Of a DNA stretch of 64,000 nucleotides, positions 1 to 64,000 are shown piece by piece (position 1 is the stretch's first letter; every line of letters starts with the position of its first letter). A model generated the notes under the pieces. The model was not told where the DNA came from and made no database searches. It saw only the letters and a list, made by a program, of their open reading frames with translations. Source of the DNA: Spongiibacter nanhainus (GTDB lineage Bacteria > Pseudomonadota > Gammaproteobacteria > Pseudomonadales > Spongiibacteraceae); the NCBI RefSeq assembly GCF_016132545.1, contig NZ_CP066167.1, positions 2,507,001 to 2,571,000 on the forward strand, written 5' to 3'. Both the position numbers and the translations under genes were made by a program.

Positions 1-1
1 G

Positions 2-1621
2 GATCGCTTTGGCACTGGGCGCAACTTGTTCCGTAACAGCCGCCACTCGGTGGGCGGTTTTCCGCAACGGCAGCTCCACGAACACCCGCTGGATACCCCT
101 GCCCAGTACCGTCTGCTGTCAACGGAGCTGGACGCCGATCAGCTACTGATGCCGGAAACGGTACTGGGTGAGGATTGGCTGGCCGAAGACCCCCGCGTGG
201 AGTGGCTGGAAAAATGGCTGCTGCAAAATAGTGACGAAAAAGTCCTGCTGATTTGTCATCACGCCGACACCGCCCGGGACCTGGAACTCTACCTGCGCCT
301 GCGGCGGGGTTTTGCCAGCAGTGTATTCCACGAGGAAATGACCCTGCTGGAGCGGGACCGAGCCGCCGCCTACTTTGCCGACTGGGAAGACGGCGCACAG
401 ATTCTGCTTTGTTCGGAAATCGGCAGCGAAGGTCGCAACTTCCAGTTTGCCCAGCACCTGGTTCTGTTTGACCTGCCGCTGGACGCCGATTTGCTGGAAC
501 AGCGTATCGGCCGCCTGGACCGCATCGGTCAAGACGGCGACGTCAACATCCACGTTCCCTACTATACCGGTACTGCCATGGCGGGCATGCTGGCCTGGTA
601 CCGGGACGCACTGGGTTTATTCAATGCGCCCTGCCCGGTCGCGTCCGCGGTGGTTCAGCAATTTCGCTCGTCACTGCTGGATACCCTAAAGAATCCTGAA
701 GGCGATGGTTTTGCCAGCTTACTGGACGCTGCCCGAGAGCAGACCCAGGCCCTGGAGCAATCCCTGAGGGACGGCCGCAATCAACTGCTGGAGCTCAACT
801 CCTGTCGACCGGAAGCCGCTGAGCAAATCGCCGAATTAACCACGCCCTCCCAGGCTGACACACTTCCCGATTACCTGGAGATGCTGGCCGACCAGCTGGG
901 GCTGGACCACGAGGACCACAGCGAGGCCGCGATTATTTTACGCCCCGGCGAGCACATGGTGGGCGACCTGCTCCGACACCTACCCGAAGAGGGCATTACC
1001 GGCACCTTTGATCGCCAACGCGCCCTCAGCCGGGAGGATATGGCCTTTTTCACCTGGGAGCACCCACTGGTGCGGGAAGCCCTGGAGCTGATTCTCAGCA
1101 GCGATTTCGGCAGTGCGTCAATTTGCACCATGCAGGTTAAAGGCCTGCCCGCCGGTACCCTATTGCTGGAGGCCTTTTTCAATCCCTCGACCCAGGCACC
1201 GGCGAGCCTGCAGTTACAGCGCTACGTACCGGGCCAATCCCTGCGTCTGCTGATCGACAACAAGGGTCGGGATATCGCCGCCAAAGTCCCCCACGCCAAG
1301 CTCAACCCACTTTGCCATCACGTTAAAAAGAAGATGGTACCGCCGCTGATGCGGGAGGTTCGGGCTCCCCTGGCAAAAATGGTGAAAATGGCGGAGCAGC
1401 TGGCCGCAGAGAGGCTCGACGAGTGGCGGCAGCGGGCTAGCGAAAACCTGGAGGCTGAACGCTCCCTGGAGCGGCAGCGACTGGCAGCCCTGGTGGAACG
1501 CAATCCCGCCGTCGACGATGAGGCCCTGGCAGAGTTTGATCGTTATAGCGAATTGGGGCGCGATGCCTTGGCCAGGCTACAGCTGGATATGGTGGCACTG
1601 CGCCTGGCTATCGTCAGTTAA
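2..1621 (+). CDS. rapA: RNA polymerase-associated helicase RapA, C-terminal part (5' end outside window)
   Basis: This is the last 539 codons of RapA (HepA), a SWI2/SNF2 ATPase that binds RNA polymerase and helps recycle it after transcription. The reading frame is open to the window edge and already begins inside the protein (DRFGTGRNLFRNSR), so the N-terminal half, including Walker A, is missing here. The visible part starts with the second helicase lobe: VLLICHH, then motif V (SEIGSEGRNFQF) and motif VI with arginine fingers (QRIGRLDRIGQ) by about residue 175. The long RapA-specific C-terminal region follows. Full-length RapA proteins are about 950-970 residues, which fits roughly 420 missing residues. 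The gene ends 18 bp from the convergent PepSY gene. The family call is secure. Confidence 0.95.
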   Translation, partial: DRFGTGRNLFRNSRHSVGGFPQRQLHEHPLDTPAQYRLLSTELDADQLLMPETVLGEDWLAEDPRVEWLEKWLLQNSDEKVLLICHHADTARDLELYLRLRRGFASSVFHEEMTLLERDRAAAYFADWEDGAQILLCSEIGSEGRNFQFAQHLVLFDLPLDADLLEQRIGRLDRIGQDGDVNIHVPYYTGTAMAGMLAWYRDALGLFNAPCPVASAVVQQFRSSLLDTLKNPEGDGFASLLDAAREQTQALEQSLRDGRNQLLELNSCRPEAAEQIAELTTPSQADTLPDYLEMLADQLGLDHEDHSEAAIILRPGEHMVGDLLRHLPEEGITGTFDRQRALSREDMAFFTWEHPLVREALELILSSDFGSASICTMQVKGLPAGTLLLEAFFNPSTQAPASLQLQRYVPGQSLRLLIDNKGRDIAAKVPHAKLNPLCHHVKKKMVPPLMREVRAPLAKMVKMAEQLAAERLDEWRQRASENLEAERSLERQRLAALVERNPAVDDEALAEFDRYSELGRDALARLQLDMVALRLAIVS

Positions 1622-1639
1622 ACCCGGCAGCCAAGCGAT

Positions 1640-2923
1640 TTAGCCAAGTTCGCCCGAAGCAGAGCTTCCGCCAGGGCGAGCCGCTGAACTGAGTGCAGAC
1701 CGGGACGCCGTTATGCGTCTGGCGCGGCGCTTGCGCCACCAGATCACAATGCCGGTGACACTCAGCATCGCCACCACAAGCCCCATCACCGAGATCAGAA
1801 TACGCCCCGGAAGACCGAGAATACGCCCCGAGTGCATGGGAAATTGCGCCTGTACAAACAGGTCCGCCGCCGTGCCCTGCCAAGGCAGCCAGTCACCCAA
1901 GACTTCACCGCTACTGGCATCCAGATACACCGCCTTGTGACCCACGCCGCCGCTGCCGTGGCCCTCTTCGGCCGAGAAAAACTCCAGGCGGTACACATCG
2001 TACTCCCGGGCGTGCCACAAACTATTCACCGGCTGATTCCAGCCCCGCTCCAGGCCAGCTTGCCGGGCCAGCGCAATAGCCCGCTCAAAGCCGTAATCCG
2101 CTTCAATGGGTGCATGGTGACCAGAGGGTGTACGGCTGTCGATTGGCGTCGGTGTGACTTCGGACACACTGCTCATGAGTGGATAAAACACTTCCCGGTA
2201 GAGGTTTAGAGAAAAACCGGTAAAGGCGATAACGAATAATAGCCCCCAGGTCCACAAGCCAAAGGCCCGGTGCAGATCAAAATTCAACTTGTGACTGCCA
2301 CCCCGCCAGCGCACTTTCCAGGCAGGCTGCCAACGCCGCCAAAAGCTGCCGCTATCTCGCTTGCTGCGGCGACGACGACGGGGCAAGGTTAGGTAAAAGC
2401 CGATAAAACAGTCCAGGGTCCAGGTCAGTGCCACAATGCCCAGTAACCAAATACCCCAGTGATCAATCCCCGCCACCTCGGGAATATGTAAACTGAAGTG
2501 AAGTTTGTAGAGGAAGGAAATAAAGTTTTCTGTTGTGATGGGCCACACTGCCCCCCACTCACGGGTGCCCAGTACCTCGCCGCTAACCGGGTCGACATAG
2601 ACTTGATTGAAGCCGGGCTGGTAGAGCTTTCCGGTATCCGGGTTCACCCGTGGACTTACCCAGTAGTAATAGCTGTGGCCAGGTTCATGGGCCATTTCAT
2701 AGTAAGTTACCTGAACCTCGGGATAGCGCCGCTCCACCTCTCGGGCCAGCTCGGTGGCGCTGCGAGGCGTGCCCTCGCCGGTCGCCGATAGCAGGTGCGG
2801 GTTCAGCCACTCATCCAGTTCATGGTCCCAGGAAATTACCGCGCCAGTGAGGCCGGTGACAATAAGAAAGCCGGCGATCGCAAGACCAAAGTAACGATGA
2901 AGAAGAGTGAAAAACGCGCGCAT
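1640..2923 (-). CDS. PepSY-associated membrane protein (putative iron-uptake reductase type)
   Basis: A 427-residue inner-membrane protein of the PepSY_TM family, often found beside siderophore receptors and thought to take part in releasing iron from siderophores. The first membrane segment follows directly after the start (FGLAIAGFLIVTGLTGAVISW). A periplasmic PepSY-like part comes next, then further segments near residues 150-180, 220-245 and 375-400 (ILISVMGLVVAMLSVTGIVIWW) and a basic C-terminal tail. I chose the ATG at 2923; a TTG 24 bp upstream is also open, but the ATG puts the signal-anchor directly at the N-terminus. The gene stands alone, convergent with rapA, and has a possible Fur site upstream. 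The reductase role is inference from family context. Confidence 0.82.
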   Translation of the reverse strand: MRAFFTLLHRYFGLAIAGFLIVTGLTGAVISWDHELDEWLNPHLLSATGEGTPRSATELAREVERRYPEVQVTYYEMAHEPGHSYYYWVSPRVNPDTGKLYQPGFNQVYVDPVSGEVLGTREWGAVWPITTENFISFLYKLHFSLHIPEVAGIDHWGIWLLGIVALTWTLDCFIGFYLTLPRRRRRSKRDSGSFWRRWQPAWKVRWRGGSHKLNFDLHRAFGLWTWGLLFVIAFTGFSLNLYREVFYPLMSSVSEVTPTPIDSRTPSGHHAPIEADYGFERAIALARQAGLERGWNQPVNSLWHAREYDVYRLEFFSAEEGHGSGGVGHKAVYLDASSGEVLGDWLPWQGTAADLFVQAQFPMHSGRILGLPGRILISVMGLVVAMLSVTGIVIWWRKRRARRITASRSALSSAARPGGSSASGELG

Positions 2924-3004
2924 AAAGGGAAAACCGGACGGCCACAAAGTCAGTGCGACTTCTGTAAAAGTGAGCGTGAATTATGTCGTCACAGCCTCTC
3001 TAAC

Positions 3005-3023
3005 GCAAGTGCTTCTCATTTAT
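3005..3023 (-). promoter_or_regulatory. possible Fur box upstream of PepSY gene
   Basis: Read on the minus strand, this 19-bp stretch (ATAAATGAGAAGCACTTGC) matches the classical Fur box at 11 of 19 positions by my own count. It lies about 80 bp upstream of the PepSY start, where a repressor site would be expected for an iron-uptake gene. The match is moderate and could be chance. Confidence 0.33.
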
Positions 3024-3053
3024 ATTATTCTTTACTACGGCTTCGATACCCAT

Positions 3054-3078
3054 AAAAAAAGGGCCAACCAGGCCCTTT
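3054..3078 (-). terminator. rho-independent terminator of ilvIH
   Basis: On the minus strand an 8-bp perfect stem (AAAGGGCC / GGCCCTTT) with a 5-nt loop is followed by a run of seven T. It begins about 20 bp after the ilvH stop codon, as expected for the end of the ilvIH transcript. Confidence 0.9.
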
Positions 3079-3098
3079 ATCGAGATAGAGCGGCACCG

Positions 3099-3590
3099 CT
3101 ATAGGTTAAGTACCTTCTCGCCCCGGGCAATGCCGGATACACCGCTGCGCACCACTTCCATAATAGCGGCATCGCCCACCGCCTCAAGGAAGGAGTCCAG
3201 CTTATCCGCTGCCCCGGTCACCTGAATGGTGTAAACGCTGGGGCCGACATCGACAATCTGACCGCGAAAGATGTCAGTGCAACGCTTGATCTCGGCGCGC
3301 TGGGCACCGGTCGCACGGACCTTCACCAGCATCAACTCCCTTTCGATGTGGGCACCTTCCGAGAGATCCACCAGCTTCACCACGTCCACCAGGCGATTGA
3401 GATGCTTGGTAATCTGCTCAATCTTGTGGTCGTCGCCGACCGTGGTCAACGTCAGACGCGACAGAGTCGGATCTTCCGTGGGCGCCACATTGAGAGTCTC
3501 AATGTTGTAGCCACGCTGAGAGAAAAGCCCCACAACCCGCGACAGCGCACCTGGTTCGTTCTCCATCAATACTGAAATAATTCTCCGCAT
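3099..3590 (-). CDS. ilvH: acetolactate synthase small (regulatory) subunit
   Basis: The 163-residue regulatory subunit of acetohydroxyacid synthase III, which activates IlvI and confers valine feedback inhibition in branched-chain amino acid synthesis. The N-terminal ACT domain is clear ([19 protein letters not shown], then GYNIETLNVAPTED), and the second half carries the usual C-terminal domain (IVDVGPSVYTIQVTGAADKLD). The start is the ATG at 3590, which overlaps the ilvI stop codon (TGATG), so the subunits are translationally coupled. An in-frame upstream extension exists but would lie inside ilvI and is not part of the family. Length is typical. Confidence 0.97.
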   Translation of the reverse strand: MRRIISVLMENEPGALSRVVGLFSQRGYNIETLNVAPTEDPTLSRLTLTTVGDDHKIEQITKHLNRLVDVVKLVDLSEGAHIERELMLVKVRATGAQRAEIKRCTDIFRGQIVDVGPSVYTIQVTGAADKLDSFLEAVGDAAIMEVVRSGVSGIARGEKVLNL

Positions 3591-5335
3591 CAGGTCCGCT
3601 CCGTCTTGCTCAGCCACATATCCCGCATGCTGCCGTTGGGGGCAATTTGCATCGGGTACACATGCTCGTGGGGGTCCACGTGAATATCCATAAACACCAA
3701 CTCATCCTTGCGGGCAAAGGCCTCTTTCATCGCCTCTTCCAGGTCGGACAACTGGGTTACCTTGATACCGACGTGGTGGTAGGCCTCGGTGAGTTTGATG
3801 AAGTCCGGCAGTGAGTTCTCGTAGACACTTTGTGAATAGCGCCCCTCGTACTGCATGTCCTGCCACTGTTTGACCATGCCCAGGTAACCGTTGTAAAGAT
3901 TGAGGATCTTCACCGGAATGTTGTATTGGGAGCAGGTCGACAGCTCCTGAATGTTCATCTGGATACTGCCCTCACCGGTCACACAGGCCACATCGGCATC
4001 CGGGAAGGCCAGTTTGACCCCCATGGCGGCAGGCAGACCAAAGCCCATGGTGCCGAGGCCACCGGAGTTGATCCACTGGCGGGGTTTGTCGTACTTGTAA
4101 TACTGGGCAGCAAACATCTGGTGCTGGCCAACGTCAGAGGTCACATAGGCCTCACCGCGGGTAACTTTGTAGAGGGTCTCGATAACCTGCTGAGGTTTAA
4201 TCAGCCCCGAGCTGGTGTCGTAACGGGGCGCCGTCCACAAACCGTGGGCATCCCGCCACTCGTCGATTTGGCTCCACCAGTGGCTCAGTGCATCCTGATC
4301 CGGCAACCCCGGCTCTTGGGCCTGCAGCTCCTTAAGCACCGCAATCAAATCGGTCAGTACCGTATCTACCGGCCCCACGATGGGCACATCGGCACCGACG
4401 GTTTTGGAAATAGACGCCGGGTCGATATCGACGTGAATGATCTTGGCACCGGGGCAGAATTTGCTGGTGGTATTGGTGACACGGTCGTCAAAGCGAGCGC
4501 CCACCGCCAGGATCACGTCGCTGTGGTGCATGGCGTTATTGGCCTCGTAGAAGCCGTGCATCCCCAACATCCCTAGGAACTGGCGGTCGCTGCCGGGATA
4601 GGCACCCAGCCCCATCAGGGTATTGGTGACCGGGAAGTTGAGCATCTTCGCCAACTCCGTGAGCTGCTCTGAGGCGTTGCCCTGCACCACACCACCGCCG
4701 GAGTAGATCACCGGACGCTTAGCTGCCAACAGCAGGCTGGCCGCTTTTTTGATCTGGCCGCTGTGCCCCCGGCTCGCCGGCGTATAGGAGCGCATCTTGA
4801 CCTTTTTGGGGTAGTTGTACTCGTACTTGTCGTGGGGGTTGGTCAAATCCTTAGGCAGATCAATCACCACCGGGCCGGGACGGCCAGTGCTGGCAATATA
4901 AAACGCTTTTTTGATGACTTCGGGGATATCCTCGGTCCGGGTGACCTGAAAACTGTGTTTAACGATCGGCCGGGAGATACCCAGCATATCGGTTTCCTGG
5001 AAGGCATCTTCGCCCACCAGATGGCTCATCACCTGGCCGGACAACACCACCATGGGGATGGAGTCCATGTAAGCGGTTGCAATACCAGTAATGGCATTGG
5101 TGGCACCGGGGCCGGACGTCACCAGCACCACACCGGGCTTGCCGGTAGCGCGGGCGTAACCGTCCGCGGCGTGGGTGGCCGCCTGCTCGTGGCGCACCAG
5201 AATGTGCGGCACGTCACAGGAGTATAGGGCATCGTAAATATGCAGAACTGCGCCGCCGGGGTAGCCGAAGATAAACTCGACCCCTTCGTCTTCCAGGGCG
5301 CGGGCGATCATTTCGCCGCCAGATAACAACTCCAC
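3590..5335 (-). CDS. ilvI: acetolactate synthase large (catalytic) subunit
   Basis: The 581-residue ThDP- and FAD-dependent catalytic subunit that condenses pyruvate into acetolactate or acetohydroxybutyrate, the first common step to valine, leucine and isoleucine. The N-terminal ThDP domain has [15 protein letters not shown] and the catalytic glutamate E50 ([15 protein letters not shown]). The C-terminal ThDP domain has [15 protein letters not shown] and the metal-binding asparagine in [14 protein letters not shown]; the usual NN pair there reads YN. The start is a GTG at 5335, with GAGG about 10 bases upstream. The gene forms an operon with ilvH. The preceding 400 bp contain a candidate promoter and an attenuator-like hairpin, suggesting control by transcription termination. 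Confidence 0.97.
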
Positions 5336-5361
5336 TTAATCATCCTCGTTTCAATCTGAAA

Positions 5362-5389
5362 ACCAATAAACCCGAAGCCGCCTTCCGGG
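5362..5389 (-). terminator. attenuator-like hairpin just upstream of ilvI
   Basis: On the minus strand a GC-rich hairpin (CCCGGAAG, loop GCGG, CTTCGGG; one unpaired G) is followed by the T-rich stretch TTTATTGGTTTT, only about 30 bp before the ilvI start. The form and position fit an intrinsic terminator in a leader. No Leu/Ile/Val-rich leader peptide was found upstream, so the way it would be controlled is unknown. Confidence 0.5.
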
Positions 5390-5857
5390 AGCATGCCGGG
5401 GCTGGTCGGGCGCAAACTATTTACTTGCGAGCGTTGGATGTCTAAAACACATTACCACCGGAATCCCTTGCGGCCATTCCGGGCGAAACGCCAAAATGCT
5501 GCTAAAGCAGCGTTTTCTAGGCTTCGCCGGATAACGCGAAGCGGGCAATCTCGCAACACAGGTCGTGTGTTTGCAGAGTGAATGGAACTACGTGTGTAGC
5601 AGCGCGACAGGATTAGCCGTGCTCTGTATAAGGCCGCAGGGTAAGCAGCGCGGAAAACAGCCATCTCGCCCCTACTGGGACGACCCCATATTTTTTAGTT
5701 TTGGCGCTGTAAAGTCAATACATACAGCTCCTAACTCGGAGGTTTTTCTTTAAAAAACCACGGTTTGTCGTCATTCGAGGGCGATAAGCGTTTCTCAGAT
5801 GTGGCAACAATCTGCCATAATCCAGATATTATTATTTATTCAGCTGTTGACTCGCCC
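5390..5857. other. non-coding region between ilvI and the DUF4124 gene
   Basis: About 470 bp without a convincing gene. On the minus strand it carries the ilvIH leader: TTGACT (5718-5723) with a weak AT-rich -10 around 5695-5700, a hairpin at 5493-5516 (AAAACGCTGC / GCAGCATTTT with one wobble pair), and short open frames with no branched-chain residue enrichment. On the plus strand there is a small hairpin followed by a T-run (5727-5750), an inverted repeat TGGCA-N6-TGCCA (5811-5826) and an AT-rich stretch (5824-5840) that may hold the promoter of the DUF4124 gene. Confidence 0.5.
5695..5723 (-). promoter_or_regulatory. ilvI: candidate promoter of ilvIH
   Basis: TTGACT at 5718-5723 on the minus strand is a good -35 box. 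The AT-rich sequence AAAAAT/AAATAT about 17-19 bp downstream would be a weak -10. This would give a leader of about 350 nt before ilvI, long enough for the attenuator-like hairpin. This is a reading by eye. Confidence 0.35.
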
Positions 5858-6331
5858 ATGCCGATAATGAAAACAACACTGTCCTGCCTCGCTATCGCCT
5901 CGACATTGATCCTGTTCGCCGGCTCCGCCGTCGCCGCCAAAGACGGCTACTACCGATGGCAAGATGATGAGGGGGAATACCATTTCACTCAGCAACCCCC
6001 ATTGGGGCGCAGCTACGAGTTCGTTGAATCCCGCAGTGGCACCTCGTTTTCCCGGCAAAGCGACGACAACGACGGCGCAACAGAAGCCGATGAGCAAGGC
6101 GGTGAAAGCAGTACGGAACCGACCAACCCGCAGCCGGCCAAGATGGAAGTATTACCGCCCAAGGACCCGGCCATTTGCGCTCAGGCCAAGTCCAACCTCC
6201 AGTCCATGCAAAACAATGCGGCGCGGATTCGCATGACCGATGAAAACGGTAATACCCGCTTCCTGACTCCGGAAGAAAAAGAAGAGCAGAAAGCCCGAGC
6301 TCAAGAAGCGATTCGCATCCACTGCAACTGA
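5858..6331 (+). CDS. DUF4124 domain-containing secreted protein
   Basis: A 157-residue exported protein. An N-terminal signal peptide (MKTTLSCLAIASTLILFAGSAVAA) is followed by a DUF4124 domain (YYRWQDDEGEYHFTQQPP), a short module common in proteobacterial periplasmic proteins of unknown function. A low-complexity acidic and Gln/Ser/Thr linker follows. The C-terminal helix has a conserved-looking CAQAKSNLQSM...LTPEEK segment ending in IHCN, with two cysteines that could form a disulfide. I start at the ATG at 5858; ATG 5867 is equally possible, and further upstream starts would bury the signal peptide. It faces the HupE gene tail to tail. The molecular role is unknown. Confidence 0.8.
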   Translation: MPIMKTTLSCLAIASTLILFAGSAVAAKDGYYRWQDDEGEYHFTQQPPLGRSYEFVESRSGTSFSRQSDDNDGATEADEQGGESSTEPTNPQPAKMEVLPPKDPAICAQAKSNLQSMQNNAARIRMTDENGNTRFLTPEEKEEQKARAQEAIRIHCN

Positions 6332-6333
6332 TT

Positions 6334-6359
6334 GGTCGCTGAACGCTGCGACAGCGACC
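6334..6359. terminator. bidirectional hairpin between DUF4124 and HupE genes
   Basis: A perfect 8-bp inverted repeat (GGTCGCTG / CAGCGACC, 10-nt loop) fills the 28-bp gap between two convergent stop codons. There is no T-run on either side, so termination strength is uncertain. Confidence 0.45.
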
Positions 6360-7541
6360 TCAAACCCTCAACCAGGCCCAATACAAGCCCACCACCGCAA
6401 TAGCGGTGGAGGTCATCGGTGACGCGATATTGAAGAAGGTCCGGTAATTGCGCAGCGCGTAGAGTATCGGCACCAGCACAGCGACCAACAACAACTGGGC
6501 CAGCTCTATCCCCACATTGAAGCTCAGTAGGGCGACAGCCTTGCCGGCAGTCGCGTCCAGCAGGCCAGCCAACATGCCGGCAAATCCCAAGCCGTGAATC
6601 AAGCCGAAACCAAAGGCCAGAGCCATTTGATAATGGTAGTGCAGAGGCGACAGTGCCAGTAGCGCGGCGGCGGTTACCGACAGCGCGATAGCGACCTCCA
6701 CCGGCGCCGAGGGCAGGGAGACGTAGCCCAAGGTCGCCAGGGCCAGAGTCACGCTGTGGGCCGCGGTAAACATGGTCACGATCCACACTGTTTCTCGAAC
6801 GACCGTCGACAAACGACGCTCCCCGGATTGCTCCCGCAGCACAGGCAACAGCAGCGCCAGCAAAAACAACAAATGGTCGTAGCCGGTCACCAGGTGAATC
6901 ACACCTTGAACGAAAAAGGCCTTGGCAGTGCTCCAGTAGCCCATTTCAGCCCAGCTCACCCTATTGGATTGGGGCGACAGCACGCCAAAATGCGCTTCAC
7001 CACCGTCGCGCTGCAAGCGGTACAGCCCTCGGTGCAGTGGGTCCTGCTTGAATAACAGGTCATAGCTCAAGCTCAAATCGCCGCCCTGCGTTAGACACGG
7101 CGACTCGATCTGCCACGCACTGTAGGGACCGTCGCTATGGCGGCTAATACCCGCCAGCGTAGCGGCAACATTACACGGCGATTGCCCCAGGCGCAGGGAG
7201 ATACCACCCGTGATAGCCGTTGCCAAACGACCTTCGGCAGCGAGGAGCTCCCCCCAGATCACTCGGCCGTCGCCATTGTGATCCAGGGGCGCGCCCCCTA
7301 CCCCATCCAATCTCAACAGGTCCTCTATGGCCAGGTCGAGCCGCACACTGTGATCAGTGAGATAGAGAAAGCTGTCGCTGACTTTATGGGCCTGGACCAG
7401 GCCAGGTGTGAGCAAAAGCAGGCCAACAAGCAATAGCGCTTTGATATTTGTCCATATGGCTTTCCCCACCGGGCTCATGGCTGTTTCCCTATAGCTCATG
7501 GACGTTTCCCTATAGCTCAAGGCTGTTTCCCTGTAGCTCAT
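6360..7541 (-). CDS. HupE/UreJ-family membrane protein
   Basis: A 393-residue protein of the HupE/UreJ_2 type. A signal segment (ALLLVGLLLLTPGLVQA, then HKVSDSFLYL) is followed by a periplasmic domain of about 150 residues with an EF-like loop (DHNGDGRVIWGE). About seven membrane segments follow, with the family histidines (GYDHLLFLLALL, AAHSVTLALA, LIHGLGFAGM). HupE and UreJ relatives are linked to nickel or other metal transport, but the substrate here is unknown. Four possible start codons (7541, 7520, 7499, 7478) sit one per copy in a 21-bp tandem repeat. I chose 7541 because it overlaps the upstream stop (ATGA) and has GGAG 7 nt upstream; 7478 would give the tidiest signal peptide. It is the last gene of the DUF4331 operon. 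Confidence 0.85.
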   Translation of the reverse strand: MSYRETALSYRETSMSYRETAMSPVGKAIWTNIKALLLVGLLLLTPGLVQAHKVSDSFLYLTDHSVRLDLAIEDLLRLDGVGGAPLDHNGDGRVIWGELLAAEGRLATAITGGISLRLGQSPCNVAATLAGISRHSDGPYSAWQIESPCLTQGGDLSLSYDLLFKQDPLHRGLYRLQRDGGEAHFGVLSPQSNRVSWAEMGYWSTAKAFFVQGVIHLVTGYDHLLFLLALLLPVLREQSGERRLSTVVRETVWIVTMFTAAHSVTLALATLGYVSLPSAPVEVAIALSVTAAALLALSPLHYHYQMALAFGFGLIHGLGFAGMLAGLLDATAGKAVALLSFNVGIELAQLLLVAVLVPILYALRNYRTFFNIASPMTSTAIAVVGLYWAWLRV

Positions 7542-7559
7542 GGCTGTTCTCCACTAGCG
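7476..7559 (-). repeat. four-copy 21-bp tandem repeat carrying Shine-Dalgarno and start codon
   Basis: The unit (minus strand: AGGGAAACAGCCATGAGCTAT) recurs with exact 21-bp spacing and few differences; the copy nearest the upstream gene is the most diverged. Each copy has a purine-rich ribosome-binding motif and an ATG or TTG, at 7541, 7520, 7499 and 7478. In protein it reads as the heptad (M/L)SYRET(A/S). It lies exactly on the junction of the TPR and HupE genes. Confidence 0.9.
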
Positions 7560-8623
7560 CGCTCGGCGGCCAGCAGCAGCTGGCGATCGGGCCATTCGCG
7601 CTGGCTCTGCCAATTGTCACGGGCGACTTGCAGCGCTTCAGCCGGGCGATCCGCCACGTACAACAGGTACTCCGCGAGGGTGCGTTTGTGCAGCACCTCT
7701 CCGCGCCACTTGGCCTCGTCAAAGCGTTGTTGGAGCTGGGCGGCAAGCTCTTGGCCCCGATTTTGGCGCGCCAATGCCCGAGCACGGCACACTACCAAGG
7801 TGTCGAGATCGTTGCGGCCTTGGGTAAGGGTCAATACAGCGTCGGTGGCGTTATCCTGATTGAGCAGGTTATTGCAGAGACGACCAGTGGCGTAGCGATC
7901 CCCTGGTCGCAAACGCATGGCGAGCCGCCATAATTGCGCAGCCTGGGCATCGTCGCCCGCCCGCTCGGCGATATCAGCGGCTGTGGTGAGCGCCCAGTGC
8001 CTGGCTTGACTGTCCTGGCTCAGAAGGGCCTGTGCCATAGCCTGCTTTATCGCTGTCAGCGCCCCATCGGCAGCGCCGCCCACGGCATCGAGATGGGCAC
8101 GGCAACTCACCGCGTAAAGGTCGTCCCGAAGCGCAGCCAGCTGTCCGCAGTAACGGCGTGCCGATTGGTAATTGCCCCTAACCAGCTCGCCATTGAATGC
8201 AAGCAGCAGTGCCTGATGGCGCCATTCAGAAGTCTTTAACGCGCGTTTCAGGTCCACCATCGCGTCGTCGAACTGGTGCAGGCTTTGCCGCAGGCGAGCG
8301 CGGTATATGTAAAAACGGCCGTCCCTGGCCGCCGGTCCGAGTGAATCGAGAAGACGCTGCACATCACCGAGCAGTCGCGGATTGCCCTGCTCATCGAAGC
8401 GCTTCAGAAGCGCTTCAACCCTGTCCAAAGGGGCCTGGGCTGTCGTAGAGCGCGCCTTAAGCGCGGCTGTGCCAGCGGGGAGCTGATAAACGATGACGTC
8501 ACCGCCATTGGGCACCACGATCTCCGGCGCCGCTGCAAGAGCCGAAGCGCTCCAGGCCAGTGTCACAGATACTGCCCAGAGCGCGCTACGCGACTTGAGT
8601 ACAGCGCGAAGGGAATCCAGCAT
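7538..8623 (-). CDS. exported tetratricopeptide-repeat protein
   Basis: A 361-residue protein with an N-terminal signal segment (SALWAVSVTLAWSASALAA) followed by helical repeats typical of TPR proteins, for example FYIYRARLRQSLHQFDDAMVDLKRAL and AAQLWRLAMRLRPGDRYATGRL. Such solenoids bind partner proteins, so it may be a periplasmic scaffold for the other products of this operon. It starts 3 nt after the stop of the small lipoprotein gene, and its own stop overlaps the first HupE start codon (ATGA). No enzyme motif is visible. The specific function is unknown. Confidence 0.75.
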   Translation of the reverse strand: MLDSLRAVLKSRSALWAVSVTLAWSASALAAAPEIVVPNGGDVIVYQLPAGTAALKARSTTAQAPLDRVEALLKRFDEQGNPRLLGDVQRLLDSLGPAARDGRFYIYRARLRQSLHQFDDAMVDLKRALKTSEWRHQALLLAFNGELVRGNYQSARRYCGQLAALRDDLYAVSCRAHLDAVGGAADGALTAIKQAMAQALLSQDSQARHWALTTAADIAERAGDDAQAAQLWRLAMRLRPGDRYATGRLCNNLLNQDNATDAVLTLTQGRNDLDTLVVCRARALARQNRGQELAAQLQQRFDEAKWRGEVLHKRTLAEYLLYVADRPAEALQVARDNWQSQREWPDRQLLLAAERASGEQP

Positions 8624-8626
8624 TGG

Positions 8627-8866
8627 CTAGTTGAGCTGATCGTCGAAGCCTGGATCATCGTCGACGATATCCAGATCATTCACGGTGATGGGCTCATCAT
8701 TGGGGCCTTGACCGAACACTTGAGAGACCAGTGCACCAAAGCCCACGGGCCCTTCGTCACCACCGCCGTTCATGCCCCCCTTGCGGTTGTTGTCATCGTC
8801 GTCAAAACACCCGCCAAGAGCGAGTGCGCCGCATAACGCGGCGGCTATCTTTAATGTGGTCTGCAT
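8627..8866 (-). CDS. small acidic lipoprotein of the DUF4331 operon
   Basis: A 79-residue protein with a lipoprotein signal peptide and lipobox (ALALGGC, Cys20), then an extremely acidic start (DDDDNN), a glycine-rich stretch and an Asp-rich end. The strong ribosome-binding site AGGGGG and the fixed place between the DUF4331 and TPR genes support it as a real gene. No family is recognised. The clustered aspartates could bind cations, which is inference only. Confidence 0.7.
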   Translation of the reverse strand: MQTTLKIAAALCGALALGGCFDDDDNNRKGGMNGGGDEGPVGFGALVSQVFGQGPNDEPITVNDLDIVDDDPGFDDQLN

Positions 8867-8878
8867 GGCATCCCCCTA

Positions 8879-10489
8879 CTACTGGGCCGACAGCGATGTC
8901 GCTGCCAGCGATGACTCGTTGGGTGAACCTGGAATCGGATCTGCCAGGTAGGGAAAGCTCAGCGGATAGTCATTTAAATCTGGCAACGCGCCGTCATTAA
9001 CCACTACGCCTTCGTTCACCACCGTGGGTGAAGGGCCACTGAGATCGCATGTTTGCACACCGTTGACACCCAATAGCGCGCCCTCGGCAACGGTCAGGGC
9101 AATATCGACAACGTCGTCAGTCACCCGGCGCCCGTTGGGGAAGCCCGCCAGGTCACAGCCCAAAAAGCCCAGATCACTGTAGCCTGGATTACCGGGAACG
9201 ACCGGGTCGATAGCCGTGTTCAGACGCAGCATTTCGCCAGGCTGGCTTTGGTTGGCCGGTGCCGTGAATTTAAAGTTGGCCGGGGTATCGTTGGGCCCAG
9301 TAGTCACACCGGTAACGAATACTGCCAGAAGGTCAGTACGACCACCTTCAGGTTTTGGCGCAGGCACCTGGAAGAGCACTTCAACCAGAGTAGGCAGCGT
9401 TGGGTAAAGCACGTAGTCGGCGAAGTTGGCGACATCGTCTTTGGGCTCGCTGGCATTGAACTGGTCTTTGTCGGTAATGCCAATAACAACTTCATTCACC
9501 AGCGGATTGCCCAGTCTGGAGACCTGTGCCCAGGCACCGCCCTCGACGCTGGGCCCTCTGCCATTAGCATTGTCGCTGGCGCCAGAGGGGTCCGGATTCA
9601 ACACCCGACCCTGGGGCTTGCTGGCAGTTGTCCAGGCGCCGATCACCGGGTCGTCACCGCTGGTCAGGCACGAGATCGGAACCTCCAAGGCCATGGTGGT
9701 CACGTTTTTATCGCCGATGGTATTAGTCCGGGAATCCCGAGCACCCAGCGGATTGAGGTTAACCTGGTCGAATACTTCGCCAAGGTTAACGACAAACCCT
9801 TCCCGGCGCTGGCCCACAAACAGGCGGGACCCGGAGGCGTTACAGCCCGGTATCGCCACATCGTAGACAAACTGCTGGGCGTAGCCGGGATAATTCGGAA
9901 TGGTTTTTTCACCCATATTGTCCACCGGCTTGGTGAAGGTGCTACTACCGGTGCCGGCGCTGGTCACAGACGCACTGCTGCCGCTGCGGCGATCACCGCT
10001 AACAACGTCTACCGTGAATGTCTCCACGACATTCAGCAGCCCTGGACTAGTACCAGAGCCACCGCCTACCGCAGCCAGAGGCACTTGCACGGGTCCATTG
10101 GGAGAGCCGGTATCCACCGCACCATCGGTGATCAAACCGCTGGCGTTGGCCTGCCCGTAGGCGTTATCAAACTGGAACTGGAAGGTGATGTCCTCAACAG
10201 CGTCGCCATTGTTGTCGATATGAATTTCGTAGAGAGCCTTGGGGTCGAGGGTGAAGTAATTTGGGCCGCCGTAGGCATCCTGCAGAGGCTGGTAGTTCGC
10301 AATTAGCGTGACAAAGTCTTCTCTGCCGCTTTCATAGCTGCGGAACATATAAAAATCGGTGCCGTCGACTTTAGGCGCGCCGGCAATGAATGGCGCCTCC
10401 CGGTGACTGGACGCCATAACCGAGCCGCTTAGCACGGTGGAGGCGCAAACAGCGGCCGCCATAGCCGATTTCAGGAAACGAGTGCGCAT
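8879..10489 (-). CDS. DUF4331 family secreted protein
   Basis: A 536-residue exported protein. The signal peptide (FLKSAMAAAVCASTVLSGSVMA) is followed by the hallmark N-terminus of the DUF4331 family (SSHREAPFIAGAPKVDGTDF), then mostly beta-rich sequence and a C-terminal part with two further cysteines (FLGCDLAGF, GVQTCDLSG). I start at ATG 10489, preceded by AAGGGG; the frame stays open upstream but lacks a signal peptide there. It heads a four-gene operon with a lipoprotein, a TPR protein and a HupE-like membrane protein. The biochemical function of DUF4331 is not established as far as I know. Confidence 0.85.
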   Translation of the reverse strand: MRTRFLKSAMAAAVCASTVLSGSVMASSHREAPFIAGAPKVDGTDFYMFRSYESGREDFVTLIANYQPLQDAYGGPNYFTLDPKALYEIHIDNNGDAVEDITFQFQFDNAYGQANASGLITDGAVDTGSPNGPVQVPLAAVGGGSGTSPGLLNVVETFTVDVVSGDRRSGSSASVTSAGTGSSTFTKPVDNMGEKTIPNYPGYAQQFVYDVAIPGCNASGSRLFVGQRREGFVVNLGEVFDQVNLNPLGARDSRTNTIGDKNVTTMALEVPISCLTSGDDPVIGAWTTASKPQGRVLNPDPSGASDNANGRGPSVEGGAWAQVSRLGNPLVNEVVIGITDKDQFNASEPKDDVANFADYVLYPTLPTLVEVLFQVPAPKPEGGRTDLLAVFVTGVTTGPNDTPANFKFTAPANQSQPGEMLRLNTAIDPVVPGNPGYSDLGFLGCDLAGFPNGRRVTDDVVDIALTVAEGALLGVNGVQTCDLSGPSPTVVNEGVVVNDGALPDLNDYPLSFPYLADPIPGSPNESSLAATSLSAQ

Positions 10490-10604
10490 AGTGAACCCCT
10501 TGTTGTATAGATTTCCGCCGCCCGCAGCAGACGAGCGGCCGGTATTTTTATAGTGTGCCGATGGAGTACGGGCGACGATGGCTGGGCAGATCACCGATGC
10601 CATA

Positions 10605-10645
10605 AATAAAAAAACCGCTGCCGTAGGAATGACGACAGCGGTTTT
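10605..10645 (-). terminator. rho-independent terminator of clpB
   Basis: A 10-bp perfect stem (AAAACCGCTG / CAGCGGTTTT) is extended by three inner pairs (TCG/CGG region partly paired). On the minus strand it is followed by TTTTTTTATTTATGG. It lies about 55 bp after the clpB stop codon and insulates the DUF4331 operon. The A-rich left flank would let it work in one direction mainly. Confidence 0.88.
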
Positions 10646-10698
10646 AGAAGTTTGAGAACGGCAGGGTAAGCCGTGCTCAGCGCGGGAAGCCTGTTCGT

Positions 10699-13287
10699 TT
10701 ATTGCAAAGTCGCGGCCTTAAACACCAATTTATCGGCCTCCACCTCGGCGCTGATAACACTGCCGGGTTCAAACTCCCCTTTTAGCAGAGCCTGAGCCAG
10801 TGGGTTTTCCACCTGCTGTTGGATGGCCCGTTTAAGGGGGCGAGCACCGAATACTGGGTCAAAGCCCACTTCAGCCAGCTTGCTCATCGCCGCCTCGCTG
10901 ACCTCCAGGCGCATCTCCCGCTCCGCCAAACGGCGGTTGAGGATGTCCAGTTGGATTCCAGCGATGGAGCGCACTGCATCCTTATCTAAGGGCTCGAAGA
11001 CCACCAATTCATCAATACGGTTAACGAACTCCGGCCGGAAGTGGCTACCCACCACCTCCAGGACCGCCTCGCGAATCTGCCCGTAGGTCGCGCCACCGCG
11101 AGTTTGCTCCTGAATAATGTCGGAGCCCAGGTTGGAGGTCATCACAATCACCGTATTGCGGAAGTCCACGGTACGCCCCTGACCATCGGTGAGGCGACCG
11201 TCATCCAACACCTGCAACAGGATGTTAAACACATCGGGATGAGCCTTTTCCACCTCATCCAGCAGCAACAGCGAGTAGGGACGGCGACGCACTGCTTCGG
11301 TCAGATATCCGCCCTCCTCATAGCCCACATAGCCGGGGGGGGCACCGATCAGACGAGCCACGGAGTGCTTCTCCATAAACTCCGACATATCGATGCGCAC
11401 CATGGCTTCTTCACTGTCGTAAAGGAAGGTTGCCAGGGCCTTGCACAGCTCGGTTTTACCCACCCCGGTAGGACCGAGGAAGAGGAAGGAGCCATTGGGT
11501 CGGTTGGGATCACTGAGCCCAGCCCGGCTGCGACGCACGGCGTTGGAGACGGCATCCACCGCTTCGTTTTGGCCAATCACCCGCTTGTGCAGCTCATCCT
11601 CCATGCGCAGCAATTTGTCTTTCTCCCCTTCCAGCATTTTGCTGATGGGGATGCCAGTCCAGCGGGACACAACCTCAGCCACTTCTTCTTCAGACACCTT
11701 GTTGCGCAGCAGCTGCATGTCGACGTGGTCGGCAGCGTCAGCGGAGGCCAGGTTTTTCTCCAGGCCGGGGATGACCCCGTACTGCAACTCCGACATACGG
11801 CTTAGATCGCCGGCGCGGCGGGCCGCTTCCAGCTCCAGCTTGGCCTGCTCGAGATCGGCTTTAATCTGGGCACTGCCTTGCAGGGTCGCCTTCTCGGCCT
11901 TCCAGATTTCCTCCAGATCGGCGTATTCTTTCGCCGCCTTGTCGATATCGGCATTCAGAATGTCCAGCTGCTTTTTAGCGGCGACGTCGTCATCTTTTTT
12001 CACCGCTTCGCGCTGGATTTTCAGCTGGATCAAACGGCGTTCCAGTTTATCCATGGCCTCCGGCTTGGAGTCGATTTCCATACGAATACGGCTGGCGGCT
12101 TCGTCGATCAAATCGATGGCTTTGTCGGGCAGCTGCCGGTCGGTGATATAGCGCTGGGACAGCTTTGCCGCCGCAATAATCGCCGAGTCAGTGATACTCA
12201 CTGAGTGGTGAACTTCGTACTTTTCCTTGAGGCCCCGCAAAATAGCGATGGTATCCTCTTCAGAGGGTTCGTCCACCAACACCTTCTGGAAGCGGCGCTC
12301 CAGGGCGGCATCTTTTTCGATGTATTGGCGGTATTCGTCAAGGGTGGTAGCGCCCACGCAGTGCAGCTCACCCCGGGCCAGAGCCGGCTTGAGCATGTTG
12401 CCAGCATCCATTGCGCCCTCTGCTTTACCGGCGCCCACCATGGTGTGGAGTTCGTCGATAAACAGAATAACCCGCCCCTCTTCTTTGGCTAACTCGTTAA
12501 GTACGGATTTGAGCCGCTCTTCGAAATCACCGCGGAATTTGGCACCGGCCAGCAGCGCCCCCAGATCCAGGGACAGCACGCGCTTGTCCTTTAGACCCTC
12601 CGGCACTTCGCCGTTGATAATACGCTGGGCCAGGCCCTCGACGATGGCGGTTTTACCCACGCCGGGCTCACCGATCAGCACCGGGTTATTTTTAGTGCGG
12701 CGCTGCAATACTTGAATGGTGCGGCGGATTTCATCATCACGGCCAATAACCGGGTCAAGCTTGCCGGATTCGGCCCGCTCGGTGAGGTCGATGGTGTATT
12801 TGTCCAATGCCTGACGGTTTTCTTCGGCACCTGCGTCGTTCACATTTTGTCCCCCGCGCACTTTTTCGATAGCGGCATTCAGGGCCGCTTTGTCCACCCC
12901 GGCGTCGCTGAGCAGCTTGCCAATATCGCCACCCACTTCAAGCATCGCCAGCAATACCACCTCGCTGGAGATGTAGCTGTCTTGACGTTGTTGAGATAGC
13001 TTGTCAGCAACGTTAAATACCCGCCCCAAGTTTTGCGATACGTGCACGTCCCCGGCTGCGCCCTGCACGGTAGGCAGTCGCTCCAGAGCGTTATTGAGGC
13101 CCTGTTCCAGGTTGGAGACATTGGCTCCGGCTTGGCTCAGTAACGGCCGCGCTCCGCCCCCCTGCTGGGCCAGGAGCGCGCTGAGCAGGTGCTGTGGCTC
13201 GATATACTGGTGGTCCTTCCCCACAGCCAGCGACTGGGCATCGGCCAGCGCGGTTTGCAGGGAATTTGTGAAACGGTCGATACGCAT
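10699..13287 (-). CDS. clpB: ATP-dependent disaggregase ClpB
   Basis: An 862-residue cytoplasmic Hsp100 disaggregase that works with DnaK to extract and refold aggregated proteins. Order: N-terminal Clp-N domain (residues 1-145), first AAA+ module with Walker A GEPGVGKT (about 205) and Walker [11 protein letters not shown], the coiled-coil middle domain (about 405-525) that separates ClpB from ClpA, second AAA+ module with GPTGVGKT (about 605) and [12 protein letters not shown], then the C-terminal D2-small domain ([15 protein letters not shown]). Length is typical. It has a sigma-32 type promoter upstream and its own terminator, so it is a single-gene heat-shock unit. The neighbours pgeF-rluD are the same as in Pseudomonas. 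Confidence 0.98.
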
Positions 13288-13433
13288 TCTCGCTCTCCAT
13301 TCCGTTTATTCGTCATCTGTTCAAATATGACGCCGCGGTGATGCCTTCTTCTTCCAGAGCCAACAGTCCTTTGAGACAACCAGAGTCATCAGCCCTGTGT
13401 GGCAACGCGACGCCATCATTCATCTTGTTATGT

Positions 13434-13461
13434 AAATAGGGTCGCACGGCGACTTTACAAG
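13434..13461 (-). promoter_or_regulatory. clpB: sigma-32 heat-shock promoter of clpB
   Basis: On the minus strand CTTGTAA (13455-13461) and CCCTATTT (13434-13441) are separated by 13 bp, close to the E. coli sigma-32 consensus CTTGAAA-N13/14-CCCCATNT. Transcription would begin near 13427, leaving a leader of about 140 nt before clpB. Confidence 0.75.
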
Positions 13462-13506
13462 CGCCTGAGCCTAAATATAGGGGAATCTACGGAAGGGGGA
13501 TTTGAC

Positions 13507-14265
13507 CTAAATCAGATAAATCAGTGAGGCCTGGCGACCGGTCACACCGTCTCGACGGAAGGAAAAAAAGTGATCGGCTTCGGCAAAGGTGCAGCGCTCG
13601 CCACCAAAAACGCCGCCGACGCCCAAGTCAGTCAATTGAATCCGCGCCAGCTGATAAAGATCGCCAAAGTATTTTTCTGAACGTGTGGGATGAGGGCTAA
13701 AGGCTTGCTGGATGGCGGGGTGATTGCGGGCCGGCCAACTTGCCAAAAACGCGCCCAGCACTTCTGCACCCACCTCGAAGTGACGCGCCGAGATGGCGGG
13801 CCCCATCCAGGCAACAAGGTCGTCTCTTGGGCAGTCAAAGGCTGCCACAGTAGCCGCCAGAACCCCCTCACACAGGCCCCGCCATCCTGCGTGCGCAGCC
13901 GCCACCTGGCGCCCCTGCCGGTCACAGAAAAGCACCGGCAGGCAATCGGCGGTCATAATGGCGCAGGCCACGCCGGAGGAGCCGCTTAAGGCTGCATCAG
14001 CGTCGACTGGCAGCGCCTGCCCGACAGCCTCGTCGGCAGAAACGATCGCCGTACCGTGGATTTGATTGAGCCAGGCGATCTCTCGCAGCCCCTTGCAGCG
14101 CTGGCGCAACTTAGCCCGGTTGGCCTCAACTGCACTGGGGTCATCGCCGACATGTTGGCCGAGGTTAAAATTGCGAAAAGCTCCCTTACTCTGGCCCCCC
14201 TCCTCCAGCCGGCAGGTGGATAAGGCCACCACCGACGCTGGCGCCGGCCAATCCGGCAAAATCAC
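13507..14265 (-). CDS. pgeF: polyphenol oxidase/peptidoglycan editing factor PgeF (YfiH family)
   Basis: A 252-residue protein of the laccase-domain (YfiH) family. Relatives edit peptidoglycan precursors and have purine nucleoside phosphorylase activity. The zinc-site motifs are present: LNQIHGTAIV, IMTADCLPVLFCD and AAAHAGWRGLCEGVL, supplying the conserved His-Cys-His set. Its ATG overlaps the rluD stop codon (ATGA), giving an rluD-pgeF operon, and clpB follows from its own promoter. Length and motifs are normal. Confidence 0.93.
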   Translation of the reverse strand: MILPDWPAPASVVALSTCRLEEGGQSKGAFRNFNLGQHVGDDPSAVEANRAKLRQRCKGLREIAWLNQIHGTAIVSADEAVGQALPVDADAALSGSSGVACAIMTADCLPVLFCDRQGRQVAAAHAGWRGLCEGVLAATVAAFDCPRDDLVAWMGPAISARHFEVGAEVLGAFLASWPARNHPAIQQAFSPHPTRSEKYFGDLYQLARIQLTDLGVGGVFGGERCTFAEADHFFSFRRDGVTGRQASLIYLI

Positions 14266-15224
14266 GATTGGCGGGCCTCTTCGGCATCCAGCGCGGCGAG
14301 CAGCTGCTTAATGTCCTCGGGTAGGTCGACCTCCCAGACCATGGTGTCACCGCTGGCGGGGTGCTCCAGCTCCAAGCGCCGGGCGTGGAGGGCCTGCCGG
14401 GGAAAACCGCGCAGCACCTCAACCAGATCGGCGCTGGCGCCCTTGGGCAAACGGGGCCGGCCAGCGTAGGTGGTATCGCCCACCAGGGGGTGCTTGAGAT
14501 GGGCCATATGGACACGGATTTGGTGGGTGCGGCCGGTCTCCAGAAAGCAGCGAATGTGGCAATGATCCCGGTAGCGCTTATGCAGCCGGTAGTGGGTCAC
14601 CGCCTCTTTGCCGCCAATTTGCACCACCGCCATTTTGGTCCGGGCCTGGGGGTGGCGACCAATAGGCTCATCCACGGTGCCGCCACCGGTAAGCGGACCA
14701 AACACCACCGCATCGTATTCGCGGTGAACCTGCCGGGACTGCAATTGATCGACCAGATCGGCGTGGGCCATCAGGGTCTTGGCCACGACCATCAAACCGG
14801 TGGTATCCCGATCCAGGCGGTGAACAATGCCGGCCCGGGGCACCACATCGATGCCCGGGCAGTGGTTAAGCAGCGCGTTGAGCAGGGTACCGGTGGGGTT
14901 TCCCGCTCCGGGGTGCACTACCAAGCCGGCGGGCTTGTTCACCACCAGCAACTCGCTGTCTTCGTAGACAATGTCCAAGGTGATCTCTTCCGGCTGCCAG
15001 CGCCCTTCCGGCTCCACCTGCGCCCGCAGCACCAGGGTTTCCCCTTCCTCTACGGGGTCTCGGGGACGGCGGGTGGCGCCGTTGACAGTAAGTTCGCCGG
15101 ATTTGATCCAACTTTGCAGCCTGGAGCGGGAAAAGTCGGGGAACAGGCGGCTGGCGGCCTGGTCCAAACGTGACCCGGTCAGATCCGGGGTGACATCGCG
15201 TTGCTGATCTATGGTCTCAGTCAT
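14262..15224 (-). CDS. rluD: 23S rRNA pseudouridine synthase RluD
   Basis: A 320-residue enzyme that makes pseudouridines in helix 69 of 23S rRNA (positions 1911, 1915 and 1917 in E. coli), needed for ribosome assembly. An N-terminal S4-like RNA-binding domain ([19 protein letters not shown]...SGELTVNG) is followed by the catalytic domain with the active-site aspartate in [18 protein letters not shown] and the motif [21 protein letters not shown]. It is divergent from bamD, 89 bp away, as in Pseudomonas, and translationally coupled to pgeF. Confidence 0.96.
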
Positions 15225-15313
15225 GGTTGATTCTTTATACCACTGTCTGCGTGTGGTTAAATACGTGCCCTCTTTGCGGCGGACGCCGCCCCGGAATACG
15301 TGACATACATATC

Positions 15314-16180
15314 ATGAAAAAGCTCGTCCCATTGTTGATGCTCGCCGCTTTGATCTTGAGCGGGTGTAATACTCCTCCGGAGCAGAAAGAGCTCACTGAA
15401 CGGAAGATATACGAAACCGCGCAAGACTACCTGAATAGCAAAAACTATTCACTGGCGGTGCAAAACTTCCAGTTACTGGAGAGCCGCTTCCCCTTTGGCC
15501 CCTATGCCGAGCAGGCACAGCTGGAGATCATTTACGCCCACTACCGCGCCGGTGACAACGAGGCTGCGGTCGCATCGGCCGACCGCTTTATCCGCCTGCA
15601 CCCCCAGCACGAGAAAGTGGATTACGCCTACTACATGCGCGGCCTGGCCAACTACACCGAGGGCGAGGGCCTGTTTGAGCGCTTTCTCCCCACCGATATG
15701 ACCCAGCGGGATCCCGGTTCGGCGATCCAGTCCTTTGAGGATTTTCGCCTGCTGCTGCAACGCTTCCCCGAGAGTCCCTATGCCGAAGATGCCCGGGCGC
15801 GAATGATTTACCTCCGCAACCGGCTGGCCCGCTACGAAATCAACGTCGCCAACTACTACTTCAAGCGCAAAGCCTACCTGGCTGCCGCCAATCGTGGCCG
15901 CTATGTGATTGAAAACCTGCCCCAGACCCCTGCTGTGCCAGACGCCCTGGCAGTAATGACCCAGGCTTACCTGCTGCTGGGCATGGAGGACCTCGCCAAC
16001 CAATCACTGGAAGTACTGCGCAAGAACTACCCCGACCACCCCTCGCTTGATGAAAATGGCAACTTTGAAAGCCAGGTGGGTGTGGATCAGGACCGCTCCC
16101 TTCTAAACAAAGCCACCTTTGGTTTGTTTGACCGCTACGATCCGCCCAAATTTGATAACCGGGTCAAAGGTCAGGAATAA
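15314..16180 (+). CDS. bamD: outer membrane assembly lipoprotein BamD
   Basis: A 288-residue outer-membrane lipoprotein (formerly ComL), an essential part of the BAM complex that inserts beta-barrel proteins. The signal peptide ends in the lipobox LILSGC (Cys18), followed by five TPR repeats, for example [18 protein letters not shown] and [15 protein letters not shown]. The start is ATG 15314. An open frame extends upstream to 15227 but would displace the lipoprotein signal. It faces nadE across a strong hairpin. BamD should handle the window's barrel protein PldA among its clients. Confidence 0.95.
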
Positions 16181-16201
16181 AAGCGTCAGGAATACACTGT
16201 A

Positions 16202-16228
16202 AGCTGCGCCGGCTTGGCCGGCGCAGCT
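16202..16228. terminator. hairpin between bamD and nadE
   Basis: A perfect 12-bp GC-rich inverted repeat (AGCTGCGCCGGC, 3-nt loop, GCCGGCGCAGCT) sits 21 bp after the bamD stop and 50 bp after the nadE stop, between convergent genes. It lacks a clear T-run, but the position argues for a shared terminator. Confidence 0.65.
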
Positions 16229-16277
16229 CCCCTCTCACGATCTCCCTGGCACAGCTTTTTTGCAGATTGGCGTCTAA

Positions 16278-17906
16278 TCAGTCGCCAATGGGCCATTTCT
16301 GGGTAATGGGATAACGTCGGTCGCGGCCGAAGCTGCGCTCTGTGATGCGGGTGCCTATCGGCGCTTGGCGGCGTTTGTATTCGTTGAGGTCCACCAGTCG
16401 CAGAATCCGGTACACGATATCCCGATCGTAGCCCGCTTCGATGATGGTCTCGGCACTCTCGTCCAGCTCGATATAGCGCTCCAGAATCCGATCCAGGACC
16501 ACATAGGGCGGCAGGCTGTCCTCATCCTTCTGCCCCGGTGCCAACTCGGCGGAAGGTGGCCGGTCGATTACCCGCTGGGGAATCGCCTCAGACAGAGTAT
16601 TGCGGTAGCGAGCCAACTCAAAGACCCGGGTTTTAGCCACATCCTTGAGAACATCAAAGCCCCCTGCCATATCGCCATAGAGAGTTGAGTAGCCTACCGC
16701 CACCTCACTTTTGTTGCCTGTGGTCAGTACCAGGTAACCTTTCTTGTTGGAGATCGCCATCAGTAACACACCCCGGCAGCGGGCCTGCAGGTTCTCTTCG
16801 GTCTTATCCACCGTTGTACCGTCAAACTCATCCGCCAGGGCAGCCATAAAGCTGTCGTAAATCGCCTCAATGGACATGACCTGGTAATTGACACCCAGCA
16901 GCTCGGCTTGGGCCTGGGCATCCTCCAGGCTCATTGACGAGGTGTAGCGAAACGGCATCATAACGGCGTGAACCCGCTCTGGCCCCAGAGCATCCACGGC
17001 AATCGCCAGACTCAGCCCCGAATCTATGCCTCCCGACAAGCCCAGCACCACGCCATTGAAGCCATTCTTATTGACGTAGTCCCGTACTCCCAGCACCAGG
17101 GTCTGGTAGATGTCCTCAAGTACCGGTTGAAGATCGGTCACATCGCCGGGCAACAGATTGAGATTGCCGCCATCCCAGTGGGCGTCGACATAACTCAAAT
17201 GCTCTCGATAGGCCGGGCTGCGGGCAATCAATTCCCCATCGGCCGACACCGCCATGGAGGCACCGTCGAACACCAGTTCGTCCTGCCCGCCCACCAGGTT
17301 GCAGTACACCACCGGCATACCGCCTTGCCAGGCCCGCTGGGCCAGTAGCGCTTCCCTTTCCACCTGCTTACCCGCGTGAAAGGGCGAGGCGCTGAGGTTG
17401 AGCATCAGCTTGGCCCCTTTGGCCTTGGCAGCAGACATGGGGCCGTTTTCCCACACGTCTTCACAAATACTTACCGCCGTTGGCACGCCAAACATATCCA
17501 GCACCAGACTGTGCTGGCCTTCTTTAAAATAGCGCTTTTCGTCGAATACACGGTAGTTGGGCAGGCATTGCTTGAAGTACTCGTTGATCAGTTTGCCCTG
17601 ATAAAAGACCCCAGCCGCGTTGTAGAGGGCGCCATCTAGGTAGCGCGGGTAGCCCACAATGACAAAGGCATCACCCACTGCATCGGCAATACGCTTGATC
17701 GCCCGTTCGACACGACGGGCGATGCTGCTGCGCAGAAGCAGATCCTCCGGCGGATAGCCGGTTACCACCAATTCCGGAAACAGAACCACTTGGGGGCTAG
17801 ACTCCGCGGTGCACTTGCGCACTGTGGCGATGATTTTGTCGGTGTTGCCATCGATATCACCCACCACGGGATTAATCTGAGCAAGAGCTATTCGCAGTTT
17901 CTTCAT
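16278..17906 (-). CDS. nadE: glutamine-dependent NAD+ synthetase
   Basis: A 542-residue two-domain enzyme that makes NAD+ from nicotinate adenine dinucleotide using glutamine as ammonia donor. The N-terminal nitrilase-type glutaminase domain (residues 1-260) has the catalytic triad E45 (LFPELVVTGYPP), K112 (YFKQCLPNY) and C148 (VSICEDVWENG). The C-terminal synthetase domain carries the ATP P-loop LGLSGGIDSGLSLAIAVDAL (about 285-305), TGNKSEVAVGYSTLYGDMAGG and a DEDSLPPY segment. Length fits the bacterial glutamine-dependent class. It is read alone, divergent from pilS. Confidence 0.96.
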   Translation of the reverse strand: MKKLRIALAQINPVVGDIDGNTDKIIATVRKCTAESSPQVVLFPELVVTGYPPEDLLLRSSIARRVERAIKRIADAVGDAFVIVGYPRYLDGALYNAAGVFYQGKLINEYFKQCLPNYRVFDEKRYFKEGQHSLVLDMFGVPTAVSICEDVWENGPMSAAKAKGAKLMLNLSASPFHAGKQVEREALLAQRAWQGGMPVVYCNLVGGQDELVFDGASMAVSADGELIARSPAYREHLSYVDAHWDGGNLNLLPGDVTDLQPVLEDIYQTLVLGVRDYVNKNGFNGVVLGLSGGIDSGLSLAIAVDALGPERVHAVMMPFRYTSSMSLEDAQAQAELLGVNYQVMSIEAIYDSFMAALADEFDGTTVDKTEENLQARCRGVLLMAISNKKGYLVLTTGNKSEVAVGYSTLYGDMAGGFDVLKDVAKTRVFELARYRNTLSEAIPQRVIDRPPSAELAPGQKDEDSLPPYVVLDRILERYIELDESAETIIEAGYDRDIVYRILRLVDLNEYKRRQAPIGTRITERSFGRDRRYPITQKWPIGD

Positions 17907-17960
17907 GGTTTCCGGCTTTCCGCTGATACATCTGATAGGCGCACCGCGCCAAGCGGCATT

Positions 17961-18009
17961 TTAGGGCCTGTTCGCTTGAATTGCATTAGGACCTGTTCCA
18001 CTAATTGCC
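17961..18009. repeat. two-copy 25-bp tandem repeat upstream of nadE and pilS
   Basis: TTAGGGCCTGTTCGCTTGAA (17961 onward) and TTAGGACCTGTTCCACTAA (17986 onward), each ending AATTGC, are two adjacent copies with a few differences. They lie in the 194-bp divergent nadE/pilS intergenic region, about 55 bp from nadE, and could be operator sites or a simple slippage duplication. Confidence 0.6.
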
Positions 18010-18100
18010 ATGGCCCCGACACAGCAAGATATCGCAGTGTGCATCGGCGCCCTGCAACGTTAAACTGAGCGCTGCTCGCAACTGGAAATAAAGCACACCG

Positions 18101-19681
18101 ATGCCCCATCGCCAGGACTTTTCACAAATACGCGCCGTAATGCGTATCTACAGCACATATCGCTTGGTATTGGTGGCGATACTGGTGGCGACCTATGTGC
18201 TGGGCACAGTACAGTCGGTGCTGGGGAAATCCCAACCCCAACTCTTCGCCGTCGTCTCTGCCGCTTATTTGGCATTTTCCGCCATCGCCTTGCTCCGTCA
18301 TATGACCCTGACAAGGCCCTATAGCGACACACAGCTGTTTAGCGAGTTTTTTATCGATATCGGCTGCCTGATGCTGATGAGCTACGCTTCCAGCAACTCT
18401 GGTTTGGCGTTGCTATTAGTGGTTTGTATCAGCGCCGCCAGCATGACTCTGCCAGGACAGCTCAGCCTGCTGATTGCCTCGCTGTCCACCATCGCCGAGC
18501 TGGGGGAAGTAGCCGCCAATATTGCCGCAGAGCGAGCCGACGTGAGTCAGTTTATACAGGCCGGCACCATGGGCATGGCCTATTTTACCGCGGCCTTGGC
18601 TATCCGCTACCTCAGCCAGAGAATATCCACCACCCAACACTTGGCAGAGCGCCGGCGAGAGGATATCGAGCGGCTGTCACAAATCAACCAGCTGATCGTA
18701 CAGCGAATGCAAACTGGGGTCGTGGTGATGTCTCACAACGGCGAAATCAAACTACTCAACAACGCTGCGGCTGAGCTTCTAGATTACCCCGATGTGGTCA
18801 TCTCCCCGGGAAGTAAAGCACCGACAGAGCTTGTCTCAATGGCGGCCAACCCCGACAACAACTCCCAGCTTCTAACCCTCGGCAGGGGCAAAGTTGAAGT
18901 CCAGGTAAACATGGCTCATTTGGACAGCACCGAAAATGGGGATTGCCTTTTCTATTTGGAGAACTCTAGCAAGATTGCCCAGCGCGCACAAAACCTCAAA
19001 CTGGCTTCGTTGGGACGATTTAGTGCCAGTATCGCCCACGAAATTCGCAACCCTTTGGCGGCAATCAGCTATGCCGCGCAACTACTCAGCGAGAACCCCG
19101 AGCTTGAGGAAACCGATCGCAAATTCACCCGCATCATCCAGAACCATGCCAATCGCATGAACGATATTATCCAGAATATTCTGGAGCTCTCCCGGGGCCG
19201 CCCCCCAAAACCGGAACGTTTCGAACTGGAGTCCTGGTTGCGGGATTTCGCCAATGATTGGCAGACTCACAACCCCAATGCCGCCGAACTCAAAGTTCAC
19301 GCCAGCGCCTCCGGGATTATCGTCAAAGTCGACCCGAGCCAACTGCGGCAAATTGTCAGCAACATCACTGAAAATGGTATACGTCACAGCACCACGGAGA
19401 AAGAAAGAGGCCAAGTCAGTTTCGAGCTTACCACCTCGCCCCTGTCCGGCGGCGCGGTATTGGATATTATCGACAACGGCCCTGGTATTGCGGTCGAAGA
19501 CGAGGACGCCATCTTCGAACCCTTTTTCACAACGCAGGTACAGGGCAGCGGATTGGGTTTGTATCTGTCCAGAGAGCTTTGTCTGGCTAATCAAATGAGC
19601 ATCGTCTACCAACGTACTGAATCGGGACAAAGCTGCTTTCGGTTACAATTCAGCCATCCCAATCGTGGCACCCTGACCTAA
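18101..19681 (+). CDS. pilS: type IV pilus two-component sensor kinase PilS
   Basis: A 526-residue membrane histidine kinase that phosphorylates PilR to set transcription of pilin genes. About six N-terminal membrane segments (residues 20-175) are followed by a PAS-like domain (VVMSHNGEIKLLNNAAAELLDYP), the dimerisation/phosphoacceptor H-box with H313 (ASIAHEIRNPLAAISY), and the ATPase domain with an N-box (ITENGIRHS), G1 (DIIDNGPGI) and G2 (GSGLGLYLSREL). Start ATG 18101, with an alternative at 18140. It is followed 10 bp later by pilR. Location next to pilin genes and upstream of bamD/clpB matches Pseudomonas. Confidence 0.94.
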   Translation: MPHRQDFSQIRAVMRIYSTYRLVLVAILVATYVLGTVQSVLGKSQPQLFAVVSAAYLAFSAIALLRHMTLTRPYSDTQLFSEFFIDIGCLMLMSYASSNSGLALLLVVCISAASMTLPGQLSLLIASLSTIAELGEVAANIAAERADVSQFIQAGTMGMAYFTAALAIRYLSQRISTTQHLAERRREDIERLSQINQLIVQRMQTGVVVMSHNGEIKLLNNAAAELLDYPDVVISPGSKAPTELVSMAANPDNNSQLLTLGRGKVEVQVNMAHLDSTENGDCLFYLENSSKIAQRAQNLKLASLGRFSASIAHEIRNPLAAISYAAQLLSENPELEETDRKFTRIIQNHANRMNDIIQNILELSRGRPPKPERFELESWLRDFANDWQTHNPNAAELKVHASASGIIVKVDPSQLRQIVSNITENGIRHSTTEKERGQVSFELTTSPLSGGAVLDIIDNGPGIAVEDEDAIFEPFFTTQVQGSGLGLYLSRELCLANQMSIVYQRTESGQSCFRLQFSHPNRGTLT

Positions 19682-19691
19682 AAGATTTTTT

Positions 19692-21047
19692 ATGAATACC
19701 AACACCGTACTCATTGTCGATGACGAGCCCGATATCCGCGAGCTACTGGATATCACCCTAACCCGCATGGGGCTCAATACGCTGTCAGTCGGGTCGGTTC
19801 AGGAAGCCTTGGACGCTTTGGCAGAACAACCCCATATTCAGCTTTGCCTGACTGATATCCGACTGCCAGACGGCTCCGGTATCGATATCGTCAAGCATAT
19901 ACAGCGCAGCTACGACACTGTTGCCACTGCGGTATTAACGGCCTATGGCAGTACAGAGCTTGCTGTCGAGGCGCTCAAAGCCGGGGCCTTTGATTTCATC
20001 AACAAGCCGGTTTCGGTAGAACAGCTTCGCAACCTGGTTAAATCCGCGCTGCGCCTGGAGAGCGAAAGCCGCATCGATAGCAGCCAACATTCGCGGCTGC
20101 TGGGCGAAACACCCGGCATCATCAAGCTCAGAGAGCAGATTAAAAAACTGGCGCGCAGCCAGGCGCCGGTCTATATCAGCGGTGAGTCCGGCAGCGGTAA
20201 AGAGGTGGTGGCGCGCCTGATCCACGCCAACGGCCCGAGAGCCAACGCCGCCTTTGTGCCGGTGAACTGCGGCGCTATACCCAGTGAGCTGGTAGAGAGC
20301 GAATTTTTTGGTCACATCAAAGGCAGCTTCACTGGCGCCTTTGAAGACAAAGAAGGCCTGTTTGAGGCCGCCAATGGTGGCACCCTTTTCCTGGATGAAG
20401 TCGCCGATCTGCCACTAAACATGCAAGTCAAACTGCTGCGGGCCATTCAGGAGAAAGCGGTGCGCCGGGTGGGATCAAACCGGGAGATTCCCGTGGATGT
20501 ACGGATTCTCAGTGCTACTCACCGCGACCTGGCCAAGGAAGTCGCCGCAGAACATTTTCGCAGCGACTTGTACTACCGTATCAACGTGATTGAGATACAG
20601 GTCCCTAGTCTGAGGGAGCGCGCCCAGGATATCCCCCTGCTGGCAGACTTTATCCTGCAGAAGATTGCTAAAGACTGGTCAGTGGCCAAACCCACTTTAA
20701 GCCCAGACGCTCTGGATGCATTGCGCAGCTATCCCTTCCCCGGCAATGTTCGGGAACTGGAAAATATTATCGAGCGCGCGGCTACGTTGTGCGAAAACGA
20801 TTGCATCACGCCGCGAGATCTCAGCCTGCCAACCCACACGCCTTCCGATCACAATACCGCGGCCAATGTCGATCACCTTACTGCCGCCAGAGGCCAGTTT
20901 GAGAATTACATCGAGAATATAGAGAAAGCTGTTATGTTGGCAGCTCTGGAGGAAACCCAATGGAAGAAAACCGAAGCAGCCAACGTGCTAGGCCTGACCT
21001 TCAGACAATTTCGCTATAAGTTGAAGAAGTATCAGCTGGACGAATAA
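19692..21047 (+). CDS. pilR: sigma-54-dependent response regulator PilR
   Basis: A 451-residue NtrC-class activator of type IV pilin transcription. The receiver domain has the acidic pocket DDE (residues 10-12) and phosphoacceptor D55 (CLTDIRLPDGSG). The AAA+ domain has Walker A GESGSGKE, the sigma-54 contact loop GSFTGAF, Walker B GGTLFLDE and an arginine finger region (FRSDLYYRINVI). The C-terminal Fis-type helix-turn-helix (EAANVLGLTFRQFRYKLKKY) binds DNA. It forms an operon with pilS and runs tail to tail into the second pilY1. No canonical sigma-54 promoter was found before the minor pilins, so its targets probably lie elsewhere (for example pilA, not in the window). Confidence 0.95.
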   Translation: MNTNTVLIVDDEPDIRELLDITLTRMGLNTLSVGSVQEALDALAEQPHIQLCLTDIRLPDGSGIDIVKHIQRSYDTVATAVLTAYGSTELAVEALKAGAFDFINKPVSVEQLRNLVKSALRLESESRIDSSQHSRLLGETPGIIKLREQIKKLARSQAPVYISGESGSGKEVVARLIHANGPRANAAFVPVNCGAIPSELVESEFFGHIKGSFTGAFEDKEGLFEAANGGTLFLDEVADLPLNMQVKLLRAIQEKAVRRVGSNREIPVDVRILSATHRDLAKEVAAEHFRSDLYYRINVIEIQVPSLRERAQDIPLLADFILQKIAKDWSVAKPTLSPDALDALRSYPFPGNVRELENIIERAATLCENDCITPRDLSLPTHTPSDHNTAANVDHLTAARGQFENYIENIEKAVMLAALEETQWKKTEAANVLGLTFRQFRYKLKKYQLDE

Positions 21048-21048
21048 A

Positions 21049-21062
21049 CGCCCCGGAGGGCG
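21049..21062. terminator. weak hairpin between pilR and pilY1
   Basis: CGCCC-CGGA-GGGCG is a small perfect inverted repeat in the 27-bp gap between the convergent pilR and pilY1 stop codons. It has no T-run and is a weak candidate. Confidence 0.3.
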
Positions 21063-21074
21063 CTTATCGACGTG

Positions 21075-24000
21075 CTATTTAAAGTACCAGAAGGTACGTT
21101 CGCGGCGATTGTCCGCCGGCATCTCCGGCATGCTAGGATCAAAGGGAGATGGCCCAGCACCGCCAATAATAAAAGGCACGGTTTTGCCATCAATGGTTAC
21201 CAGACCCGCGATCGGTGATGGTGGCAAACCACCACCTGAGAAGATATTGCGCTGCGTCTCGCCCGTAAATAGATCTATAACGTAGGCTCCTGCATTGCCA
21301 AGATTTGCAGTACACGAGCCTTCAGCCGGGACATCCGGTTGGTTCGTCCCAAAGTAAACTTTACCACCCACCGTAAGAGGCGCATTGACTCCCTTTTCGC
21401 CCACCATCAAATTAATATAGTAACCGGCATAGGAATCCGACAAGCCATCGAAAAACAATGAGGTGGCACCTGCAGTATCACAACTAACCACATTCTCGTC
21501 GGCATCGAGACACTGAAGTGAACTCTGATTAACGAGATCTGCGGTATCGATGGGATCGGGGGCCGGGCTCGAAATCGCTTTACCGAGATTTTTATCCATA
21601 ATCACGTAAAAACGATTCTGGACGTTGTAAGCCCGACCGGCCGTGTTGTCGTCAGTGTAGAGTGGGTGCTCCCGGTCGCCGGATACGGCCACCACAGCAT
21701 CAAAGTTGTTAGTCGGCACCACATCGGGGCCAAACAAAAACTTCCTGGCATTATTGCCGCTACCACCGAGCTCCGCCAACTTACTGATCTGGAACTGGGA
21801 GAACGCGGTATCTGCTGGATCCTGAGTTTCCAGATCAATTCGCCAGATATTGCCGCCAACATCGGCGGCGTAAAGACGATCGGTAAAACCATCGAAGTCC
21901 CGATCCACCAAAGTAATATCCGCAGGAATCGCGCGGGTCAAGGACGCGGTCGCTTGGCAGTGCCCTCCGGCTGCGAGGGTAACGCCTGCGCAACTGGGCA
22001 CTGCCGTCCATAAGATTTTACCGCTAACTGAGTCAACAATGACAATGCCTCGACCCATCGTATTGGTGCCAGATGCGGGGTCGGCGTCCTCTGCTGGGTC
22101 ATAGCCCGCACCAAATACCAGAACAGGATTGTCGTAGCCCTTAATCTGGGTCACTTTGGGTTGCGACCAGGTTTGCCCCAATTCTGGAAGATCAGACGTG
22201 GTCAACCGCCACAAATACCGGGGACTAGTGGGGGTGGTAACGTCCATAGCATATATGAAACGGCCACCACGTCGTGCCGATAGGTAGATATATGCTTTGC
22301 CAGAGGTACTTGTTCCCTCGCGTTGATCCTGCAAGACCGTGGTTGTACCGTCGAAGAAATAATCCCGCCCTTCCGCATCAGGATCAATACTGGTGGGATA
22401 CTTCACAGCCGGGTTGTTGTTATAGAGTCTCTTAAGCTGGTCGAAAAATTCAGGGGCAACAAAACTCCACAACTCCCCCCCTGGCTGAACGTCACCAATG
22501 TTGGCCGTCTGATTACCGTTTATCGCACGGAAGTGCCCATCGTTGGAGCCATAGAACACCACAACCCCAGTGTTGCCACCGTAATTAATGACCGCCGGCC
22601 GAGAGTGCAACACGTCGCCGTGAATTGAGCCCCTAACACTGACTGGGCATTCGGCATCTCTGCTATTTGGGGGGCAAGGCCCGCGCTTGACTTCGTTACC
22701 GACGATATCATCGCCACGCATCCATTGGATAAGGTTGTCCGCAGTCAAAGTCACAGCGCTAGTACCACAGGTTACGTTCGCAGTCTCGGCAAGCACATAA
22801 TCCTGCAACGTCAGTTGATAGGTATCGTCATCGATAATTGCAGCCACGCTGCCCAAGACCGTACCTTCCAGTTCATCAATATTGTAGGTGTTGGTATTGT
22901 TTCCAACCGTGCAATTTTCCAGTTCAATTTGATCTCCCACCAATAGCCCATGGCCAGTTTGGGAAACCGTGGCAAGCCTGCTCACATCGACGATAACAGC
23001 ATTATTATATGAACCGTTATTTGGTATATCTTTGCTGGTCACATCAAAGGTGGAATCCGTAACACCTGATATAGAGCATGGCGCATCGAAGGTGCACACT
23101 TGCTTGTTCGCCGGCAGAACACTATTCCAGCCCCCGACAATCACCACCCTGTCGGTATTGGCATCTAGGTCGGTACCGCCAGAATTATCGTGGGTGACAG
23201 TACATTTTCGATTATTGCCGTTACCGCTACAGGAGGTAGAAATAGTTTCATTGGTATCATAACGCCCCACCGTAATCGAGGCACCGCCACCTGCCTGGGC
23301 TGCACCCAGTATCCCTTCCAATTTACTAACCAGTGTGGCGTTGTCACCGTCGAAATCCGGTAAGGCTGACCCTGTTGGGCAGGCACCGGTATCATTACAA
23401 GTATAGACAATGCGTCCATCAGAGCTGGTCAGATTTTGAATACGCTGAACCAGGCCAACACCGCCCTTTTCGACAAGGTCGCCATCAGGGGCATCATAGG
23501 TAAAGGCATCGCCCTCGGGGCTATTAATCCAGAAGCCCCCTGCTGGCCAATTAGCGACGGCAACCCCATTGCCATCAGTCGGTGAATTGGTTGTCCAAAA
23601 ACTGGTTGCGGTGCTGGCAATTGCCCCGGTCACCGGATTGGTTACAGACGTCACCGCGCCAGATACATCCTGGGTCGCGTCAGTAAGGACTATATTGCCA
23701 CCGGCATCAAAACCCAATTGATACTGTTTAACATTGCCATTCCAACGCGGTCCTGCAGTGGCATCGGGGCGGAACATGGCGATGTAAACCTGGTTTAAGA
23801 AGGTACCCTGAGTATTGGCGCTTACCGGCAACGTCGCCGAAGAGAACACACTATTGACATCCTGAACCTCGTTGAAGATCTGGATTAATATTTCCTGTAG
23901 TCCAGCGTGATTATCTGCGGTGACTTTAAATGCTTTACCGCCGCCCTCTGTGGCCATATCAGCAAGGAAGTTAATTTCACCGGCCAGCTTTTCTTCCAGG

Positions 24001-24902
24001 TCGGGTGCATACACCGCAATGGAATAGGTCGTGATATTTCTGTCCGATTGGGCGCTGTCCCCAACGTCGACCAGATTCATAAACCGCGTCCACTCATCGC
24101 CCCAGTATTTGTTGTTGGCCGAGCCCGAGTTATTAAGTAGAGTCACCGCCCGGGGAGTACTAAAAAACTCATATTTGGATGAGCCTTCCGCATAGCCAAA
24201 AGCACTGCTTAGCTGACTTAACAAGAGAGTGTCTGGGTTACCTGTGCCATCAGCGACGCTAGAATTTTCTTTAGTGGCATTTCCTATATAAACCAAGACA
24301 GCATCTCGACACTCTGTTGCCACTTCCGCGAGGCCAGAGTAGTCAACGCCAGAACAGGATGTACTAAGGCCATTTAACATAGCCCAACTTTCCGCCACCA
24401 AATCCCCAAGGCGCGACTGGTTCGCCAAGTCGTTCTTGTCAAACGCCTTGAGTTTGGAGACAAAACTGTTTATTGCTGGTTCTGTCATTAAAGCGGGACT
24501 TGAATACAGATAGCCGCAACGATTATTACCATTGCCTAAATCAGAGTCCCCACTAAAACCATTCTCATTAAATACCATCAAACCAACTTTGACCGCACCG
24601 AGAAGGTCACTGTTCGCATTTTTTAGCGACAGCATGGTATTCACCAAGGCACACTGCTCCATCCCTCCAACCGTGTCCCCCAGCTCCGGCGCTTGATTGG
24701 TGTCGCTGTAGACACAGCCATGAACCACATTGGCGTTAGAGTTGGCCGTGCTGTGCCAGCCCAACAGGACCGTCGGCGGGTTACCACCGCTAGGATTAAT
24801 CCCAGAAAACAGATCGATATCTTCGGCAACGACGCCTACCGATAAAACCGACATCGCTAGTAAAAAGCAACCAGCGCCTGCAATTAACTTGAACATTCTC
24901 AT
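21075..24902 (-). CDS. pilY1: PilY1-type pilus tip/assembly protein, second module
   Basis: A 1275-residue exported protein of the PilC/PilY1 family, which sits at the tip of type IV pili with the minor pilins and controls extension and adhesion. A signal peptide (LIAGAGCFLLAMSVLSVGVVA) is followed by a von Willebrand A-like region, then the C-terminal beta-propeller with a calcium loop (DRDFDGFTDRLYAAD, about residue 1000). In the vWA region the segment expected to hold the metal-site Asp reads VLLGWHSTANSNANV (45-59), so the MIDAS motif is lost. The C-terminus is FWYFK, unlike the paralogue. It is the last gene of the second minor-pilin set. Expect a disulfide-rich, secreted protein. Confidence 0.9.
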   Translation of the reverse strand: MRMFKLIAGAGCFLLAMSVLSVGVVAEDIDLFSGINPSGGNPPTVLLGWHSTANSNANVVHGCVYSDTNQAPELGDTVGGMEQCALVNTMLSLKNANSDLLGAVKVGLMVFNENGFSGDSDLGNGNNRCGYLYSSPALMTEPAINSFVSKLKAFDKNDLANQSRLGDLVAESWAMLNGLSTSCSGVDYSGLAEVATECRDAVLVYIGNATKENSSVADGTGNPDTLLLSQLSSAFGYAEGSSKYEFFSTPRAVTLLNNSGSANNKYWGDEWTRFMNLVDVGDSAQSDRNITTYSIAVYAPDLEEKLAGEINFLADMATEGGGKAFKVTADNHAGLQEILIQIFNEVQDVNSVFSSATLPVSANTQGTFLNQVYIAMFRPDATAGPRWNGNVKQYQLGFDAGGNIVLTDATQDVSGAVTSVTNPVTGAIASTATSFWTTNSPTDGNGVAVANWPAGGFWINSPEGDAFTYDAPDGDLVEKGGVGLVQRIQNLTSSDGRIVYTCNDTGACPTGSALPDFDGDNATLVSKLEGILGAAQAGGGASITVGRYDTNETISTSCSGNGNNRKCTVTHDNSGGTDLDANTDRVVIVGGWNSVLPANKQVCTFDAPCSISGVTDSTFDVTSKDIPNNGSYNNAVIVDVSRLATVSQTGHGLLVGDQIELENCTVGNNTNTYNIDELEGTVLGSVAAIIDDDTYQLTLQDYVLAETANVTCGTSAVTLTADNLIQWMRGDDIVGNEVKRGPCPPNSRDAECPVSVRGSIHGDVLHSRPAVINYGGNTGVVVFYGSNDGHFRAINGNQTANIGDVQPGGELWSFVAPEFFDQLKRLYNNNPAVKYPTSIDPDAEGRDYFFDGTTTVLQDQREGTSTSGKAYIYLSARRGGRFIYAMDVTTPTSPRYLWRLTTSDLPELGQTWSQPKVTQIKGYDNPVLVFGAGYDPAEDADPASGTNTMGRGIVIVDSVSGKILWTAVPSCAGVTLAAGGHCQATASLTRAIPADITLVDRDFDGFTDRLYAADVGGNIWRIDLETQDPADTAFSQFQISKLAELGGSGNNARKFLFGPDVVPTNNFDAVVAVSGDREHPLYTDDNTAGRAYNVQNRFYVIMDKNLGKAISSPAPDPIDTADLVNQSSLQCLDADENVVSCDTAGATSLFFDGLSDSYAGYYINLMVGEKGVNAPLTVGGKVYFGTNQPDVPAEGSCTANLGNAGAYVIDLFTGETQRNIFSGGGLPPSPIAGLVTIDGKTVPFIIGGAGPSPFDPSMPEMPADNRRERTFWYFK

Positions 24903-24942
24903 TGCGAAAACCTCGCCATAAGCTTGGTAGTGTGGGCTTCGA

Positions 24943-25521
24943 TTAGTTCAAACATGGCGTACCAACATAAGCCCGAATATATATACCCTGATGCATCGTT
25001 AAATTTGCACCTGTCTCAGTATCTGAGACGGCAGCACTTACATCCCAAGTCATTTTGGTGCATATAGAGTTCCCACTTGACACACCATCGTCGGACAACA
25101 AACCTGTATTTTGTTGACCTCCTCCGCTAACACAGAATTTGTCGTTATTCGATCGTTTAGGTTCTAACTCGGTAATTTTTACCGGAGCCACTCTGATACA
25201 CTTAGGTGGAGGGACTGTAGCCAACATTTCATTGACCCCGTCACCATCAAAATCTGCTCCAAACGTAGCGTCAGTTTCTGGTAGAGGTAGCGCGAAGTTT
25301 GCCGCATTACTTATATATGCCTCAATCCCATTCCTCGCCGCTGACTTGGCCTCCATCCGATACTGCTGATTGCCCGCGATCTTAAAATTGATGTTACTGC
25401 CACTCACCATGCTGAACACTATCACGCTAAATACTGCCAACATGATTAGCACCACAATCAGTACTACACCGGATTGCCGGCGGGAAGGGCCCGGTGCTGA
25501 GGGATATCGCTGATGTCTCAC
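24943..25521 (-). CDS. pilX: minor pilin PilX, second module
   Basis: A 192-residue pseudopilin of the PilX type. The leader ends at Gly (RRQSG), followed by a hydrophobic helix VVLIVVLIMLAVFSVIVFSM without the Glu5 of other pilins, as is usual for PilX and GspK. The next part (NFKIAGNQQYRMEAKSAARN) matches the PilX stalk. The start is a GTG that overlaps the pilW stop (GTGA), with AGGAG 8 bases upstream. It lies between pilW and pilY1 in the second module, as in Pseudomonas. Confidence 0.85.
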   Translation of the reverse strand: MRHQRYPSAPGPSRRQSGVVLIVVLIMLAVFSVIVFSMVSGSNINFKIAGNQQYRMEAKSAARNGIEAYISNAANFALPLPETDATFGADFDGDGVNEMLATVPPPKCIRVAPVKITELEPKRSNNDKFCVSGGGQQNTGLLSDDGVSSGNSICTKMTWDVSAAVSDTETGANLTMHQGIYIRAYVGTPCLN

Positions 25522-26615
25522 TCTCGCGCTCCTGCCACATTGGGCACCATTACCACAGTGCTGAATACCCGCCGCTGGTAGCCGTCATCCGGCGCGGTGA
25601 TGCGCTGGGCCCGACCCAAATCGTAGCTGCGGGTATCGGATTTATCGGTTGCGGCGCCTCCCCGTACCAGCAAAGCGATATTCACTGCCACCACATCCTC
25701 CCAGTTCTCCGCAGGCGTCGCCGACCAGTCTGCCGACGCGCACCCGGTAGTGGCGGTACTGGCTGCGGGGTTATCAGAATAGCAGTCCGGCGCGCCATCA
25801 CCACTCAAATCCAGGCCGTAGGAGAAATGCATGTCTTCTACGCCAGATACCAAGGGGCGGATACTGGCGGCGTTGTTGATAAATTCCCGGACTTTAAGCG
25901 TGGGAATACCGTCGCCGTCGCCACTACAGTCTTCACAACTGGAGAGAAAATAGGTTCGGGATACAAATGGCCACACTGGTACGATTGTCGCGCCAGCCAC
26001 CGGAGGGTTGAGACAGTCATTATCCCTTAACACAAAATCAGCGGGTGTTTTGCTAAACACAAATGGATTACTGTCGATCTCACAGTTCGATATTTGCAAA
26101 TAAGCCACGCCCGAAACCGCACTGGCGGCGGCGACAGAATCAGTCGCCACTCGTCGAATTACCAACGCCTCTGAACCCGATACGGCGTGGCCTTCGCCTG
26201 CATCTGTGCCGGCAATACAGTCCGGCAACGTCGCACCGGCAGCATAGCCTTGCACCGGGGCGGGCATGCTTGGCGTCGCGTTACTGAACCCAAAATCAGC
26301 GATGGCGGTATTTTCATCCATGCACGGGTCTGGGAGGGTGTAGGTGGCCACATTGGGCCCTGGGTGGTATTGGCCATAGAACCCCGCTAGCGCGATCTCT
26401 TCTTGGAACAGAAACGACGCGTAGCGGCCATTTTCGATTTGATCGGAGGTTTCCGCCAATTCAAAACGTGTTTTACTAACCGAAGACACCAAAGCAATAA
26501 TCCCCAACAGCATAAAGGCACCTAGCCCCAGGGATATCATTAGCTCGATTAGGGATACGCCCCGCTGGCAAGAGGCTTGGAATTGGAATCGGCGACGGGC
26601 CCAAGAATAAGACAT
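25518..26615 (-). CDS. pilW: minor pilin PilW, second module
   Basis: A 365-residue pseudopilin. The prepilin leader and helix are clear (CQRG then VSLIELMISLGLGAFMLLG, with Glu5), and the long cysteine-containing globular domain is typical of PilW. Its start codon overlaps the pilV stop (TAATG) and its stop overlaps the pilX GTG, so pilV-pilW-pilX are tightly coupled. PilW forms part of the priming complex at the pilus tip. A paralogue of 346 residues is present at 32.9-33.9 kb. Confidence 0.9.
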   Translation of the reverse strand: MSYSWARRRFQFQASCQRGVSLIELMISLGLGAFMLLGIIALVSSVSKTRFELAETSDQIENGRYASFLFQEEIALAGFYGQYHPGPNVATYTLPDPCMDENTAIADFGFSNATPSMPAPVQGYAAGATLPDCIAGTDAGEGHAVSGSEALVIRRVATDSVAAASAVSGVAYLQISNCEIDSNPFVFSKTPADFVLRDNDCLNPPVAGATIVPVWPFVSRTYFLSSCEDCSGDGDGIPTLKVREFINNAASIRPLVSGVEDMHFSYGLDLSGDGAPDCYSDNPAASTATTGCASADWSATPAENWEDVVAVNIALLVRGGAATDKSDTRSYDLGRAQRITAPDDGYQRRVFSTVVMVPNVAGARE

Positions 26616-27214
26616 TAGGTCAGATCCCCTATTCTGACAATCGCCGCTACCACCCGGCGGCGCTTCTCATCACCGTATTGGTCTTTGCCACAGAGGTTGT
26701 CTGCGGGAGGCGCTGCCGAGTCTGACATGCCCTGCCACGCCACAGTCACTCGGTAAAGCTGCTCTGCGGCGTTTACTTGTGTCACACACCCTCGCGCGCC
26801 GATCATGGCGCCAATGCTGTCATCGTCCTCGTTTTGAACACTGGAACCCAGTAACAGTTGGTGCCAGGCGGTCAAATCCTCGTCGGCGCGATCATTCAGG
26901 GATTGAGTACTGGCCGAAGCGCAGCCATCAACGCCCTCCTCGTAGTTTCCAGCCAGTGTCGCCCCGGCGCCCAGGTTGATACCGTTGGCGCCATTGGAAT
27001 AACAATCCACGACTAGGCGATTAGCCTGCATGCGATCGACCATATTCTGCACCAAATCCAAAGCCTGCAAACGTTGGTACGCCTCGACCTCCTGCTGCAC
27101 GGTTCTCACCAATAGGCCGGCCGCCCCCATCATGCCCACTAGCATAACCACAAGCGCCACGAGGAGCTCGATCAGGGTAAAGCCTCGCTGCTTACTTTGT
27201 TCGACCTTCAACAC
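26615..27214 (-). CDS. pilV: minor pilin PilV, second module
   Basis: A 199-residue type IV pseudopilin. After a short leader (KVEQSKQRG) comes the N-terminal helix FTLIELLVALVVMLVGMMGAAGL with Glu5, and then the PilV stalk ALDLVQNMVDRMQANR. No ATG is available before the helix: the start must be GTG 27214 or TTG 27211, just behind GGGAGGGAG and overlapping the fimT stop. I list GTG 27214; the TTG has the better spacing. A longer frame from a GTG at 27262 has no supporting ribosome-binding site. Confidence 0.86.
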   Translation of the reverse strand: MLKVEQSKQRGFTLIELLVALVVMLVGMMGAAGLLVRTVQQEVEAYQRLQALDLVQNMVDRMQANRLVVDCYSNGANGINLGAGATLAGNYEEGVDGCASASTQSLNDRADEDLTAWHQLLLGSSVQNEDDDSIGAMIGARGCVTQVNAAEQLYRVTVAWQGMSDSAAPPADNLCGKDQYGDEKRRRVVAAIVRIGDLT

Positions 27215-27672
27215 TCTCCCTCCCGCACTCGCGGCTTTCCGCTTAGAGAGACAGAAACACACCGACTGCGACTCGCCTCACCGGAGTCCGGCACCACATC
27301 AAACTCAACGGTAGCGTTAGATCGACCATCTGGAGTGTAATTGAGGCTATTGGCACTGCCTGTGATGGAGATCCCATTCACACCATCTTCAGACCGCAGA
27401 ACCGTTGCCGTCCCATCAATAGAGACAGTCCAACCCGCAGACCAACCTGCCGCCGCCTTCTCCAGCTTGATGGTTGCATTGCGCGTGACGGACTCGCTGC
27501 GGGCCAAATTAAGGGAATTGACCAGCGTATTACTGGCGCTTCTGACCCGCTGGGTCTCTATCAAGTTGTTGAAGGCAGGCGCAGCCAGGGTGGCCAATAT
27601 GGCTACGATCGCCAGGGTGACCAACAGTTCAAGGAGGGTGTATCCACGCATGGGCTGACTCACTCCCAGCAT
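27208..27672 (-). CDS. fimT: FimT/GspH-type pseudopilin, second module
   Basis: A 154-residue pseudopilin of the FimT/GspH family. It has a leader ending MRG, the helix [21 protein letters not shown], and the usual domain ([20 protein letters not shown]). The C-terminus reads [13 protein letters not shown]: the DNA-uptake GRxR motif of some FimT proteins appears only as GKPR. I use ATG 27672, which gives a 10-residue leader and overlaps pilE; ATG 27651 would leave a leader of only three residues. It opens the second module, overlapping pilE before it and pilV after it. Confidence 0.85.
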
Positions 27673-28076
27673 CGAGTCGCCCCCGCCGCGTGTCCTTTCA
27701 CTCCAGTGGAGCTAAGCGTCAGAGTCCCGCAATCGTCGCCGCTCTGAGAACCTTTCGGCGCCGCAGAAATCGAATAGGTAGGTGGCGTAGCGGCGTTATT
27801 GGCACTGGTCGTAAACGTGTAAAAATCGGTGATTTCGTTAGGGACTGTGGCACCCAGAGTCGCCATATCAGCCGCGTAGGCACGGTTATCCAGGAAAAAG
27901 CGCTCCTGAAGATTGGCAAGCTCCATAATAAAGCTGCTTGCGGCAGAGCGGCGACTGCGTTCTATGTATCCGTTGTAGGAAGGGATGGCCAAGGTGGCAA
28001 TGATGCCGATAATGGCCACTGTGATCATCAGCTCTATCAGCGTGAAACCCGCTGTATTCTTGTTTTTGACACTCAC
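27660..28076 (-). CDS. pilE: PilE-type minor pilin, second copy
   Basis: A 138-residue type IV pilin-like protein. The short leader NKNTAG is followed by [20 protein letters not shown], and the globular part ends in a cysteine pair (DDCGTLTL ... TRCWE) forming the usual D-loop. The start is GTG 28076. It is closely similar to the adjacent copy at 28.1-28.5 kb in helix and C-terminal pattern, so the two look like a tandem duplication. It joins the two minor-pilin modules. Confidence 0.85.
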
Positions 28077-28102
28077 AGACTGTCTCTAATTAGTTTTCCG
28101 GG

Positions 28103-28552
28103 TCACCTCCGCCAACAATCAGACAAGGATTTGGAGGAGCCGCCCGGTTTATTAACGATGGCGACCTGTCCGACCTCATCAAGCGTGAAGTCACCACAGG
28201 GGTCGTCAGCCATCAACCCAGTGCGCTGTGCCCGCAGTGTAAAACTATTCGCGGTCGGTGTTCCAGTCGGAGCGACAGTATAATAGGCGCTGCCGTTTTC
28301 CGGCACCTGCGAGGGATACACAGCAGGCAAGGTACTGCCGCCGGCCGTGGTGGTGTAGCGACCATTGGCCGAATAGTACCGCTCCAGCGCTTGCGCCCCG
28401 GTTAGCAGAGCATTGGTTGCCTCGTTGCGCCGGGACTTGGCGACGTACTCCTGATACGACGGATAGGCGAGCGCCGCCAATATGCCCACAATAGCAACGG
28501 TTATCATCAATTCAATCAGCGTAAACCCGGATTGACCTTGGTGAACTCTCAC
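28103..28552 (-). CDS. pilE: PilE-type minor pilin, first copy
   Basis: A 149-residue pilin-like protein with leader HQGQSG and helix [22 protein letters not shown], then [18 protein letters not shown] and [14 protein letters not shown], typical of PilE. The C-terminal cysteine pair is DDPCGDFTL ... LSDCWRR. The GTG start overlaps the pilY1 stop (GTGA), with GGAGG 9 bases upstream. As in Pseudomonas, pilE closes the fimT-pilV-pilW-pilX-pilY1 set, which supports this as the ancestral module. Confidence 0.9.
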
Positions 28553-31500
28553 TGCAGCTGCCTCCAGGACTGACGACCCAATTCCTGATCTCCATCGCCA
28601 GTTTCTGTAACCACACCAATAGAACCGCTGCTGCCAGATGTGTATTTATACTCTAGATCGCCAGCGCCGATGATCCCTGGCGTTTTGATCAGTTCTTCGC
28701 TGCCAATGCCGCTGACCGGGTAGTAGACACCCTTGTACAGTACTTTATCCAAGTCGTCTATTTTGCCATCACCATTAATATCCAGTACTGGATCGGCGAA
28801 AAGTCCACCGTTAAGAGCATCCAATTCCATCAGCCAGCTTCGCCCCCCAAAACCACACAAGTTCTCGTTGGGTATAATCGTGGCGAAGATGATCCGACCA
28901 TTTCGCAGCACTGGCCGTGAAACCGAGCGCTCCGCTTCCGCGCCATTTTCTGGCGATAGCAGTTCCAGTCTCCAACCATACTCGGGGAGATTGTCGGCGC
29001 TATTTGAGCTAACAATACGAACCTGAAAGTCTGTTGTAGTGTTGTCAGACAGGCTGCCCACTGCCTCGTAGACAATGGTTTGTTCAACAAGATCATCGCG
29101 ATCGACAACCGATCCGCTGTCTCTAATACCATAGAAGGCCTGAATCTGTGGAGACTCAGGGACCAACCCATCTGTCGTTTTAAAGTACTGCCCGGTTCCC
29201 ACATAAACCATGTAGCCGCCGTCGGGATGACGACCTACAGTTGGGCGACTAGTGATCGGCTGAGGATTATCGTCATCATCTACTGCCTTGAACATTGGTG
29301 CTGGTGATGAACCAGACTTATGAGATACAGCCCATTTACTGGAGCTGTTACCAGTAAGATCAAACTTCCAAAGATTGCCAGCCAAATCACCAGCATAAAC
29401 ATAATCTGTAATGCGATCACCGTCGACATCTACCGGTACCGGCGTTGCTAGACCATTGCCCGCCCCACTTAATTCCGTGTCGATGGCCTTTATTAAATCA
29501 CCCGTCGCCAAATCCACGACGAAGAGTTTTAGAGTGTCCCCGGATTTGTAGCCGTTACCAAACACTGCCACCCACTTGTCACCTGCATCCACTCTGGCAA
29601 TGGCGGGAGCACTCATAGCTACGCCCAGTTTATCGTCTGCATCATCAGCGGTGGTAAATTCCCACATCAAATCCCCCGCGGCCATCGAGTCTGGCGTGCC
29701 CACATCAATGGCATAGACGGCTCGGCCACCCGCACCCGTGGCACCAACCAATACTGTCGTCCAAGCGCCGTTGATATAGGCATCCAAAGCACGGGGTGAA
29801 CCGTCAACAAAGTATTGGTGGTCGTAATCCACATCAGCCAAATCTGCAAAATCGCTGTAGAGCGAACTGAGAACCACGGCAAAGCTCTCTTTACCAGTCT
29901 CTGCATCGAAGCCGTGCAGCATGCCATCATTCGCGCCGACATATATCATTGGGCTACGAGCAGCTTTTGCCTGCAGGTACGCAGAATACTTCGTGCCTTC
30001 GTCACCACCTAGCACGCTGTATCCATAATCCTCGCTAGTTCCTACAAAGAATGGGTCCGAATTAACGATGTCTCCCAGCAGGCCCTCTCGGGTACGAAAA
30101 GACGTACCCTCTTTACTCTTGTCACCGCGCAACCAATTGAGCAAGTCCTTACCATCGTCGTCGCTGCCGCCGTCATTCAGCGATGAACGTTGCCCGGCGG
30201 ACAAACTCTTCCAGTTACCGGTGGTAAAGGCGACGCCTTGCTTAGAAGTGCTTCCCGGATCGCCCACAAAAGTAAAGATAGACCGTGAACCATGGGCGGG
30301 TATACCACCTTTATTGGTGTCCCAGAAAACTTTATCCAGCGCACCGTTATCGGCTAGCGTGTAGGCAATGAGCCTACCTGTCCACTCCAAGCTGTTGAAG
30401 CTCGCTTGATAAACCAAAGTGCCAGAGTCCAAACGCGTCGAGTTTGCCGCAATTGCAGAGGCTGATGACTTACTTTCATTGGCAATGGTGTCCAGCACAC
30501 CGGATAGTTCTGCGGCAAACTGGTCAGGATTCGCCGCGCTGAAAAAGCCACCGCGACTGTTGACGCCAGCATGTAGTAAGTCATCAATTTTATTGATCTC
30601 CGCATCACCGGGATCTGGCCAGTTGATTTGCGCGCCTGTCGAGATTGCAGCAAACGCATCATCAGGATTGACGGTACCACTGACACCGAAGCCGACACCA
30701 AATGTGACCATGTGCTGCCAGAAAGCCGGATTTTTTTTGGTCACGAAAACCTGGTTATCGAGGTCATCTCGCAGATCGTTCTTCCAGTAATACATGGCGA
30801 CATCCGCCAGGGTATCGTCTTCATTATCCTTAAACGGTGATGCCGCCTTGTAAGTATAGGACTGCCCTGCAGGACCCGTATGACTTGGCTTGTCAGTGCC
30901 ATCATTGTTGTCACCGGGACCACCGCTTACGTTGCTACCTGACCAATAGCCATCCGTCATCAACACAGTATAGTTACGTCGACATATCAAGTGATCCTCA
31001 TCGACGTCGCTACCCGGCTCTTCGCCCCAGGGACCCCGGTTATCTTTGCGAGAATAGTATTCACCCACTTCGTTTAGTGCGGACCTGAGAGGAGTCCCCG
31101 CATTGGGTATATCACGCTTGTACAAGGAATCGTAGAAATTTTTTCTATCTTCGCCAGTAAACTTTCTTACGCCGTCCACAATCGCCGAATGATCTTTACC
31201 ATCGACATCGTGCTCACCTTGATTGATGCTGCCAAAGCCGACGCGCAAATCTCCGCTTTGGGTAGAAAACGCGTAGCCACTACCTGCTCTGGCAGTTAAA
31301 ACCCTGGAGCGGTAATAGGTGTACCAGTTAGCGAAATTCTGCAACTCCTCTTCATAGCTGCATGTGCTATTGTCGGCGTCTTCGCAATCGTCCCGATTTT
31401 CCCTGCCGTGACCTTTGTATGATGACTGAGTAATTTTTATCTCTACTTCATCAAAGTTATCCCAGTCCCAGCTGCTGCCACCGGTATGCCAGAAATACTT

Positions 31501-32355
31501 AGCGGGCCAGAATTTCTTGTTAGAGGTGCTATATGAGCATGAGCCGCTACTGTCGCAGTCGTACCAACGATTACTATTGAAACGCTCATTGGTGGTGGTC
31601 AGATTTCGACAATAGGCCTCGGAGCTACCCCCCGTGCGTTCCGGGTTATGGTAAGCGCACTTTGGATCAGCGTTAGGATAAAAGTTGCCATCATGCTTTA
31701 TCCATGGGTCATAAGTTACCCCTGGATCATAATATACCGTGTTGATCTGAGGTGACCTGGTTCGAGCATTATAAGCAGACTTATCATCTACTGTAGGCAC
31801 ATAATTGGAATAATCGCCGCTACCATAAACGTCGTCGGCACGCGGGAAGATATAGCGTGTATTGGCAAGCAAAATTTCGCCAGGCATCAACTCGAAGTGC
31901 ATAGAACCGGAATCATCCAGCATATACATAACATTCGGCGACGCACTTTGGGTCAAAAACAAGGGCTTTTGGGCGATATCACTACTTACCGGAACATCTG
32001 ACTCACAGTCCGCCTTTACGCCGATAACGGTAAACTTTGCCTGGCAATATTTTTCCTTTTTACCCAAATCCGAATTATCTACCCGCAAGATATTGCCCGA
32101 TGTGGAATAGGTTTTGGGAGGGCAAGCATGTTTTTTACTATTTTTCAGATCTACTTCAGCGATGCTATCTATCGAATCAAGGGAATCAAATACATAAGTG
32201 CGGACCTTGTTCTTTTTCCCGACGTAGGAATCGCTCTCCACTTTCACGGTGCAATCTTCAGCGTGAACGTACAGTGTCGTACATGCGCAACAAAAAACGA
32301 CAAAGAGACGCAACAAACTAGCCATCACTTTCTGAGCATATTTTTCCAGCAACAT
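28549..32355 (-). CDS. pilY1: PilY1 pilus tip adhesin, first module
   Basis: A 1268-residue PilY1 of Pseudomonas type. A signal segment ([19 protein letters not shown]) is followed by a vWA domain with an intact MIDAS start ([10 protein letters not shown], about residue 146), then the beta-propeller with a calcium loop ([16 protein letters not shown], about 975) and a second acidic loop [14 protein letters not shown]. The C-terminus is GRQSWRQLQ, as in P. aeruginosa PilY1. The ATG at 32355 has GAGG 6 bases upstream; an in-frame GTG at 32361 lies inside that site. It is followed with overlap by pilE. PilY1 acts at the pilus tip in attachment, twitching and surface sensing. Confidence 0.93.
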
Positions 32356-32369
32356 AGCCACCTCAATAC

Positions 32370-32909
32370 TTAGTCTGCACGTCTGTACGTTGTGCTTAAT
32401 ACCACCATGCTCCGCTCACTCGCACCATACCCCCTGGCCGTAACCCGATAGAAGCTGTCAGTGGGGATGGCACGGTCCGAGTCAAGAACTTCATTGGCGC
32501 CAACGACTTTCGTCATTTCCTCGATGATATACTCAGGTTGACGGGCAACATGGTCGATATTGTCCGTTAATACAAACCATCCCTTAGAGGCTTTATCTGT
32601 CCAATTCGGTTTGCTACAGGCTTTACGGTCATCGTCAGGATCAGGGCACGAAAGATAGAGCCCCTTACTTCCGTTAAAAGGCCCCACGGACACTTGGCTC
32701 AATACGGCCTCAGCCTCACGCAACCCTGCCTCCGCAGCCTGAAAAGCCACATTAACGTCCTTGGTGTTACCGGCCATCCGCTCTTGCAATGTCGCACTCT
32801 GCATTGACGCGACACTGATAACAGTAAGAATAAGAGTAAATACCAGCGCAACGATAAGAACGGCGCCGCCCTGCCCTTTCTGAGACCGGTATGCTGATCT
32901 GTAGCTCAT
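32370..32909 (-). CDS. pilX: minor pilin PilX, first module
   Basis: A 179-residue pseudopilin of the PilX type. The leader ends QKGQGG and the helix AVLIVALVFTLILTVISVAS lacks Glu5, as in PilX. The stalk ATLQERMAGNTKDVNVAFQAAEAGLREAE follows in the usual form, then a domain with two cysteines (LSCPDPDD, KACSKPN). Its ATG overlaps the pilW stop (ATGA), and pilY1 begins 14 bp later. Confidence 0.92.
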   Translation of the reverse strand: MSYRSAYRSQKGQGGAVLIVALVFTLILTVISVASMQSATLQERMAGNTKDVNVAFQAAEAGLREAEAVLSQVSVGPFNGSKGLYLSCPDPDDDRKACSKPNWTDKASKGWFVLTDNIDHVARQPEYIIEEMTKVVGANEVLDSDRAIPTDSFYRVTARGYGASERSMVVLSTTYRRAD

Positions 32910-33946
32910 GGCAGTTTATTCCTTACCGCGAATACACTGGTAAACACCTGGCGGAAGCGGCCATCCTGGTTGACGATCACATTGCCATCAGCATCCACTG
33001 TGCTCTGCGCCTGCGTGCTGCCGCTCGTGCCCACCACATTGGTGGAATTGGAAACTAATACCAACTCCACCCGCACACTCAAGGCTGCCTCCCAGTCCAC
33101 TACGCTGGCGGCATCGCGATATACATCTACTGAACGATCTCCGTCAGTGTCTTCACCGTAGGTCAACTGCAGGTCTTCAACGCCCTCCACCAGTTCTATC
33201 GCTGACGACATACTGCCACTGGAACCCACCGTTCGGCGCTCGACATACAGGCTATTTATCGGATCACCCGCAGACGTATCTCTGCCACTGTCGCGAACAA
33301 AAAAACGAATAGTTTCAAAAGCGAGAATTTCCGCATCCGCCCCGTAGACTTTACTCAGGCGGTTATCTGAGTTCATTTGCCCCTTAGAGTGAGTAAAGGT
33401 TGCTTTGCCCTCGCCCGGCCCCTTCGGCTGGTTAACGATGCGAAAAATATCGGCATTGAGGCAGTCGGTGATTAATACGTAATCCCCCTTCACCAAGCCG
33501 ATGGAATTGTCCTCAATCTGAACATTGGCATTATTGGGAGCGAGATTACCGGTAATTCGCATAAACTCATCCGAGCCGCGCTTGATCTCCAGGGTATCGG
33601 TACCAACAACGGCACTGAGGGCATTATTTTTGTCGACATCATTGCCTCCCACTAATGCAGTCGCCATGCTGAAATCAACGTTAGCAGCTGGGAGTGCGAT
33701 GTTATTGACAGGAATATTGCCCAGCGAGCTACAGCCCGCATACCCCGCCATGCGAATTTCCTGCCCCAGAAAACGCATGGCAAAGCGGGCGTTTTCTTGG
33801 ACCTGCGCCTGGGCATCCTGTATACGTGCGCTGGAGCTGGTACCGAGGAAAACCTGAATTATCGCCGCACTCAAGAACAGGCCCAGAGTGATGGATATCA
33901 TCAGCTCGACCAGACCAAAGCCCTGCTGCCTGTGCAATTGCCTCAT
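32906..33946 (-). CDS. pilW: minor pilin PilW, first module
   Basis: A 346-residue pseudopilin. Leader MRQLHRQQG, helix FGLVELMISITLGLFLSAAI with Glu5, and the PilW stalk QAQVQENARFAMRFLGQEIRMAGYAGC identify it. The start is 2 bp after the pilV stop, and the gene overlaps pilX at its end. It takes part in the tip priming complex with PilV, PilX and PilY1. A second, more divergent PilW is encoded at 25.5-26.6 kb. Confidence 0.93.
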   Translation of the reverse strand: MRQLHRQQGFGLVELMISITLGLFLSAAIIQVFLGTSSSARIQDAQAQVQENARFAMRFLGQEIRMAGYAGCSSLGNIPVNNIALPAANVDFSMATALVGGNDVDKNNALSAVVGTDTLEIKRGSDEFMRITGNLAPNNANVQIEDNSIGLVKGDYVLITDCLNADIFRIVNQPKGPGEGKATFTHSKGQMNSDNRLSKVYGADAEILAFETIRFFVRDSGRDTSAGDPINSLYVERRTVGSSGSMSSAIELVEGVEDLQLTYGEDTDGDRSVDVYRDAASVVDWEAALSVRVELVLVSNSTNVVGTSGSTQAQSTVDADGNVIVNQDGRFRQVFTSVFAVRNKLP

Positions 33947-33948
33947 TC

Positions 33949-34401
33949 CTAAAGCTCCGTCACAAACACAAAGGTTTGGTTATTATCTTGCTCTTCACCC
34001 TCGTCAGCGGGCTCGCGGGTTTCCGCTAAGCGCCCCTCATCCCACTGCAAGGTAATGGTGAACTGATTATCGCTACGGGCGACGCTCGCATCGCCGCCGG
34101 GGAGTCGACGACTTATCTCGAGCAACCATTCCTGTAGGTCAATCTGGTGGATGGCACTACCCTTTGGAGCATCGGCATCCATGGACAAATCATAACTGCC
34201 CGCCAGTGCCGCTGCGCGGTTGGCCCGCAACCTATCCGTGATATCGTTAGCTAAAAAAACGGCCGCAGAACGCGAAGTGGAAACTTGATTGAATTTTACC
34301 GCATTGAGCTGCATTGCTGCGGCCCCCAGTACCCCGGTGGCGGTAATGAGAATGGCGACCAAAACTTCAATGAGCGTAGAACCCACTTCCCTGTGTTTCA
34401 T
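33949..34401 (-). CDS. pilV: minor pilin PilV, first module
   Basis: A 150-residue pseudopilin with the leader MKHREVG and helix STLIEVLVAILITATGVLGA. The first mature residue is Ser, not the usual Phe, while Glu5 is kept. The PilV stalk AAVFLANDITDRLRANRAAA follows. I start at ATG 34401, which overlaps the fimT stop (ATGA) and has AAAGGG 8 bases upstream; ATG 34407 is an alternative two codons earlier. It sits between fimT and pilW in the first module. Confidence 0.88.
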   Translation of the reverse strand: MKHREVGSTLIEVLVAILITATGVLGAAAMQLNAVKFNQVSTSRSAAVFLANDITDRLRANRAAALAGSYDLSMDADAPKGSAIHQIDLQEWLLEISRRLPGGDASVARSDNQFTITLQWDEGRLAETREPADEGEEQDNNQTFVFVTEL

Positions 34402-34910
34402 GAACATGCCCTTTCGGTTACCGTGACCTGACCGGTCGCACTCAACCTTACATCCCTGTCTCTCGAGCATTTTGCCGGCTTCTGCGTACGGTAAGTAAAG
34501 GCGACGACTTCGGCAGGGCTGCTAAAGCCCTCGGCATCGAAGGCAATCGACGTCACCGCCGAACCGTTTCGGGCCGATGTCAGCTCGGCGCCGCCTTCCA
34601 GGCTACTAGCCTGCCTAATTAGCTCACCGACGTCAAAGCTGTCATTGTCATTGCTGTCAATCCAGGTCCGCCAGCCTCTGTCCCAAGAACCTCCTACTGC
34701 AGTGACCCGCACGGTTTCACCTCGGGCTACCGCCTCTGATCTGGCGTTCATCAGTGAGCGAGTCAGTGTCTGCACATCGGCACTGGCCCGGGCAGAGGCC
34801 AGAAAGGAGGCGAAATTGGGCGCGGCAACACCCAATAAAATAGCAACCACCGATAGGGTGACCATCAGCTCTATCAAGGTGTAGCCATGTACGTGCTGCG
34901 ATTCCATCAT
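34398..34910 (-). CDS. fimT: FimT/GspH-type pseudopilin, first module
   Basis: A 170-residue FimT/FimU-like pseudopilin heading the first module. The leader is MMESQHVHG and the helix YTLIELMVTLSVVAILLGVAAP; the stalk LTRSLMNARSEAVARGETVRV is characteristic of the GspH domain. The C-terminus SATGQVTVTERACS has no GRxR motif. The start is an ATG-ATG pair at 34910. In Pseudomonas this position is taken by fimU, and fimT lies before it. Here the other candidate is the divergent gene at 35.1 kb. Confidence 0.87.
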   Translation of the reverse strand: MMESQHVHGYTLIELMVTLSVVAILLGVAAPNFASFLASARASADVQTLTRSLMNARSEAVARGETVRVTAVGGSWDRGWRTWIDSNDNDSFDVGELIRQASSLEGGAELTSARNGSAVTSIAFDAEGFSSPAEVVAFTYRTQKPAKCSRDRDVRLSATGQVTVTERACS

Positions 34911-34948
34911 TACGCCTGCTTACCAATCCCTCTTGGAGGCTAAGTATC

Positions 34949-34967
34949 AATGAAAATTATATTCATT
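34949..34967 (-). promoter_or_regulatory. candidate promoter -10 within a palindrome, before the minor-pilin operon
   Basis: On the minus strand a perfect TATAAT (34956-34961) lies about 46 bp before the fimT start. It sits in the 7-bp centre of a perfect inverted repeat, AATGAA-N7-TTCATT. The -35 region is weak (ATGTTT at 17 bp). A palindrome over a -10 box is a likely place for a repressor, but no regulator is known. Confidence 0.45.
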
Positions 34968-35035
34968 ACCAACTGACCAAACATTACAGCGTTAAACGTA
35001 CAGCTTTATTTTAACTTCCACAATACGCACTTTTT

Positions 35036-35044
35036 GCTACACTG
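35036..35044 (+). promoter_or_regulatory. candidate extended -10 for the divergent fimT
   Basis: TGCTACACT fits an extended -10 element and would start transcription about 45 bp before the gene at 35096. There is no good -35 box, so this is a weak call made by position. Confidence 0.28.
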
Positions 35045-35095
35045 CAACGGCAAAAACCAGACATCTTCGCAACACCATCGGGAAAGGACTCCGCG

Positions 35096-35608
35096 ATGCA
35101 GACCAAAGGAACGACTCTGATTGAGTTGGTGGTCACTCTGGCTATCGTTGCCATCCTGGCGATGACGGCCGTGCCCGCCTTTACCACGCTCATTAAACAA
35201 CATGCCATCCACAGTGCCGGGCGAGACTTGCATCGCGCCTTCAACACCACCAGAGCCACAGCAATCATGCGACAGCGCCCGGTTGCCCTCTCCAACCTGG
35301 ACGGCAATTGGTCCAACGGCATGGCAATTTTCCTAGACGACAATAGTAACGGTAGCCTCGACAAAGGCGAGGAGGTACTGCGCCGCTTCAATGGGCTGGG
35401 TAGGGTATCTGCGACGGGGAATTACTGGGTCAGCGACTACGCCTTGTTCCACTCAGACGGCAGCGCCAAAGCCGCCAGCGGCGCATTTCAAGCCGGCACC
35501 GTGTCGGTGTGCAAAACCAATGTGGAAAACGGTTACAAGCTGGTACTGAGTATCGGCGGCCGGGTGCGCCTGGAAAAGACACATTTTGGATCGTGTCCAG
35601 GTAAATAG
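35096..35608 (+). CDS. fimT: divergent FimT-type pseudopilin with GRxR motif
   Basis: A 170-residue FimT/GspH pseudopilin on the strand opposite to the pilin modules. The leader MQTKG is followed by [20 protein letters not shown]; residue 1 of the mature form is Thr instead of Phe, Glu5 is kept. The stalk is GRDLHRAFNTTRATAIMRQRPVAL. Near the C-terminus lies GRVR (residues 155-158) before LEKTHFGSC. A C-terminal GRxR motif is the DNA-binding signature of FimT proteins needed for natural transformation; neither of the two FimT genes in the pilin modules has it. The ribosome-binding site AAAGGA is 8 bases before the ATG. It faces ispH tail to tail. Confidence 0.87.
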   Translation: MQTKGTTLIELVVTLAIVAILAMTAVPAFTTLIKQHAIHSAGRDLHRAFNTTRATAIMRQRPVALSNLDGNWSNGMAIFLDDNSNGSLDKGEEVLRRFNGLGRVSATGNYWVSDYALFHSDGSAKAASGAFQAGTVSVCKTNVENGYKLVLSIGGRVRLEKTHFGSCPGK

Positions 35609-35629
35609 TCTGGGTAAGAGATAGTATCG

Positions 35630-36598
35630 CTAGGATGCTTCGACCCAGCGCAGCTCTTTGGGGAGGGAAAAGGTAATGTTTTCTTCCCTGCCAGCCAGCT
35701 CCTTAGGAGAGCGAGCACCCAACTGGCAAAGTCGATCGATCACTGCCTTAACCAGCACCTCGGGTGCCGATGCGCCTGCGGTAATACCGATCCGAGGACT
35801 ACCCTTCAGCCATGCCGGGTCTATATCCTGGTCATTATCGATGAGATAGGCCCGGCAGCCTCGCCGTTCCGCCAACTCCCGCAGGCGGTTGGAATTAGAA
35901 CTGTTTGGCGATCCCACCACCAAAACCACGTCGACTTCACCAGCCAGCTCTTTAACGGCATCCTGGCGATTCTGAGTGGCGTAGCAAATGTCGTCTTTTC
36001 GCGGCCCCTGTATGGCCGGGAATTTCTGGCGCAGAGCATCGATGACGTTGGCGGTGTCGTCCATGGATAAAGTGGTCTGTGTGACGTAGGCCAAATGCTC
36101 CGGGTCCTTCACTTGCAGTGCCAAAGCCTGCTCAACATCCTCCACCAGGTAGATCTGTCCGCCCATTGCGCTATCGTACTGGCCCATAGTGCCTTCCACC
36201 TCAGGGTGACCGGCATGACCAATCAGCACGCACTCTTTGCCGTCGCGGCTATAATTGACCACCTCCACATGCACCTTGGTCACCAGCGGGCAGGTGGCAT
36301 CAAACACCTTCAATCCGCGACGCTCGGCCTCTTTGCGCACCGCCTGGGACACGCCGTGGGCACTGAATATGACAATGGTATCGTCGGGCACTTCATCCAG
36401 TTCATCGACGAAGATGGCGCCGCGATCCCGCAAGTTTTCCACCACAAACTTGTTGTGTACCACTTCGTGGCGAACGTAAATCGGCGCGCCGAACACGTCT
36501 AGCGCGCGGTTGACGATTTCGATAGCGCGGTCCACGCCTGCGCAAAAACCGCGGGGGTTGGCCAGCGTTATGGACATATTGGTGGAATCTGTACTCAT
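35630..36598 (-). CDS. ispH: 4-hydroxy-3-methylbut-2-enyl diphosphate reductase
   Basis: A 322-residue iron-sulfur enzyme (LytB) that performs the last step of the MEP pathway, making isopentenyl and dimethylallyl diphosphate. The three cluster cysteines are visible in [12 protein letters not shown] (C19), [11 protein letters not shown] and [11 protein letters not shown], and the active-site stretch VEGTMGQ is present. The ATG at 36598 follows the fkpB stop by 10 bp, with GAGAG upstream. It is the last gene of ribF-ileS-lspA-fkpB-ispH. The same arrangement before the pilin locus is known from Pseudomonas. Confidence 0.96.
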
Positions 36599-36608
36599 GG
36601 GCTCTCGT

Positions 36609-37079
36609 TTAGCCTCCACTACCGGGCTTGGCCACTTCACCCTGCACCTTCACATCGATAATTTCAACGACGAAATCCAATTCGCGCCCCGCCAAAGGGT
36701 GATTAAAATCCACCTCGACATGCTCGGCATCGAATGATGCAACCACGCCCGGCAGCTCAGATTGGGCGGCATCGGCAAAGGACAGCATTAGCCCCTCTTC
36801 CAGCTCCAGATCGGCGGCAAAGTCACTGCGGGCAAAACGCTGAATGTTGTTGGGGTTGCGCTGGCCGAAAGCGTCCTCTGGCATTAACCGCAAGGTGGCT
36901 TTAGCACCGGGCGTCATCCCCACCAGCTTGGCTTCAACGCCGGGTAGCAAACTGCCATCACCAAAGCTAAAGGTTGCCGGGGCCCGGGAGAAGGTGGAAT
37001 CCACTTCGCTGCCGTCATCCAGCTTTAGCGCGAAATGTAACGTAATTTGAGTATCGGGTCCGATAGCGCAATCAGTCAT
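36609..37079 (-). CDS. fkpB: FKBP-type peptidyl-prolyl isomerase FkpB (SlpA)
   Basis: A 156-residue cytoplasmic FKBP isomerase and chaperone. Motifs: [19 protein letters not shown] at the start, [19 protein letters not shown], an inserted flap domain in the middle, and [19 protein letters not shown] at the end. The ATG overlaps the lspA stop (ATGA). The lspA-fkpB-ispH order is conserved in gammaproteobacteria. The C-terminus (KPGSGG) is slightly longer than in E. coli SlpA. Confidence 0.93.
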
Positions 37080-37669
37080 TTGCCATCCTCTTTGGGTTTG
37101 CCCGCTTTTACGTGCTCTGGCGTGGGATGGAGCCAGGTGTCCAGCACCAACAGTACGGCGCCCACCGATATGGCCGCATCGGCAACATTGAAGGTGGGGA
37201 AATAGGACGCGCCCCAGTGTACCGAGATAAAATCGACCACATGGCCCAGATGCAAGCGGTCGATCAGGTTACCCAGAGCGCCGCCCACGATCATGGCCAG
37301 CGACATCGACAGCAACCACTGCTCGCGACGCAGGCGCATTAGCCACACCAACAGATAGACACTCACCCCCACCGCTATGGCGGTAAACAACCACCGTTGC
37401 CATCCACCGGCGTCGCTTAACATGCTGAACGCCGCACCGGTGTTGTAGTGCAGTGTCATGTTCAGCACCGGCAGTATTTCAACGGGCCGGGCATAGCTGA
37501 GCATGCTCTCAGCCAGATATTTGCTCAGCTGATCCAGGCCGATCACTACGCCGATCATCACCAACCACAGCAGACGACTGCGGCGTTGAGACGCGCGCTC
37601 AGCCGCCGATTGCGACTCACCTAAAGATTCGGTAGATGTCGAGTTAGAGCCTGCATTTACTTTAGGCAT
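37076..37669 (-). CDS. lspA: lipoprotein signal peptidase II
   Basis: A 197-residue inner-membrane aspartyl protease that removes the signal peptide of lipidated prolipoproteins. The family motifs are present: [38 protein letters not shown] (first catalytic Asp) and [11 protein letters not shown] (second). Four membrane segments are visible. The ATG at 37669 overlaps the ileS stop by 8 bases; this gives a Ser/Thr-rich N-terminal tail of about 30 residues, longer than in E. coli LspA (164 residues). It would process BamD and the window's other lipoproteins. Confidence 0.93.
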
Positions 37670-40481
37670 AAAAGCGCTGCTCACCGTGGCCTTCGACATT
37701 CTCGATACAGCGGAAGCAAAGCTCGGGGTGCTCGGCAGACTGCCCCACATCGGCCCGATAGTGCCAGCAGCGCACGCACTTCATGCCCTCACTTGACGCC
37801 ACCCGGACCTGCAAGCCGGGCAGGTCCGTTTCCACCGCCTCATTAGCGGTAGAGAGCGGCGCCAGCATCACGGCGGAGGTGATCAACACAAAGCGCAGCT
37901 CATCCCCTAAAGCCGTCAGCGTTTCCATCAACGCTTCGTCGCAGTAGAGGGTGAGTTCGGCTTCCAGTGAGCCACCGACGATGCCCTCTTTGCGGCACTG
38001 TTCCAGCACTTTGTTGACCGCGTGCTTGACCTCTTGCACCGATTGCCAGTAGGCATCGCCCATCGCGGCATCAGCAGGGAACCGGGTCAAACCGTCGTAC
38101 CACTCGGCCGCGAATACCGGCCCCTGATGCTCGCCCGGCAGTTGCTGCCACAGCTCGTCGGCAGTAAAGCTCAAAATCGGCGCCACCCAGCGGGTCAGGG
38201 CCTCGGCGATCCGGTACAGCGCCGTTTGCGCCGAGCGGCGGGCCAGACTGTTTTCCGGTGTGGTGTACTGGCGATCTTTGATGATATCCAGGTAAAAGCC
38301 GCCCAGGTCCAATACGCAGAAATTGTGAAGCTTCTGGTAGACCTGGTGGAACTGGTAACTGTTATAGGCGGCCACGATTTCGTCTTGCAACGCGGCGCTG
38401 CGATGCACCATCCAGCGGTCCAGAGCCAGCATATCGTCATCCGCCACAGCGTGCTCGGCGGGCTCAAAGCCAGTCATATTGGCCAACAGGAAGCGGGCGG
38501 TATTACGGATACGCCGGTAGGAATCGGCGGTACGCTTGAAGATCTCGTCGGATACCGCGATCTCATTGCGGTAATCGGTGGTAGAGACCCACAGGCGCAG
38601 AATATCGGCACCCAGGTTGTTCATCACTTTTTGCGGCGCAATGGTATTGCCGATGGACTTAGACATCTTGCGGCCCTGGGCATCCACGGTAAAACCGTGG
38701 GTCAGCACCGACTTATAGGGCGCGGTGCCCTGGGTCGCAACCGCCGTCAGCATCGACGACTGGAACCAGCCGCGATGCTGATCCGAGCCTTCCAGGTAGA
38801 GGTCAGCGGGATAAGCCAGCGCCTCGCGCTGGGCCAGCACGGAGTAATGGGTCACGCCGGAGTCAAACCAGACATCCAGGGTGTCGGTAACCTTGTCGTA
38901 GTACTGGGCTTCGTCCCCCAACAACTCGGCGGCATCGAGATCGAACCAAGCTTGAATGCCCTGCTCTTCAACCTTTTTGGCCACCTGCTCAATCAACTCC
39001 GCACTGCGGGGGTGAAGCTCGGAGGTCTCCTTGTGGACGAATAGCGCAATGGGCACACCCCAGGTGCGCTGACGAGAGATACACCAATCCGGGCGCTCGC
39101 TCATCATCGACTCGATACGGGCACGCCCCCAAGAGGGCATCCAGGACACCCCGTCCACCGCCTTCATGGCGCTGTCGAGCAAGCCATTTTGCTTCATGCT
39201 GACAAACCACTGGGGCGTAGCGCGAAAAATGATCGGGGTTTTATGGCGCCAGCAATGGGGATAGCTGTGCTCAAAATTGTGCTGATGCAAGAGCCGGCCA
39301 TGCTTGTCCAGCACCGCCAGAATATCGTCATTGGCCTTGAACACGTGTTGCCCGGCAAACAGCTCGGTGTCTTCCACGTAGACGCCATTGCCCGCCACCG
39401 GGTTGTAGACTTCAATGCCGTATTTCTGCCCCACCACAAAGTCATCCTGACCGTGGGCGGGGGCCGTGTGGACAGCGCCGGTACCGGCATCGGTCGTGAC
39501 GTGGTCACCCAAAATCACCGGCACCCGGCGGTCGTAAAAAGGATGCTGCAGCGCGAGATGCTCCAGGGCTTCGCCTTTGCAGCGCCCCACCACCGCAAAG
39601 TCATCAATGCCATAGCGTTTCATCGCCGTCTCATGGAGGGCCTCAGCCACCAACAGCACCATGGACTCACCGCTGCGCTCAAATTGCAGCCACACGTAAT
39701 CCAGTTCCGGATTTAGCGATACCGCCATATTGGCGGGCAGGGTCCAGGGCGTGGTGGTCCAGATCACCAGATTCAACTCGCCCTGCAGGTCAGCGGGCAA
39801 ACCGCTGCGCTGCTTGGCATCCTGGGGGTCGACCACGGCAAAGGCCACATCGATGGCCGGTGAAGTCTTATCCTGGTATTCCACCTCGGCCTCGGCCAGA
39901 GCAGAGCCACAGTCCAGACACCAGTGCACGGGCTTAAAGCCTTTGTGCAGGTGACCATTTTCCGCGATTTTACCCAGCGCGCGGATGATATTGGCCTCAA
40001 CGTCATAACTCATGGTCAGGTAGGGATTGTCCCAGTCGCCCAACACGCCCAAGCGTTTAAAATCCTGACGCTGACCGTCGACTTGCTTGTAGGCGTATTC
40101 CCGGCATTTCTCTCGGAATGTCGCCGCGTCCACCTTTCTGCCCGGTTTGCCGACTTTCTTCTCAACATTGAGCTCGATGGGCAGGCCGTGGCAATCCCAA
40201 CCAGGCACGTAAGGCGCGTCAAAGCCATTTAAAGTTTGGGACTTGACGATAATGTCCTTGAGGATTTTGTTTACCGCGTGACCGATATGAATCTCGCCAT
40301 TGGCGTAGGGAGGTCCATCGTGAAGAATGTATTTTTCACGTCCGGCCCGGGCCGCGCGAATCTGGCCGTAGTAGTCCTCTTCCTCCCAGCGCTTGAGCAT
40401 ATCCGGCTCCCGCTGAGACAGATTGGCCTTCATGGGAAAGCCGGTATTGGGCAAGTTGAGAGTGTGTTTGTAATCGCTCAT
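37662..40481 (-). CDS. ileS: isoleucyl-tRNA synthetase
   Basis: A 939-residue class I aminoacyl-tRNA synthetase that charges tRNA-Ile and edits valine. The HIGH motif is in [15 protein letters not shown] (about residue 65), the KMSKS loop in [12 protein letters not shown] (about 605), and the C-terminal zinc site in [12 protein letters not shown] ... CFRCIENV. The CP1 editing domain lies between ([33 protein letters not shown]). Length matches E. coli IleS. It lies between ribF and lspA, as is usual in gammaproteobacteria. Confidence 0.98.
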
Positions 40482-40602
40482 AGAATTCCAAATCTCGCGG
40501 TACGGGCTGTCATGTACCTTTTTGTTTCGTCACGTTATTTAGTTGCGTTGGTGTCGTACCGTTAGGGGGCGGTGAGTCGTGCCAAGTTAATCCTGTTGAA
40601 AA

Positions 40603-41535
40603 CTAATCTGGTTGAAAAAAGCGCCGGGCGGTATCGATATCGCGATTGATTTGCTCCCGCAGCGCATCAATACCGTCGAACTTGATCTCGTTACGAATCT
40701 TTTTGCGGAATATCACCCGCAAGTTGCGACGGTAAAGATCCTCGCTGAAATCCAGCAAGTGCACTTCCAGTATCGCCGTGGACAGATCGCCAATAGTGGG
40801 GCGCACGCCCACATTGGCCACCCCTGGACGAAGCCGCTCTCCGGCCCCCTCCACTTCCACTGCGAACACCCCGGACAGCGGCGAACGCAAGCGGCGCAAT
40901 TGCAGGTTCGCGGTGGGCGCGCCAATGGTACGTCCCAGTTGCTGCCCCATCATCACCCGGCCGGAAATGCTGTAGGGCCGACCCAACAGGCGTTCTGCCA
41001 ACTCGAAGTCCCCCTGCCCCAGTACCTCGCGAATGCGCGTACTGCTGACACGTTCACCCTGAATTTCCAACGTGGAGGTATCCATGACTTCAAAGCCATC
41101 GCGGACGCCAAAACGACGCAACAGGGCAAAATCACCGCTGCGATCCCGGCCAAAGCGCAGGTCGTCCCCCACCACGATAAACTTGGCCCCCAAGCTCTCT
41201 ACAAACAGCGAGGTGATAAACTCATCGGCGCTCATATTGCGCAGCCGCGGCGTAAAGCAAATCCGCACCACGCGATCGATGCCCAAGTCGGCTATGGCCT
41301 CAAACTTCTCCCGGAAGCTCATCAGCCGCGGCGGCGCGTTCTCCGGAGAAAAATATTCCCTGGGCAGAGGCTCAAACAGCACCACCGTGGAGGGCAGCCC
41401 CATTTCCCGGCCCTTGTCCACCAGTTGCTTCAGTACCGCCTGGTGGCCGAGATGCACGCCATCAAAGGCCCCGATGGTCGCAACGCAACCTCGGTGACGG
41501 GGTCGAAAATTGTGGAAACCGCGGATTAGCTCCAT
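40603..41535 (-). CDS. ribF: bifunctional riboflavin kinase/FAD synthetase
   Basis: A 310-residue enzyme that phosphorylates riboflavin to FMN and adenylates it to FAD. The N-terminal nucleotidyltransferase part has GAFDGVHLGHQAVLKQL and VSSTRIREVLGQGDFELAERLLGRPY (split here into motifs before and after residue 180). The C-terminal riboflavin kinase part has GAPTANLQL and GVANVGVRPTIG. I start at ATG 41535 (MELIRGFHNFRPRHRG), which matches family starts, rather than three codons earlier. A promoter with a perfect -10 lies just upstream. Confidence 0.95.
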   Translation of the reverse strand: MELIRGFHNFRPRHRGCVATIGAFDGVHLGHQAVLKQLVDKGREMGLPSTVVLFEPLPREYFSPENAPPRLMSFREKFEAIADLGIDRVVRICFTPRLRNMSADEFITSLFVESLGAKFIVVGDDLRFGRDRSGDFALLRRFGVRDGFEVMDTSTLEIQGERVSSTRIREVLGQGDFELAERLLGRPYSISGRVMMGQQLGRTIGAPTANLQLRRLRSPLSGVFAVEVEGAGERLRPGVANVGVRPTIGDLSTAILEVHLLDFSEDLYRRNLRVIFRKKIRNEIKFDGIDALREQINRDIDTARRFFQPD

Positions 41536-41565
41536 GCCAGCCATCTGCCATCGACAAAGCGCGTG

Positions 41566-41595
41566 ATTATAGCTTAGTCAACTAGCTGACAAAAA
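41566..41595 (-). promoter_or_regulatory. ribF: candidate promoter of the ribF-ileS-lspA-fkpB-ispH operon
   Basis: On the minus strand a perfect TATAAT (41566-41571) lies about 30 bp before ribF. Possible -35 boxes are TTTTTG (spacing 18) or TTGTCA (spacing 15). GTCA-N6-TGAC forms a short inverted repeat between them. It lies in the 99-bp gap after murJ. Confidence 0.55.
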
Positions 41596-41634
41596 TGCTT
41601 GTTGGCCACTAAGACGCAATTGCGGGCCAATTGC

Positions 41635-43236
41635 CTAGGATAGACCACGGAAATCCCGCAATCTCACGCCCATCATCACCAGCACGCCACCGTAGACCAC
41701 AGCACCGGCGGCGCACAGCATCAGCAGGCGCCAGGCCCGGTGCCAGGCCGTCAACGCGCTGAGATCGCCCAACCACAGGGTACCGGCCACCAGCAGCAGC
41801 ACCATGGCCGAGACCGCAACTAAAGCCCGCAGCCAGAATAGTCCCCAACCGGGTTGAAACGAATAGGCCTCCCGCTGCAACAAACCCCGCAGCAGCAACA
41901 TAGCATTCAGCCACGCCGAGCCCGAGGTCGCCAGGGCCAGCCCCACATGCCCCAGCTGGTAGTAGTGATGCAGGGGCAGCACAAAGGCCAGGTTAAGGAC
42001 CATATTGGCCACCATGGCGATGATGCCAATCTTAACCGGCGTGCGGGTATCCTGACGGGCAAAGAAGCCCGGTGCCAACACTTTGATCAACATAAAAGCC
42101 ACCAGCCCTAGGCTGTAGGCCTGTAGGCTGTAGACCGACATCCCCACATCGTCAGCCTTAAGCTCGCCGTACTGAAACAGCGTCACCAGGATGGGCTGAG
42201 CCAACACCATCAACGCGGCGGCCGCTGGTAGCGCCAGCAACAGTACGCTGCGCAGCCCCCAATCCAAAGTTCGGGCAAAGGCCTGCTGATCTGACCCAGC
42301 TTTGTGGCGAGACAAGCTGGGCAGAATCACCGTGCCGATGGCCACCGCAAACACCCCCAGTGGCAGCTCCATCAAACGGTCGGAGTAATACAGCCAGGAA
42401 ATACTGCCGGTGGGCAAAAAGGACGCCAGTACCGTGTCCAGCAGCAGGTTAATCTGGCTGACCGACACCCCAAACAGCGCAGGGATCATCAATGTAAGGA
42501 TGCGTTTTACACCTTCGTCCTGCCAATCCCAGCGCGGTCTGGGTAGCAAGTGCAGACGCTGAAGAAACGGCAAGGGGAACAGGAACTGCACCACCCCGGC
42601 CATCAGCACGCCCCAGGCCAGGGCCATTGCCGGCTCATCAAAGTACGGCGAGAAAAACACCGCCGCGCTGATCAAGCAGAGGTTGAGCAGCACCGGTGTC
42701 AGCGCGGGGATGGCAAAGCGGCCGTAGCTGTTGAGAATAGCGCCGGCAAAGCCGGTCAGGGAGATCAACATTAAATAGGGAAAGGTGATGCGGATCATCT
42801 CCACGGTCAGCCCGTATTTCAATGGATCGCCGTGAAAGCCCGGGGCGAACAGCAAGGTAATCACTGGCGCACCCACCACCGCCAGCGCCGTTACCAATAT
42901 CAATACACCGCCCAGCGCCCCCGCTACCCGATCCAGTAGCGCTCGCACCGCGGCGTGACTGCCCTTCTCCCGGTACTCGGACAGCACCGGCACAAAGGCC
43001 TGGGAAAAGGCCCCTTCGGCAAACAGACGACGGAGAAAATTGGGAATTTTAAAGGCGACAAAAAAGCAGTCGGCATTGCTGGTGGCACCAAGGAAAAAGG
43101 CGATCACCACATCCCGTACCAGCCCCAACACCCGGGACAACATGGTCAGGCTGCTTACCACCAGACTGGAGCGCAGCAGCCCACCGGCGGCGGCTTTAAG
43201 GGTAGGCTCCCCCGCTTGTTTCTCGACCTCAGTCAC
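41635..43236 (-). CDS. murJ: lipid II flippase MurJ
   Basis: A 533-residue polytopic inner-membrane protein of the MOP superfamily that moves lipid II across the membrane for peptidoglycan synthesis. The N-terminus SSLVVSSLTMLSRVLGLVRD and FFVAFKIPNFLRRLFAEGAF are MurJ signatures, and about 14 membrane helices are visible. The start must be non-ATG: GTG 43236, overlapping the nudF stop by 8 bases. The next ATG lies inside the first helix. It ends the exporter-pyrB-nudF-murJ gene string and is followed by ribF from a separate promoter. Confidence 0.95.
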   Translation of the reverse strand: MTEVEKQAGEPTLKAAAGGLLRSSLVVSSLTMLSRVLGLVRDVVIAFFLGATSNADCFFVAFKIPNFLRRLFAEGAFSQAFVPVLSEYREKGSHAAVRALLDRVAGALGGVLILVTALAVVGAPVITLLFAPGFHGDPLKYGLTVEMIRITFPYLMLISLTGFAGAILNSYGRFAIPALTPVLLNLCLISAAVFFSPYFDEPAMALAWGVLMAGVVQFLFPLPFLQRLHLLPRPRWDWQDEGVKRILTLMIPALFGVSVSQINLLLDTVLASFLPTGSISWLYYSDRLMELPLGVFAVAIGTVILPSLSRHKAGSDQQAFARTLDWGLRSVLLLALPAAAALMVLAQPILVTLFQYGELKADDVGMSVYSLQAYSLGLVAFMLIKVLAPGFFARQDTRTPVKIGIIAMVANMVLNLAFVLPLHHYYQLGHVGLALATSGSAWLNAMLLLRGLLQREAYSFQPGWGLFWLRALVAVSAMVLLLVAGTLWLGDLSALTAWHRAWRLLMLCAAGAVVYGGVLVMMGVRLRDFRGLS

Positions 43237-43840
43237 TCCACTGCTGCCTGATGCGGTGGCGATTGGACCGCAACCACTGCAGTGCAATCACGGTGTGGGC
43301 GTTGTCGATATGGCCCTCATTCAGCAAGGATTCGGCCTGCTGGAAGGAAAACACCCGGGCGCGGATATCCTCCCCCTCCTCCGGCAAACCGTACAGACCA
43401 CCGGCGCCTTCCAGCGAGGCATGGCCCAAGTAAAGGTAGAAGTATTCGTCGCTGGCGCCGGGTGATGAGTAGTACTGGGCGATGTTCTCCAGCTCGCCAA
43501 TATGGATACCCGCTTCCTCCAGAGCCTCCCGGCGGGCCACGGATTCAGGTGACTCGTCCTTGTCGATCAACCCTGCCACCAGCTCCGTCAGCCAGGGGCC
43601 GTCGGTGCGGGCCAGGGCTCCAATCCGAAACTGCTCCACCAACAAAACTGCATCCAAGCCCGGATCGTAGGGCAGCACACCTACCGCCGGCGGGCGCACA
43701 AACAACTCCCGATTGATCTGCTTGCCCCAACCGCCGGCGAACAACTTGTGGCGCAATGACAGAGCTCGCAGTTTGAAAAAGCCCCGCCATACCGTACGGT
43801 CGTCATCGACTTCCACGTCGTCCCGACTAAACAGTCCCAT
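43229..43840 (-). CDS. nudF: ADP-ribose pyrophosphatase (Nudix)
   Basis: A 203-residue Nudix hydrolase that splits ADP-ribose into AMP and ribose-5-phosphate. The Nudix box is complete between about residues 89 and 111 (GLIDKDESPESVAR then REALEEAGI). The rest fits the NudF subgroup: RGFFKLRALSLRHKLF at the start, AVLLVEQFRIGAL before the box, and YYSSPGASDEYFYLYLG after it. Its ATG overlaps the pyrB stop (TGATG) and its stop overlaps murJ. In many proteobacteria nudF lies near tolC or parE, so this setting beside pyrB and murJ is less usual. Confidence 0.92.
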   Translation of the reverse strand: MGLFSRDDVEVDDDRTVWRGFFKLRALSLRHKLFAGGWGKQINRELFVRPPAVGVLPYDPGLDAVLLVEQFRIGALARTDGPWLTELVAGLIDKDESPESVARREALEEAGIHIGELENIAQYYSSPGASDEYFYLYLGHASLEGAGGLYGLPEEGEDIRARVFSFQQAESLLNEGHIDNAHTVIALQWLRSNRHRIRQQWSD

Positions 43841-44856
43841 CAGAAGCGTCTCTCGGTATACCAGTTGACGTCCCGGGCGGATTTATCAATCTGCTCCACC
43901 ACATCCAGAGTCAGTGCGAACAGCGCCATCCGCACCAGCACGCCGTTATCAGCTTGGCGGAAGATTGCCAAGTTGGGGTTGTCGTTCAGATCGTTGTCCA
44001 GCTCGTTGGCCTCCTGCCTGGAGTCCCTGGGCAAAGGGTGCATAATCACCGTATTGGGCTCGCAAAAGCGGGTGTAGATCGACTGATTCAGGCGATAGCG
44101 GCCTCGGTACAGATCGGCGTCAGCCTTGCTGGAAAAACGCTCCTCCTGAATGCGGGTGGAATAGGCGATATCGACGTTGGAAATACTGGTTTCCATGCTT
44201 TCTGACTCCACCACCACATGCCCGGCCTCACAGAGCTGCTCGACGATACCTTCCGGCATTTTCAGCTCCGCTGGCGAAATCAGCGCCACCGTCACGTTGC
44301 GATACTGGCACAGCAGTTTGCACAGGGAGTGCACGGTGCGGCCGTATTTCAGGTCGCCAATCATGGCGATGCGCAGGCCATCGATATCGCTGCGCCCCTG
44401 ATGCTGCAGTTCTTTTTTGATGGTGTACAAATCCAGCAGTGCCTGGCTGGGGTGCTCATTGGCGCCGTCACCGCCGTTCATCACCGGCACTCGGCTGGCG
44501 GCGGCAAACTCCGCCACCGAGCCGGAGGCCGGGTGGCGCATCACAATCACATCGCTGTAGCCACTCAGCACCCGGGCGGTATCGTAGAGCGACTCGCCCT
44601 TGGCGATGGCAGAGCTTTCAAAACCGGTGGTTTCCCGCACCTCGCCACCCAGTAAATTAAAGGCGCAACCAAAGCTGACCCGAGTCCGGGTGGAGGGTTC
44701 GAAGAACATATTGCCGAGAATGGCACCGTCCAGCACCTTGGTAACCCGCTGGCGGTGGGCATAGGGAATCATGCGATCCGCGACCGAAAAAATCGTCTCG
44801 ATATCGCCCCGCTCAAACTGCTCGATAGACAGAATATGGCTGCCGGCAAATTTCAT
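43840..44856 (-). CDS. pyrB: aspartate carbamoyltransferase catalytic subunit
   Basis: A 338-residue enzyme that joins carbamoyl phosphate and aspartate in pyrimidine synthesis. The carbamoyl-phosphate site FFEPSTRTR and the motif NGGDGANEHPSQALLDLYT are present, as is HPLPRDS near the C-terminus. No pyrI regulatory or pyrC-like gene is adjacent, so control differs from the E. coli PyrBI operon. The ATG overlaps the stop of the ABC exporter gene (ATGA), so translation is coupled to it. Confidence 0.95.
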   Translation of the reverse strand: MKFAGSHILSIEQFERGDIETIFSVADRMIPYAHRQRVTKVLDGAILGNMFFEPSTRTRVSFGCAFNLLGGEVRETTGFESSAIAKGESLYDTARVLSGYSDVIVMRHPASGSVAEFAAASRVPVMNGGDGANEHPSQALLDLYTIKKELQHQGRSDIDGLRIAMIGDLKYGRTVHSLCKLLCQYRNVTVALISPAELKMPEGIVEQLCEAGHVVVESESMETSISNVDIAYSTRIQEERFSSKADADLYRGRYRLNQSIYTRFCEPNTVIMHPLPRDSRQEANELDNDLNDNPNLAIFRQADNGVLVRMALFALTLDVVEQIDKSARDVNWYTERRF

Positions 44857-46712
44857 TGTGCTATCTCACTATCAATCGCTTGCCCGTCAACGGGTGCGCC
44901 ATCATCAAATTGTAGACTTGCCCACCTCGCATAGAGCGGCGATGACTGTAAAAGTTCGCTGTGGCGGCCCTGGGCGACCAGTTGGCCGCGATCCAGTACC
45001 GCAATTTTATCCACATTGACCACGGTGGCCAGCCGGTGGGCAATAACCAGACTGGTGCGCCCGGCCATCAACCGCTCCAGCGCTTTCTGCACCTGGTACT
45101 CACTCTCGGCATCCAGGGCGCTGGTTGCCTCATCCAACAGCAGTATGCGGGGGTCTGCCAGTATCGCCCGGGCAATGGCAATACGCTGGCGCTGACCGCC
45201 GGACAAGCGGATACCGCCCTCCCCGACAAAGCTGTGGTAGCCCTCTGGCAGTTGGCTAATAAAGTCATCGGCAAAGGCCGCCACCGCCGCTCGGCGGATC
45301 GCTTCATCAGAGGCCTGAGGGTCGCCGTAACGAATATTGTCTGCCACAGTGCCGGTAAACAGCACCGGTTGTTGGGGGACCACGGCGATCTGCTGCCGCA
45401 GAGACGCCAACGACAGTGCACGGATATCGACACCATCCAGGCATATTTGCCCGTCCTGAACATCGTAAAAGCGCAGCAACAGATCAAACAGGGTCGATTT
45501 GCCGGCACCGGAACTCCCCACCAGGGCAACGCTGGTGCCCGGCTCTGCCACCAGTGACAGGCCATCGATGGCCGGGTGCTCGGGGCGAGACGGGTAACAA
45601 AAACGCACCCGATCGAAGCTCAGTCGCCCTGTCACGGGTTCGCTCAGTTCAGTGGGCACATCGGGATCGGTGACCAGATTATCCGCGGTCAGCAGCTCCA
45701 GCAGCCGCTCGGTAGCACCGGCGGCGCGCTGAAGGTCGCCGTAGACTTCGGAAATAGCCCCGACTGAGGCCGCCACCATCACCGCGTAAAAAACAAAGGC
45801 CGCCAGCTCGCCACCGCTGATGCGTCCCGCCAGCACATCGTGGCCACCCACCCACAGCATGGCGGTCACCGCCCCCAGCACCAGTACAATGACTGCTGTC
45901 GACAGCCAGGCGCGCTGGTTAATTCGACCAATGGCCACATCGAAGGCCGACTCGACGTGGCGATCAAAGGCCTCCCGATCGAGCTGCTGGTGATTGAAAG
46001 CCTGCACCATTTTGATGTTCTTCACCGCCTCGCCAACAAAACTGCCAACACTGGCCAGCTTGTCCTGACTCGTGCGGGACAGACGCCGCACCCGGCGGCC
46101 AAAAAACAATATCGGCACTACCACCAGCGGCACGCTGAGCATCACCATCGCGGTGAGTTTGGGGTTAGTGACAAACAGCAGAATCACGCCACCCACAAAC
46201 ATCAGCAGATTGCGAAGGGCAATAGAGACCGAGGAACCGATCACGGTTTGCAGCAAGGTGGTATCAGTGGTGATCCGCGACTGAATATCGCCGCTGAGGT
46301 TGGTCTCAAAAAAGCCGGGGTGAAGATCCACCACGTGGGCAAATACCGCTTTGCGCAGATCCGCACTGACGCGCTCGCCGATCCAGGACACCAGATAAAA
46401 ACGGGTAAAGGTGCCGATGGCCAGCAGCAGGATCATTACCGCAAACAGCAGCAAAGACTGGTTAAGCATTTGTGGATTGGCGCCGCTGGCAAAACCGCGA
46501 TCCACCAGCAGCCGCAGGCCCTGACCTATGGACAGGGTAATCCCCGCCGTGAGCACCAGCGCGATACTGGCACCCAAGACCTGCAGGCGATAGGGGCGAA
46601 GGAAGTCCAGCATGGCCCGCAGCACACCGAGATTGCGGCTCTTTGCCGGAGCCGCCGGCGGGGTGTTGTCCCGCTCAGAATCTATATCACTTGCCGGATG
46701 TGCCTGCGTCAT
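44853..46712 (-). CDS. ABC exporter, fused permease and ATPase (MsbA/BmrA-like)
   Basis: A 619-residue half-transporter. Six membrane segments (about residues 35-320, including VLGASIALVLTAGITLSIGQ) precede the nucleotide-binding domain with Walker A GSSGAGKST, signature LSGGQRQR, Walker B ILLLDEATSALD and H-loop AHRLATV. Such proteins work as homodimers and export lipids, peptides or drugs. The substrate cannot be read from sequence; being in one unit with murJ and pyrB suggests an envelope role, which is inference. The start ATG lies in the arm of an inverted repeat. The gene begins a four-gene string of overlaps. Confidence 0.88.
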   Translation of the reverse strand: MTQAHPASDIDSERDNTPPAAPAKSRNLGVLRAMLDFLRPYRLQVLGASIALVLTAGITLSIGQGLRLLVDRGFASGANPQMLNQSLLLFAVMILLLAIGTFTRFYLVSWIGERVSADLRKAVFAHVVDLHPGFFETNLSGDIQSRITTDTTLLQTVIGSSVSIALRNLLMFVGGVILLFVTNPKLTAMVMLSVPLVVVPILFFGRRVRRLSRTSQDKLASVGSFVGEAVKNIKMVQAFNHQQLDREAFDRHVESAFDVAIGRINQRAWLSTAVIVLVLGAVTAMLWVGGHDVLAGRISGGELAAFVFYAVMVAASVGAISEVYGDLQRAAGATERLLELLTADNLVTDPDVPTELSEPVTGRLSFDRVRFCYPSRPEHPAIDGLSLVAEPGTSVALVGSSGAGKSTLFDLLLRFYDVQDGQICLDGVDIRALSLASLRQQIAVVPQQPVLFTGTVADNIRYGDPQASDEAIRRAAVAAFADDFISQLPEGYHSFVGEGGIRLSGGQRQRIAIARAILADPRILLLDEATSALDAESEYQVQKALERLMAGRTSLVIAHRLATVVNVDKIAVLDRGQLVAQGRHSELLQSSPLYARWASLQFDDGAPVDGQAIDSEIAQ

Positions 46713-46741
46713 AATGCCCTCAAATTGCTGGGCGCATTATG
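46710..46741 (-). promoter_or_regulatory. inverted repeat enclosing the ABC exporter start codon
   Basis: On the minus strand CATAATG-CG-CCC, a 10-nt loop, GGG-CATTATG forms a 10-bp stem with a 2-nt bulge. The start codon is the last three bases of the right arm and part of the ribosome-binding site (GAGGG) lies in the stem. It could hide the start site in mRNA or be a protein operator. Confidence 0.5.
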
Positions 46742-46759
46742 GCGCCTCTGACCACCCAA

Positions 46760-47035
46760 TCAAACTGGCTGACGACGATTTTGCTGGGCAATTAATTGCA
46801 TTTTTTCTGTGCGCCGCAGTTTTTTTATCGCCGCCTCCCGGCGCGATGCCGCCGAGCGATCCGCCGCGGCTTCAATAAACACAATGGCGACGGGCGGATC
46901 ACCGCGAAAAAAACGCGCCCCTCGACCACCTTCGCCGCTGTGCTCACGCAGACGCCGCTCGGGGTCGGTGCTGATGCCAGTGTACAGGCGGCCACTTTGG
47001 CTCTGCACCATGTACACCCACCAGGATGGGCTCAC
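46760..47035 (-). CDS. GIY-YIG nuclease family protein (YhbQ-like)
   Basis: A 91-residue single-domain GIY-YIG protein. The signature is seen as WVYMVQSQSGRLYTGIST, followed by the conserved arginine helix PERRLREHSGEGGRGARFF and the late glutamate in SRREAAIKKL. It is of the small UPF0213/YhbQ type, of unclear DNA-related function. The start is a GTG that overlaps the sbcB stop (GTGA), with AGGAAGG upstream, so the two are translationally coupled. Confidence 0.9.
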   Translation of the reverse strand: MSPSWWVYMVQSQSGRLYTGISTDPERRLREHSGEGGRGARFFRGDPPVAIVFIEAAADRSAASRREAAIKKLRRTEKMQLIAQQNRRQPV

Positions 47036-48462
47036 AAGCCTTCCTGCTCCAGCGCGTCGGCGTAGTTGGCCAGGTCCTGGAGCAGTTGCAATCGCCCTTC
47101 CCGGGTTTCTTCTTCCGCCAGCGCCATAATCCGTTCACGAAAGCTGGCAAAGCCCAGTGAGCCCGGCGGCGGCTGGCGCAGACGCTGGCGGCAGAAACGC
47201 AACCAGCGCTGGCGCTCCTCGTCGTTCAAACTGGTGGGGTAGTTTCGCGCCCGGTAGCGCCACAGCAGCTCCGGCAGGCGTTCGTCGTCAAAGCGAAAGT
47301 GTTTGGCAGCCAACTCCTCCGGACCACTGCGACGCACCGCGTCGATCTGTTTGCGGTCGGCGTCGCCAAAAAACCCGTCGTAAAGCATAACGTCGGGGTC
47401 GTCTTTGGCCTCAAAACTGCGCTGGCTGTAGAGGGTGGCCAGTTTGTCGGCCAGCCCCGGCGCGTCCCGCAGCTGCCGCCAGTGGCGACGACAACGGTCC
47501 ATATCGATCTGCAAGCGCTCCGCCGCTCCGCCCTCCAACAATTTAGCAGTCGCCACCATGGGCGAGCGATTGAGATGAATTTCCTTAAGGGGAATGCGCT
47601 CAACCCCTTCGGGCAAATCGGCGCTGGCGGTAAACAAGCGCGCCGCCACGTCTTCGGCGCTCAGTTCAATCAAGGGCGTCGGATCGACACTCAGGTCGTA
47701 AACTACCACGCTGTTTTTATTGCTGGGGTGCGGTGCCAACGGCATCATCAGCGCCGAACAAAACCGTGACGCCGGCAGGCGGCCGGAGACGTGCAATACC
47801 GGCACCTGACTCTGGGTATCCAGCAATTGGGCAACCCGGCGCTTGTCCCGCAGCTCCAGCGCATAGTCGAATAATTTGGGCTGCTTATCCCGAATCAAAC
47901 GAGCCAGGTCGATAGTGGCATACACATCCGACAGGGCATCGTGGGCGGCCTCGTGGCTGAGGCCATTGGCGGCGGTCAGCTCTTCCAGCTTAAAGCTGGG
48001 GGTGCCGTCCTCCCGCTGAGGCCAGGTGATTCCCTCGGGGCGCAGGGCATGGCACAGCCGCACCACATCGATAAGATCCCACCGGGAGTTACCATTGCGC
48101 CACTCTCGGGCATAGGGATCAAAGAAGTTGCGGTAGAGCGTGTAGCGGGTGACTTCATCGTCAAAACGGATGCTGTTATAGCCGGCACCGCAAGTTCCCG
48201 GCTGGGACAGCTCGGCGTGTATCGCAGCGATAAACTCCGCTTCCGGCAGGCCGTCCATCAGTGCCTGTTGCGGGGTGATACTGGTGATCAGGCAAGCCTC
48301 GGGATGAGGCAAAAAATCCGGCGTGGGACGACTGAAGATCACCAGCGGTTCGCCAATCACATTCAGCTCGGCATCGGTGCGGATGCCGGCAAATTGCGCG
48401 GGGCGATCCACCGCCGGGTTGGCGCCCCAGGTTTCGTAGTCGTGCCAGTAAAAACTCTGCAT
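47032..48462 (-). CDS. sbcB: exodeoxyribonuclease I
   Basis: A 476-residue 3'-5' exonuclease on single-stranded DNA, used in recombination and mismatch repair. The DEDDh catalytic motifs are present (YWHDYETWGANP; GYNSIRFDDEVTRY; HEAAHDALSDVYATIDLA), followed by the exonuclease I-specific C-terminal domain (LYSQRSFEAKDDPDVMLYDGFF). The ATG is at 48462. It ends in overlap with a GIY-YIG protein gene. A GC-rich hairpin separates it from fumA. Confidence 0.95.
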   Translation of the reverse strand: MQSFYWHDYETWGANPAVDRPAQFAGIRTDAELNVIGEPLVIFSRPTPDFLPHPEACLITSITPQQALMDGLPEAEFIAAIHAELSQPGTCGAGYNSIRFDDEVTRYTLYRNFFDPYAREWRNGNSRWDLIDVVRLCHALRPEGITWPQREDGTPSFKLEELTAANGLSHEAAHDALSDVYATIDLARLIRDKQPKLFDYALELRDKRRVAQLLDTQSQVPVLHVSGRLPASRFCSALMMPLAPHPSNKNSVVVYDLSVDPTPLIELSAEDVAARLFTASADLPEGVERIPLKEIHLNRSPMVATAKLLEGGAAERLQIDMDRCRRHWRQLRDAPGLADKLATLYSQRSFEAKDDPDVMLYDGFFGDADRKQIDAVRRSGPEELAAKHFRFDDERLPELLWRYRARNYPTSLNDEERQRWLRFCRQRLRQPPPGSLGFASFRERIMALAEEETREGRLQLLQDLANYADALEQEGL

Positions 48463-48470
48463 AAAGGATT

Positions 48471-48500
48471 GGGCCGGGCGCTTGCATGGCGCGCCGGCCC
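48471..48500 (-). terminator. GC-rich hairpin after fumarase gene
   Basis: GGGCCGGGCGC / GCGC-G-CCGGCCC forms an 11-bp stem with one bulged base and a 7-nt loop in the 47-bp gap between the fumA stop and the sbcB start. There is no T-run, so it may only slow transcription or stabilise the fumA 3' end. Confidence 0.4.
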
Positions 48501-48509
48501 CAGGCTGCC

Positions 48510-50027
48510 TTAGGCGACGTCGATCGCCTGCTCTTCAATTTTGGCCTGCCAGATCTGCGGGCCGATTTTGTGGACTGACTCACCATCGGTGTCCACCGCC
48601 ACCGTTACCGGCATATCTTCGACGGTGAACTCGTAGATGGCCTCCATGCCCAACTCGGGGAAGGCCACAACTTCGGCTTTTTTGATGGCCTGAGCCACCA
48701 GATACGCTGCACCGCCAGTGGCCATCAGGTAAACCGCTTCAAACTCTTTGATGGCCTCAATCGCGGCGTCGCCCCGCTCCGATTTGCCGATCATGCCCAT
48801 CAGGCCGGTCTCAGCCAGCATGGTGCGGGTGAACTTGTCCATCCGGGTGGCGGTGGTGGGGCCAGCCGGACCCACCACCTCATCCCGGACCGGATCAACC
48901 GGCCCAACGTAATAAATAAAGCGCCCCTTGAGGTCCACCGGCAGGGTCTCGCCCTTGGCCAGCATATCCACCATTTTCTTGTGGGCGGCGTCGCGGCCAG
49001 TCAGCATTTTGCCGTTGAGCAGCAGCGTGTCGCCGGGCTTCCAGGTTTTGATCTCGTCAGCGGTAACGGTGTCCAAATTAACACGTTTGACGTTGCCGCC
49101 GACTTCCCGGGTCACCTCGGGCCACTCCTCCAGCGAGGGCGGTTTGAGGGCGGCCGGGCCACTGCCATCCAGCGTGAAGTGAGCGTGGCGAGTCGCCGCA
49201 CAGTTGGGGATCAGGGCCACGGCTTTGTTGGCGGCGTGGGAGGGATAGTCTTTCACTTTGACGTCCAGGACTGTGGTCAGACCACCCAGGCCCTGTGCAC
49301 CGATGCCCAGTTTGTTGACCTTTTCGTGCAGCTCCAGGCGCAGCTCTTCAGCGCGATTTTCGGCACCTTTCTTTTGCAGGTCGTGGATATCAATGGGATC
49401 CAGCAGTGCCTCTTTGGCCAACATCATGGCCTTCTCTGCCGTGCCGCCAATACCGATGCCCAGCATGCCCGGCGGGCACCAACCGGCGCCCATGGTGGGT
49501 ACCATTTTCAATACCCAGTCCACCACCGAGTCGGAGGGGTTGAGCATGGCGAATTTGGATTTGGCCTCACTGCCACCGCCCTTGGCGGCAACGTGCACTT
49601 CCACTTCGTCACCGGGCACGATTTCGTAGTGAATCACCGCCGGGGTATTGTCTTTGGTATTGCTGCGGGCACCGTCGGGGTCGGCCAGTATAGACGCACG
49701 CAGCACGTTGTCCGGCAGGTTGTAAGCGCGGCGCACCCCTTCATTGACCATGTCGGTGACCGACATCTGCGCATCCCACTGGATATTCATGCCCACTTTC
49801 AAAAATACCGTCACAATGCCGGTGTCCTGGCAGATGGGACGATGGCCCTCGGCACACATCCGCGAGTTAATCAGGATTTGCGCCATGGCGTCTTTGGCTG
49901 CGGGGTTTTGCTCTTTTTGGTAGGCCTCGTCCACCGCCTTAATAAAGTCGACAGGGTGGTAGTAAGAGATATATTGCAGGGCGTCGGCGACGCTTTGAAT
50001 CAGATCATCTTGCCGAATAACGGTCAT
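48510..50027 (-). CDS. fumA: class I fumarate hydratase (iron-sulfur)
   Basis: A 505-residue 4Fe-4S fumarase that interconverts fumarate and malate in the TCA cycle. The three cluster cysteines are visible: C66 in HRPICQDTG, then GWCPPGMLGIGIGGTAEKAM, and PNCAATRHAHFTLDG. The C-terminal beta part has GMIGKSERG and LMATGGAAYLVAQAIK. Start ATG 50027 with AGGAGAGG upstream; the frame runs further upstream without support. Length is like the Pseudomonas enzyme, shorter than E. coli FumA (548). The symbol denotes the class. Confidence 0.94.
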   Translation of the reverse strand: MTVIRQDDLIQSVADALQYISYYHPVDFIKAVDEAYQKEQNPAAKDAMAQILINSRMCAEGHRPICQDTGIVTVFLKVGMNIQWDAQMSVTDMVNEGVRRAYNLPDNVLRASILADPDGARSNTKDNTPAVIHYEIVPGDEVEVHVAAKGGGSEAKSKFAMLNPSDSVVDWVLKMVPTMGAGWCPPGMLGIGIGGTAEKAMMLAKEALLDPIDIHDLQKKGAENRAEELRLELHEKVNKLGIGAQGLGGLTTVLDVKVKDYPSHAANKAVALIPNCAATRHAHFTLDGSGPAALKPPSLEEWPEVTREVGGNVKRVNLDTVTADEIKTWKPGDTLLLNGKMLTGRDAAHKKMVDMLAKGETLPVDLKGRFIYYVGPVDPVRDEVVGPAGPTTATRMDKFTRTMLAETGLMGMIGKSERGDAAIEAIKEFEAVYLMATGGAAYLVAQAIKKAEVVAFPELGMEAIYEFTVEDMPVTVAVDTDGESVHKIGPQIWQAKIEEQAIDVA

Positions 50028-50052
50028 GGGCCTCTCCTGGAAGCAATGCTGC

Positions 50053-50076
50053 GATGCACACCGGGCAGTGCGCATC
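50053..50076. repeat. palindrome upstream of fumarase gene
   Basis: GATGC-A-CAC, 6-nt centre, GTG-C-GCATC: nine-base arms with one mismatch, about 26-50 bp before the fumA ATG. It is a possible operator or a 5' leader hairpin. Confidence 0.4.
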
Positions 50077-50190
50077 ACGAAAGAAACGGGGGGCGGTGGG
50101 TTTGGGCTCTGTCGGTCCGTGCACTCAGTCACCCTGAGAAGACTATTCTCCCCGGGAAGAATGCCGAACGGGCCCATTAGCCGCCGACTC

Positions 50191-50216
50191 GGCGCGCAAG
50201 TATACCTCAGCGCGCC
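50191..50216 (-). terminator. hairpin after the coiled-coil membrane protein gene
   Basis: A perfect 7-bp inverted repeat (GGCGCGC / GCGCGCC, 12-nt loop) lies 34 bp after the stop codon of the gene at 50250. There is no T-run on the minus strand. Confidence 0.35.
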
Positions 50217-50249
50217 GGGGCCGGGCCACTCGTCAGCACTAATGTCCTA

Positions 50250-51008
50250 TCAGGGCGCGGGGCTGCCGCTGTGGTATTGGGTGACGGTTTGTCGCAGCGC
50301 TTCCAGCTCGCGATTGACCTGGCGGCGGAAGGCGTTGACCGAATCCAGCCACTCCTCGCTCTGCGCCATGCGGGTTTCCAGTTCTTTGACCCGGGCATCC
50401 AGACTGCCGCCGGCAGTCAGCTGTTTGTTCACATCCAGCAGGGTTTTGCGGTTGACCTCGGCCTGGGCGATAACCCGATCCAGCTTGCCAGACATCGACT
50501 CCCGACTCTCGCTGTCTTTCTTGAACTGTTGCAGTGCCGCGCTGAGTTGTTTGTCGTTGCTACTGGCCTTGCTCTCCAAAGACGACAGGCGCTTGCCGTA
50601 TTTGTCCAGCTCCGTGTCGTGCTCAGCCAACTCGGCTTTCTGCTTTTTCCAAACGTTGTCCCACAGCTTGCGGATTTCGCTGTCCAGTTCCTTCAACTTG
50701 ACCTGGGTCGTCACACTATTTTCTTCCAGGCTATCATCCGCCGCCGATAAGCGCTGCTCCAACGCCTCCAGTCGATCCTGGCTACTCAGCAATTGGGCTT
50801 GTGCCATCGTGAGTTGTTGATAGAGGTAGTAGCAGGCACCGCCCAGACCGATGACCAACACGGCCAGCAGGAACAAGGCCGTTCCCCCGCCACCACTGCT
50901 ATTTGGATTTGCCTTAACCGGTGGGCTGTTTTTTTCTTTACCACGCTGAGCAATCTCATCGTCATCCAGGGACAGGGAGATTTTCGGTTCCTCTCTCTCT
51001 TTACTCAC
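50250..51008 (-). CDS. single-pass membrane protein with long coiled coil
   Basis: A 252-residue protein of unknown function. A charged cytoplasmic N-terminus (SKEREEPKISLSLDDDE) and Ser/Gly linker lead to one membrane helix (ALFLLAVLVIGLGGACYYLY, about residues 44-63), followed by some 180 residues of heptad-like coiled coil rich in Leu, Lys, Glu and Gln, ending in a proline-rich tail. The architecture points to a periplasmic scaffold or tether. I use the GTG at 51008 with GGAAGG before it; an upstream extension has no ribosome-binding site. It is isolated, between the fumarase gene and a divergent membrane protein gene. Confidence 0.75.
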   Translation of the reverse strand: MSKEREEPKISLSLDDDEIAQRGKEKNSPPVKANPNSSGGGGTALFLLAVLVIGLGGACYYLYQQLTMAQAQLLSSQDRLEALEQRLSAADDSLEENSVTTQVKLKELDSEIRKLWDNVWKKQKAELAEHDTELDKYGKRLSSLESKASSNDKQLSAALQQFKKDSESRESMSGKLDRVIAQAEVNRKTLLDVNKQLTAGGSLDARVKELETRMAQSEEWLDSVNAFRRQVNRELEALRQTVTQYHSGSPAP

Positions 51009-51255
51009 AGCAATCCTTCCAGTCAATTGAACAATGGGGAAATATAACGGGGCGCGCGGCATTATGACAGTGCCGCGTAATCATGCCTGTTGGCACTACC
51101 GTACAGAGACAGCAGAGCAGGCGGCAAGTGCCCCACCCTGCTATACTCTTTCGGCGCGCCAACCAGCCTGCCCGCGAGCCTAGACGGCAAGACCTGGTGG
51201 CGTCAGAGCAACATACACAACCAACTACAAGCTACACTTTGAGGGGGACTTGCCC

Positions 51256-51918
51256 ATGGATGCCTATATCTCACTGGACCTGCTGTTTCGCTGGCTACAC
51301 GTTTTGTTTGGCGTGACCTGGATCGGCCTGCTGTACTACTTTAACTTTGTGCAAACTGAATACTTCAAAGAAGCCGAGCCCAGCGCCAAGGCTGACGCGG
51401 TGCAAAAGCTCGCCCCCCGGGCATTGTGGTGGTTCCGCTGGGGTGCCATGTTCACCTTTATTACCGGCCTTGCCCTGCTGCACTTCACCATGCAGCGCGG
51501 CCTCAACGGCTACATCATTATCGGCGCCGTGATGGGCACCCTGATGTTCCTCAATGTGTGGCTGATTATCTGGCCCAACCAAAAGATCGTTTGCGGCATC
51601 AAGCCCGGTGACGCCGCCAAGGCGGCGCCCAAAGCCGGCTTGGCATCCCGCACCAACACCCTGTTCTCTGCCCCGATGTTGATCGGCATGATCGGCTCTT
51701 ACCACGGTTCAGGCAATGCCGCAGCAGCCGAGCTGGGCGGTGCGGCCGCCGGTGGCTTCAGCTTTAGCCTGGGCCTATGGATTTGCCTCGGTCTCATTGC
51801 CCTGTTGGAACTCAACGCCATATTTGGCAAGACCGGCCCCATGACTACGGTAGTTGGCGTGGTACACAGCAGCATTGCCCTGGCGGCAGTAATGTTGGGC
51901 CTACTGCAGTTCGTGTAA
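51256..51918 (+). CDS. urate-oxidase N-terminal-like membrane protein (PuuD type)
   Basis: A 220-residue protein of the Urate_ox_N family. Seven to eight hydrophobic helices contain the motifs LFRWLHVLFGVTWIGLLYYFNF and PRALWWFRWGAMFTFITGLAL, with His residues that could hold haem. In PuuD this domain is fused to a cytochrome c and oxidises urate; here the cytochrome part is absent, and no purine genes are nearby, so the substrate is uncertain. Start ATG 51256 behind GAGGGG; a TTG two codons upstream is the only alternative. It is followed by a strong terminator. Confidence 0.78.
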   Translation: MDAYISLDLLFRWLHVLFGVTWIGLLYYFNFVQTEYFKEAEPSAKADAVQKLAPRALWWFRWGAMFTFITGLALLHFTMQRGLNGYIIIGAVMGTLMFLNVWLIIWPNQKIVCGIKPGDAAKAAPKAGLASRTNTLFSAPMLIGMIGSYHGSGNAAAAELGGAAAGGFSFSLGLWICLGLIALLELNAIFGKTGPMTTVVGVVHSSIALAAVMLGLLQFV

Positions 51919-51946
51919 TAGATCGAAGTACGCGCTACAAGAAACG

Positions 51947-51974
51947 AAAAAGGGAGCCATTGGCTCCCTTTTTT
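51947..51974 (+). terminator. rho-independent terminator after PuuD-type gene
   Basis: AAAAAGGGAGCC, 2-nt ATT-type loop, GGCTCCCTTTTTT: a long perfect stem ending in six T, about 30 bp after the stop codon. The A-run on the left lets it also end minus-strand transcripts from the CoA-binding gene. Confidence 0.92.
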
Positions 51975-52035
51975 ATACCAGTTGTTTTTCCGACAACTTT
52001 ATTCCACAACTTTATTCGGCAAGGCTTCTACCACG

Positions 52036-52401
52036 CTAAAACTGATCGGTGCGCAGCAGCACCAAGGTACAAGCCTCTTCAATGTCGATACCCGCCTCTT
52101 CCAATGCCGGGTAGGCCGCTGGCGCCTCTGCCCCAGGATTAAAAATCACCCGGCGCGGCGCCAGCTTCACCAGGTGGCCAATAAGAGGCAGTAGATGTGA
52201 TTCCCGCATATACACGGTAACGGTATCGGCCGGTACAGTTATCTCGTCGACATCTTTTACGCAGTCGATGCCGTCAATCTGGGCGTGGTAGGGATTGACC
52301 GGGACCACCTTGTGGCCATACTCCCCAAGCATTTTGATGGCCTTATGGGAATAGCGGTCCACCTTGGGGCTGGCGCCCAGCACCACAACCGTTTCCGACA
52401 T
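52036..52401 (-). CDS. CoA-binding domain protein (YccU type)
   Basis: A 121-residue single-domain protein with a Rossmann-like CoA_binding fold: VVVLGASPKVDRYSHKAI at the N-terminus, GHKVVPVNPYH, then VIFNPGAEAPAAYPALEEAG. It is like E. coli YccU, of unknown physiological role. Start ATG 52401 with GAGG upstream. It stands alone between terminators. Confidence 0.9.
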   Translation of the reverse strand: MSETVVVLGASPKVDRYSHKAIKMLGEYGHKVVPVNPYHAQIDGIDCVKDVDEITVPADTVTVYMRESHLLPLIGHLVKLAPRRVIFNPGAEAPAAYPALEEAGIDIEEACTLVLLRTDQF

Positions 52402-52425
52402 ATCAATACGCCTCGCAAATGGTCC

Positions 52426-52459
52426 AAAAAAAACAGGGCGCCTAACTGGGAAAGCGCCC
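52426..52459 (-). terminator. rho-independent terminator after CC0125-type lipoprotein gene
   Basis: On the minus strand GGGCGC, a 12-nt loop, GCGCCC is followed two bases later by eight T. It lies 57 bp after the stop codon of the lipoprotein gene at 52516. Confidence 0.8.
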
Positions 52460-52515
52460 CGCTTCGACAGTCACCTTTTTAACACAGCAATGTTTATTGC
52501 CGGGTTAATAGATGA

Positions 52516-53064
52516 TTAATTATCGCGCTGTCCCATCCAGCGGCGCAAGGTCGAGGCCAGTTCTTGGGCATCATAGGCCTCGGCATCATCCGGCATGGGG
52601 TCGTTGCCCAATTTGATTTCGATGGATGACTGATAGGAGGTGCGGGTTGTGGAGGAGGCCACGCCACCGGACAGTCGCGTCGGTGAGTCGTAGACCACGG
52701 TATCACAGCTCAACAGGCCACAGCGCTGGTACACCCGAGTACCACCAAAATCATTCACCCCTGAGATGGAGGTGCTGGTCCGGCTTTTGGACTCGTTATC
52801 CCGGGCAACCAAGCGGAACCAATCGTAGCCTTCCTGCAGGGTCAGTTCAGCGGCGCGCAACAGCGCATAATCACTCACCGTCTCTTTGTCGGTCACCGAG
52901 TTACCGGTAAATGTAATGCGGTAGCGATCCTTGCCCAGTTGCGTTTCGGTATAGCCATATCCACCGCGTTTTTCTGCGGCTTGGTACTGGGTGGCGCTGC
53001 TGCAAGCCACCAGAACCCCGCTCAATAACAAGGTTAAGATTGTCGATACTCTCATCATTCTCAT
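52516..53064 (-). CDS. CC0125/CC1285-type lipoprotein
   Basis: A 182-residue lipoprotein with signal peptide and lipobox LVAC (Cys21), then a domain with YRITFTGNSVTDKETVSDY and LLRAAELTLQEGYDWFRL, known from a widespread uncharacterised lipoprotein family. A cysteine pair (RCGLLSCD) may form a disulfide. No function is assigned. It has its own terminator, and a hairpin-like repeat (GTAGT ... ACTAC) upstream near 53097-53114. Confidence 0.82.
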   Translation of the reverse strand: MRMMRVSTILTLLLSGVLVACSSATQYQAAEKRGGYGYTETQLGKDRYRITFTGNSVTDKETVSDYALLRAAELTLQEGYDWFRLVARDNESKSRTSTSISGVNDFGGTRVYQRCGLLSCDTVVYDSPTRLSGGVASSTTRTSYQSSIEIKLGNDPMPDDAEAYDAQELASTLRRWMGQRDN

Positions 53065-53197
53065 GGTCGTCTCCTCTGAGTTGGCTCAGAATGTAAGTAG
53101 TTTTACGTACTACCTATGCTACGGATCAGAGCTGAACTCAAACTTAACGACGCACCACATTAGGGCCGGCAGACATTAGTGCCCGCCGACAGCGGGG

Positions 53198-54091
53198 TCA
53201 CACCACAAGGCCACGCCCCTTGTCAGACACCGACATAAGCGCCTCCCAGCGGTGGCCTGGTGCCAAGGTCTGGGCGTCATCAAAGGCAATGCCGCGCTCC
53301 AGACAAACAAACTCACTAAAGTGACTGCCGACATCGGCAAGGCTATCATTACCGGGATTCCAGATAATGGCGGTATCACAGCCACGCCCCGCCACGTATC
53401 TCGGCGCGAGCTTGTCGGTCAGTCGCTGTTCGCCACCCAAGCCCGGAAAGACCTTGTCCACCTCCTTGCCGAACACCAGTGCCTCGCGCTGATGCCCCCG
53501 CTGCAAATCGCGGGTATTGTCCAGATACTCGGCCTGGTCGATGCCCTCGATACGGGTATTGGCCAGGGAGTTCACCGCAAAGTAGCTGTGCATGGCAAAG
53601 CTCAGCGGCATGGGCGTCTCATCGAGATTTTCGATACTGAGTTCCAAAACAAGATTGTTCGACAAGCGATACTGAATCTCGGCCCTAAAGCGCCAGGGAA
53701 ACAGCACCAGATCCGCCTCCGTCGACGCGTATTCAAAGCGCAGGCACACCGCCTGATCGATCCTGTCGACGACCACCAGATCCCAATCGCGCAGTCGACA
53801 GAACCCGTGTTTGGGCAGACTGTCCCCCGATTGATGGCGACCGAACCAGGGCAGACACAGCGGAATACCTCCGCGAATGGCACTACCCGATGCAAACTGA
53901 GCCAGCGGGCTGAGCCACAGCCATTCTTCACCGCCCTGGGGCTGGAAAGACAGCAATTGCGCACCCTGATGCGACACCACAGCACGACACAGATCCGTGG
54001 TCACCGCGGTGCAGGGCAGCGCCGTATCGCCGCCGAATACCTCTCCGCTTGTCGTGGACTGAACCTCCTTGCCGCTGAAATCCGACGGCAT
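53198..54091 (-). CDS. D-hexose-6-phosphate mutarotase (YeaD-type)
   Basis: A 297-residue aldose-1-epimerase-like enzyme that interconverts alpha and beta anomers of glucose-6-phosphate or related sugars. Family motifs: AQLLSFQPQGGEEWLWLSP, IRGGIPLCLPWFGRH, KHGFCRLRDWDL (active-site histidine) and FAMHSYFAVNS (second histidine), and FVCLERG near the C-terminus with the catalytic glutamate. Length is typical of YeaD. It follows a methyltransferase gene by 14 bp in the same direction and is probably cotranscribed with it, although no shared pathway is evident. Confidence 0.9.
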   Translation of the reverse strand: MPSDFSGKEVQSTTSGEVFGGDTALPCTAVTTDLCRAVVSHQGAQLLSFQPQGGEEWLWLSPLAQFASGSAIRGGIPLCLPWFGRHQSGDSLPKHGFCRLRDWDLVVVDRIDQAVCLRFEYASTEADLVLFPWRFRAEIQYRLSNNLVLELSIENLDETPMPLSFAMHSYFAVNSLANTRIEGIDQAEYLDNTRDLQRGHQREALVFGKEVDKVFPGLGGEQRLTDKLAPRYVAGRGCDTAIIWNPGNDSLADVGSHFSEFVCLERGIAFDDAQTLAPGHRWEALMSVSDKGRGLVV

Positions 54092-54105
54092 GGCGAAACC
54101 CCGCT

Positions 54106-54780
54106 CTATTTGATGAGACGCAGCATTTCGGTTGCGCCCTTTTGGAATTGGTAGGGAACCTTGGCCATCTCTGCATTGATGCCCGCATCGGCCAATGTTC
54201 GCATGACCACCGGCAGGTGACTGGAGACCTTCCCGTCCTCTGCAAGCAGCGGATAGACCCTGACCTCAGTGGCGACTCGGCTTAGCTCCAACAGCGCTGC
54301 GATATGTTGGTCGACCCCAACCTGCTCGCTGTAGGCAAACAGAAGATGGGAGCACACCGCTAGATCAAACTCATCGTCATCAAAAGGCAGCGAGGGCAGA
54401 CTGGCATCGATGTAGCGGCCCGCGTCTCTGCCAGCGTCAAAGTCCTCCAAAAAGGCATTCATCGCCGACATGCGGATTGACCCCAAATGGCTGGGGTTCT
54501 TGAAGGTCGTCCACTGGTAATTGCCGGGCTTTTGCGCCACCTGGGCCAGCAAGCCGGGATAGACGCGCTGCACCCGGCTGCGAATCGCCGAAGCGGAGAA
54601 CTGGTACATGGGGTCCACCGATACCACCCGCCCGCCGTGGCGGCTGAGTTCGGCATTAAAGCTGGCCGGGCCGTCCCCGGCACCGAGGATACGACGCTCC
54701 AGGTCGCTGTCGGCCAGGGCGAACATGGCCCGATACTCAGCAAGAGAACGGCCCCATGGGACGACGGAAGAGATTTCCAT
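54106..54780 (-). CDS. SAM-dependent methyltransferase-like protein
   Basis: A 224-residue protein with a class I methyltransferase core: a glycine-rich SAM loop (ILGAGDGPASFNAEL), an acidic residue after beta-2 (VVSVDPMY) and the post-I motif FDLAVCSHLLFAY. The substrate is unknown. Some marine genera carry such proteins beside sugar epimerases. It precedes a YeaD-type mutarotase by 14 bp. It ends MLRLIK. Confidence 0.8.
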   Translation of the reverse strand: MEISSVVPWGRSLAEYRAMFALADSDLERRILGAGDGPASFNAELSRHGGRVVSVDPMYQFSASAIRSRVQRVYPGLLAQVAQKPGNYQWTTFKNPSHLGSIRMSAMNAFLEDFDAGRDAGRYIDASLPSLPFDDDEFDLAVCSHLLFAYSEQVGVDQHIAALLELSRVATEVRVYPLLAEDGKVSSHLPVVMRTLADAGINAEMAKVPYQFQKGATEMLRLIK

Positions 54781-54849
54781 ATTGCCCCCGTGAATCGTAA
54801 CTGCGCAAGGCCGGCAGTATATCGCCTGCCCGGCTCTGTCGGCTACCGC

Positions 54850-56964
54850 TTAGGGCAAACGCTGTATCGCCAGCTCCGGGCTGCGCTCAAATTGGGGCTG
54901 CCCATCACTGCCCACCGCATACAGAGGCAAGCGCACCTGAGCGCTGAGATTGACCGCTGGCAATGACACATCCCGGGAGAAAGACGTCAGGTACTGGGGG
55001 TGGAAACCACTGACCCACAAACCCAGCTGGTCCCCGGCGGTCAGGCGCTCCGCCACACCCACCAAGTCGGTGGCGGGGTGCTCGCCGAGCCCTCGCACTG
55101 GCGTCATTTGGTCATCCAGTACTTGCCAATCGCCCTCGCCGCGTTTCACCGCCAAACCGACCAGCAAAATACTGTCACAGCCGGTGCGCAGTGTCGGCAA
55201 GGTCGCACTGTCACAAACGATATCGTTAATCTGCTGTGGTGTAGTTACGGTGGCATCGACCTGGGGAATGCCGGCAACGATGAGCCCGTTGTTGTCCTGC
55301 ACCTCAAGCAGCGGTGCTATCATCGCCGCCTGACCGGCCAGGTGGGCCACTTCTGCTTCCGCGCCGTGAACAATGGCATCAAGTTGGATGCCGTCAAAAG
55401 CTGATAGCGCAGGGCCGGGTTGAACGCCCTCTCCCCGGGCGGCCTTAAACTCTGACTCGGGAATCCTCACCGCATCATCGTCAGCCAGTGACAGGCACAA
55501 ACTGTCGTCCGCCAGTGCCGGCAGCGCCGGGCGGCCCCGGAGCTTCTCATCAAACCACGCCAGTTGGGCTTGGCGCTGATCCAGATCACCACATGCAAAC
55601 TTGCCGCCCGGAGCCTGAAAATACAGGGGGTCCGGCGTCTCGCCGATAAATCCAGAGATGATATGGCCCGATTCATGGGTGATCAGCCTAACCTCAGCAT
55701 CGGAACCGGCAGCGCGCTGACTCAGGCATTGGTAGTTCCACCAGGCATCATTGAAATTAAACAAGGTATCGCGGATGCCTTGGGTCAACAGGATATCCAC
55801 CCCCGGCTGGCCGGTGTAGGTATTGCTGCCAGGCATCTCCACAAAGCCGGTCACAGTCGTATTGAGATCACTGGGCGCAGCCTCGTAGGGCATGGTGGCC
55901 TGTCCATTTAACTCACACCAATAGCTGGGGCTATGGTAGGTGAACCAGTCCAGCGCATCCCGCGGAATTTCATTGAGAGCCAGGCCCCGCGCCAGGGTTT
56001 CGACCAGATAGGGGTCTAGGCCCCGGGACAACGGAGAATCGGCGTTTTCAAAACCTGGGGGATAGCTGCCGCCCTGCCCCCCTGCCGTCAACAGCAGTAC
56101 CCAAGTCGCCTTAATAACGTCACCGGGGTTGAGGCTGTAAGGCAAATGGTGCCAGGTTATATCCGGCACCATGGCATCCAGGCGCTGTTTCTCGTCAACG
56201 CCGTGCAGTAAGAGCTGATAGCCACCACCGTAACTGGAACCAATACTGCCGGTCAGCAGATTTACCCCACCGGGACTACTTTCGCCGCTGGCAGGGCGCG
56301 GGGCAAAATCACCACTGGATTCATCCCGCCAAGCTAGGTAATCGAGGTTCTGCTCGGCCCAGTCCAGAATCTGCAGCAAGTCCAGACCCTCAAAATCCGG
56401 GTCCATCACCCGCACCGTGCCACTGCTGTCACCAAAGCCACGCTGATCAATACTGATCACGGTGTAATTGGAAGCAACTAGGTCCGCGATCCCAGTACTT
56501 TGGTATTCGCCTCCAGTATCGCTGACCCTGGCGCCACCAAAACCGTGGCCCTGCAGCACCAAGGGATGTGCCCCTTGCTCTCGCTGACCACACTGAATGA
56601 CCGCTGGCTCAAATACTTCAAAGCTGATGCGCTCGCCACTGGCCGACTGTAACTCAACCTGATAGTGCTCGCCGGCCACCCGGCTTGCCGAGCTGGCGCC
56701 GCAGGCGGCATTTAATTCATTGGGGCCACAGCCTTGTTCGTCGACCTCCGCACCCGGCTCTGAGGCCGCACAACGATCCTCGCCATCAACAATGCCATCG
56801 CCATCGCTGTCCCGGGTTACGGCGGGGCCATCATTATTACCGCCATTGCCGTTGTTACTGCTGGAGCTACTTGATGAAGAGCCACCGCAGGCTGCCAGTG
56901 CAGTCACAGTGAGTAAAAGAAGCAGGCACTTGAGTGCGCCACGCCGGATCGGAAAGGTATTCAT
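54850..56964 (-). CDS. secreted lipoprotein hydrolase of the X-Pro dipeptidyl-peptidase (S15/CocE) type
   Basis: A 704-residue lipoprotein. The signal peptide ends LTALAAC (Cys26), followed by a Ser-rich linker and a thrombospondin type 3 calcium repeat (DSDGDGIVDGEDRC). The alpha/beta hydrolase domain has the nucleophile elbow GSSYGGGYQLL (about residue 240) and a VISIDQRGFGDSSG motif, typical of S15/CocE proteins; a late histidine HESGHI fits the triad. A C-terminal jelly-roll part follows. It may cleave peptides, esters or beta-lactams outside the cytoplasm; the substrate cannot be told. It is isolated, downstream of an OYE gene and a large hairpin. Confidence 0.83.
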   Translation of the reverse strand: MNTFPIRRGALKCLLLLLTVTALAACGGSSSSSSSSNNGNGGNNDGPAVTRDSDGDGIVDGEDRCAASEPGAEVDEQGCGPNELNAACGASSASRVAGEHYQVELQSASGERISFEVFEPAVIQCGQREQGAHPLVLQGHGFGGARVSDTGGEYQSTGIADLVASNYTVISIDQRGFGDSSGTVRVMDPDFEGLDLLQILDWAEQNLDYLAWRDESSGDFAPRPASGESSPGGVNLLTGSIGSSYGGGYQLLLHGVDEKQRLDAMVPDITWHHLPYSLNPGDVIKATWVLLLTAGGQGGSYPPGFENADSPLSRGLDPYLVETLARGLALNEIPRDALDWFTYHSPSYWCELNGQATMPYEAAPSDLNTTVTGFVEMPGSNTYTGQPGVDILLTQGIRDTLFNFNDAWWNYQCLSQRAAGSDAEVRLITHESGHIISGFIGETPDPLYFQAPGGKFACGDLDQRQAQLAWFDEKLRGRPALPALADDSLCLSLADDDAVRIPESEFKAARGEGVQPGPALSAFDGIQLDAIVHGAEAEVAHLAGQAAMIAPLLEVQDNNGLIVAGIPQVDATVTTPQQINDIVCDSATLPTLRTGCDSILLVGLAVKRGEGDWQVLDDQMTPVRGLGEHPATDLVGVAERLTAGDQLGLWVSGFHPQYLTSFSRDVSLPAVNLSAQVRLPLYAVGSDGQPQFERSPELAIQRLP

Positions 56965-57073
56965 AACGGCCTACCTGATAGCATTTATTATTTGTGGCGG
57001 TGGTGCTGACCTTTACCCGAGGTCAGTACCACCATCCTCGCCATCGAATACGTCGTAGGGGGCGTAATCGATG

Positions 57074-57125
57074 TGCAATACAGCTTTAATGTTTTCAACT
57101 ACAACATTAAAGCCCGTCTATTGCA
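57074..57125. repeat. large two-part inverted repeat between OYE and hydrolase genes
   Basis: Perfect inner arms of 11 bp (GCTTTAATGTT / AACATTAAAGC) with a 9-nt centre are flanked by perfect outer arms of 7 bp (TGCAATA / TATTGCA), separated by internal loops of 2 and 5 nt. It begins 20 bp after the OYE stop codon and 110 bp before the hydrolase start on the minus strand. It has no T-run, so it may be an operator or structured leader rather than a plain terminator. Confidence 0.75.
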
Positions 57126-57144
57126 ATACCGCGCCCGGGGGAGG

Positions 57145-58233
57145 CTATTCCGTGATGGTTTCTTCTTTTTGGACCAAGCCAAACTGCTCCAAGTAAGTCA
57201 TAAATGGCGGCGTCACCCCTTGTTTCTCTAGGTGAGATACCGGCGCCGGCATGGCCGTGGGCTGAAAATCTGGATTGGCCTGCAACTGAGCGGGAAAATC
57301 GTGATCAACGATCGCGGCCCGGCCTAAGAAGACAAAGTCGGCACCCAGTGCCAGGCACTTCTCTGCCTCTTCAGCACTGCGGACCTTGCCCGCTGCACCA
57401 ATACGGGTACCGTGTCTGGGCAGCGCGGCGAATTGCTCCAACATGGTGGGCCCGCTGTCTTGACCGTGGGGACGCTTGAAAACATCCCACAAGGACAGGT
57501 CAATGTAGTCCAGCTTTTGCGAGGCAAACAGAGCTTTTACCAACGCTATTGTCTCGTCGAATTTTATGCCAAAACGCTCCGCCGACAGCCGTAAGCCCAG
57601 CTGAAACTGATCGCCACAGCGCTCCCGAATACCGTCGATAATCTGCCACAACATGCGCGCCCGATTTTCCGCTGAGCCCCCATACTGGTCAGTACGCTGA
57701 TTTACTTCCGGGCTCAAGAACTGGCCAATCAAGTAACCGTGGGCACCGTGCAGTTCCACGCCGTCAAACCCTGCCCGTTCGGCGCGCTCTGCGGCGGTAA
57801 CAAAATCCTCTATGGCCGCGTCCACCTCATCTGCGGTCATCGCTACAGCGCCAAATTCCTCATTGTCAGAGGGACATACCGGCGCTTGTCCAATCAACTC
57901 TGCTGGTGCCCGCATACCCGCGTGATGAAGCTGCACCACCGCCCGGCTGTCATACTCCGTGATGCCACTGGCCAATCGAGTCAGGCCCGGCAAGTGATCG
58001 TCGGAGAAAATCCCCAGTTGCCCGGGGAAACCCTGGCCACAGGCCTGCACATGGGCGGCACAGGTCATGGTTAGGGCAAAGCCGCCCTTGGCGCGCAGGG
58101 TCAGCCAGTGGTACTCGGCGTCGCTGAGGGTGCCATCGGCGTTGCTCTGACCATTAGTCAGTGGCGCCAGTGCAATACGGTGGGGCATGGCTTTGCCCCG
58201 GGGCAGGCTCAGGGGCTCAAACAGGTGTGACAT
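57145..58233 (-). CDS. NADH:flavin oxidoreductase of the old yellow enzyme family
   Basis: A 362-residue FMN-dependent TIM-barrel ene-reductase. Motifs: ALAPLTNGQSNADGTLSD, AVVQLHHAGMRAP (with the active-site histidine pair region), GVELHGAHGYLIGQFLSP, NQRTDQYGGSAENRARM and the FMN-phosphate site GADFVFLGRAAI. Such enzymes reduce activated alkenes; the natural substrate is unknown. Start ATG 58233. It lies just downstream of groL but behind its terminator. Confidence 0.91.
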   Translation of the reverse strand: MSHLFEPLSLPRGKAMPHRIALAPLTNGQSNADGTLSDAEYHWLTLRAKGGFALTMTCAAHVQACGQGFPGQLGIFSDDHLPGLTRLASGITEYDSRAVVQLHHAGMRAPAELIGQAPVCPSDNEEFGAVAMTADEVDAAIEDFVTAAERAERAGFDGVELHGAHGYLIGQFLSPEVNQRTDQYGGSAENRARMLWQIIDGIRERCGDQFQLGLRLSAERFGIKFDETIALVKALFASQKLDYIDLSLWDVFKRPHGQDSGPTMLEQFAALPRHGTRIGAAGKVRSAEEAEKCLALGADFVFLGRAAIVDHDFPAQLQANPDFQPTAMPAPVSHLEKQGVTPPFMTYLEQFGLVQKEETITE

Positions 58234-58328
58234 AAGCGTCTCTCGTCTCTAACAACAATCCGTAATCGGTATTGGCAGTGGGAGTCATCCGGGCAGAGTT
58301 GGGATTCTACCGGCATTTTTGATGGAGC

Positions 58329-58362
58329 AAAAAAAAACCCGCACTTGAGGTGCGGGGTTTTC
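58329..58362 (-). terminator. rho-independent terminator of groESL
   Basis: On the minus strand CCCGCAC / GTGCGGG (5-nt loop) is flanked by A and T tracts and followed by a run of nine T. It lies about 25 bp after the groL stop codon. Confidence 0.92.
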
Positions 58363-58387
58363 TGGCTAAGGCCTGGGTGGGAGCAGC

Positions 58388-60046
<1,659 letters not shown>

Positions 60047-60093
60047 TTAACCCTTTATTTGTTCGTTGATTCAGAAAACTGATTCGAGGCGGC

Positions 60094-60384
60094 TTAGCCT
60101 TCGACGACACCGAAAATTTCGGACTCGTTCAAAATGATCACCTCTTCACCGTCCAACTTGACGGAGTTACCGGAGTACTGACCAAAGATCACGTTGTCGC
60201 CAACTTTTACGCCAACCGGGCGCAGCTCACCGTTTTCCAGCAATTTGCCATCGCCCACAGCCAACACTTCACCCTGGTTCGGCTTCTCTTTGGCGGAACC
60301 GGGCAGCACGATACCCCCTGCGGTCGTTTGCTCTTCTTCGTTGCGACGAACCACAACGCGGTCGTATAAGGGACGAATCTTCAT
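60094..60384 (-). CDS. groS: co-chaperonin GroES
   Basis: A 96-residue heptameric lid of the GroEL chamber. It has [14 protein letters not shown] at the start, the mobile loop [19 protein letters not shown] and the roof segment [17 protein letters not shown] 60384 gives the family's usual start; ATG 60390, two codons earlier and closer to GGAG, is possible. A long structured leader and a heat-shock promoter precede it. Confidence 0.97.
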
Positions 60385-60538
60385 TTCCATCAATCTCCAT
60401 TAAATCAATGACTTGGATTGTTATTTGGCCGGCAATTCCGGCGCGATCAGGCGGCAAAGCCACCGACCAAACCCCGTTCCGCGGAGAAGGCGCGCCGCGG
60501 GTGCGGTGCGGGTTCCCTGGATTGGGATACATTGCAAT

Positions 60539-60577
60539 CCCACGGTCACGGCACAAACCGATGTGACCCGCCGTGGG
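60539..60577 (-). other. hairpin at the predicted 5' end of the groESL transcript
   Basis: On the minus strand CCCAC, a 4-nt bulge, GGTCAC, 13-nt loop, GTGACC-GTGGG forms an 11-bp stem. It begins only about 4 nt after the transcription start predicted from the sigma-32 promoter. A stem-loop at the extreme 5' end usually protects an mRNA from decay; here that is inference. Confidence 0.55.
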
Positions 60578-60587
60578 CTGCTCCTGT

Positions 60588-60615
60588 AGATGGGGCTGGG
60601 GAAAAGCTTTTCAAG
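60588..60615 (-). promoter_or_regulatory. groS: sigma-32 heat-shock promoter of groESL
   Basis: On the minus strand CTTGAAA (60609-60615), a 13-bp spacer and CCCCATCT (60588-60595) match the E. coli sigma-32 consensus perfectly. It lies between the fxsA stop and groS. Start of transcription is expected near 60581, giving a leader of nearly 200 nt. Confidence 0.93.
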
Positions 60616-60630
60616 AGAAAAAATGAAAAT

Positions 60631-61131
60631 TTATTCTTCTTTTTTGTACTCGCCTTCAATGGTGACGTGCTCGCCCCCATCTCCGGGCTGTCCACCCCGG
60701 GGCCGTCCACCCGGGGGCTGTCCACCTCGAGGGGGACGGGTGTGGCCCTGCATCGTGGAGAATCCCGCTCCGCCCACTTGCACCACGCCACTGCGCAGTA
60801 CCTGTGCTGCCATGGCCTTGCGGGTAAAGGGCAGCAGACAGCAGAAACCAATGACATCGGTGATAAAACCGGGGGTCAGCAGCAGCGCCCCGCCCACCGC
60901 CAGCATCAGGCCTTCCAGTATTTCGCTAGCCGGCACCTGGCCGCTGTCCAGGCGGGCCTGAGCTCTGGTTAGCGTCGACAAGCCCTGCTGTTTGAGCAGG
61001 GCCGCACCAATAACCGCCGTCAACAGCACCAAACCCACAGTGGGCAAAGCACCGATGACCGACCCGACCTCAATGAGAACCCACATCTCGAGAACGGGGA
61101 GGATAATGAACAGGGAGAACAACAAACGCAT
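60631..61131 (-). CDS. fxsA: membrane protein FxsA
   Basis: A 166-residue inner-membrane protein of the FxsA family, named for suppressing F exclusion of phage T7. The family motifs are PVLEMWVLIEVGSVIGALPT, GLMLAVGGALLLTPGFITD and the later QVLRSG; three to four membrane segments are visible. The C-terminal cytoplasmic tail is unusual: Pro/Gly/Arg repeats (RGGQPPGG, RGGQPGDGG) and an acidic end (EYKKEE). fxsA next to groESL is common in proteobacteria. The groESL promoter starts only 16 bp after its stop codon. Confidence 0.9.
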   Translation of the reverse strand: MRLLFSLFIILPVLEMWVLIEVGSVIGALPTVGLVLLTAVIGAALLKQQGLSTLTRAQARLDSGQVPASEILEGLMLAVGGALLLTPGFITDVIGFCCLLPFTRKAMAAQVLRSGVVQVGGAGFSTMQGHTRPPRGGQPPGGRPRGGQPGDGGEHVTIEGEYKKEE

Positions 61132-61264
61132 AAGCTACTCTGGCCGGCTTTAAACAATATCTTGGGGCTAGGACCATAAAATCAATGCGGCGCTCCGCAA
61201 ATCGGGGCGAACTAGGCTAAAATCGGCCGCCGAGTCGTCACTCTACCCACAGAACCCGCAAACT

Positions 61265-62281
61265 ATGGAGACCGCCAACGTGCCAATTCGCCAATTGCTC
61301 ATCGCGTTTTGTGCGTTGTTTAGCCTTGTGGCCAGGGCTGCCGACTCCGTCGCCATGGCCGAGTGCCTCAGCTTGGCGGCTCAATCGGCGGATGACAAGA
61401 CCACTGTTGGCGAACTCCGGAGTCACTGCGAGCGCCGCCTGACAGAAGCCCAAGCCAACGCGGCGATAACGAACGGGGCCGAAATTGGCCCCGGGGTAGT
61501 CGTTGAGCGCTCCAGCTTGGAGCGCTATGCCGAAGACAACCCGTTTGTCCTCACCCCCCACCGCACCAACTACGTGCTACCCATATCCTACCGGGATCAC
61601 ATTTCGGACTTTGGCGATAATCTGGCAGGGAAATCCGAGGAGATCGATCATTTCGAGTTGGAGTTCCAGCTCAGCATCAAGGTCAAGGCCTGGGATCACA
61701 TCTTCCGAGAGGGCAATCATCTCAGTATCGCCTATACCAATCGCTCTTTCTGGCAGGCCTACAACGACGACGCCTCCAAGCCCTTCCGGGAAACCAATCA
61801 CGAGCCAGAGATCATCTTCAATGTTGCCAGCGACTGGAAGATCGGCCAGCTCAGCAACGTCGCCAATCAGCTGATTATCAACCACCAGTCCAATGGTCGC
61901 AGCGACCCTGAATCCCGCAGTTGGAACCGTATAATGCTCAACATGGTGTTCGAGCGAGGTCGCTGGGCGATGTCTTTTAAGCCCTGGTATCGCCTTCCTG
62001 AAGAAGCAAACGATGACGACAACCGGGATATAGAGCACTATATGGGCAACTTTGAGTGGATGAGCATCTACTCCTGGCGCCAGCGCACCCTGAGCATTCT
62101 GCTGCGCAACAACTTGCGCAGCGACAACAAAGGTGCCGTGGAGTTGGGCTGGAGCTTCCCGATAAACAAGCGGGTCAAAGCTTACGTAAAGTATTTTAAC
62201 GGTTACGGCGAAAGCCTGATCGAATACAACAAGGCCGTCGAAAGTATCGGCATCGGTGTGCTGATCAGCGACTGGCTATAA
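61265..62281 (+). CDS. pldA: outer membrane phospholipase A
   Basis: A 338-residue outer-membrane phospholipase A (OMPLA), which removes misplaced phospholipids from the outer leaflet. The active-site set is seen in INHQSNGRSDPESRSWNR: H207, S209 and N221, with the same 2- and 14-residue spacing as E. coli H142-S144-N156. A signal peptide (LLIAFCALFSLVARAAD) precedes an N-terminal extension of about 90 residues before the barrel. Start ATG 61265 is listed; GTG 61280 has GGAG 9 bases upstream and is a real alternative. Confidence 0.93.
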   Translation: METANVPIRQLLIAFCALFSLVARAADSVAMAECLSLAAQSADDKTTVGELRSHCERRLTEAQANAAITNGAEIGPGVVVERSSLERYAEDNPFVLTPHRTNYVLPISYRDHISDFGDNLAGKSEEIDHFELEFQLSIKVKAWDHIFREGNHLSIAYTNRSFWQAYNDDASKPFRETNHEPEIIFNVASDWKIGQLSNVANQLIINHQSNGRSDPESRSWNRIMLNMVFERGRWAMSFKPWYRLPEEANDDDNRDIEHYMGNFEWMSIYSWRQRTLSILLRNNLRSDNKGAVELGWSFPINKRVKAYVKYFNGYGESLIEYNKAVESIGIGVLISDWL

Positions 62282-62312
62282 CCCTCACTGAGATAAAGAA
62301 AGGAGACCCCAC

Positions 62313-62954
62313 ATGATAACGGCTCAAGAAGCCCTGGCGCGCCTCAAAGAAGGCAATCAGCGTTTTGTTGAAAAACTCACCACCAAAGAAGCCCCAATCG
62401 TCGCCAAGCCGGAACTGGTAGAGATCCAAAACCCCATGGCGATTGTGCTGGGCTGCTCAGACGCCCGGGTACCTGCGGAAATCGTCTTCGACCAAACCCT
62501 GGGCGACCTGTTTGTGATTCGTGTGGCAGGGAATGTCGTCGCGCCATCGGGCATCGGCAGTGTGGAGTTCGCCGCGATGAACTTTGGTACACCGCTGGTG
62601 GTGGTACTGGGGCACTCCAACTGTGGCGCCGTTAAGGCCACCGTCGATGTACTGACCGGCAACAATAGGGTGCCCTCGGAAAACCTGCATTCCATCGTCA
62701 AGCGGGTCCGCCCCGCAGTTGAAACCCTGCTGGACACTGAGCTGAAGAATGACCCTGACAAACTGGTCGCCCAGTCGGTGCGCGCCAACGTGCGCAGCTC
62801 GGTAGAACATCTCAGCAGCGGCTCGCCGATACTGGAAAGCCTGATCAGCGAGGGCAAACTCATGGTAGTGGGCGCGGAATACTCCCTGGAAACCGGCAAG
62901 GTGGACTTCTTCTACGAAGATTACTGGGAACGCACCCGCAATATGGAGCAATAA
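62313..62954 (+). CDS. beta-carbonic anhydrase
   Basis: A 213-residue zinc enzyme that interconverts CO2 and bicarbonate. The zinc ligands are C48 and H101, C104, with the D50-R52 dyad in GCSDARVPAE and GHSNCGAV, as in beta-class enzymes. The N-terminus has the usual LKEGNQRFVE. AAAGGAG lies 8 bases before the ATG. It follows pldA by 31 bp in the same direction. It is probably cytoplasmic. Confidence 0.95.
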   Translation: MITAQEALARLKEGNQRFVEKLTTKEAPIVAKPELVEIQNPMAIVLGCSDARVPAEIVFDQTLGDLFVIRVAGNVVAPSGIGSVEFAAMNFGTPLVVVLGHSNCGAVKATVDVLTGNNRVPSENLHSIVKRVRPAVETLLDTELKNDPDKLVAQSVRANVRSSVEHLSSGSPILESLISEGKLMVVGAEYSLETGKVDFFYEDYWERTRNMEQ

Positions 62955-62963
62955 ACACACGCC

Positions 62964-63263
62964 ATGAGCGACGCCGAGCGCGTCTATCAAGTGCTGGCCA
63001 GCATCCCCGCTGGCCGGCTCTGCAGCTACGGCGAAGTAGCCAGATTGGCCGGTCTTCCCGGCCGGGCACGCTGGATCGGGCGGGTATTAGGCCAGCTGCC
63101 CAAAGACAGCACTTTGCCCTGGTACCGGGTTATCAACAATCAGGGCAAAATCAGCTTTCCGGAAGGCAGTGCAGCTTATCGCCGGCAGCTCCAACACCTG
63201 ATCGATGAAGGCAGCGCCTCGCCCCAGGGAAAAATAGACTGGCGGCAATGCCGTTGGCCATGA
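62964..63263 (+). CDS. alkyltransferase-like protein (MGMT family, no active-site cysteine)
   Basis: A 99-residue protein with the DNA-binding domain of O6-alkylguanine alkyltransferases: YQVLASIPAGRLCSYGEVARLAG and RWIGRVLGQLPKDS. The PCHR motif of the active enzyme reads PWYR, so the acceptor cysteine is a tryptophan as in the Atl group, whose members flag O6-alkylguanine for nucleotide excision repair. The start is 9 bp after the carbonic anhydrase stop. Its TGA abuts the stop of the convergent gene (TGATCA). Confidence 0.9.
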   Translation: MSDAERVYQVLASIPAGRLCSYGEVARLAGLPGRARWIGRVLGQLPKDSTLPWYRVINNQGKISFPEGSAAYRRQLQHLIDEGSASPQGKIDWRQCRWP

Positions 63264-63539
63264 TCAGCTTATTATCTCCACCAGCAACCAGCCAGCGGTA
63301 ACGGTCAGACCCAACCAGAGCATAAACCCCGCCCACAGCCCCATGATGCCAAGCAAAACACCGGGCAAAACCATCAAGATCGCCAACAGACGCCGCGCGC
63401 CCACCGGCCAAGGCTGCGCCTCAACCCGGCCGATAGCGCCAACCCGAAAGAGCTTTTGCCGAAACCGTAGCCGTTTAGGGTCGTGCAGCGCGGCAAGACC
63501 CAGTGCGACAACACTCACCAAGGTACACAGCAGCCACAT
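63264..63539 (-). CDS. small membrane protein, DUF3325-like
   Basis: A 91-residue protein with three membrane segments (WLLCTLVSVVALGLAAL, LLAILMVLPGVLLGIMGLW and LGLTVTAGWLLVEII), separated by a basic loop (HDPKRLRFRQK). Shape and place after a PepSY membrane protein gene recall the DUF3325 proteins of siderophore-uptake clusters. The match is by general pattern, not by a sharp motif. The ATG overlaps the stop of the preceding gene (TGATG). Confidence 0.65.
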   Translation of the reverse strand: MWLLCTLVSVVALGLAALHDPKRLRFRQKLFRVGAIGRVEAQPWPVGARRLLAILMVLPGVLLGIMGLWAGFMLWLGLTVTAGWLLVEIIS

Positions 63540-64000
63540 CAGGAATGCTCCGCCTCAAGTTGGGCCACAGCTTGGTCAGTATGGGCGGATTGCCGCCCCC
63601 GGCGATACTGGCGCAGGATCAACCACACCCCGGCACCAATAAAGACGATATCCAGCCCCCACACCGCCACCAGCCCTTGAGAAAAGGCCTCGCCCCAACC
63701 GGGGCCGCCGGTGGCAAGTCGCACCAGCGGCAGCAACACCAGAGACACGGCCAATGCCTGTGACAATAACACCGCCACCCGCCCAGGTTGACGCACGCCC
63801 CAGGCCAGCCCAGCAGACAATGCCAATACTGTGGCAAAAGTCTGGAACATACGGGGTTCCACCAGGCCCGGTAAAATCAAGGCCTGGTGCAATAAGTAAG
63901 CATAGCTCGCCGCCACCATCGCCAGGGGCAGGCCCCAGGCACTCCATTGGGTAAGCCGCAGCAAGTGCTGCCAGCGCGGGTTGTCGTTGCGCCGCCGCAC
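63539..64000 (-). CDS. C-terminal part of a PepSY-type membrane protein (5' end outside window)
   Basis: The last 153 codons of a membrane protein, open to the window edge. It begins with a basic loop (RRRNDNPRWQHLLRL) followed by four helices (WGLPLAMVAASYAYLL, FATVLALSAGLAWG, VLLSQALAVSLVLLPLV, VAVWGLDIVFIGAGVWLIL) and a charged tail. This resembles the C-terminal region of the PepSY-TM proteins of siderophore loci. A GTG sits at the very edge but is unlikely to be the start. The identity of the full gene cannot be settled from this part. Confidence 0.6.
   Translation of the reverse strand: MRRRNDNPRWQHLLRLTQWSAWGLPLAMVAASYAYLLHQALILPGLVEPRMFQTFATVLALSAGLAWGVRQPGRVAVLLSQALAVSLVLLPLVRLATGGPGWGEAFSQGLVAVWGLDIVFIGAGVWLILRQYRRGRQSAHTDQAVAQLEAEHS

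Follow-up and report, generated by a model that had tools for sequence, protein, structure and literature searches.

A probable FimT minor pilin as a candidate for DNA uptake beside two type IV minor-pilin modules of Spongiibacter nanhainus

A gene that adjoins two type IV minor-pilin modules in Spongiibacter nanhainus probably encodes FimT, a type IVa minor pilin for DNA uptake, as judged by sequence comparison. The gene lies within a stretch of 64,000 nucleotides, here called the window, which spans positions 2507001–2571000 of a single-contig genome of 4.08 Mb. The original prediction had placed it at 35096–35608 on the plus strand, with a GRVR motif at residues 155–158, and both statements were confirmed from the sequence. 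Its reading of the gene as FimT-type is supported by conservation and synteny and, less firmly, by phylogeny. Most likely, this fimT is a further member of the FimT DNA-uptake pilins described in Legionella, Xylella and Vibrio. DNA binding, a position at the pilus tip and a role in transformation are putative properties of its product, and the term 'specialised' for DNA uptake would carry over by analogy from Legionella, Xylella, Acinetobacter and Vibrio.

The fimT gene and its minor-pilin locus

The fimT product has a type III prepilin leader, with glycine at position −1 (G5|T6) and glutamate at mature position +5 (E10), and it matches Pfam GspH (PF12019) across residues 42–155 (4.2e-15). It scores 20.6 bits with NCBIfam TIGR02532, above the cut-off of 16.3, and 20.7 bits with Pfam N_methyl, slightly below the cut-off of 21.2. 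A disulphide between Cys139 and Cys167 is probable by analogy with FimU of P. aeruginosa (PMC8897410). A scan for promoters and terminators around fimT found 0 and 0, with averages of 0.6 and 0.9 in shuffled sequences.

The two minor-pilin modules occupy 21075–34910 on the minus strand, with fimT on the plus strand past fimU (Table 1). Module 1 comprises fimU, pilV, pilW, pilX, pilY1 and pilE; it is followed by a second pilE and then by module 2, which comprises fimT2 (a name coined here), pilV2, a pilW2-like gene, a pilX2-like gene and a second PilY1-like gene. The name pilE for both PF16732 pilins is our assumption from position and family knowledge. These tandem PilE-type pilins (27660–28552, minus strand) also both match Pfam ComP_DUS, a model that we take as broad, and the matches are not counted as evidence for uptake-sequence binding. 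The gene convergent with fimT we take to be ispH.

Table 1. Features of the fimT locus, in coordinates of the window
Feature	Coordinates	Strand	Evidence or remark
fimT, GspH/FimT-family minor pilin, candidate DNA-binding pilin, 170 aa	35096–35608	+	ATG to TAG
Prepilin peptidase site Gly5|Thr6, mature +1 = Thr	35108–35113	+	sequence
Cys139 codon	35510–35512	+	invariant across all 25 aligned sequences
GRVR motif, residues 155–158	35558–35569	+	aligns with R146/R148 of Legionella FimT
Cys167 codon	35594–35596	+	candidate disulphide partner of Cys139
ispH (presumed), convergent with fimT, 21 bp between	35630–36640	-	conserved neighbour
fimU, GspH-family minor pilin, first gene of module 1	34398–34910	-	GQVT at motif place
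pilV, start probably inner ATG	33949–34470	-	TIGR02523 1.1e-22
pilW	32906–33946	-	PF16074 1.1e-19
pilX	32370–32909	-	PF14341, PF13681
pilY1 of module 1	28549–32361	-	PF05567 1.3e-53
pilE-type pilin	28103–28552	-	PF16732
Second pilE-type pilin	27660–28076	-	PF16732
fimT2, GspH-family pilin heading module 2	27208–27672	-	GKPR at 27229–27240
pilV2	26615–27262	-	TIGR02523 1.5e-18
pilW2-like pilin	25518–26615	-	48 bits to window PilW; without NCBIfam match
pilX2-like pilin	24943–25521	-	position; GspK-type N-terminus match 4e-07
Second PilY1/PilC-like tip protein	21075–24902	-	weak match NF040838 2.2e-05 and position

The window holds three FimT/FimU-type genes; outside it, the genome has a fourth gene of the GspH family at 2392393–2392710, among pseudopilin-like ORFs. 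A FimU is recognized as the first gene of a pilV operon lacking the two arginines, a place held here by the gene at 34398–34910 and not by fimT; the FimU of P. aeruginosa presumably heads the pilVWX operon in the same way. A GspH of type II secretion would belong to a gsp operon; fimT instead adjoins genes for type IV minor pilins, and ispH. At the position aligned with the motif, the three genes of the window read GRVR (fimT), GQVT (fimU) and GKPR (fimT2). The claim that only fimT carries the motif therefore holds for strict GRxR, but not for the wider pattern G-[R/K]-x-[R/K] described in PMC12040237, which GKPR of fimT2 fits.

Taken alone, the motif is weak evidence, since GRxR arose in 7.5% of shuffles of the fimT soluble domain when sought anywhere and in 1.3% when sought inside the last 25 residues. 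Net charge was also rejected as a general mark of fimT: the soluble domain of the window's FimT is basic (+6.2, pI 9.7; FimU −1.2, FimT2 −0.2), but the fimT group is near neutral (median +0.2, n = 21) and the FimT2 group more basic (median +2.4, n = 12). Over the last 30 residues of the window proteins, FimU carries more charge than FimT (+3.7 against +2.5). Charge is thus little informative, and the conserved arginine pair carries the argument.

Conservation of the arginine pair and of gene order

A protein search of 145 genomes gave matches in 127, paralogs counted in. Gene order was compared in 18 genomes from the genus, among them the window's own, and in three from a sister genus, using 19 kb from each and 24 kb for the window. 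The gene fimT is present in all 21 genomes and carries GRxR in every one; the minor-pilin operon always lies on the other strand, and fimT is never the first gene of a pilVWX operon. Within the genus, it converges directly on ispH in 17 of 18 genomes, and a pilY1 intervenes in the remaining one; ispH was not seen in any of the three sister-genus stretches. An additional PilY1-like gene separates fimT from ispH in Spongiibacter thalassae (L126, G001; likewise L045). The convergent arrangement also occurs in Thiobacillus and one Pseudomonadota bacterium (L060, L063, L064, L068, L112), and the fimT–ispH pair is therefore either old or has moved between classes.

The other two GspH-type genes are less steady companions, both having been sought inside the 19–24-kb stretches, where 'not seen' does not mean absence from the genome. 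FimU was seen in 16 of the 21 stretches, with neither GRxR nor G-[R/K]-x-[R/K] in any of the 16. FimT2 was visible in 12 of the 21; three of these carry GRxR and five the wide motif (GKPR of the window included). All nine stretches without visible fimT2 keep fimT, which suggests that fimT goes with module 1. The five stretches in which FimU was not seen comprise two of the 18 from the genus (L131, L137) and all three from the sister genus (L143, L144, L145); there, fimU appears to be missing from the head of the pilV operon, and fimT is the only visible GspH-type pilin adjoining pilV.

Conservation was assessed in an alignment of 25 sequences, consisting of the window protein and 24 of 30 loci (one of the 30, L009, being the window), the relatives being 29–48% identical to the window protein. 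Nine of the 136 soluble-domain columns are invariant, among them G155, R156 and R158, and residue 157, between both arginines, is variable. Loci L033, L035, L036, L037 and L038 were left out on account of a partial match, a stop codon in the match or a FimU-like place; L036 and L037 have GRLR, and the other three are without GRxR. At the level of sequence, it is this conservation of G155, R156 and R158, and not the occurrence of the motif, that is strong evidence. The other alignments, of 16, 48 and 35 sequences (window included), were hand-picked from the loci for spread. The threonine at mature position +1, which had been read as a sign of specialisation because it replaces Phe1, is real but not diagnostic and was dropped as such a sign, since this residue varies among the 21 fimT orthologs, window included (M in seven, F in four, T, V and K in three each, Y in one).

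Relation to known FimT and FimU proteins

In L. pneumophila, FimT binds DNA via C-terminal arginines that include R146 and R148 of its GRxR motif (Braus et al., PMC8897410). The same report describes DNA binding by FimT of P. aeruginosa and X. campestris, and its accounts of FimU describe none, except very weakly for FimU of X. campestris. Among the three FimT paralogs in Xylella, FimT3, which has GRxR, was the only one to bind DNA in the assays described by Merfa et al. (PMC9956873); FimT3 is reported there as required only for competence, with R160 and R162 contributing to DNA binding. In the same study, loss of FimT1 lowered competence and movement, and competence rose on loss of FimT2. Christman and Dalia (PMC12040237) widened the motif to G-[R/K]-x-[R/K] and describe it as critical in V. 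cholerae; according to their report, ComGD of S. pneumoniae keeps the same kind of motif, where it matters little.

The placement of GRVR within the DNA-binding region, on which the original prediction depended, agrees with a soluble-domain profile alignment that sets R156/R158 on R146/R148, and GRVR on GRVR, of Legionella FimT (7qyi; residue numbers taken from the construct 28–152 of PMC8897410), in a match that is weak as a whole (E 0.29). The full-length profile also matched 7qyi weakly (E 0.097), and the FimU structure 4ipu at E 1e-08; a PDB search with the window protein alone chiefly picked up the N-terminal helix of pilins and matched FimU weakly (E 0.028). The predicted structure (pLDDT 90.5) has the GspH/FimT fold, with GRVR between its last two predicted strands, 145–151 and 157–163, and running into the latter. 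Its nearest solved fold is FimU of P. aeruginosa (4ipu, Z 17.3); comparison with the type II secretion pseudopilins GspH, EpsH and XcpH gave Z 8.9–11.4, and comparison with Legionella FimT gave Z 9.5 (rmsd 3.1 over 111 residues), the aligned part ending at residue 154, just before the motif.

Each of the proven systems resembles the window in part. Legionella FimT (lpg1428) shares the GspH type of minor pilin, GRVR at the aligned place and the fold, but it is described as an orphan gene without a D-region disulphide (PMC8897410), whereas fimT of the window lies in a minor-pilin locus and its product has both cysteines. FimT3 of Xylella fastidiosa is likewise one of three paralogs, has GRxR and comes from a genome in which minor-pilin sets are duplicated (PMC9956873); it belongs to another family, the Xanthomonadaceae, and in the window one further paralog has GKPR. 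In V. cholerae, VC0858 (FimT) likewise has the motif, as R154/K156, which is reported as required for DNA binding; unlike the layout of the window, its gene lies in a single minor-pilin operon, and it is needed for assembly too (PMC12040237).

The phylogenetic tree comprised 86 rows, none of them from Legionella, Xylella or Acinetobacter. On one side of a branch with SH-aLRT 91 (not starred), fimT stands with Pseudomonas-type FimT in a group of 34 rows: 21 fimT of Spongiibacteraceae (window included), two of another family, nine ispH-linked rows (Pseudomonas, Stutzerimonas and one gamma proteobacterium) and two FimU-linked Pseudomonas-type FimT of genomes taken as Pseudomonas, both genes presumably neighbouring thiO. 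FimU (16 rows) and FimT2 (12 rows) form separate starred sets (98). A tree joining fimT with FimU was not rejected (p-AU 0.33), and the deep split between the two is therefore supported, not proven. Many of the Pseudomonas and Stutzerimonas FimT genes on the same side lie between fimU or the pilin operon and ispH, as here; their products are 29–48% identical to the window protein, and those of a presumed fluorescens-type lineage mostly lack the second arginine.

These comparisons bear on a second possible reading, that the gene encodes another FimU-like pilin, an adaptor or primer for pilus assembly and motility, its arginines serving pilin packing and not DNA. Such a role would fit the FimU structure as the closest solved fold and profile match, and the requirement of V. 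cholerae FimT itself for pilus assembly (PMC12040237); moreover, fimT might replace FimU in the five stretches where it adjoins pilV and no FimU is visible. We nonetheless consider it unlikely, given that FimU stands beside fimT in the other 16 stretches with the two arginines in none, and that a variable residue separates two invariant arginines. FimU of P. aeruginosa, which shares D-region cysteines with FimT of the window in addition to the fold, reads GRIQ instead of GRVR at the motif place and did not bind DNA in the assays of PMC8897410. Other GspH-type matches occur elsewhere in the sister-genus genomes, and FimU may exist there.

It is improbable that the DNA receptor is instead FimT2 of module 2, or that FimT and FimT2 each serve a different tip complex. 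GKPR fits the widened motif (PMC12040237), and FimT2 soluble domains are often basic, as their median charge indicates; however, that of the window is near neutral, and both other FimT paralogs of Xylella are described as lacking DNA binding (PMC9956873). At the motif place, FimT2 orthologs vary, with GRPR in three relatives, GKAR in one, and GKPS, GSTI and others elsewhere; the motif thus drifts in FimT2, and its presence in so few of the FimT2 seen argues that there is no steady constraint.

Competence genes and motif loss in Pseudomonas

The genome search proposed with the original prediction found a comEA-type gene, comEC and dprA all present. ComEC (TIGR00361) and DprA (TIGR00732) score above cut-off, and a ComEA-type protein, the N-terminus of which resembles a signal peptide, scores above the cut-off of TIGR00426 and below that of TIGR01259. 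The genome also encodes four PilT-family ATPases above cut-off, a ComM-family protein and a ComF-like protein below cut-off (121.7 bits). Such genes are common in the 14 control genomes, which gave matches to ComEC in 10, HHH_3 in 11, DprA in 11, PilT-family in 13, ComM-family in 14 and ComF in 14, the last three above cut-off in five, eight and two. Because most control genomes match ComEC, HHH_3 and DprA too, the competence genes were discarded as strong support, and they only remove an objection.

With fimT read as a DNA-uptake pilin, prepilin peptidase would cleave the product after Gly5, and FimT would enter the tip complex of the neighbouring PilV, PilW, PilX and PilY1, where the loop and last strand with Gly-Arg-Val-Arg may offer two arginines to the DNA backbone. 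PilT-driven retraction would then pull DNA through the outer-membrane pore, ComEA would retain it in the periplasm, and ComEC would move it inward. That the gene is a true FimT in a bacterium that has lost transformation, and so a relic or a protein for DNA-mediated adhesion or biofilm binding, is highly improbable. In its favour, the competence genes are widespread and prove little, and in one Pseudomonas lineage the gene has stayed in place with an altered motif; against it, a motif intact in 20 of 20 relatives at only 34–48% identity argues for present use.

That altered motif was followed in 119 sampled genomes of one family, probably the Pseudomonadaceae to judge from matches to named Stutzerimonas and Pseudomonas loci. 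A Pseudomonas FimT was matched at E 1e-15 in 47 of them, by one gene per genome. A regular expression applied to the last 60 residues scored the first arginine in all 47 genes and GRxR in 40; the second arginine is absent from all five members of genus code g54, from one of two of g22 and from the single member of g89. By sequence likeness, g54 is probably the same fluorescens-type lineage. Both named Stutzerimonas loci have GGRLR, and one member of g22 matches Stutzerimonas, the other being the one without the second arginine. In a clade of 14 named loci (13 Pseudomonas and one gamma proteobacterium), 13 are without the second arginine, three of them also without the first. The ispH-linked fluorescens-type fimT keeps its place with the second arginine lost in L058, L061, L062, L095, L097–L101, L106, L113, L117 and L118, and in L146–L150; in L095, L097 and L101, the first arginine of GRxR is gone as well. 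A separate set of 80 loci was collected with two search patterns. Since GRxR forms part of one of these patterns, motif counts on the set are biased and are not main evidence; GRxR was scored by regular expression in 51 of its 72 fimT-labelled rows, with at least one false match in an over-long ORF (L086).

A wider proposition, speculative and rather unlikely, is that two DNA-gripping minor pilins serve two tips (FimT with GRVR for module 1, FimT2 with GKPR for module 2), and that the second arginine of FimT across Pseudomonadaceae marks DNA uptake still practised and was lost in the fluorescens-type lineage. A literature search combining FimT, Pseudomonas fluorescens and natural transformation returned no title on the subject, and a search for natural-transformation studies of Spongiibacteraceae, Zhongshania or Spongiibacter found none among the papers searched; the family is named in one of them, there for a gene match only.

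Reading this gene as FimT would extend a proven type of DNA-receptor pilin to the Spongiibacteraceae, a marine bacterial family. The comparison shows strict retention of both arginines, the second of which is mostly lost in one Pseudomonas lineage; given that loss, the FimT sequence could serve as a simple marker of competence.
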